From Patescibacteria group bacterium (GTDB lineage: Bacteria; Patescibacteriota; Minisyncoccia; JAHIHE01; JAGLIN01): DNA of 37,367 nt. Shown piece after piece: positions 1-37,367 of this stretch (position 1 is its first letter; each line of letters opens with the position of its first letter). The notes under the pieces are model-generated. The model ran no database searches, was not told the origin of the DNA, and worked only from the letters and a program-made list of their open reading frames with translations. The translations under genes were made by a program, and so were the position numbers. The DNA lies in contig JARGGI010000010.1 in the NCBI GenBank assembly GCA_029210775.1, forward strand, positions 1-37,367, read 5' to 3'.

Positions 1-311
1 TAAAAGTCATATCAGAGACAATAACAACATCTTGAGGTTGAATGAATTGTTTCTCTATTAAAAATAGATCCAGTTGTTTTCTAATCCAACTTTCACTTCG
101 ACGATATTCCCTTGATAGTTGTTTGATTGTCTGTCTATTTCAAATATATTTTTTCCAAAGAACTTTTTGTAAAAATATTTTTCTAGATTTTGCTAAAAAT
201 TGAAATCCACAATCTTTGCAAAAATATCTCTGTTTATTTCGAGCATGACCATATTTCTTGGTGTGATAAGAATTGCATTTTGGACAAAATCTCTTGTTTT
301 TTTATAACCAT
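1..311 (-). pseudogene. IS1/IS1595-like transposase N-terminal fragment (InsA-like zinc ribbon), decayed and cut by the window edge
   Basis: Minus strand reads KRFCPKCNSYHTKKYGHARNKQRYFCKDCGFQF...LWKKYI*NRQTIKQLSREYRRSESWIRKQLD...VVIVSDMTF. In-frame TGA at 140-142. The ATG at 311-309 is out of frame with the zinc ribbon (A7 tract). Confidence 0.65.
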
Positions 312-637
312 ACTCTAAATTATTAGTTGTTTATGGCTATAGTATTACATAAAACTAAGTTTTTAGCATTACATATTTACTATTATCCCGTAATTTACTA
401 CATTAAAATTGACAAAGCTCGGTTATTAGCAGAACTCCCGTTATTCAACAGGATAGACGCCACCTGCTGTCCTACCGTTAGACCTGTCGCCAACAAGCAG
501 ACTCAATATAGCAAATATATTAATTTTCGTAATTTCAAGTAATAATATATAACTTATAGCATATAATTTGCAATTAATCAACATTTTAAAAAAAATCCAC
601 CAAATCAATGCGGATTTATCAAAAATTCAAAAAATAA

Positions 638-1552
638 TTACACATTTAGATATCTTCTAATTGCAATGAAGCTACTAAACACTCCCATAAAAACTCCAAT
701 CAAAATCAACAAAACAGAAACACTTAGAAAATTATCCATAAAATACATATACAAATCAAAACCAGGAAGGAACTGTGTGATTCTAGAAGATATATAGACA
801 GCAGCCGGAGATATTATTGCCAAAGTTATCACAGCACCCACTACTCCTAAAATTGCTCCTTCTATGATGAACGGCATTCTTATATACCACCTGCTTGCTC
901 CAACAAGTTGCATAATCTCAATTTCAATCTTATGCGAATACATCGCCAAACGAATTGTGTTAAAAGCAACTAAAACACTGATAAAAACAAACAGAATAGT
1001 CAATCCGAATATGCCGTCTTTTATGGTTGCAAGAATATTTGAAAGATTTTCTATTGCTCTTTCATTTTCTTTAAAATTTACTTTCTCTATAATATCTTTG
1101 TAGTTGTCATTATTGATTATATATTCATTAATAGAGTTATATTTAGTTATGTCATTTGCCTTTACATTCAAAACAGCAAAAAGAGGATTTTCTCCAAGTT
1201 CATCAATGGACTCATTTACATATTCATTATCTTTGTGAGTTTCCTTAAAATTAATCAGGGCTTGATCTTTGGAAATATATTCAACACCTTTCACTTCTTC
1301 AATTTTTTCTAAGTCACCTTTCAAATCCAATATTTTAGCCTCATCAGCGTCATCTTTAAATTGAATTGAAATATCAATTTTTTCTTGCAATGCAACAAGA
1401 GCATGACTTCCCACAGCATCAATTGCAAGCATTGTTGTTATCGTAAAAAGTGATATGACAGTAATAATAATCGTTGCCATATTTAACCATAAATTCCTTG
1501 ATAAATCTCTTAACGCAGAAATTACAAGTCTTTTTGATTTGTTTACAAACAT
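638..1552 (-). CDS. ftsX: Cell division ABC transporter permease FtsX
   Basis: 304 aa; N-terminal TM, extracellular domain, three C-terminal TMs with 'EIEIMQLVGASRWYIRMPFIIEGAILGVVGA'; directly follows ftsE. Confidence 0.93.
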   Translation of the reverse strand: MFVNKSKRLVISALRDLSRNLWLNMATIIITVISLFTITTMLAIDAVGSHALVALQEKIDISIQFKDDADEAKILDLKGDLEKIEEVKGVEYISKDQALINFKETHKDNEYVNESIDELGENPLFAVLNVKANDITKYNSINEYIINNDNYKDIIEKVNFKENERAIENLSNILATIKDGIFGLTILFVFISVLVAFNTIRLAMYSHKIEIEIMQLVGASRWYIRMPFIIEGAILGVVGAVITLAIISPAAVYISSRITQFLPGFDLYMYFMDNFLSVSVLLILIGVFMGVFSSFIAIRRYLNV

Positions 1553-1569
1553 TAAAGTTGATTTTAATT

Positions 1570-2265
1570 TTATATTAGATATTTTCCATTTTCCAATTGA
1601 TCTCTGGAAATTTTACCCTTATCAATTGTGATAACTCTTTTGTTAATTAAGTTCACTATTTCTCTGTTGTGAGTAGCTAAAACAACGGTCGTTCCATATT
1701 GATTGATCTTCATTAAAAGCTGAACAATATCCCAAGTATTTACGAGATCTAAATTTCCTGTAGGTTCATCTGCAATTATTATATCAGGTCTATGAACCAA
1801 CGCCCTTGCAATTGAAACTCTTTGCTTTTCTCCTCCTGATAGTTCATTTATATAACTATTAATTTTATTTGTAAGTCCAACTATTTCCAAAACCTGAGGA
1901 ACATCTTCTTTGATTTCAGAGTCTGCTTTCCCCGAAACTTCCATTGCAAAAGCAACATTTTCAAAAACAGTTCTAGTATCTAATAGTTTAAAATCTTGAA
2001 AAACAACCCCAATATGTCTTCGAAGTATAGGAAGTTTACTACTTTTAATTTTACTTATATCCCTTTCCTTGATGAAAATACTACCTTCTGTTGGTTTTTC
2101 TTCTGCAAAAACCAACTTTAAAAGAGTTGACTTTCCTGCTCCGCTTTGTCCAACAATAGAAACAAACTCCCCCTTTTTTATCTTGAAGTTAATGTTTTTT
2201 AAGGCAAAGCTATTTTCGCCATATATTTTTGAAACTTTTTCAAAAGCTATCATTATGGAATTCAT
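1570..2265 (-). CDS. ftsE: Cell division ATP-binding protein FtsE
   Basis: 231 aa; Walker A GQSGAGKST, signature LSGGEKQR, Walker B DIIIADEPTGNLD. Confidence 0.95.
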   Translation of the reverse strand: MNSIMIAFEKVSKIYGENSFALKNINFKIKKGEFVSIVGQSGAGKSTLLKLVFAEEKPTEGSIFIKERDISKIKSSKLPILRRHIGVVFQDFKLLDTRTVFENVAFAMEVSGKADSEIKEDVPQVLEIVGLTNKINSYINELSGGEKQRVSIARALVHRPDIIIADEPTGNLDLVNTWDIVQLLMKINQYGTTVVLATHNREIVNLINKRVITIDKGKISRDQLENGKYLI

Positions 2266-2330
2266 TTTAATAATTTATTATGTGAATATTATATCAAAAT
2301 ATATAAATATTCATTTTTCAAAATCTAAAT

Positions 2331-2801
2331 CTATTTCTCATTAATTTTGAAAACTTTTCTTCTTGCATATTCTGAAACTTTTCCCTTATTCCACTGTTGA
2401 ACTGGCCTAAGATATCCAACAACCCTTGAATAAACCTCGCACGGCTGTTCTATTAAACATTTTGGACACATAAAATGCTCTCCTGATAGATATCCATGAT
2501 TCGGACAAACGCTGAAAGTCGGAGTGATAGAAAGATATGGCATTTCAGATTTTTCAAAAATCTTTTTCACAAGTGTTTTAGCCTCTTTTCCACTTGGAAG
2601 TCTTTCTCCCAAAAAAGCATGCATCACAGTTCCGCCGGTATATTTGGTTTGCAATTTATCCTGCAATTCCACCGCTTCAAACAAATCATCCGTATGCCCA
2701 ACCGGAAGTTGGGACGAATTGGTGTAAAAAGGATCTTGTGGCAAGTTCTTTTTCACTTCATTTTCAACTTTCTTTTTTGTTATTTTTTTTGCTTTTGTCA
2801 T
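2331..2801 (-). CDS. Standalone C-terminal glycyl-radical/Zn domain of class III anaerobic ribonucleoside-triphosphate reductase (NrdD-like), copy A
   Basis: 156 aa; 'FYTNSSQLPVGHTDDLFEAVELQDKLQTKYTGGTVMHAFLGE', 'PYLSITPTFSVCPNHGYLSGEHFMCPKC', 'CEVYSRVVGYLRPVQQWNKGK', characteristic of the NrdD C-terminus. No upstream catalytic barrel. Confidence 0.82.
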   Translation of the reverse strand: MTKAKKITKKKVENEVKKNLPQDPFYTNSSQLPVGHTDDLFEAVELQDKLQTKYTGGTVMHAFLGERLPSGKEAKTLVKKIFEKSEMPYLSITPTFSVCPNHGYLSGEHFMCPKCLIEQPCEVYSRVVGYLRPVQQWNKGKVSEYARRKVFKINEK

Positions 2802-2834
2802 ATATTTAAAGTTAATTTTTAATAATTCTATTTC

Positions 2835-3131
2835 CTATCTAGTATCTAATAGTTTAAAATCTTGAAAAACAACCCCAATATGTCTTCGAAGTATAGGAAG
2901 TTTACTACTTTTAATTTTACTTATATCCCTTTCCTTGATGAAAATACTACCTTCTGTTGGTTTTTCTTCTGCAAAAACCAACTTTAAAAGAGTTGACTTT
3001 CCTGCTCCGCTTTGTCCAACAATAGAAACAAACTCCCCCTTTTTTATCTTGAAGTTAATGTTTTTTAAGGCAAAGCTATTTTCGCCATATATTTTTGAAA
3101 CTTTTTCAAAAGCTATCATTATGGAATTCAT
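2835..3131 (-). pseudogene. Truncated ftsE (98 aa) made by tandem duplication; keeps Walker A, lacks signature and Walker B
   Basis: Identical to FtsE residues 1-98, then TAG supplied by duplicated prfB 3' sequence at the junction. Confidence 0.93.
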
Positions 3132-3196
3132 TTTAATAATTTATTATGTGAATATTATATCAAAATATATAAATATTCATTTTTCAAAATCTAAAT

Positions 3197-3667
3197 CTAT
3201 TTCTCATTAATTTTGAAAACTTTTCTTCTTGCATATTCTGAAACTTTTCCCTTATTCCACTGTTGAACTGGCCTAAGATATCCAACAACCCTTGAATAAA
3301 CCTCGCACGGCTGTTCTATTAAACATTTTGGACACATAAAATGCTCTCCTGATAGATATCCATGATTCGGACAAACGCTGAAAGTCGGAGTGATAGAAAG
3401 ATATGGCATTTCAGATTTTTCAAAAATCTTTTTCACAAGTGTTTTAGCCTCTTTTCCACTTGGAAGTCTTTCTCCCAAAAAAGCATGCATCACAGTTCCG
3501 CCGGTATATTTGGTTTGCAATTTATCCTGCAATTCCACCGCTTCAAACAAATCATCCGTATGCCCAACCGGAAGTTGGGACGAATTGGTGTAAAAAGGAT
3601 CTTGTGGCAAGTTCTTTTTCACTTCATTTTCAACTTTCTTTTTTGTTATTTTTTTTGCTTTTGTCAT
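3197..3667 (-). CDS. Standalone NrdD C-terminal glycyl-radical/Zn domain, copy B
   Basis: Identical 156-aa translation to 2331..2801, offset 866 bp. Confidence 0.82.
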   Translation of the reverse strand: MTKAKKITKKKVENEVKKNLPQDPFYTNSSQLPVGHTDDLFEAVELQDKLQTKYTGGTVMHAFLGERLPSGKEAKTLVKKIFEKSEMPYLSITPTFSVCPNHGYLSGEHFMCPKCLIEQPCEVYSRVVGYLRPVQQWNKGKVSEYARRKVFKINEK

Positions 3668-3693
3668 ATATTTAAAGTTAATTTTTAATAATT

Positions 3694-4804
3694 CTATTTC
3701 CTATCTCCCCTCCACACCACCCCTTTTAATCTCGCTTCAATAAATCCATCAATAACCCCGTCTAAAACTTTTTCTGGATCAGTTGTTTCAATTCCCGTGC
3801 GATGATCTTTAACTAATTTATACGGATGAAGAACATAAGATCTGATTTGATTCCCCCATTCTGCTGAAGTATATTCACCGCGCAGTTCTTTCTTTTCGGC
3901 ATCTTCTTTCTCCTGTTGAATTTTGTATAACATTGCTTTCAAAATTTTCATTGCCGTTTCTTTGTTTTGCGATTGACTTCTTTCATTCTGACATTCCACT
4001 ACAGTTTTTGTCGGAAAATGAGTAATTCTCACGGCTGAATCAGTTTTGTTGACATGTTGACCTCCTGCTCCACTTGCTCTGAATGTATCAATTTTCAAAT
4101 CATCGTCTTTAATTTTCACTTCATCATCGGATTCAATTTCCGGAAGCACCTCCACGAGAGCAAATGATGTCTGACGAAGATTATCAGAATTAAAAGGTGA
4201 AAGTCTCACAAGCCGATGAACTCCCGCTTCATTCTTAAGATGCCCATAAGCATACGATCCAGATACAACAAATGTCACACTTTTAATTCCCGCCTCTTCC
4301 CCTTTTGACATATTTACAATCTCTGTTTTATACTTATGATCTTCTGCATATCGTAAATACATCCGAAGAACCATCTCTGACCAATCCTGCGCATCAACTC
4401 CACCTGCCCCGCTGTGAATCGCCATAATTGCGTTTGCTTCATCGTATTTTCCGCTCATTAAAGCTTCAAACTCATGTTCAATAAATTCTTTTCCCAACTT
4501 CTCCAACCTTTCTTTCGTTTCTTGTAAAATATCTTTGTCTTTTTTCTCGTCTATTATTTTTATTATTTCTGCCAAATCATCTATTCTTTTTTCAATGTCC
4601 TCCCAAAAATTTACTGCGTCTTTATAATTATCTAATTTTTGCATAACCTGTTTCGCTTTCCGCGTATCATTCCAAAAACCAGTTTCATTTACCTCTTTCT
4701 CTAATCCGACAATTTCCGCTTTTTTACGATTTAAGTCAAAGACAGTCCCTCACCAAGAGGGTCCTCTTTTTTAAATCTTCAATTTTTTCAACTGTTTCTT
4801 TCAT
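3694..4804 (-). CDS. prfB: Peptide chain release factor 2 with programmed +1 frameshift
   Basis: Main ORF has the GGQ motif (RASGAGGQHVNKTDSAVRITH). Upstream ORF MKETVEKIEDLKKRTLLVRDCL ends at CTT TGA C (4741-4735); +1 shift gives LDLNRKKAEIVGLEKEVNETGFWNDTRKAKQVMQKLDN in frame with the ORF at 3694..4644. SD-like AGGGA lies just upstream. Confidence 0.95.
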
Positions 4805-4867
4805 AACATCATTATAACAGATTTTTTAAAAAGTGTCACATTCACTATTATTGAGAGATGCCTTAAC

Positions 4868-4910
4868 GAACATAGCGAATAAAAAAGCGACGAAACAATT
4901 TCGAGTCTAA
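4868..4910. repeat. Degenerate piece of the GCGACGAAGCAAT-type palindromic repeat
   Basis: 'gaacatagcgaataaaaaagcgacgaaacaatttcgagtctaa' resembles the reverse complement of ~13128-13174. Confidence 0.5.
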
Positions 4911-5024
4911 ATTCACAAAACAATATATTATAACTTTATAAAACTAATTTAGAATTACCGTGCTTTGCTCGCAATGGGTATAAAGGTAGGTAATTTAAAT
5001 ATTTATATGTTTACATGATGTTTG

Positions 5025-5097
5025 AGCCATCTGTCGGAGTCGAACCGACGACCTACGCGTTACGAGTGCGTTGCTCTACCAACTGAGCTAAGATGGC
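5025..5097 (-). tRNA. tRNA-Thr (anticodon CGT)
   Basis: Cloverleaf: GCCATCT acceptor, GCTCAGTTGGTAGAGC D arm, loop CTCGTAA, T arm GTCGGTTCGACTCCGAC; CCA not encoded. Confidence 0.92.
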
Positions 5098-5384
5098 ATT
5101 ACTAAAAAATTCTTCGCATATCCATAATACATTACTAACTATTAAAAGGTCAACTCTTAATAAAAAAACACACAAATAAAAAGAGAGTTAACTCTTTTTA
5201 TGTTTTCTTTCTTTTTCTTTAATTATTTGCAAAGTAATTTTATCTTCCAAATTCCAAATCTTTTTTAAAAATTCAGCAAATATATCATTATGATTTTCTT
5301 TTTCACTATTTAAACAAATCACCTTATAACTTTTATTGTTTTTTTTATTTTACTCTTATTTTGTAAATTCTTACTCTTTTCTTG

Positions 5385-5455
5385 AGCGGGTAACGGGAGT
5401 CGAACCCGTCTCTTAACCTTGGGAAGGTCACATAATACCGCTATACCATACCCGC
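5385..5455 (-). tRNA. tRNA-Gly (anticodon CCC)
   Basis: GCGGGTA/TACCCGC acceptor, anticodon loop TTCCCAA, T arm ACGGGTTCGACTCCCGT; CCA not encoded. Confidence 0.92.
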
Positions 5456-5465
5456 AAAAAAATTA

Positions 5466-5867
5466 CTATTTTCTTGCAAAAAAATAATTCCACCACCTAA
5501 TGTAATTTGGAATATTTTCATTTCCATTTGCCTCCTCAACGAAAAGGCTATTCAAATTCTCGGAATTAGGTTTTATTATTACCACTTTTTCCCCTTCTTT
5601 CATTACATTTAATCTTTTTCTTGCTTCTGCTTCTTTATATTCATCTGTCTTATAATATTCAACTAGTTGAGAAAGTTTATAATTATTAACTTCAAAAGAA
5701 TCTATTTCTTTTTGTAGAAAATTAATTTCTTTTTGAATTTGATAATCTCTATAATATTCTTTAGCTAAACCAGTCCCCAAAAAAACAATACAAAAAATAC
5801 TTATTAAAATAAACATTTTAAAAGAGAATATTTTTCCAATTAGACTTTTATTTCTTTTCTTTATCAT
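5466..5867 (-). CDS. Septum formation initiator family protein (FtsB/DivIC-like)
   Basis: 133 aa; single N-terminal TM, coiled coil 'EINFLQKEIDSFEVNNYKLSQLVEYYKTDEYKEAEARKRLNVMKEGEKVVII'. Confidence 0.8.
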   Translation of the reverse strand: MIKKRNKSLIGKIFSFKMFILISIFCIVFLGTGLAKEYYRDYQIQKEINFLQKEIDSFEVNNYKLSQLVEYYKTDEYKEAEARKRLNVMKEGEKVVIIKPNSENLNSLFVEEANGNENIPNYIRWWNYFFARK

Positions 5868-5997
5868 CGTGTTTTTAATAAATTTAAAAATTCAATCACA
5901 ACAACATTATCCCATAGACTATTTATAAAACAAGTGCTATAATCTAAATATCATAATAAATTTTTTATTTTCACTTAAATTACAATTAATAACATAT

Positions 5998-6096
5998 ATG
6001 AAAACAAAAAAGATTAAAGAAACGATTAAATTTATCGCAATTAGCTTAATCGCAATAAGTATGTTACTTTCTTTGATGCTACCTATATTTTTTTAA
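5998..6096 (+). CDS. Possible 32-aa single-TM peptide MKTKKIKETIKFIAISLIAISMLLSLMLPIFF
   Basis: ATG..TAA with Lys-rich N-terminus and hydrophobic helix; followed by a bidirectional terminator-like hairpin convergent with gyrB. Confidence 0.45.
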   Translation: MKTKKIKETIKFIAISLIAISMLLSLMLPIFF

Positions 6097-6167
6097 CATC
6101 ACTTATAATATAGCACAATTTGAAATATAATTTAAGAGCAAAATATCATCCATACTTTATAACAAAC

Positions 6168-6198
6168 AAAAAAACCAGGCAACAAGCCTGATTTTTTT
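6168..6198. terminator. Bidirectional Rho-independent terminator
   Basis: aaaaaacCAGGCaacaaGCCTGattttttt; A and T tracts on both sides, after gyrB. Confidence 0.8.
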
Positions 6199-6214
6199 AT
6201 ATAATTTAAGCTAA

Positions 6215-8272
6215 TTATACATCTAAATTTTTTACTTTCTTTGCATGAGTTTGAATGAATTTCTTTCGTGGTTCAACTTCATTTCCCATTAATGTTTCAA
6301 ACACAATATCAGCTGCTTCAGCGTCTTCAATTGACACTTTTTTCATAATTCTTGTTTCTGGATTCATTGTTGTTTCCCAAAGCTGAGTCGGATTCATTTC
6401 TCCAAGACCTTTATATCGCTGAATGACGATGCCCTTCATTTCTCCATCTGAATTTACATCTTCCGTTTCTATTTCGTCTTCAGCTGTTTCCTCGTCGCCT
6501 TCAATCTCTATTTCCTCAACTTTTTCCTTTTTTCCTTTTACTTTTTTTTGATCAAGCATAGTTCTGAATTCTTTTACAACTCCATCCTTTTCTTCTTCTG
6601 AAAAAACATATTTAAACGATTTTCCCGCTTGAATTCTATAAAGCGGAGGTTGAGCAATATAAATATGTCCTTCAGTTATAAGACTTTCAAAATATCTATA
6701 AAACAAAGTTAAAAGTAAAGTCCTAATATGCGCACCGTCAACATCAGCATCGGTCATAATTATAATTCTATTATATCTGAGTTTTGTAATATCAAATGAT
6801 TCTCCCACGCTTGTCCCCATGGCAATTACCAAGGTTTTGATTTCATTTGAAGAAAGCATTCTGTCTAATCGAGCTCTTTCCACATTTAAAATTTTTCCAC
6901 GAAGAGGTAAGATTGCCTGAAAAGACCTATCTCTACCTTGCTTTGCGCTTCCCCCTGCACTGTCTCCCTCAACGATATAAATTTCACAATTTTCAGATTT
7001 TCGATCAGAACAATCTGCCAATTTTCCAGGAAGCGTCATTCCTTCAAGTGCTCCTTTTCTGATAATCGTATCTCGAGCCGCTCGAGCCGCAACTCTCGCC
7101 TTAGCTGTCAAAATACACTTGCTGAGAATTTCTCTGGCATCATTTGGATTTTCTTCAAGATACTCTTCTAAGGCAAATGATATTACACTTGCAACAATAG
7201 ATTTCACATTCGAATTTCCAAGCTTTGCTTTTGTCTGCCCTTCAAACTGAGGATCTTTAAGTTTGATATTTATAACCGTAGTCAAACCCTCCATAATATC
7301 TTCACCCGTCAAGTTTTCATCTTTTTCTTTTAAATATCCTTTTTTTCTAGCGAATGAATTAAAAGTTCTAGTAAGCGCCGAGCGAAATCCAACAACATGA
7401 GTCCCCCCATCCATGGTATGAATATTATTTGCAAAAGCAAAAATATGCTCTTTATACCCATCATTATATTGCATTGCAATTTCTGTAAAAACATCTTCTT
7501 TTTCTTTTTCGACATAAAATGGAACTTTGTTTTTGATTTCTTTGCCCCTATTTAAATGCTTTACATATGAGACAACACCACCATCAAAATAAAATGTATA
7601 TGATTTCCCCTTATCTCTATTTCTTGAATCTATTATTTTTATTTTCACGCCTTTAGTAAGATATGCTTGTTGTCTCATTCTTGAAACAATTTTATCCCAA
7701 TCAAATTTTATTTCAGCAAATATTTCACCGTCTGGTTGAAAAGTAATTTGTGTCCCAGTATCTTTTGTTTTTCCCATTGGCTTGACTGAAGATTTCGGTT
7801 TTCCTTGTTTATATTCTTGCATCCAAATTTTTCCGTCTCTTTTAATTTCAGCTTTTACATAAATACTAAGTGCATTCACAACGCTAATTCCCACTCCATG
7901 AAGACCTCCTGAAACCTTATATCCTTCTCCACCAAACTTTCCTCCGGCATGTAACACAGTCAAAACCGTTTCCAAGGTTGATTTTTTTGTCTGAGCATGT
8001 TTTTCAACTGGAATTCCTCGACCATTGTCAGTTACTCTGACAAAATTATCAGGCAGAAGTTCAATTTCAATTGAATTGCAATATCCCGCCATTGCTTCAT
8101 CAATTGAATTATCAACAACTTCCCAAATCAAATGGTGAAGCCCTTCCAATCCCGTTCCTCCGATATACATTCCTGGCCTTTTTCGCACCGGCGCCAATCC
8201 TTCTAAAACCTGAATCTGCTTCGCGCCATATTCACTCTTTTTTACAGGCTCACTTTTGCTTGTTTTAACCAT
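6215..8272 (-). CDS. gyrB: DNA gyrase subunit B
   Basis: 685 aa; GHKL motifs (VDNSIDEAMAGY, GRGIPVEKH, GGLHGVGISVVNALS), TOPRIM (EGDSAGGSAKQGRDR, TDADVDGAHIRTLLLT), C-terminal QRYKGLGEMNPTQLWETTMNP. Confidence 0.95.
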   Translation of the reverse strand: MVKTSKSEPVKKSEYGAKQIQVLEGLAPVRKRPGMYIGGTGLEGLHHLIWEVVDNSIDEAMAGYCNSIEIELLPDNFVRVTDNGRGIPVEKHAQTKKSTLETVLTVLHAGGKFGGEGYKVSGGLHGVGISVVNALSIYVKAEIKRDGKIWMQEYKQGKPKSSVKPMGKTKDTGTQITFQPDGEIFAEIKFDWDKIVSRMRQQAYLTKGVKIKIIDSRNRDKGKSYTFYFDGGVVSYVKHLNRGKEIKNKVPFYVEKEKEDVFTEIAMQYNDGYKEHIFAFANNIHTMDGGTHVVGFRSALTRTFNSFARKKGYLKEKDENLTGEDIMEGLTTVINIKLKDPQFEGQTKAKLGNSNVKSIVASVISFALEEYLEENPNDAREILSKCILTAKARVAARAARDTIIRKGALEGMTLPGKLADCSDRKSENCEIYIVEGDSAGGSAKQGRDRSFQAILPLRGKILNVERARLDRMLSSNEIKTLVIAMGTSVGESFDITKLRYNRIIIMTDADVDGAHIRTLLLTLFYRYFESLITEGHIYIAQPPLYRIQAGKSFKYVFSEEEKDGVVKEFRTMLDQKKVKGKKEKVEEIEIEGDEETAEDEIETEDVNSDGEMKGIVIQRYKGLGEMNPTQLWETTMNPETRIMKKVSIEDAEAADIVFETLMGNEVEPRKKFIQTHAKKVKNLDV

Positions 8273-8318
8273 AAATTTCTATAAGTTACTGTTTATTACT
8301 ACTCTAACAGTATACACT

Positions 8319-8355
8319 AAAAAAGCAGATATTTCAAGTGAAATTCCGCTTTTTT
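8319..8355 (-). terminator. Terminator-like hairpin downstream of purA
   Basis: AAAAAAGCagatATTTCaagtGAAATtccGCTTTTTT. Confidence 0.55.
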
Positions 8356-8383
8356 ATAATCCAATAAGAGTTGTTAATTTTCT

Positions 8384-9397
8384 TCATCTTTTGTTTCTGC
8401 GATCAATCATCGCTTCATTTGATTGACCCGTTCCTATTAAAGTTATCGGCGTATCTAATTTTTTTTCAAGTGCAATAATATATTTCTTCGCTTCCCCGCT
8501 TAAAGATTCCCAATTATTTTTATTTTCGTCTTGCGGATAGAGATAATTGAGAAATTGAAGAGCAATTTGGGTGGGACGATTGAGTAAAATCGCCTTTTTC
8601 ACGATCTTAATATCAAATTCCGCTACTCGCCTGATTTTCCCCGTCACTGAAGTAGTTTCTTGCACTTTCTTTCCCACGCGACGAGAAATCTCCTCCCAAG
8701 TAATTTCATTCGGCAAAGGGCCAGAGTTTCCGGCAACTCTAATGGGATAAGTTCGAATAACAAGAACGATGTCCGTTGCCAAGCACAAAGAAATTCCTGT
8801 TTCCGCTAAAAAATTAGAAGCGGTAGTATCGCGCGAAGTAACAAAAGGATAAATGCCATGATAAATAGACAATCCAAAACCTTGCGTGCCTTCAACTAAA
8901 ACATTTTTACCATCATCAATTTCATTGTTAATAATTTCAGCAACATCCCTAATTTGAAAATCTTTTAAAACATCTTTGGCAAATTTAAAATCTTTTCTCC
9001 AAATTCTATCCGCAAGAGCCGCGCCACAACCTTTTCCAGTGCTCCCAATTTTTTTGATTAGTCTGCTCTCTTGCAAAAGATGTTTTTCTTCAATAATGCC
9101 CGCTTGCGGATCAATAAATAATCGCTTCTTCGTCTTTGTTCGCTCAACTTCTTTTCTTAATATTCCCGGATTGATAAGCGCACCCGCGCCGATGCATAGA
9201 ACGCAATTCGGATTTACAAAAGTCGCCGGTATTTGTTATAGCTTGTAGATTTCAGAATCTTTAAAAACCGTATGTCCAGCGTTTGGCGCGCCAGTTCTTA
9301 CGGCAATATCAAACTCGCTAGCGAGAAATGAGATAACCTTTCCCTTTGCTTCGGAGCCGAATTGCCCTCCAACGATAATTGTTATTTTGCCTTTCAT
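8384..9397 (-). pseudogene. purA: Adenylosuccinate synthetase (short, ~338 codons) interrupted by a single in-frame TAA at 9238-9236
   Basis: Frame from ATG 9397: MKGKITIIVGGQFGSEAKGKVISFLASEFDIAVRTGAPNAGHTVFKDSEIYKL*QIPATFVNPNCVLCIGAGALINPGILRKE...STGKGCGAALADRIW...VEGTQGFGLSIYHGIYPFVTSRDTTASN. Same frame on both sides of the stop; the track shows only the 230-aa C-terminal part. Confidence 0.85.
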
Positions 9398-9512
9398 AAT
9401 AATCTGTTTATTCTACCTTATTTAAAATTTTTATTTGAAAATTTTAAAAATTTAGCAGTATGGCAATGTATTTTTTAATCCCGAAATAGCACGCTTTCTT
9501 TCGTTAATTTGG

Positions 9513-9536
9513 GTAGATGCGAGCCCTCGCTCGTGC
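9513..9536 (+). repeat. Left inverted repeat (REP-like) of the RAYT element
   Basis: gtagatgcgagccctcgctcgtgc; its reverse complement matches 10021-10044 at 20/24. Confidence 0.7.
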
Positions 9537-9621
9537 TCATTAAATAAGGAGAAAACGAAGAATTTCGTTCATCTGTTATCAAATAATTTAAGATCTCTTT
9601 TACACAGTGTAATTTAAAACT

Positions 9622-9869
9622 TTAAACAATTTCACTAATTGTCAATTTTAGATTTTCATCAACCTTCCAAAATATCAAACAATGCAAATGATCCGGCATA
9701 ATAACAAAACCTAATATTTTAAATCCCAATTTTTTGCGATAAAAATTTAACTCTTCCAATAGGATCAAACAGCATTTTTCATTTTGAAATAAGGTTTGTT
9801 TTTATAAATTTTGGTAGTAATAAAATGAACATAATTTGAGTCATTGAATTTTGGCAAGTTTTTATGCAT
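9622..9869 (-). pseudogene. REP-associated tyrosine transposase (RAYT, Y1/HUH) remnant, frameshifted and C-terminally truncated
   Basis: MHKNLPKFNDSNYVHFITTKIYKNKPYF then frameshift to LFQNEKCCLILLEELNFYRKKLGFKILGFVIMPDHLHCLIFWKVDENLKLTISEIV*. Confidence 0.8.
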
Positions 9870-9883
9870 TATGTTTATTAAAT

Positions 9884-10007
9884 ACCTTGAATTACAAAAT
9901 TCAATATATTTGTCACCCTGAGCTTGTCAAAGGATGGAAAATGCGTCAAATTTATCATAGTTTGACAAACTCACTATAACAAATTTAGCTATTTCGTAAT
10001 TCAAGGT
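9884..10007. mobile_element. 124-bp MITE-like element with terminal inverted repeats and AAAT target duplication
   Basis: Ends ACCTTGAATTAC(A)AAAT ... ATTT(C)GTAATTCAAGGT; flanked by AAAT at 9880-9883 and 10008-10011. Confidence 0.75.
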
Positions 10008-10020
10008 AAATATTCTATAG

Positions 10021-10044
10021 GCACGAGCGGGAGTTTGCATCTAC
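10021..10044 (-). repeat. Right inverted repeat (REP-like) of the RAYT element
   Basis: gcacgagcgggagtttgcatctac, inverted match to 9513-9536. Confidence 0.7.
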
Positions 10045-10069
10045 TTAAAAAAAACTAAAATAAATAAAA

Positions 10070-12541
10070 CTACTTCCTCACTTTCCCTCCCAATTTCTCC
10101 ATCGCTTTAATAATTTTACCCTGCACTACTTCAACTTCCTCATCTTTTAATGTCCTATCCTCCGCTTGATAGGAAATGCGGAAAGCAATGCTTTTTTTGT
10201 TTTCACCCAAATTCTTGCCACGATAAATATCAAATGGTTCAATGTTTTTAATTAATGCACTATCAACACTTAACACATTATTTTTAATCTCTTCCCAACT
10301 TATGTTTTCATCAAAAATCACCGAAAGGTCTAATTCAACTCTTGGATATTTATTTATCTGTTCATATGTCCTTCTTTTTTCAGAAAAATCAATTAAACTT
10401 TCTTCATATAATTCAAAATATAAAACTCTTGATTCAATTTCAAAGGCATTAGACACGGTTGGATGAACTTCACCAATTTTTCCAATTAATTTATCTTTAA
10501 AAAATATTTCTGATGATCTTCCTTTATGCCAAAATGATTCAGCTTCTTTCATTTTCCTGTATGTCGTATTTATTCCAAATCCAGTTAAAAAAACTTCAAT
10601 CTCATTTTTTACTTGATAAAAAAGACTTTCTTTTTTATTTACATCAAATACCACTCCAGAAATAATTTTTTTCTCTTGAGGCAACTTGTCTTCTATTTTT
10701 ATATATACTTTTCCAATTTCAAACAATCTAAATTTATCTTTATATTTTAAATTCAAACTAACATTCTTCAACAAGCCAGGTAATAAACTATTTCTCATAA
10801 ACTGATAATCTTTGCTTATTGGATTTCTAAGTTCAAGATGTTCAATATTTTCAAATTCTATATTTTCTATATCCTTTTCTCCCACAAAAGAATAATTATA
10901 AGTTTCACAATATCCAAGTCCTTCAAAAACTTTTCTCGCATCTTCTTCAAAAATTAAAGACTTTTCTTGTTCAACGGCTTTCATTTCAACTAATGATGGG
11001 GTTTCCATAATATTCTCATAACCATAAATTCTTCCAATTTCTTCAATGATGTCGTTAACTTTTTCAATATCTATTCTGAAAGTAGGTATCTTAATATTCA
11101 AATTATTTCCCTGATCAACAACTTTAAACTCAAGAGAATTCAAAATTTCAATCACCTTTTCTTTTTCGATCTTGATTCCGAGTAAATTTTCAATGCGATT
11201 AAATCCAAAATTGATTTCTCTCGCATTTATTCGATTTGGATAGATGTCAAATATTTTTTCTTCCATCTGCCCCCCCGCCAAACTTTCTACCATACAGACT
11301 GCTTCTGAAATCGCATTCACAGTCAATTCTGGATCAATTTCTCGTTCAAATCTATAAGAAGACTCTGATGCTAATTTTAATCTCTGTGAAGTTTTCCTAA
11401 TTGTAGCTCCATTAAAATTTGCGGATTCAAAAATAATATTTTTTGTATTCTCATTAACTGCTGTTTCAGCTCCTCCCATAACACCCGCAATTGCAATCGG
11501 CTTAGTTTCATCAGCAATAACTAAATCATCTTCATTTAATTCATATATATTATTATCAAGAGCTATAATTTTTTCACCTCTCCTTGCATTTCTCACAAAT
11601 ATTTTTCCATTTAGTTTGTCAGCATTAAACGCATGCATCGGCTGACCCAAAGAAAGCATCACATAATTTGTAATATCAACAATATTATTTATTGACCGCA
11701 CATCACAACTTTCGAGCTTTCTCTTGAGCCAAATTGGAGATTTATTAATTACAATATCATTTATAAAAGTAGCTGTATATCTCCGACATAATTCCTTGTT
11801 TTCAATTTTTACTTTTAACTCCCTGTCATTGCAGGGAGTTCCACATGACGATGCGTCAATCCCTTTTTTAAATTCCTCATTCATAATTACGGGATTTTTT
11901 GCTTCCTGCGGTCGCTCAGAATGACAATTAATTTTTAGTTTTTTGTTTAACAATACCGCTACTTCTCTTGCCACACCCAAATGATTCAAGCAATCATGAG
12001 CTCTATTTGGCAAAATATCAATTTCAAAAATCACATCATCAAGACTAAGAGCTTCCTGAATTGGAGTTCCAATTATTAAATCTTTATCTAAAACCATTAT
12101 GCCATCATGATTTGTCCCGATTTCAAGTTCATCTTCTGAACACACCATGCCACAAGATTCAACCCCTCGAACTTTTCTTTTTTTAATTTTCAAGCCAGAT
12201 GGAAGTTCTGTCCCCAGGAGTGCAACAGCAACCTTTTGACCAACTTCAATGTTCGGCGCACCACAAACAATATTTAAAATCACAGGTTTTAGAGATTTAG
12301 TCTCCAGTGTGGAGACCGAGTCTCTAAAATCCCCTATGTTAATTTTTACAATACTTAATTTATCTGCATCAGAATGTTTTTCTTTTTCAATAACTTCACC
12401 CACCACAACACCATCCAATCCTTTTCCTTGATAAATAATATTTTCCACTTCAAAAGAATGCATCGTCAAAAGTTCCGCCAACTTCTCGGGCGTTTCATTT
12501 ATATCAACATACCCCTTGAGCCAATTATAAGATATTTTCAT
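10070..12541 (-). CDS. pheT: Phenylalanine--tRNA ligase beta subunit
   Basis: 823 aa; MKISYNWLKGYVDI, EMAP-type tRNA-binding domain, B5 domain, C-terminal anticodon-binding FDX-ACB domain (NKYPRVELDLSVIFDE). Confidence 0.94.
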   Translation of the reverse strand: MKISYNWLKGYVDINETPEKLAELLTMHSFEVENIIYQGKGLDGVVVGEVIEKEKHSDADKLSIVKINIGDFRDSVSTLETKSLKPVILNIVCGAPNIEVGQKVAVALLGTELPSGLKIKKRKVRGVESCGMVCSEDELEIGTNHDGIMVLDKDLIIGTPIQEALSLDDVIFEIDILPNRAHDCLNHLGVAREVAVLLNKKLKINCHSERPQEAKNPVIMNEEFKKGIDASSCGTPCNDRELKVKIENKELCRRYTATFINDIVINKSPIWLKRKLESCDVRSINNIVDITNYVMLSLGQPMHAFNADKLNGKIFVRNARRGEKIIALDNNIYELNEDDLVIADETKPIAIAGVMGGAETAVNENTKNIIFESANFNGATIRKTSQRLKLASESSYRFEREIDPELTVNAISEAVCMVESLAGGQMEEKIFDIYPNRINAREINFGFNRIENLLGIKIEKEKVIEILNSLEFKVVDQGNNLNIKIPTFRIDIEKVNDIIEEIGRIYGYENIMETPSLVEMKAVEQEKSLIFEEDARKVFEGLGYCETYNYSFVGEKDIENIEFENIEHLELRNPISKDYQFMRNSLLPGLLKNVSLNLKYKDKFRLFEIGKVYIKIEDKLPQEKKIISGVVFDVNKKESLFYQVKNEIEVFLTGFGINTTYRKMKEAESFWHKGRSSEIFFKDKLIGKIGEVHPTVSNAFEIESRVLYFELYEESLIDFSEKRRTYEQINKYPRVELDLSVIFDENISWEEIKNNVLSVDSALIKNIEPFDIYRGKNLGENKKSIAFRISYQAEDRTLKDEEVEVVQGKIIKAMEKLGGKVRK
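11824..11926. repeat. Palindromic element inside pheT, read in frame
   Basis: Ends TGTCATT.../...AATGACA; encodes CHSERPQEAKNPVIMNEEFKKGIDASSCGTPCND. Adjoins a 9-bp hairpin AACTCCCTG-TCATTG-CAGGGAGTT (11817-11840). Confidence 0.75.
12285..12332. repeat. Second palindromic element inside pheT, read in frame
   Basis: GGTTTTAGAGAtttagTCTCCAgtgTGGAGAccgagTCTCTAAAATCC; encodes about 'DFRDSVSTLETKSLKP'. Confidence 0.7.
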
Positions 12542-12966
12542 TTTATTGTTATTATTTCAATAAGTTTATTAAATTGTTCTATATTCAATAATATGGGATA
12601 GAATATTTGTATTATAATTGATGACAAAGCAAGAACAGATGAAATAAGTAATGCAAAAATTGCAAATCTCATTGCTTGTTTAGATGATTCTCTTGCTTCC
12701 TCCAGTTCTTTGTATTTTAATAATTTAAAAGTACCTTCTTCTGAAACTATCCATATGCTTTCCGATCCACTCTCCGTTATTTTTGTTCTTCCAATATTAC
12801 AAAGTAAATCACTTTTTCTAAATATTTTATTAATCACAAAATCTTTCTCATTTTGATTTAAATTTAAATCTAAATCATTTAGCAATTCATTTTCTACAAA
12901 CTCTCCTTTTTCATTTGCATATTTAAGAATTCTTATATAAATATTTTCTTTTCTCTTCTTTTGCAT
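12538..12966 (-). CDS. Hypothetical protein, winged-helix-like N-terminus and C-terminal TM region
   Basis: 142 aa; overlaps the pheT start by 4 nt; lies between pheS and pheT. Confidence 0.7.
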   Translation of the reverse strand: MQKKRKENIYIRILKYANEKGEFVENELLNDLDLNLNQNEKDFVINKIFRKSDLLCNIGRTKITESGSESIWIVSEEGTFKLLKYKELEEARESSKQAMRFAIFALLISSVLALSSIIIQIFYPILLNIEQFNKLIEIITIK

Positions 12967-13053
12967 TGTATATAAGATTATAATTAATTTTATTATTTTG
13001 TTAATCTTTTATTGTGAAGTTAAGTGAAATAGAACAAAACAACAAGCAAATCA

Positions 13054-13197
13054 CATTGTCATTGCGAGTATCGTAACGGAATAATAGCGAAGTGAAAAGA
13101 CGAAGCAATTTCGTAATTACACGCAGGAAGCTTAGACTTGAGATTGCTTCGTCGCTTTTTCGTTCACTTTGTTCACAAGCTCCTCGCAATGACAGTG
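13054..13197. repeat. Palindromic repeat element with terminal inverted repeats
   Basis: CACATTGTCATTGCGAG ... CTCGCAATGACAGTGT; internal 'gacgaagcaat'/'attgcttcgtc' inverted repeat. Confidence 0.75.
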
Positions 13198-13307
13198 TAA
13201 TACAATATATCAATAATAATTTTACATCCCTTCAGTCAAATCTTTCCACTCTATATTTATTTTTTCAATAAGTTCTAATTTCTTTTTTCTCAATAAATTT
13301 TTAAAAA

Positions 13308-13392
13308 ATCTCAGAATTTATTTCGCAATACTTTATATTACAACTTATAATGCAAAGCTTTGGGATTCTATCGCTTCATTTCAAAATGACAA
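13308..13392 (+). repeat. Diverged repeat downstream of pheS, homologous to 14490-14592
   Basis: 'atctcagaattta..caatactttatattaca....gggattctatcgcttc...aaaatgaca' matches 'atctcagaattaa..caatattttatattaca....gagattctatcacttc...agaatgaca'. Confidence 0.6.
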
Positions 13393-13395
13393 CAT

Positions 13396-14421
13396 TTAAA
13401 ACTGTTCTAAAAATCTCAAATCACCAGAGTGAAATAAACGAATATCATCAATACCATATTTAATCATTGCTAATCTTTCAATTCCAAAACCAAAAGCAAA
13501 TCCTTCATATTCATCTTCCTTAAAACCAACGGAAGTAAAAACATTCTGATTCACAATTCCCGCTCCGCCAAGTTCAATCCATCCGGTTTTTTTGCAAATT
13601 TTACAGCCTGATCCTTTGCAATATGGACAACTCGCATCAAACTCAAATCCTGGTTCAACAAATGGAAAATAGCTCGGTCTTAATCTTGTTTGAGTTTCTT
13701 TTCCAAACAAACCTTTCATAAATTCAGACATAACCGACTTGAAATTCGCAACTGTAATTTTTCCACTTTTGTCAACCATAAGACATTCAATCTGATGAAA
13801 ATTAAATTCATGTGTTGCATCAGAATTTTCATTTCTGTAAACCGTTCCTATTGAAACTATTCTAAAAGGTGGTTTATTTTTTTCCATAAATCTTATCTGC
13901 ACAGAAGATGTTTGTGTTCTTGGCACGGCTCCATCCTTCAACCAAAAAGTGTCCTGCATATCTCTGGCAGGATGATTTTTAGGCATATTTAAAGCATCAA
14001 AATTATGGAATTCATCTTCAACATCTCGACCATCAACCACTAAAAACCCCATTGATTTAAAAATTTCTTCAATCTCATATCGCACTCGTGTTAAAGGATG
14101 AAGATGACCTCTCTTGGTCTGTCCACAAGGATATGTTATGTCAATTCTTTCTTTTTCATCTATATTCTTTAGTTCTTTGTTTCTAATTTCTATCTCCTTT
14201 TCTTTCAATTTTAAATCAATCGCTTGTTTTGTTTTATTTGACTCCTCTCCTATCGCTTTTTTTTCTTCTGGATTTAAATCTTTCAAACTTCTTAAAACAT
14301 CAGTCAACACACTTTTTCGACCCAAATATTTTACTTTCAATTTTTCTAAATCCTCAAGACTTTTTACTTTTCCAATTTCCTTTATAGCTATCTTTTGAAT
14401 TTTGCTTATTTGATTTTTCAT
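13396..14421 (-). CDS. pheS: Phenylalanine--tRNA ligase alpha subunit
   Basis: 341 aa; HPLTRVRYEIEEIFKSMGF, NFDALNMPKNHPARDMQDTFW, FGFGIERLAMIKYGIDDIR. Confidence 0.95.
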   Translation of the reverse strand: MKNQISKIQKIAIKEIGKVKSLEDLEKLKVKYLGRKSVLTDVLRSLKDLNPEEKKAIGEESNKTKQAIDLKLKEKEIEIRNKELKNIDEKERIDITYPCGQTKRGHLHPLTRVRYEIEEIFKSMGFLVVDGRDVEDEFHNFDALNMPKNHPARDMQDTFWLKDGAVPRTQTSSVQIRFMEKNKPPFRIVSIGTVYRNENSDATHEFNFHQIECLMVDKSGKITVANFKSVMSEFMKGLFGKETQTRLRPSYFPFVEPGFEFDASCPYCKGSGCKICKKTGWIELGGAGIVNQNVFTSVGFKEDEYEGFAFGFGIERLAMIKYGIDDIRLFHSGDLRFLEQF

Positions 14422-14451
14422 TTAATTTAAATTATTTAATTGTTTTTTTAT

Positions 14452-14593
14452 CTGTCGTCCTATATGAAGTTCCGCAGAACGACCGATAGGATCTCAGAAT
14501 TAATTTTCAATATTTTATATTACAGTTTTTAGTGTATAATTTAGAGATTCTATCACTTCGTTCGCTATCACTCACTTCGCTCCAGAATGACAG
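14452..14593. repeat. Palindromic repeat element upstream of pheS
   Basis: tCTGTCGTCCTAT...AGAATGACAG ends; internal part homologous to 13308-13392. Confidence 0.6.
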
Positions 14594-14610
14594 TAAAATT
14601 AAAAAGCTAA

Positions 14611-15360
14611 TCATACTTCACACGACACATCCACAAACTCCACCTTAACTTTAAACTTCTTTTCCAACAATTTTCCAAGATTTTGAATTCCTAGTTTTTC
14701 CGTATTATAGTGTCCAGCATTAATAACATTAATCCCGCTTTCCTCAACCTCTCTGACAACATTTTCTCGCATATCCCCCGTCACAAAAACATCTGCTCCC
14801 ATTTCAATCGCTTGTATATAATAAGGCGAAGCTCCTCCTGAAATTACGGCCACTTTTTTGATTTTCTTTTTTCCATATGGTAAAACGAAGCTTTTCACAC
14901 CCAATTCCTTCTCAACCAAAACAACAAACTTCTTAAAATCCATTTCTTTATCAAGTTCTCCCACAAAACCCACATCAAATGGCTGACAATTTTTGGCTCC
15001 GAATAATTTTGCCAAACTAATATTGTTCCCAATTAAAGGATGAGCATCAAGCGGAAGATGATAGCCTGCCAAATTCAAATCATTTTCCAAAATCATTTTG
15101 ATTCGATTTTTCCAAAAACCATTTATTTGCAAAGGTGATGGAACTGCGTTTACAAAAAAACCATGATGAACAATCAACATCTCTGCCTTTTTTGAAATCG
15201 CTTCGCTTATCAATCTTTGACTTAAGCTCACACCAGTCACTATTTTGGAAATCTTTTCTTTTCCTTCAATTTGAAGGCCGTTTACACAACCATCCTCTAA
15301 ATCATCTATTCTTAAATAATTATTCAAATATTCAATTATTTTTGTTCTTTTTACCGACAT
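14611..15360 (-). CDS. Nif3-like dinuclear metal center hexameric protein
   Basis: 249 aa; 'VNGLQIEGKEKISKIVTGVSLSQRLISEAISKKAEMLIVHHGFF', 'LAGYHLPLDAHP.IGNNISLAKLFG', 'INAGHYNTEKLGIQNLGKLLE'. Confidence 0.88.
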   Translation of the reverse strand: MSVKRTKIIEYLNNYLRIDDLEDGCVNGLQIEGKEKISKIVTGVSLSQRLISEAISKKAEMLIVHHGFFVNAVPSPLQINGFWKNRIKMILENDLNLAGYHLPLDAHPLIGNNISLAKLFGAKNCQPFDVGFVGELDKEMDFKKFVVLVEKELGVKSFVLPYGKKKIKKVAVISGGASPYYIQAIEMGADVFVTGDMRENVVREVEESGINVINAGHYNTEKLGIQNLGKLLEKKFKVKVEFVDVSCEV

Positions 15361-15364
15361 AAAT

Positions 15365-16375
15365 TTAAATTAATTTTATAGCTTGTCTATTATTTTTTAA
15401 CTCTTTTAAATTTTTAACTCCCACCAACATCATTGCAGTTTTCAATTCTATAATATAATTCTCCAAATATTTTTCCACTGCTTCAGAGCTTTTATTCGCT
15501 TCAATCAAAAGCGGACCTGCAATTCCAACCAAATCTGCCCCCAAAGCAATCGCCTTACAAGCCGATATTCCGTCATATATTCCTCCACTTGCAATTAAAG
15601 GCAATCTTACAGTAGACTGACATTCAACTAAACTTTCAGCAGAAGGTATTCCCCATTCAGAAAATCTTTCCGCCAAGGCATTATCTTCTTGCCTGAATTT
15701 TTCCACTTTTGTCCAACTTATTCCTCCTGCTCCTGCAATATCAATAGTCTTAACTCCGCATCTTTCAAGTTTTAAAGCAATTTTACCAGAAATTCCAAAC
15801 CCAACTTCTTTCACTAAAACTGGTAAATCTATAAATTTTATAAAATCACTCAAATTTTCAACTGAATTAACAAAATCTCGTTCACCTTCTTTTTGCGCAA
15901 GTTCTTGGGCTAAATTTAAATGAACAAAAATTCCATCAGCTTCGATTTCTCTAACTGCCAATCTAATTTTATCAAAATTTACCCGATACTTCAAATAATC
16001 CAAACCAATATTACCAACATATAAAATATCAGGCGCAATGTCTCTGATTTGATAGGAATGAGTCAATCTTCCATCTTTAATCATCGCTTTTTGCGACCCG
16101 CAACTCATTGCAATCCCTATTTTTTGTGCAACTGTAGCTAAATTTTTGTTTATTTTAACCGCCTCATCGCATCCGCCAGTTATTGAAGAGATTATTATTG
16201 GAAAGCTTAGTTTAAGACCTAAAAATTCTGTTTCTAAATTTATATCATCAAAATTAAAATTAACTAATGCATTATGTTTTAGTTCATATTTCTCAAATCC
16301 GTTTGATTTTTGAAATTTCACATTTTCATTCAAACAAATCTTGATATGATCTTTTTTTCGTGATTTAATGCTCAT
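15365..16375 (-). CDS. fni: Type 2 isopentenyl-diphosphate delta-isomerase
   Basis: 336 aa; 'RKKDHIKICL', 'FPIIISSITGGCDEAVKINKNLATVAQKIGIAMSCGSQKAMI', 'VLVKEVGFGISG', 'IDIAGAGGISWTKVE', 'PLIASGGIYDGISACKAIALGADLVGIAGPLL'. Confidence 0.9.
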   Translation of the reverse strand: MSIKSRKKDHIKICLNENVKFQKSNGFEKYELKHNALVNFNFDDINLETEFLGLKLSFPIIISSITGGCDEAVKINKNLATVAQKIGIAMSCGSQKAMIKDGRLTHSYQIRDIAPDILYVGNIGLDYLKYRVNFDKIRLAVREIEADGIFVHLNLAQELAQKEGERDFVNSVENLSDFIKFIDLPVLVKEVGFGISGKIALKLERCGVKTIDIAGAGGISWTKVEKFRQEDNALAERFSEWGIPSAESLVECQSTVRLPLIASGGIYDGISACKAIALGADLVGIAGPLLIEANKSSEAVEKYLENYIIELKTAMMLVGVKNLKELKNNRQAIKLI

Positions 16376-16747
16376 TTAATTTTTACTCATAGAATAAAGC
16401 TCTAATAAACCAATACTTATTATAAACAACGCGACGCTCCAGAAATAAAGCATTTCAAAACTCTGCAAAACCAACATTCCAGTAAAAATCAAAGATAAAA
16501 AAATTCCTTGACGAAAGGCGACTCCAATTTGATGAAATCCAGTTTTATTTTTTAATAGTTTTATTCTTAGATAAAAACCGAAAACTGCAAAAAAACCAGA
16601 TAGAAACAAAAATAGAACCAGAAAAAATAATATTACTGCAATAAAACCCGCTGTTTCTGGATCAATATATATAAGAATGAGAATCAGTGAAACAAAACAT
16701 AAAAAAGTACTAATTACCATTCCTAAAATGCATGTTCTGAGGGTCAT
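16376..16747 (-). CDS. Hypothetical multi-pass membrane protein
   Basis: 123 aa with about four hydrophobic segments; abuts fni. Confidence 0.65.
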   Translation of the reverse strand: MTLRTCILGMVISTFLCFVSLILILIYIDPETAGFIAVILFFLVLFLFLSGFFAVFGFYLRIKLLKNKTGFHQIGVAFRQGIFLSLIFTGMLVLQSFEMLYFWSVALFIISIGLLELYSMSKN

Positions 16748-16927
16748 AAAATAAATTATTAAATTATAAATTGTATGTTTAAATAATACCTTATTTAGAC
16801 TAAAATTACAATATTACAATACATAAAGTAAATAGTACTAACTCTTGCGCAATTTGATTTTATAATTTATACTAAACCATGTTGACTTGTAATAAAGAAT
16901 ATCTTCAGATATAATATAAAACAATAC

Positions 16928-16999
16928 AGCGGGGTAGAGCAGCGGCAGCTCGCGAGGCCCATAACCTCGAGGACGCAGGTTCGAATCCTGCCCCCGCAA
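16928..16999 (+). tRNA. tRNA-Met (CAT), likely initiator
   Basis: Loop CCCATAA; unpaired A1 x A72; A11-U24 in D stem; T arm GCAGGTTCGAATCCTGC. Confidence 0.88.
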
Positions 17000-17149
17000 C
17001 AAATAATGGAAATGTAGGACAGCTCGTCTCAACATTATAGATCTTAAAAAAGACATCCCATTTGAAATTGAAACCCTCGCAGTAATTTAACTTATAACAA
17101 GTAACAGAAATGGAAAATGTTATAAGTTATTTATTTATAGAAAACTTTC

Positions 17150-17223
17150 GCCAGGATAGCTCAGTTGGTTAGAGCGCGAGACTCATAAGCTCGAGGTCGT
17201 GGGTTCGACCCCCACTCCTGGTA
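17150..17223 (+). tRNA. tRNA with CAT anticodon (elongator Met or Ile2)
   Basis: GCCAGGA...TCCTGGT acceptor, loop CTCATAA, T arm GTGGGTTCGACCCCCAC. Confidence 0.88.
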
Positions 17224-17307
17224 CATACTGTTATATTATTTTTCAAATAAAAACTTCTTATTATATATATTTACAACTTATAAGTTATATGTTATAAGTT
17301 GAATTTG

Positions 17308-17384
17308 GGGGGCGTAGCTCAGTTGGTTAGAGCGACTGCCTGTCACGCAGTAGGCCACCGGTTCAAGTCCGGCCGTCCCCGCCA
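17308..17384 (+). tRNA. tRNA-Asp (GTC), CCA encoded
   Basis: GGGGGCG/CGTCCCC acceptor, ACTGC CTGTCAC GCAGT anticodon arm, G discriminator then CCA. Confidence 0.92.
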
Positions 17385-17417
17385 AAAAAACAATCTTTTT
17401 TAAAAGATTGTTTTTTA
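17385..17417. terminator. Bidirectional terminator-like hairpin
   Basis: aaaaaaCAATCTTTTttAAAAGATTGtttttt between tRNA-Asp and the convergent pilin operon end. Confidence 0.75.
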
Positions 17418-17441
17418 TATAAACTCGCAATTAATTTATTT

Positions 17442-17870
17442 CTAATTCCATAAAAGTTCAATAGATCTTGAAACTCTTTTGTTCTGATCGTAACCTGTTA
17501 TTTTTATTCCCAAAGTAGCAGGAAGTGAAACATTAACTCTCTTTACCGTAAATGATCCTGCATCAGCAACAACTTGATATAATCCACTTTCAGGAAGTAT
17601 TATATCTCCGATATTATAATCATTAATATTTATTTTATTAGGATCCGATGCTATCTTTCTCACTCCGTATATAACACGTTCAGTGCCCATATCTGCCATA
17701 TAATAAGCTTGAATTGATTCTTGGGCATCTCTTGTACTCTTTGATTGTTTAATTGAAATTTCAGCTAAAAACATACTTATAACAAACAATATTGACATTA
17801 CAAAAAAAACAATTAAAAAAGCAGCCTGCCCATTCTGATTTTTTAATATTTTATTATATATATATTTCAT
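17442..17870 (-). CDS. PilX-like minor pilin / pilus assembly protein
   Basis: 'NQNGQAAFLIVFFVMSILFVISMFLAEISIKQSKSTRDAQESIQAYYMADMGTERVIYGV'. Confidence 0.65.
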   Translation of the reverse strand: MKYIYNKILKNQNGQAAFLIVFFVMSILFVISMFLAEISIKQSKSTRDAQESIQAYYMADMGTERVIYGVRKIASDPNKININDYNIGDIILPESGLYQVVADAGSFTVKRVNVSLPATLGIKITGYDQNKRVSRSIELLWN

Positions 17871-17874
17871 AATC

Positions 17875-18459
17875 TTATTTATATATTCTCATAGATATAC
17901 TTGTTTGTAATTTTATGTTAGTATCATCCCTTTTTCTCGATTTTACATCCATTAAAATAGTTACAAAAGATTGTTTGTTCCCACTTGAAAAATCATTCGT
18001 ATAAAATTTCAAATTTTTCAAAATCACATCAGTAGAACTAACTCTCGTACCGGTCCCATCATTATCAAAATCTATTGAAAAATATTCATATCCAACGCCA
18101 CTACCACAAACACCATCAACATCAGATATACAATATGTGATCAAATCACCATTATGATTTGTAAAAGTTAGATTTGAATCATTATTATTAGATTGATCAA
18201 TATTTATATCTTTAGCCATACGCAATTCCCTGGAAATTGTTTCCATTATATAATTAGCTTCCCTTTGAACTTCAAAAAGATCCATTGCCTTTTTCTGAGC
18301 ACTACTTCCACTTACAAATATTCCAATTGCAGTAGTAATAACCATAGAAAACAACCCCAACGCTACAAGCATCTCAATCAAAGTAAAACCGCCTACTTTT
18401 TCATCATATTTATTCATTTTTAAAATCTTAAATAATATACTATTTATACCATTCTCCAT
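17875..18459 (-). CDS. Prepilin with class III signal (PulJ/PilW-like)
   Basis: 'VGGFTLIEMLVALGLFSMVITTAIGIFVSGSSAQKKAMDLFEVQREANYIMETISRELRMA'. Confidence 0.8.
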   Translation of the reverse strand: MENGINSILFKILKMNKYDEKVGGFTLIEMLVALGLFSMVITTAIGIFVSGSSAQKKAMDLFEVQREANYIMETISRELRMAKDINIDQSNNNDSNLTFTNHNGDLITYCISDVDGVCGSGVGYEYFSIDFDNDGTGTRVSSTDVILKNLKFYTNDFSSGNKQSFVTILMDVKSRKRDDTNIKLQTSISMRIYK

Positions 18460-19057
18460 AAATATAAGCCAAAATCTTTACTTCATAATTATTAAAATTA
18501 ACCGTTGAAATAATTCTCATACAACTTAAAACATCACAATCTCCTTCATTCTTGTCAAGTTTAACGCTTCTTTGAAATATTGTTTTTTCCCATTCAAGAG
18601 GAATAGTTGAAAGATCAACATCAGGAGATTGACCAGAAGATTGACCATAATATCCATTAGCTCTATTTATATAAACCTTTTTTGCTTGTCCAAATCCTAC
18701 TGCATTAAACAAACGCCAACCTTCCATAGGATCATCTTTATTATTTAAAACAATTGTTGTGTTTACTTCATCAATTGCATCAAGCGCAGGATCTGTAGAA
18801 CCTCTAAACCACTCGTCGTCTCTTATTTTCCTGATCACTTCTATCTGCTCTTGTGCTAAATATATTGCGATTAATTTATTTCTATTTCTAATCTCATTTC
18901 TTATATTTAAAACAAAAAGAGATGTAATCGAAACAGTACCAACAACAATTATGCCTATAGAAATTATTATCTCCATCATACCAAAACCATCTTCACTTTT
19001 TTTTCGAAAAGAAAATAGTTTTTTTATCTTTAAAATATTAAAAATGTCATGATTCAT
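18440..19057 (-). CDS. Prepilin with class III signal (PilV-like)
   Basis: 'EDGFGMMEIIISIGIIVVGTVSITSLFVLN'; overlaps the next gene by 20 nt. Confidence 0.75.
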   Translation of the reverse strand: MNHDIFNILKIKKLFSFRKKSEDGFGMMEIIISIGIIVVGTVSITSLFVLNIRNEIRNRNKLIAIYLAQEQIEVIRKIRDDEWFRGSTDPALDAIDEVNTTIVLNNKDDPMEGWRLFNAVGFGQAKKVYINRANGYYGQSSGQSPDVDLSTIPLEWEKTIFQRSVKLDKNEGDCDVLSCMRIISTVNFNNYEVKILAYIYGEWYK

Positions 19058-19094
19058 TTACTTTAAATTAAAAATCAATATGTAAAATGAAAAA

Positions 19095-19613
19095 CTAATC
19101 AATTGCACCAGCACCATTTATAGTTATTATACTCGTATTTCCTTCACCATTGATAATTTCAACTTTCATAATTTGATCAGTGTTTTTTACTGTATTAATA
19201 AAAATACCTCCATAAGGTGGTTGAAAAATTATATCTATAGGATCTATAACTATCGCATTTATTGTTGTTGAGTTAACTTTAACATTTTTTGTTAATGATA
19301 CCTCCTTAACCTTTTCAGCTAATCCGTCATATGTTTTATTTGCAGGTGATAGATCTGCAAAAATAATATAACTATTTAGTCCTGAAACAAAATGAATTCC
19401 ATAACCACCTTCTGGAAACACTCCGCCAAACTCTTGAACAGAATATGAATAACCTTGCACCATTCTAATGTCACTCATAATTAATTTGTTTCCCAACAAT
19501 AAAGCCTTATTATTCATAGACTTTTTATACGACGGAATCATTATAACAGACATTATGCCAATTATGGACACAACAACCATCACTTCAAGAAAAGAAAAAC
19601 CTTTATTATTCAT
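19095..19613 (-). CDS. Prepilin with class III signal (GspH/FimT-like)
   Basis: 'NNKGFSFLEVMVVVSIIGIMSVIMIPSYKKS'. Confidence 0.8.
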   Translation of the reverse strand: MNNKGFSFLEVMVVVSIIGIMSVIMIPSYKKSMNNKALLLGNKLIMSDIRMVQGYSYSVQEFGGVFPEGGYGIHFVSGLNSYIIFADLSPANKTYDGLAEKVKEVSLTKNVKVNSTTINAIVIDPIDIIFQPPYGGIFINTVKNTDQIMKVEIINGEGNTSIITINGAGAID

Positions 19614-19626
19614 AATATTTATATGT

Positions 19627-20832
19627 TTATATTGCTGATGTCATTTGATATATAGGCATAAGAATCGCCCCAACAAGAATAGCAACAGCTCCACCAAGTG
19701 CAAATATCATAATTGGCTCAATAATTGAAGTTAACCCATCAACCGCAATATCAACTTCTTTGGTATAAAAATCAGCTACATCCTTCAAAACAACATCTAA
19801 TCTTCCAGTTCTTTCTCCTACTCTTATCATTTTTGACACCAAAGGAGGTAATTGTTCACTTCTTTCAAATGCATATGCGATTGAACCTCCAATTCTAACT
19901 TCATCAACGCTATTATAAATTACTTTTTTAAACACCTCATTACCAACTACATCGCCTGTAATTTGAAGTGCTCGAATAATTGGAATCCCACTCGTAACAA
20001 GCATTGAAAGATTTTCTGCAAAACGTGCAACGTAAAATTTCTTAAATATAGGACCAAAAGAAGGTATCTTTAATATAAGCTTATCTGTTAATGTTTTTCC
20101 TTGCGGAGATTCAACATATTTTCCTCCAATGTAAAAAAAACCAATTATCATCAACATTATTATAACGAAATTATTCTGCATCAAATCACTTACAAAAATT
20201 ACAATTTTTGTTGGAAGAGGTAATTCTTGTCCACTGTCTTCAAACATACTAACAAGTTGCGGAACAACAAAGGCCATCATTCCAATTCCAATAAAAATGA
20301 AACCGCCCATCACAATCGCAGGATACATTAATGCTCCTTTCACTTTACTTTTCAAAAGATATTGTTTCTCAATATAATCTGCTAAATGAAGAAGTGATTC
20401 CTGTAAATTTCCAGACACTTCTCCAGACTTAACAATATTTACATAAAAATCTGAAAATATATTTGGAAATTTTGACAATGCAGTTGAAAATGGAACTCCA
20501 TCTTCAACCATATTTGAAACTTTGAAAATATGTTCCTTAAAATAAACACTTTCTTCTTGACCATATTGTATTCTAAGAGACTCAGACAAAGGAACACCAG
20601 ATGTAAGTAAAATTGACAGTTCCTTAGAAAAGATTACTATTTTTTTATAACTAACTCGATGCAAAGAAGATAAAACATTTTTTATTAAAACAAATTCTTT
20701 AATTTGACTAATTGAAACAACAATAAGTTTATGCTTTTGAAGAAGTTCTATTGCTCTTTCCTTGCTATTTGCTTCAATTTTACCAAGTTGCTCTGCTCCG
20801 CTTAGTGATATTGCTTTATATCTAAATTTCAT
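19627..20832 (-). CDS. pilC: Type IV pilus inner-membrane platform protein PilC/GspF
   Basis: 401 aa; two T2SF domains ('FSKELSILLTSGVPLSESL', 'FAENLSMLVTSGIPIIRALQITGDVVGNEVFKKVI'), 'IEPIMIFALGGAVAILVGAILMPIYQM'. Confidence 0.92.
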   Translation of the reverse strand: MKFRYKAISLSGAEQLGKIEANSKERAIELLQKHKLIVVSISQIKEFVLIKNVLSSLHRVSYKKIVIFSKELSILLTSGVPLSESLRIQYGQEESVYFKEHIFKVSNMVEDGVPFSTALSKFPNIFSDFYVNIVKSGEVSGNLQESLLHLADYIEKQYLLKSKVKGALMYPAIVMGGFIFIGIGMMAFVVPQLVSMFEDSGQELPLPTKIVIFVSDLMQNNFVIIMLMIIGFFYIGGKYVESPQGKTLTDKLILKIPSFGPIFKKFYVARFAENLSMLVTSGIPIIRALQITGDVVGNEVFKKVIYNSVDEVRIGGSIAYAFERSEQLPPLVSKMIRVGERTGRLDVVLKDVADFYTKEVDIAVDGLTSIIEPIMIFALGGAVAILVGAILMPIYQMTSAI

Positions 20833-20837
20833 AATTA

Positions 20838-23800
20838 TTAATTAGATGAATGAACCTCATTCCATTTTGGATATTTGTCTCCTCCAAAAGGAATTTTTTT
20901 AGTTTTTATACAAAATTTACCTTCTATGTCTGTTGCTTTTAGACTCACATCATGGACATCAAAAACAGATTCAACATAATTATTAATAGGATCAGAATCG
21001 GTACTATCAACCGACAGATCTCCAAAAAAATCCCATTCCAGTTTTTTAAAATATTCACATTTGCCACCATTACACAAATAATTCAATCCAAATTTTGTAC
21101 ACTGCGAGTCAGCATCGCATTGAACACATTCAGATACTTCACATTTCGCGTAATTTGTTGATTTACAATCGCTATCATTATTACAAACATTAGAAGCCGT
21201 TTGACAAACACCACTGTTACATACATAATTAGTAGCTCCGTTAAATTTATTACAAGTTGAATTATCCGTACACTCAACACAATATACATCATCACACCTT
21301 GATTTTTCAAGTGACAAACACATATTACTATCTGAACTTGCACACCCAATTGTTTTGTGAAAAATTATATCTTCTCCAAACAAACACTTATCCACACTCG
21401 TTGTGTCTTCATAAGTTTCATAAGCACATTCCTTATTCAAGTTTTCAACAGGAGGATTAACAGAATTATCAAATGGATGAGCAACAAAATCAACAACTGG
21501 ATAAGGATTTTGAGGAGTTGTAAAGGTTTTTGAGTTTCCATCTCCATCAGGATTTTTTAGATCATCATAAACGACCCAATCAGATGTTCTTGGATATACA
21601 TCATGATTATCAGTTACTCGAACTCTCCAATAATAAGACTTACTTCCATATTCAAGATTCATACTCGTAACTTCAAAAGTGTCTCCAATAGCTGGATTAG
21701 TGGTCCAATTTGAAGTCATATAAATCCTATTTATATCATTTGAAAGAACGACTCTTTCTTGTCCAATGCCAGTTCCTGAAGTAATTTTAACAATCCCTCC
21801 TTTCCATTCATCAGTAATCCATAAAGCCCCACCATTTTCAATATAATTATTTGCAACTCCAGTCACAGTTAATCCTGAAACCATATTTTCTCCCTTGTTG
21901 ATTTGATGATATCCATCTACAGCAACCTTTTTTATATTAACTACAAAAGGTCCAACACTAAAATCATCGTTCCCCTCTTTTACTTGAATTTCATAATAAT
22001 CTTGTATATCAAGATCAGCATCATTAAATGCCCAATATAATTTATATTTTAACCCTTCTTTACAAAAATCAGGTTCCGTAATTATAAGATTAGTTAGATA
22101 AGGAGATATATTTGAATGCAAAACCACAAACCCCTGCTCACTAGTTTTCTTTATATTATTATTACTGCTGTTGTCAACGGCAATGGCCCTATATTTAAAA
22201 ACTGAATCAGCTTTAAGTAAGACTGGATCTATCTGAGGATTTGCGCAAGAACCTCCAAAAACACAAGCACTACAAATAGTAACATTATTACAAGATACAC
22301 TTCCTGTTGTCTTCCAATTATCATTTGTCCATTCAATGAGTATTTGACTTATACCTAAAGAATCACTTGCCATAGCCGTCAATGTAAAATCATCATTAAC
22401 TGAATCTATACTATTGTTATAAACTGATGCAAACGGTTGCGAAATTGATAATATATCGCCACCACTAATTGTTACTATTGGAACAGATGTATAACCAGAA
22501 CCTCCGTCAATAACGAAAAAATCAGTAATTATATCGCCTGTCAAAATTGCGCTAATACTTGCAGCCGTAGATGCTCCGCCACCAGAAATTTCCACCTTTG
22601 GATCAGAAACATATCCTGAACCCCCGTCAACCACCGTAACTGAAATCACTTTTCCACTAATAGTATCAATAACGGCAGTCGCATTTCCCTGAACAACACC
22701 ACTCTTTTTTGAAGTTGCTTTAATTGAAACAGTTTCCACTTCACCGTCACAATAAGAATTATTAACTACATTTTCATCAGAAATTAAGTCACAGTCATTG
22801 TCTTTGGTGTCCGTGCAAACTTGCCACGGAACGGGAACATTTCTATTCAGAATTCCAATAGGATTACCAGCACTATCTTTGTCATCCCCATTTCCATAAT
22901 TCACCCATTGTGGACCATTTCCAGAAATCTCATTTACAACCGTTCCTGTTCCTTCATTGAAATTCCAATAACCAACAAGCCCAGAGTTATCTGTAAAAAC
23001 TCCTTTATAATGCTCTTCAACTTCCGCATCAGAAAGCGCGCGATTGTAAATACGAACATCATCCATGAGACCGTCAAACCTGTGCGCTGACGAATTATAA
23101 GAACCTATATATTTTGATCTACTTAAATTTGGAAATAACATATTTAATGTTGTTGTGGCAGTATTGATAAGCTCACCATTTCTGTAAAACTTTGCTGTTT
23201 TATTTGCATAATCTACAACAGCAGTAACATATACCCATTGATTATCATAGCCGGTAAAAAAGTTACTACTGGAATAAAAATAAGAATACGATGTTCCAAA
23301 TGCGAATTGCCATATTAAATAATCATTGTCATATTGTCGATATAAAAATAGAAATCCCGTTGACCCAGATTGAGTCGCATCAGCTATCAAAGTTTGATGA
23401 GCGGTTTTTTTGCTATTATTAATCCATCCGCTAAACGTAATCACATTATTTGTATTCGGGATTGAAAAACTATTTGTTTTTACATAATCATTAATTCCGT
23501 CAAAATCAAGTCCATAGCCATATTTCCCGTTCACCCAGTCGCTTTCATCCATATTATATAATGTCCCATCAACATTACTTAAACTCCCATCATTCCCATT
23601 TCCAGAACTATCCCCTACAATTTCCCCTGTCCCCTCATCAAAATCCCAATAGCTTACAAGACCAGTATTATCCGCAAAAATTCCGTTATAATGATCTTCA
23701 ATTTCTTCTGGATAAAGCGCGCGATTGTAAACTCGAAGTTCATCAAGCAATCCAGCATATCTTCTTCCAGCCCTTCCGCTGATGCTAAAATTTTTAAAAT

Positions 23801-26800
23801 CATTCAAATCAATTCCGTTAAGAGTATCTACTTTTACAAATGTTCCACTCCAACTATCAACATAAACAGGAGTTTGATTACCATTTTTATATAATTTTGC
23901 CTTTCCATTTGAACTATCTAATACCCCGACGATATGAGTCCATTCTGATGAAATTGTTGTTGATGTAAAAATATCGCTTGTCGCATAAGAACTGGCACCT
24001 CTAAAATATAAATAACCAGAAGGGGCGACAAATATATTAATTTCAGGTCCAGGGCCCCGGCCAGCTCCATTTCCATTATGAATAATACGCTGACTTGAAT
24101 CTCCAATCAAATCTGGCTTAAGCCAAAATTCTATGCTCATATCATCACTTATCAAATCCGTTCCGACATATACGCTATCATTTATTCCATCAAATTTCAT
24201 TGAAGAATAAACCTTTTCTTCAATGTCATATCCTCCGCAATCACAAGCACAAGCAATTCCATCACCATCGCTATCAATTGAACTAGAACAATCAGTTCCT
24301 CCATCTATAAAGCCACAAGTACCAGCAGAACATCCGTTATTTTCATCAAGAATATTTCCCACACATTTGTCTGTCTTAATACCACCAGGGTCAATTTCAC
24401 AATATCCTGATGAACAAAGATTTCCTTGACCAAAGCAACCATTATAATAATCAAAACATCCAGGCGTTCCGCAAGGAATTCCTGCATTTGCTGGAATTGT
24501 AATCCAAGAATCAGGATTAGAAACTGAACAAGCATCAACAGCGCATTCGTCATCATATAAATATGTATTGCTTTTTGAAGAGTCGCAATAACCCCCACAA
24601 CATCTTCCATTTGCAAAATCACATAATTCTAAATTTACCTTATCAGAACCAGCACCAATGGGAGAATAATTAATTGGAATGTCATAACATTCACTATCTC
24701 TGACAGCAAGAGCATACGGAGCAATTAAATTCGTGGCGGGAATTGGATAAATTTCAGTTGTTTCGCCCGGAGGAAGCCAACCCAAACGCATTCTCCCAGT
24801 CCTACCACCATCAAACCATATTATTTTTATTGGAACATAATCCAATGAATTAAATGTATGAGTTCCCGTATGCGCAGGATATAAATATCCCCAATAACTA
24901 ATAACTTCTTCTCCATTAATATAAACCTTTATTCCATCATCACTTTGTGCGTAAATTTTATATTCCCCTATAACATCCGGCGTTATAAAACCTTCCCATG
25001 TCATAGCCGCATCATTTTGATCTTCCCAAACATTATCCGCATTTATCTGAATAGTAGAACCCCATGTATGGTCAAGACTTATATCAATATCGCTTCCTTT
25101 ATATGTTCCTTTTCTATCAGTTCCAATATAACTATGTGTATAATAATCATAATTTAATCCTCCCTCAAGTCCCACATACTTTTCATTTGAATTTGGACTT
25201 GCATCCTTAGCCCACATATAATAATTTACAAAATCACCGTGATTGAAAGGACCAACTTCCTGAGTACAATCACAAATAACATTAACCCCGCTTGGACAAC
25301 TGCCACAATTTTTCTCCTGCCAAACACCTCCATTTACTCGCCAAAAAATCTTATATTCTGCTATTCCATTCGGATCTGCAACGTGGGCAGAGATTTTAAT
25401 CATATTTGTTTTACTATCAAGCACTTCTGGAGCTCCTGTCATATTCGTATTTGTTCCATCAGCAACCGTTAATTTAGAATAGGTTAATGTGTTATCACAG
25501 CGAATATCAGACCACTCTCCTTTTTGCATACATTCATTTGAAGCATTACATTCAAAATCTCTAAACACTCTTGGAGTCGCAAGAATGTCACATCCATCAA
25601 GTTTTCTATCGTTCTCTGCAACACCATAATTACAATATCCTCCAAAACAGTTATAGTCTCTTTTTTCGCATCCAAGAGGACTGTATGGACTTACATCATA
25701 AGGAGATGTTGTTGGAATATTTAATGGGGATTGAAGTACACTTGGTGTAAATGAGAAACATCCACTTGACTCACCAGATTCTTCATCCATACAAGGTAAA
25801 TTGTTTTTCGCAGGGTCAACTATTTTTTCTAAAATCGTTCCATTACATACTTCCTTTGCACAATTGCTATCATAGGGATCGGGACTTCCCGTATTTACAG
25901 AAGAAATATTACAAACCAAATCACAACATTTTCCTGTGCTTACTAAGCAATTATCACCATTACTAACTGCATCACATTCGCGACTTTTGACAATGAAAAA
26001 CTTAGTCGGAGTTGTCGTAACATTTTCATTTTCACTAAAATCTGTTACTTTTGAATAATATTCAACCACAGTTCCGGGAGAAGTTGGAAAAGAATTAATA
26101 TCCAATAAAATGTTAGCACTACTTACACCCGGATGCTCATCACAAAATCCATTTGCATCCACATCATTGCAATAATAAGTTGACCATGGACTAGTGTCTC
26201 CAACTCTGTAATATATATAATTTTTCAAAATTCCGTTTGAATCAGAAGCTACAGATTTTAAGGTCATAGAAACATCATCATCATAGAATTCATCCGTTTC
26301 AATTGGACTTGTTCTTGAAAGTGAAACAGTTGGACCGCTCCCATCACAAGATGACGCTTCAGTGCCATCAATCATCCCATCACAATCATCATCAATTCCA
26401 TTACTACAGGTTCCAGGCCAAAGCACTCCTTCTCCTGGTGATGGCGCAAGAATATTTCCAAGACTACTTGCGATTGGCAAAGAATGAAATACACCTCCAC
26501 TTTTCGCATAAACATAAACATCCACAGTATCATAAGGATAAACACCTTCTATATCACAACCTGCAACAAAATCAATTCCACAAATTCGATTAGATCCAGT
26601 TCCTGAACAAATATCGTTCATCTTTGAACTTATATTATTCTCATTTATAACTCTTTCTTTTTTAATTCCAGTTGAACTATCAATATTATCAACTCTTATA
26701 TAAAAATCATCTCCAAAGGCTTGTCCAGAAGGATCTATAACATTTATTTGTATATTTTCTTCAACATTTCGAAATAATGGAGAAGGATTATAGAAAGAAG

Positions 26801-27905
26801 CTGTTGCAACAATAACAGTTTCTTCAGGATCAATTTTCACATGATTATCATTTAAATCAAAAGCACTAGAAGCGTAACTTATAGCAGTTCCAGAAACAAA
26901 AGATCCCAAAAAATCAGTTTCACAAACGATAGTTTGACCAAACAAATTACAATCAGTCTTGCTATCTGAAACAGCATCAACTGTCCATGAAATGTTATGT
27001 TTCTTAAAACCAATATCATCTACTGCAGTAGATTTAATTTTAAATTTATCAGTGGCATATAGCGTACCAGATGGACTTCTTGTAATACTTATCGTCGGAG
27101 GACTTTCATCACAAACAGAAGCCGTTATGCTTTCATATATTTTTTGTAACTCAATATCCAACTGAGAAGAGGATATAGAATTACAGTTTGCAAGCGGAGG
27201 CGATGAAGCGTCTGCTGGAATATAATAACAATCAGAAGGTAAAATTTCAGGTCTTCTAATGAAATTTTCAGCATTAGTTTTATTTGATCCTATTAATTCA
27301 TCTAATCCCACTCCAATGGCAATGATCCTAATTCCAAGACTATGAGCAATTTGAAGCTCGTTTTCTGCTAATGAAGCATTAGATTCAGTCGTAGGTCCAC
27401 CAAAAATAATAATCATAGTTTTTGTAGCTTCGTCATTCGTAGTACTTGTTAAAGCAGTTCGAGATTTCAAAATAGCTCCTGACAAATAACGTCCACCAGA
27501 AGGAAAGTCCGACAAAGGACCAGGATCTGCACTTAATACATTTTGAATAATACTATAAGTTTGAGTCAATGACCAACTAGACGTATTATAATTATAAACC
27601 AAAAGTCCAACTTGATGATGTCTGTTTGAAGGATTAATAGCAGTAGGATTTGTAGAAAACAGACCCGATTCAATCCCACTTTCATTTTTATATATAAAAT
27701 CTTTACTTGCTTGCTTTATAAAATCAAATTCTGATGCAGTCATACTTGCAGAATAATCCAATGTCAATATTACATCAGCAGGACCCTTACAAGTTGCAGC
27801 TTGTGAAATACTAAAAATTCCAGAGAGAAACAAAGTGAAAAGAATTGAGAAAAACATTATAATATTTTTCTTAATAATTTTGTTTTTTATATTATTACGT
27901 TTCAT
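20838..27905 (-). CDS. 2355-aa secreted multidomain protein: VWA, NGIDDDCDG motif, PA14, two LamG/ConA-like domains, Cys-rich tail; candidate pilus-associated adhesin
   Basis: Signal peptide; MIDAS 'DYSAS'; 'CSNGIDDDCDGMIDG'; PA14 'YKIYAQSDDGIKVYINGEEVISYW'; LamG 'MKFDGINDSVYVGTDLISDDMSIEFWLKP' and 'YGLDFDGINDYVKTNSFSIPN...ITFSGWIN'; C-terminal CxxC-rich modules. Confidence 0.85.
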   Translation of the reverse strand: MKRNNIKNKIIKKNIIMFFSILFTLFLSGIFSISQAATCKGPADVILTLDYSASMTASEFDFIKQASKDFIYKNESGIESGLFSTNPTAINPSNRHHQVGLLVYNYNTSSWSLTQTYSIIQNVLSADPGPLSDFPSGGRYLSGAILKSRTALTSTTNDEATKTMIIIFGGPTTESNASLAENELQIAHSLGIRIIAIGVGLDELIGSNKTNAENFIRRPEILPSDCYYIPADASSPPLANCNSISSSQLDIELQKIYESITASVCDESPPTISITRSPSGTLYATDKFKIKSTAVDDIGFKKHNISWTVDAVSDSKTDCNLFGQTIVCETDFLGSFVSGTAISYASSAFDLNDNHVKIDPEETVIVATASFYNPSPLFRNVEENIQINVIDPSGQAFGDDFYIRVDNIDSSTGIKKERVINENNISSKMNDICSGTGSNRICGIDFVAGCDIEGVYPYDTVDVYVYAKSGGVFHSLPIASSLGNILAPSPGEGVLWPGTCSNGIDDDCDGMIDGTEASSCDGSGPTVSLSRTSPIETDEFYDDDVSMTLKSVASDSNGILKNYIYYRVGDTSPWSTYYCNDVDANGFCDEHPGVSSANILLDINSFPTSPGTVVEYYSKVTDFSENENVTTTPTKFFIVKSRECDAVSNGDNCLVSTGKCCDLVCNISSVNTGSPDPYDSNCAKEVCNGTILEKIVDPAKNNLPCMDEESGESSGCFSFTPSVLQSPLNIPTTSPYDVSPYSPLGCEKRDYNCFGGYCNYGVAENDRKLDGCDILATPRVFRDFECNASNECMQKGEWSDIRCDNTLTYSKLTVADGTNTNMTGAPEVLDSKTNMIKISAHVADPNGIAEYKIFWRVNGGVWQEKNCGSCPSGVNVICDCTQEVGPFNHGDFVNYYMWAKDASPNSNEKYVGLEGGLNYDYYTHSYIGTDRKGTYKGSDIDISLDHTWGSTIQINADNVWEDQNDAAMTWEGFITPDVIGEYKIYAQSDDGIKVYINGEEVISYWGYLYPAHTGTHTFNSLDYVPIKIIWFDGGRTGRMRLGWLPPGETTEIYPIPATNLIAPYALAVRDSECYDIPINYSPIGAGSDKVNLELCDFANGRCCGGYCDSSKSNTYLYDDECAVDACSVSNPDSWITIPANAGIPCGTPGCFDYYNGCFGQGNLCSSGYCEIDPGGIKTDKCVGNILDENNGCSAGTCGFIDGGTDCSSSIDSDGDGIACACDCGGYDIEEKVYSSMKFDGINDSVYVGTDLISDDMSIEFWLKPDLIGDSSQRIIHNGNGAGRGPGPEINIFVAPSGYLYFRGASSYATSDIFTSTTISSEWTHIVGVLDSSNGKAKLYKNGNQTPVYVDSWSGTFVKVDTLNGIDLNDFKNFSISGRAGRRYAGLLDELRVYNRALYPEEIEDHYNGIFADNTGLVSYWDFDEGTGEIVGDSSGNGNDGSLSNVDGTLYNMDESDWVNGKYGYGLDFDGINDYVKTNSFSIPNTNNVITFSGWINNSKKTAHQTLIADATQSGSTGFLFLYRQYDNDYLIWQFAFGTSYSYFYSSSNFFTGYDNQWVYVTAVVDYANKTAKFYRNGELINTATTTLNMLFPNLSRSKYIGSYNSSAHRFDGLMDDVRIYNRALSDAEVEEHYKGVFTDNSGLVGYWNFNEGTGTVVNEISGNGPQWVNYGNGDDKDSAGNPIGILNRNVPVPWQVCTDTKDNDCDLISDENVVNNSYCDGEVETVSIKATSKKSGVVQGNATAVIDTISGKVISVTVVDGGSGYVSDPKVEISGGGASTAASISAILTGDIITDFFVIDGGSGYTSVPIVTISGGDILSISQPFASVYNNSIDSVNDDFTLTAMASDSLGISQILIEWTNDNWKTTGSVSCNNVTICSACVFGGSCANPQIDPVLLKADSVFKYRAIAVDNSSNNNIKKTSEQGFVVLHSNISPYLTNLIITEPDFCKEGLKYKLYWAFNDADLDIQDYYEIQVKEGNDDFSVGPFVVNIKKVAVDGYHQINKGENMVSGLTVTGVANNYIENGGALWITDEWKGGIVKITSGTGIGQERVVLSNDINRIYMTSNWTTNPAIGDTFEVTSMNLEYGSKSYYWRVRVTDNHDVYPRTSDWVVYDDLKNPDGDGNSKTFTTPQNPYPVVDFVAHPFDNSVNPPVENLNKECAYETYEDTTSVDKCLFGEDIIFHKTIGCASSDSNMCLSLEKSRCDDVYCVECTDNSTCNKFNGATNYVCNSGVCQTASNVCNNDSDCKSTNYAKCEVSECVQCDADSQCTKFGLNYLCNGGKCEYFKKLEWDFFGDLSVDSTDSDPINNYVESVFDVHDVSLKATDIEGKFCIKTKKIPFGGDKYPKWNEVHSSN

Positions 27906-27936
27906 TTTGTTAATCTTTAAAATAATTAAAAATTTA

Positions 27937-28599
27937 TTATTTCTTTTGCTTTATACCTACGCCACTTTCTCCAGTGGCAATCAAGCTTATTATATCTTTG
28001 CAAGTATCAAAACTAACTGCATAAGTGTTATTTTTTAAATCTAAAAATATTGCAGACTTCACTTGCTGTTCATCCTGATTTCCATCATTACCATATATGG
28101 CTAAAAACCCCAACACTTCGCAATCACCCTCAGTTGAAACCTGCACCCTCATCTTAAGCTTATTGTTAACACAATCACTACTCAAAACTTCAAAACTTCC
28201 TTGACATTTTTCAATTATTTTTTTTATTTCATCTCTGACAGCTTTATTTTTTTTGCTAATCGCTGTTTTTCCATCTGCATCAATTGTGCCAACCCCAAAA
28301 TCCCCCCTACAATCATAAATTTCACATACAGAATATTTCTTGTCATTACAAAGAAAATATTTATCACAATCTGAACTTACGCAATTTCCTTCCAGTAAAT
28401 CGCATCCTGGAAAATATTTTGAAAAATAATTTTCTTGAACATTATTTTTTTCAGGATACATATTATTATCAACATCTATTACATCTTTAAGCTGAATTAA
28501 TCCCCCAACAGTATAAAATAACAATAAACCCAAAATGATTATTGTGAGCTTCATTAAAACAGCTGGAAAATTAACTTTTTTTGTTTTTGTTTTGTTCAT
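27937..28599 (-). CDS. Hypothetical Cys-rich membrane-anchored protein of the pilus cluster
   Basis: 220 aa; N-terminal TM 'VLMKLTIIILGLLLFYTVGGLI', then multiple Cys. Confidence 0.65.
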   Translation of the reverse strand: MNKTKTKKVNFPAVLMKLTIIILGLLLFYTVGGLIQLKDVIDVDNNMYPEKNNVQENYFSKYFPGCDLLEGNCVSSDCDKYFLCNDKKYSVCEIYDCRGDFGVGTIDADGKTAISKKNKAVRDEIKKIIEKCQGSFEVLSSDCVNNKLKMRVQVSTEGDCEVLGFLAIYGNDGNQDEQQVKSAIFLDLKNNTYAVSFDTCKDIISLIATGESGVGIKQKK

Positions 28600-28612
28600 A
28601 ATTTTAAAATTA

Positions 28613-28945
28613 TTAATATGATTTAGTAAAAGGATCTTTTTCTCTTTTTTTATATATATTTTCTTTAATTAAATTTCTATATATTACTATCTCATCGACT
28701 TGACTATTTTCTAAAAGACGCTCTATAGTATTTCTATTTTTGTTTATCCTGTTATCATAGACACTGATATTATTCTCAATTAATTCATTATAACCAGGTA
28801 TATCTTGTTCAACAGGACTTACTATTACAAAAGAATATATAGCCACAGAAATAAAAACAATTAGGACTAAAAAATTAATAGCAAAATTTTTTTTACTTTT
28901 TATTTTCTTTATTATTATTTTCACAAAACCTCTTTTTTCTTCCAT
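28613..28945 (-). CDS. Hypothetical single-TM protein of the pilus cluster
   Basis: 110 aa; N-terminal TM, located between PilO-like and Cys-rich genes. Confidence 0.6.
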   Translation of the reverse strand: MEEKRGFVKIIIKKIKSKKNFAINFLVLIVFISVAIYSFVIVSPVEQDIPGYNELIENNISVYDNRINKNRNTIERLLENSQVDEIVIYRNLIKENIYKKREKDPFTKSY

Positions 28946-28951
28946 ATAATT

Positions 28952-29563
28952 TTAATAATAGAAAAAACTAATTTCAATATTATAATTTAAAATTGTGACT
29001 GGCAATAATTCACTTTCATTTTCTTCTGATATACCCATAGCCGTCTTCATTGACACAGAATCAACTTGCACAAAAGGAATACTTCTTTCAATATTTTCTA
29101 AAAAATCAATAAAATTCTCGAAACTACCAGAAGCCGAAAAACTAATACCTTTACTTTTTACATTATTTTCTACCTCTTTATTTTTAAAAATGTTCTTTTT
29201 GTCAAAAACGGATAAAGACTCTATATTAATGTTTCTGTCTTTGGCAAGTTTTTCAATATGAGCTAAATAATCTTCATAATTATCTCTATCTGAAATTAAA
29301 TTTTTAATTTTATCCATATTTCTTAGATAATTTTCTTTGCTTTCTATATCTTCAATACTTTGTATTCTTTTAAGCTGAAATTCTCGAGATTTTATGTTTT
29401 GTTCTTTTATATTTATTTCCAACTTCTTAATTTCAGCTTCTTGATGCAAAGGCATGATAATAAAATATATACAAAAAGAAGCAATAACCAAAATTAAAAA
29501 TAATATCACAAAGTCTTGTGGAATTTTTTTCTTATTATAATTTACATTAATATTATTAGTCAT
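28952..29563 (-). CDS. pilO: PilO-like type IV pilus assembly protein
   Basis: 203 aa; N-terminal TM, coiled coil, 'ISFSASGSFENFIDFLENIERSIPFVQVDSVSM'. Confidence 0.75.
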   Translation of the reverse strand: MTNNINVNYNKKKIPQDFVILFLILVIASFCIYFIIMPLHQEAEIKKLEINIKEQNIKSREFQLKRIQSIEDIESKENYLRNMDKIKNLISDRDNYEDYLAHIEKLAKDRNINIESLSVFDKKNIFKNKEVENNVKSKGISFSASGSFENFIDFLENIERSIPFVQVDSVSMKTAMGISEENESELLPVTILNYNIEISFFYY

Positions 29564-29603
29564 TGTTAAAAAAGTAATTCAAACTAAAGTAATCGTTAAA
29601 ATA

Positions 29604-30500
29604 TTAATATTTAATCCTCATCAAACCATTAAACTCCACAAAACCCTTATATTCCTTTTCATTTAAATATTTTTCTTTACCACAATATTTTTCTTTCTCA
29701 GAATTTTCTTCCATAAAACATACTTCACAGCAAATAAAAACTTCATTTATAATAGTTTTAAATTCTCTCTGAAAATCACCTTCAAGAGATGCTATTTTTT
29801 CCAAATCATATGCTATTCCATCAAATTCTACTTCTAATATTTCTCCCTTTTCAGGGATTTCTTTCATATTTGCAGAAAAATTATTTATTTTTATATACCT
29901 ATCTGTCTTAAAAGAAAGCATTGATAAACCAAAATCCCAATAATTCCTATGATATAAAATTGTATCCTTTTTTAATTTTAATTGACCGTCAAATTCTGCT
30001 TCCTGATTACTATTGATGTTAATTCCATTTATTACAACTTTATTTACTAAATAATAATTTTTAAAAACAGCAATTTGGTTTACAGCAGCACTATAATTTT
30101 CTGCAACTGCACTAAAATCAAAAATTATGGAATCTTCATTTTCTTGAAATGCTCCATCCAATAAGTAGACATCTTTGTTTATTATTTTTTGAATAAATTT
30201 TAAAGCTCGAGAATAATAATAGTGCTTTTGTAATATATTGGAGGATTCATTGATTTTATTCTCTGCAAGTGGAGATTTTTTTTTATCTATTTCATCTTTT
30301 ATCTCAACATCTAATTTATCTAATTTCAAATCAATATCTTCAATCTTTTTTTGAGCCATTGCTTTTTCATAATAGAACCCAATAAAAAGAACGGTTGAAA
30401 TAAATATCATAAAAAAGGAAATCAAAAATATATCCCTTCTTTGTTTTTTCAAACTACTCTTTATTTTTATACTTGTTGGAAGTAAATTTATAGAAGACAT
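29604..30500 (-). CDS. PilN-like fimbrial assembly protein
   Basis: 298 aa; starts 'MSSINLLPTSIK', TM at ~25-47, coiled coil. Confidence 0.65.
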   Translation of the reverse strand: MSSINLLPTSIKIKSSLKKQRRDIFLISFFMIFISTVLFIGFYYEKAMAQKKIEDIDLKLDKLDVEIKDEIDKKKSPLAENKINESSNILQKHYYYSRALKFIQKIINKDVYLLDGAFQENEDSIIFDFSAVAENYSAAVNQIAVFKNYYLVNKVVINGININSNQEAEFDGQLKLKKDTILYHRNYWDFGLSMLSFKTDRYIKINNFSANMKEIPEKGEILEVEFDGIAYDLEKIASLEGDFQREFKTIINEVFICCEVCFMEENSEKEKYCGKEKYLNEKEYKGFVEFNGLMRIKY

Positions 30501-30564
30501 AAAAATTTTAACATATAATAAAACACTTTATATTATACCACATACAAGGAAATATCGAAAAAAT

Positions 30565-31119
30565 TTAAATAATATTCATTTCTTTTAATGCTCTTTCAAA
30601 TATATAGACGGCTCTTTTTACTTCTTCGGTTTCAACATCAAAATTCTCATTTTCCTTGATCTTCTTTTTAAGTTTATATGCCCAAACTATATCTTCTTTA
30701 AATTCCAACTGGCTATCAGGAATCTTTCTTAATCTTTCTTCAATGTTACTTCCAGAAAAATTAGCTATTTTTAGAACCTTATTAAACAATTCTTCTGCGC
30801 CAACAACAGCTTTTTTTTGATTTTCAGAACTATCAGACTCTAAATTAGCTACAATTAATTCCCATTCTTTTTGAACTTTTGTTTTTGGAAGTCTTCCTGC
30901 CTCCATTGCCTCTTCTATCATTTCTTTTAATCTAACTTTGAAACTGCCCTCTACTCTGAATACAATCAAAATTATCGCCACAATAAACAAAATTGTCACA
31001 AAAATAAATAGATATTTAATTAAAGCAAAAAGAAACGACCACCATCCAATATAAATAACCAATCCACCTAATTTCAAGGTTTCTGCTGCTTGAACTGATT
31101 GAATAAAAAATCCTATCAT
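30565..31119 (-). CDS. Hypothetical membrane protein
   Basis: 184 aa; TM segments then acidic helical domain. Confidence 0.65.
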   Translation of the reverse strand: MIGFFIQSVQAAETLKLGGLVIYIGWWSFLFALIKYLFIFVTILFIVAIILIVFRVEGSFKVRLKEMIEEAMEAGRLPKTKVQKEWELIVANLESDSSENQKKAVVGAEELFNKVLKIANFSGSNIEERLRKIPDSQLEFKEDIVWAYKLKKKIKENENFDVETEEVKRAVYIFERALKEMNII

Positions 31120-31128
31120 AATTAAAAA

Positions 31129-32625
31129 TTAGATTCTCGGTTTTTTAAGATGCCAATTAGTATTTTTTTCATATACATTTGCAAGTTTTAAAACATTTTT
31201 TTCATCAAATGCTTTGCCGATTATTTGCATTCCAATTGGCATCTCATTTTTCCCATCTTTTGGTTCAGAAAATCCACAAGGAACAGAAACAGCTGGCAAT
31301 CCCGCAAGACTGACAGCACTCAAGAAGATATCTTCCATATACATTTCCAAGGGATTACCACTATGCTCGCCAATTTTGAAAGCAACATTTGGAGTAGTTG
31401 GTGTAATCATAATATCAACTTTTTTAAAAGCTTCATCAAAATCTTTTTTTATCAATGATCGAACTTTTTGTGCTTTCAAATAATATGCATCATAATATCC
31501 GCTACTAAGTGCATATGTGCCAAGCATTATTCTTCTTTTTGCCTCGCTACCAAAACCTTTTCCTTTTGACTTGCAATATATTTCAATTAAATTTTTTGCT
31601 TGAACACTATCATCATTTGTCGCGGAATATCCAAAACGAATTCCGTCAAATCTTGCTAAATTTGAACTCACTTCAGAAGGTGTAATAATGTAATAAGTTG
31701 GAACTGCATATTTTGTATGTAAAAGACGAATTTCAACCACTAAAGCACCCAAGCTTTCAATTTTTTTTATAGCTTCTTCAATCGCTTCTTTTATGTTAAC
31801 ATTTAATTCATCGAGGAAATATTCACTGGGAATGCCAATTTTCAAGCCTTTAATGTTATCATCTTTTAGATATTCTTTGTAGTTATCAACTTCATTACTT
31901 GATGTTGTTGAATCTTTCTGATCAACTCCCGCAATTTTTTCAAGAATTATGGCAGCATCTATAACATTTTTTGCCATAATGCTCGGACAATCTGTTGAAG
32001 ATGTCATCGAAATCAAACCAAAACGAGAAACCCTGCCATAGGTTGGTTTTAATCCTACCAAGTTACAAAACGCCGCAGGTTGTCTAATTGATCCTCCTGT
32101 GTCACTCCCAATTGAATAGATACATTGGTCTGCTGCCACTGAAGATGCGCTTCCACCAGACGATCCTCCAGGAACTCTCTCTTGATCCCAAGGATTATGA
32201 CTTGTAAAAAAATCAGAATTTTCAGTTGATGCACCGTGTGCAAATGCATCACAATTCACTTTTCCAAGCATTACCATTCCCTCTTTTTTAAGTCTTGAAA
32301 TCAAAGTGGCATCATAAGCTGGAATATAATTTTTCAAAATATTTGATGACGCAGTTGTTAAAACTCCTTTAGTATTTATTATATCCTTAATTGAACATGG
32401 AATTCCTAATAAAAAATTATTATTAGCTTCTCCTTTATTTATTTTTCTGTCCGCTTCTCCTGCCTGCTCAATTGCCTCATCTTCTGTTACTGTGATAAAA
32501 GACTTAATTTTATCATCTGTCTTTTTTATATAGGAAAGATACGCCTTTGTTAATTCAACTGATGAAAATTCTTTTTTTCTTAAACCTTCACTGGCCTTTG
32601 TTATAGTTAATTTATCTAATTCCAT
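31129..32625 (-). CDS. gatA: Asp-tRNA(Asn)/Glu-tRNA(Gln) amidotransferase subunit A
   Basis: 498 aa; amidase signature 'GGSSGGSASSVAADQCIYSIGSDTGGSIRQPAAFCNLVGLKPTYGRVSRFGL'. Confidence 0.95.
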   Translation of the reverse strand: MELDKLTITKASEGLRKKEFSSVELTKAYLSYIKKTDDKIKSFITVTEDEAIEQAGEADRKINKGEANNNFLLGIPCSIKDIINTKGVLTTASSNILKNYIPAYDATLISRLKKEGMVMLGKVNCDAFAHGASTENSDFFTSHNPWDQERVPGGSSGGSASSVAADQCIYSIGSDTGGSIRQPAAFCNLVGLKPTYGRVSRFGLISMTSSTDCPSIMAKNVIDAAIILEKIAGVDQKDSTTSSNEVDNYKEYLKDDNIKGLKIGIPSEYFLDELNVNIKEAIEEAIKKIESLGALVVEIRLLHTKYAVPTYYIITPSEVSSNLARFDGIRFGYSATNDDSVQAKNLIEIYCKSKGKGFGSEAKRRIMLGTYALSSGYYDAYYLKAQKVRSLIKKDFDEAFKKVDIMITPTTPNVAFKIGEHSGNPLEMYMEDIFLSAVSLAGLPAVSVPCGFSEPKDGKNEMPIGMQIIGKAFDEKNVLKLANVYEKNTNWHLKKPRI

Positions 32626-32796
32626 AGTTTATTTTTTTATATATATTTAATCTAATGTTCTTTAAATCCAAGAATTAACCCATCTATTATTTTTTAGATA
32701 ATTGCTTAGCATCCTTTTCTTAACCAACCCTAAAATAATGAAACATCTTCTTCCCCTTTTTACAGTTTATACTTAATACCTACCACTTAATACTAA

Positions 32797-33099
32797 TTAC
32801 ATTACTTGTTTTACTTTAATATAATCATCATCTCGATCAGGGAAATTATCAATAATTCTTTTTCTTGTCTCATCATCACAACCTTCAATAATATCTTCCC
32901 TAAAAACATTCTCAAGTCCAGTAACTTGAGAAACTGGTTTAACATTCTTTGTATCAACTTCTTTCAACTGCTCAATATATCCCAGAACAGCAGAAAGCTC
33001 AATAGAAAACTTTTCTTTTTCATCTTTTGTAAGCTCAATTCTTGCCAGGTCTGCAATGTGCTCTACCTCCTCTATTGAAAGTATTTTTTTCTCTGTCAT
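32797..33099 (-). CDS. gatC: Asp-tRNA(Asn)/Glu-tRNA(Gln) amidotransferase subunit C
   Basis: 100 aa; 'LSIEEVEHIADLARIELTKDEKEKFSIELSAVLGYIEQLKEVDTKNVKP'. Confidence 0.93.
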   Translation of the reverse strand: MTEKKILSIEEVEHIADLARIELTKDEKEKFSIELSAVLGYIEQLKEVDTKNVKPVSQVTGLENVFREDIIEGCDDETRKRIIDNFPDRDDDYIKVKQVM

Positions 33100-33160
33100 T
33101 TTATATATTAATTATCTATTAATCTGATTTAATTATACCACTAAAATAGTATTTTCCAAA

Positions 33161-35179
<2,019 letters not shown>

Positions 35180-35369
35180 CTATTTTATATTAATCTACCA
35201 AAATTTACACTATATAGGATTTACTTATTTTCTCCAATTATTTTTCCTCTTTAATTAGAGAAAGAAGAATTTAATAAAATGGTTTAAATTCGTTAAATTT
35301 TCATTTAGATTTTAATAATTCAATGTTGTTTTATAAAAACAGATAAAAATCAACAAACTTTATATAATT

Positions 35370-35413
35370 AAATGTATAACATTTCTCACGGCCGTGAGAA
35401 ATGTTATACATTT
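35370..35413. repeat. 44-bp perfect palindrome P1
   Basis: AAATGTATAACATTTCTCACGGCCGTGAGAAATGTTATACATTT; every symmetric pair checked. Confidence 0.98.
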
Positions 35414-35419
35414 TATATC

Positions 35420-35950
35420 TTATAATTCTATTTCTTCAATTAAAAATAATTTTACATATGGATCAAGAGAATGTTTTTTTAAAATAAATTCTGTTTCCTT
35501 TTGAACATCATATGGACAAACCCAAATACTCTGTTGAAGTAATTTATAATTCAAAATTCGTAAATTATCACGTAACAAATCCCTCAACCATCTTTTTTTC
35601 TCTGGAATATCAAAAACTATCATCTGCCACTTCCCGTCTCGCCTTTTTTGTCCACCTTTTATTTTAAATTTTACTCTTAAAACTTTTTCAGCCCCTTTTT
35701 TTGTCAAAACAATTCCTTTGTTTTGTTTTAGGTTCTTTATTTTAATATAACCATTCCTTTTTAAATAGCTTACCAAATGACTAAATTGCTGTTTTGTTTT
35801 TCTTTTCTTGTGTTGTTGCTTTAATTCATAGAGAGCAGGACAACAAACTTCCTTCATTGTCCGAGGAGCAAATATATCAAAAGTGCTATCAAATTTTTCA
35901 ATATAATTATACAAATCTAATAAAAAACTTTCAGTGATCTGCAATTTCAT
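35420..35950 (-). CDS. PaaX-like / Cas2-fold protein with N-terminal winged helix
   Basis: 176 aa; N-terminal helical/wHTH region, C-terminal 'KWQMIVFDIPEKKRWLRDLLRDNLRILNYKLLQQSIWVCPYDVQKETEFILKKHSLDPYVKLFLIEEIEL' typical of the Cas2-like PaaX middle domain. Confidence 0.78.
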   Translation of the reverse strand: MKLQITESFLLDLYNYIEKFDSTFDIFAPRTMKEVCCPALYELKQQHKKRKTKQQFSHLVSYLKRNGYIKIKNLKQNKGIVLTKKGAEKVLRVKFKIKGGQKRRDGKWQMIVFDIPEKKRWLRDLLRDNLRILNYKLLQQSIWVCPYDVQKETEFILKKHSLDPYVKLFLIEEIEL

Positions 35951-36005
35951 AATAATTTTCGCTAAATTTTAAATTAAAAATTATCTCTAAAATTCTACTA
36001 ACTTT

Positions 36006-36034
36006 ATTATACACCCATTTATAAAATAAGTATA
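36006..36034 (-). promoter_or_regulatory. Possible promoter of the Cas2/PaaX-like gene, with palindrome P2 overlapping the -35 region
   Basis: Minus-strand TATAAT at 36011-36006; position 17 bp upstream (36034-36029, TATACT) lies inside P2. Confidence 0.4.
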
Positions 36035-36067
36035 ACTTTTCTCACGGCCGTGAGAAAAGTTATACTT
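36028..36067. repeat. 40-bp perfect palindrome P2
   Basis: AAGTATAACTTTTCTCACGGCCGTGAGAAAAGTTATACTT; shares core GTATAAC[A/T]TTTCTCACGGCCGTGAGAAA[T/A]GTTATAC with P1. Confidence 0.98.
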
Positions 36068-36142
36068 TTATAATATAGTTTGAAATAAAGAGAAATTTCA
36101 ATTGATTAAAATATTAGGCATAATGATAAAAAATATACAATT

Positions 36143-36286
36143 ACTTCAAATTAAGAAATAACTAAATTTGTCATAGTAGGTCTTTCTTTATACATACAGA
36201 CTTGTTAAACTATGATAAATTTAGTGCGTTTTCCACCCTTCAACAAGCTCAAGTGACAAGTATATTGAATTTCGTAATTTAAAATA
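36143..36286. repeat. Degenerate, inverted second copy of the 9884-10007 MITE-like element
   Basis: Reverse complement reads 'aattcaatatacttgtcacttgagcttgttgaagggtggaaaacgcactaaatttatcatagttt', aligning with 'aattcaatatatttgtcaccctgagcttgtcaaaggatggaaaatgcgtcaaatttatcatagttt'. Confidence 0.75.
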
Positions 36287-36287
36287 A

Positions 36288-37145
36288 TTAAAAAATAAAC
36301 AGATTGAAATACCACTTAATAATTATTTCTCCCCAAAACAAAGAAACAAAAGTACCAGCGACTAAAAATGGACCAAATGGAACCATACTTTTCATCTTTT
36401 TTTTGCCTGCAAAAATAAGAGCTAATCCAAAAATAGAACCAAAGATAAATGACAAAAAAACAGCAAGTAAAATCAGTGGCCAACCCAAAATTAATCCCAT
36501 CAAAAAAGCAAGCTTCACATCACCACCCCCCATTCCATTACCTTTAGTTAATAAAAAAATTATCAGAAAAAAACCAAAAGCGGAAAATGCTGCAACTAAA
36601 GTATTAAAAAATTGAGAAGCAAAAAGAAGAAGAAATAATACCGAAATCAAACCATTTCCTGAAAAAACATAATCAAGTCTCATATAATCATTCAAAACAA
36701 AATCAACTACAAAATTATAAACCAACGAAACAGCAATTGCAGGAAATATAATTTTATCAGGAATAATGTAATGTCTGATGTCAAAAACAGAAACTACAAT
36801 TAGGGCAGAAATAATTAATAACAAATAGAACAACTTGGTGCTTAATAACTGAAAAGAAAAATATGGGAAATAAAAAGCGACCAAAACAAACAAAATTCCA
36901 GTTCCAATTTCAACAAGAGGATATTGCCAAGAAATTTTTTTCAAACAATATCTGCATTTTCCTTTCAATAACAAAAAACTAAAAACAGGAAACAAATCAA
37001 GCCACGACAAAACATGTTTACATTTTGGGCATCTTGATCTGTCATTTACAATTTTTTCTTCAGTTTCCAAACGATAAATAACCACATTCAAAAAACTGCC
37101 AGCAACAAGACCGAGAATAAAAATAAAGATATAAAGAATAGACAT
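36288..37145 (-). CDS. pilD: Type IV prepilin peptidase (A24 family)
   Basis: 285 aa; 'GSFLNVVIYRLE', CPKC...CRYC, 'DIRHYIIPDKI', 'GNGMGGGDVKLAFLMGLILGW'. Confidence 0.93.
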   Translation of the reverse strand: MSILYIFIFILGLVAGSFLNVVIYRLETEEKIVNDRSRCPKCKHVLSWLDLFPVFSFLLLKGKCRYCLKKISWQYPLVEIGTGILFVLVAFYFPYFSFQLLSTKLFYLLLIISALIVVSVFDIRHYIIPDKIIFPAIAVSLVYNFVVDFVLNDYMRLDYVFSGNGLISVLFLLLFASQFFNTLVAAFSAFGFFLIIFLLTKGNGMGGGDVKLAFLMGLILGWPLILLAVFLSFIFGSIFGLALIFAGKKKMKSMVPFGPFLVAGTFVSLFWGEIIIKWYFNLFIF

Positions 37146-37284
37146 TGTTAGAATTATTATTTAATTATATAATTATAACCTATAAACAATAATTAAGAAA
37201 TATAATTGTACAAGACCTGAATTCAAACCCCGAAGCCCCTTTTTGTGGTATCATATAGTGTTAAGCAAATAACATTATATATCT

Positions 37285-37367
37285 ATGCCCAAAAGAAGAG
37301 AAATAACCTTTTTTGAAAGGGAAATAATTGAAGTGTGTTTGAGAACGAAGCAGAAAAAGAAATCTAT
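37285..37367 (+). CDS. Start of a possible IS30-like transposase, cut by window end
   Basis: MPKRREITFFEREIIEVCLRTKQKKKS...; resembles IS30-type N-termini; only 27 codons visible. Confidence 0.35.
   Translation, partial: MPKRREITFFEREIIEVCLRTKQKKKS

Follow-up and report, generated by a model that had tools for sequence, protein, structure and literature searches.

In this study, we report that a Patescibacteria gene encoding a shortened PaaX-family protein is bracketed by two perfect palindromes. Homologous genes are bracketed in the same way, related palindromes are dispersed between other genes, protein and palindrome co-vary, and syntenic sites are found both with and without the insertion. 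We lean towards the interpretation that gene and palindromes form a single-gene, REPtron-like dispersing element, and from this pattern we infer that the palindromes are mobilised by the protein. Autoregulation is likely also at work.

The bracketed gene and its promoter

The window (the whole stretch of 37,367 nucleotides that was analysed) belongs to a genome of 1.17 Mb in 65 contigs, whose closest relatives are Paceibacterota/Patescibacteria MAGs. The features considered here are:

33161-35164, minus strand: ligA, conserved neighbour, used in the empty-site comparison
35370-35413, no strand: downstream palindrome of 44 bp, perfect and without spacer, centred between 35391 and 35392
35420-35950, minus strand: PaaX_M gene, 176 aa, with a winged-helix region (about residues 1-100) and a PaaX_M/Cas2-like domain (102-172)
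36006-36011, minus strand: putative -10 box TATAAT with extended TG, at a conserved spacing from the upstream palindrome centre
36028-36067, no strand: upstream palindrome of 40 bp, perfect and without spacer, with an outer arm that would overlie the -35 region
36068-36287, no strand: pilD-side flank of the insertion site
36288-37145, minus strand: pilD, conserved neighbour, used in the empty-site comparison

The coordinates given for the gene and both palindromes in the initial annotation were exact to the base, and the two palindromes share, as described there, the core GTATAAC[A/T]TTTCTCACGGCCGTGAGAAA[T/A]GTTATAC. The CTCACGGCCGTGAG core occurs twice in the window against a mean of 0.08 in shuffled sequences, with none of 100 shuffles reaching two occurrences. 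Folding energies as single-stranded DNA were -18.1 kcal/mol for the 44-bp palindrome (z -12.4) and -15.9 kcal/mol for the 40-bp palindrome (z -9.3). A search of Rfam gave sub-threshold microRNA hairpin matches only, which were taken as chance, and no relatives were found in the viral contigs searched. The pilD-side flank also contains, at 36161-36225, an inverted repeat of 17 bp whose halves (ACTAAATTTGTCATAGT / ACTATGATAAATTTAGT) are separated by a 31-bp spacer.

The extended -10 of the window gene is TGTATAAT, and its distance of 36 nt from the upstream palindrome centre means that the -35 box would fall in the outer arm of the palindrome. Six of eight related loci likewise have an extended -10 that begins 36-40 nt from the centre of the palindrome, so that binding of the palindrome would block the promoter. 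The earlier suggestion that the palindrome overlies a plausible -35 region is a reasonable one.

A shortened PaaX-family protein

The Pfam search matched residues 102-172 of the window protein to PaaX_M, the 'Cas2-like domain' (E 1.4e-20), in agreement with the Cas2-fold, PaaX-type domain initially proposed. The protein scores 28.4 bits against the PaaX equivalog TIGR02277, below the cut-off of 264.6, and it stops after the Cas2-like domain, the C-terminal PaaX effector domain being absent. A single-sequence search against solved structures found none. An AlphaFold model built from 33 sequences (mean pLDDT 75, rising to about 90 over the Cas2-like part) superseded an earlier one from nine sequences that was too weak (pLDDT 60); in a fold search with this model the best solved structure was E. 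coli PaaX (8a39, E 2.3e-4), followed by other PaaX-like proteins, winged-helix proteins and Cas2. D114, at the position of the Cas2 active-site Asp that the initial annotation had singled out for checking, does not vary among 33 homologues. As E. coli PaaX, a protein of the same fold, is a repressor, D114 would by itself be no proof of nuclease activity.

Cas2 gave no match at E<=1 in the Pfam search of the window protein and cas1 is absent from the source genome, which upholds the view that this is not an ordinary CRISPR Cas2. Y1_Tnp was not matched in the Pfam, NCBIfam and fold searches, and the protein carries no known recombinase motif. Purifying selection acts on the genes (dN/dS 0.06-0.16). 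The protein is better named a shortened PaaX-family member (winged helix plus Cas2-like domain) than a Cas2.

Palindromes bracket homologous genes across the class

Homologues are present in 6 of the 14 genomes of the host family, and the full-length subfamily (E<1e-42) was found in 15 of 384 class genomes searched, often in multiple copies (three in G003 and four each in G072 and G352). Within the host order no complete homologue lacks a matched palindrome of its own, and in 9 of 10 both sides are occupied; a single palindrome was seen at L018, which lies at a contig end, and at L028. The f1 and G016 homologues each have at least one palindrome, and the palindromes are perfect at most loci. 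A class-wide flank-repeat test covering 250 bp per flank detected matched upstream and downstream repeats at z>6 in 27 of 29 subfamily or related genes, the exceptions being L015, with its upstream palindrome at about -321 and so beyond the tested 250 bp, and L028, with a weak upstream match (z 3.4). The palindromes thus flank the same gene family in related genomes, which is the check that the initial annotation had proposed. Under a strict score-plus-symmetry filter, seven of 219 ORFs of the sampled contigs passed, comprising six PaaX genes and one TrpR-like gene.

The repeats are imperfect at eight homologues. The downstream palindrome usually overlaps the stop codon or comes after it. Of the eight loci measured, seven have the upstream palindrome centred 73-97 bp ahead of the ATG, and in L014 this distance is 219 bp. 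Divergent PaaX paralogues were considered as palindrome-free controls and rejected, matched repeats being present in 10 of 13 (z>6). Matched imperfect palindromes were observed on both sides of the paralogues at L029-L032, L067 and L070, which are about 190-205 aa long.

In a blind test, a hairpin model (R1) built from the host order only was run on 368 class genomes. Its best matches gave 17 loci outside the order, five of which (L222, L225, L231, L232 and L233) adjoin PaaX-like genes, and at all five the far side of the gene carries a matching palindrome too. The chance of this rediscovery is about 8e-6 under generous assumptions.

Co-variation of protein and palindrome

Palindromes differ between loci yet stay palindromic through paired changes. 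Across 20 aligned copies 97.6% of stem cells are paired and 11 of 17 stem pairs have changed on both sides, while slid controls were less than 57% paired. The best match of a palindrome is its own upstream or downstream partner in 11 of 13 loci, those at L014 and L017 matching the palindrome of a sister gene better. Protein similarity correlates with palindrome similarity over 18 loci (Mantel r 0.65, p 5e-5) and also within the order (r 0.31, p 0.03).

Solo palindromes between genes

Palindromes also occur alone between genes, at 2-30 per gene-bearing genome. When plus and minus matches were halved, R1 sites numbered about 8 in the window genome, 18 in G003, 30 in G009, 23 in G010, 14 in G001 and 0-4 in the rest. 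Palindrome number follows gene copies (Spearman 0.79; Mann-Whitney p 0.001). For G000, arm identity is 0.94 within the genome versus 0.59 between genomes. Counting against protein-driven spread is G001, in which no PaaX homologue was detected beside about 14 palindromes (L116-L121, L038 and L052); either gene loss or an assembly gap may account for this. In the closed G072 genome, half of which was read (400-kb sample), two gene-specific palindromes also occur solo elsewhere. The initial annotation had held that a unit would be refuted if the same palindromes were frequent at loci lacking the gene family. Such loci do exist, but mostly in gene-bearing genomes, which is the REP pattern.

All 64 solo copies fall outside ORFs of 100 aa or longer. 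By setting, 43 are between tandem, 10 between convergent and 5 between divergent gene pairs, and 28 of the 43 tandem copies are nearer to the preceding stop codon. Paired solo palindromes of different sequence type, about 70 bp apart, were seen at L082 (1524/1593), L100 (1528/1600) and L108 (1527/1599) and recall BIME-like clusters. A separate repeated palindrome family, ACAACATTCCAACATTCTGCAGAATGTTGGAATGTTGT, was noticed at L143 and L146 (G072 276140, 323237 and 323558).

Full and empty syntenic sites

For the ligA-pilD comparison suggested by the initial annotation, the two genes are neighbours in 12 genomes. The site is full (gene plus two palindromes) in G000, G003 and G009, representing three genera, and empty in eight genomes, where 21-233 bp between the genes hold neither gene nor palindrome. 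In G001 it carries a lone palindrome without the gene, nearly identical to the downstream copy of G009. The protein copies at the ligA site fall into three clades, as do the copies 5' of leuS.

Six solo sites of the window genome were compared with relatives. Relatives with the same two flanking genes lack the palindrome at the rsmA site (8 genomes), the ychF site (9) and the adk site (5), and one of the six is common to G010. One site is filled in G000, G009 and G001, with the G000 palindrome on the opposite side of a conserved block from those of G009 and G001, which indicates independent insertion. Position thus shifts readily, a behaviour of inserted elements and not of operators that are conserved. 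Full and empty sites were also compared for target duplication; the intergenic DNA is too diverged, and no duplication could be read at the junctions.

A proposed mechanism and its alternatives

Both the layout and the behaviour across genomes give good support to the RAYT/REP-like reading of the initial annotation, with matched flanking palindromes, intergenic solo copies, full and empty syntenic sites and protein-palindrome co-variation. We propose that a protein dimer would bind its cognate palindrome, either as duplex or as extruded hairpin, and that the upstream palindrome, once bound, would repress the gene's own promoter. With less certainty than for binding, the protein may be the trans-acting factor that lets the palindromes, and sometimes the whole unit, spread, or the spreading agent may be the replication and repair machinery of the host working on the hairpin once it is bound. 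Solo copies could arise through mobilisation of a 36-48-nt hairpin in trans, or when a gene is lost from between its palindromes, for which the ligA site of G001 is an example. The chemical step could be performed by the protein as a Cas2-like nuclease, by an enzyme of the host, or by template switching that the hairpin drives; the protein may also act on or cleave cruciforms, the first of which the initial annotation suggested. Points against a dispersing element are that no target duplication could be read, that a known recombinase motif is lacking, that E. coli PaaX with its shared fold is a repressor, that eight homologues have imperfect repeats, and that the upstream match at L028 is weak. 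A narrower proposal, in which the winged-helix/Cas2-fold protein recognises and itself processes its own hairpin, spreading hairpins and gene as a non-HUH analogue of the REPtron, is tentative, and we hold it with some doubt.

It is unlikely, in our judgement, that the protein is instead an autorepressor with a regulon, the bracketing palindromes being paired operators (perhaps looping) and the solo copies fast-turnover operators of other genes. The known PaaX represses its own promoter and binds the inverted repeat TGATTC(N27)GAATCA (PMC9493321), and both the nearest solved fold and the constant distance of the -10 box from the upstream palindrome fit such a role. An operator would not be expected, however, between convergent genes or nearer to a preceding stop codon, where 10 and 28 of the solo copies lie, nor at syntenic sites that are mostly empty in relatives. 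A downstream operator copy is moreover kept at nearly every gene, and perfect symmetry of 40-50 bp exceeds the usual need of a dimer. The autoregulator with paired operators offered in the initial annotation is probably real, the palindrome lying over the -35 region, but is insufficient alone because solo copies occur 3' of genes and between convergent genes and are missing at syntenic sites.

A role in chromosome organisation, with protein-bound scattered palindromes serving the nucleoid or segregation in the manner of MatP/matS or Noc/NBS, would suit dispersed intergenic sites and a cognate protein under purifying selection. We consider it improbable, given only 2-30 sites with little positional conservation, and a patchy, multi-copy gene with its own site type per copy. 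Still less probable is that the palindromes are chiefly RNA hairpins, acting as 3' ends or terminators, or as stabilisers, of their own and neighbouring mRNAs. Both window palindromes do score as terminator-like and many solo copies follow stop codons, but the upstream copy precedes the probable promoter and so would be outside the mRNA, the U-tracts are weak, and the protein-palindrome co-variation is left unexplained. That a Y1/RAYT transposase elsewhere mobilises REP-like palindromes, their adjacency to the PaaX gene being incidental, is hardly credible: Y1_Tnp genes occur in 15 of 18 genomes, but G007 and G013 have strong Y1 matches and no palindromes, G016 has palindromes and no Y1 match, and a matched bracket is particular to genes of the PaaX type.

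Comparison with known systems

REPtrons (RAYT/TnpA-REP with REP hairpins) consist of a hairpin-flanked gene, form type-specific pairs and have intergenic solo copies, often 3' of genes; the gene can be lost with the repeats kept, and protein and hairpin co-evolve (PMC3733652, PMC8266576). Like them, the dispersing element favoured here has cognate hairpins that flank the gene and are dispersed between genes, several type-specific gene/hairpin pairs per genome, gene loss with repeats kept, and co-evolution. Unlike them, it has a winged-helix/Cas2-like PaaX relative between the repeats and no Y1/HUH tyrosine transposase, and the arms of the listed palindromes inspected are symmetric, with no conserved one-sided GTAG/CGTC tag at the stem foot. 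Palindrome copies number 2-30, whereas REPtrons have hundreds. As both the HUH transposase and the GTAG tag are lacking, the unit is not a REPtron by membership. The CGTC-tagged REPs are also dispersed palindromes without a dedicated, classical transposase (PMC3733652), but here a cognate protein gene lies between two palindrome copies.

With PaaX repressors (E. coli PaaX 8a39; 3l09; Rv0674 3kfw) the protein shares a winged helix followed by a Cas2-like domain and likely autoregulation through a symmetric site. It differs in having no C-terminal phenylacetyl-CoA-binding domain and no adjacent paa genes seen, and in belonging to a multi-copy, mobile-looking family bracketed on both sides. It resembles the Cas2 of CRISPR-Cas in its ferredoxin-like fold and invariant first-strand Asp (D114), but has a fused winged helix, no cas1 and a weak sequence match to Cas2. 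Our literature search, with subscription papers outside its scope, found nothing joining PaaX with Cas2 or Patescibacteria, nor REP with Patescibacteria.

TrpR-like genes and significance of the findings

The sole non-PaaX gene passing the strict filter, at L144:17674-18087 (minus strand), is TrpR-like (PF01371, E 4.6e-8) and has TTTCAACTACGATATATCGTAGTT as its bracket. Among 12 further TrpR-like loci, six had matched palindromic flanks (z 8-23); the bracketed loci in the same class are L243, L244, L246, L247, L248 and L250, an example being CTTACCCTATTACATGGCTGTAATAGGGTAAG at L246. This points to palindrome binding rather than to the Cas2 fold as the element common to the PaaX and TrpR-like brackets. 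With an unrelated TrpR fold in the same bracket, it may not be the Cas2-like domain that matters most, which lowers our confidence in a Cas2-catalysed step and raises the interest of the class as a whole.

Together, the gene and its palindromes resemble a small family of DNA that spreads itself, of a type that had not been linked to a PaaX-type protein before. If this is true, genomes of Patescibacteria, at sizes near 1 Mb, would harbour a widespread REP-like system with a PaaX/Cas2-fold partner, a candidate mobiliser would be at hand for dispersed palindromes that have no known transposase, and the orphan 'Cas2/PaaX-like' genes of Patescibacteria would be explained. It would also offer a possible picture of a Cas2-fold protein working outside CRISPR. 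Should the same bracket hold for the TrpR-like genes, the PaaX unit would belong to a broader class of genes that encode DNA-binding proteins and are bracketed by palindromes.
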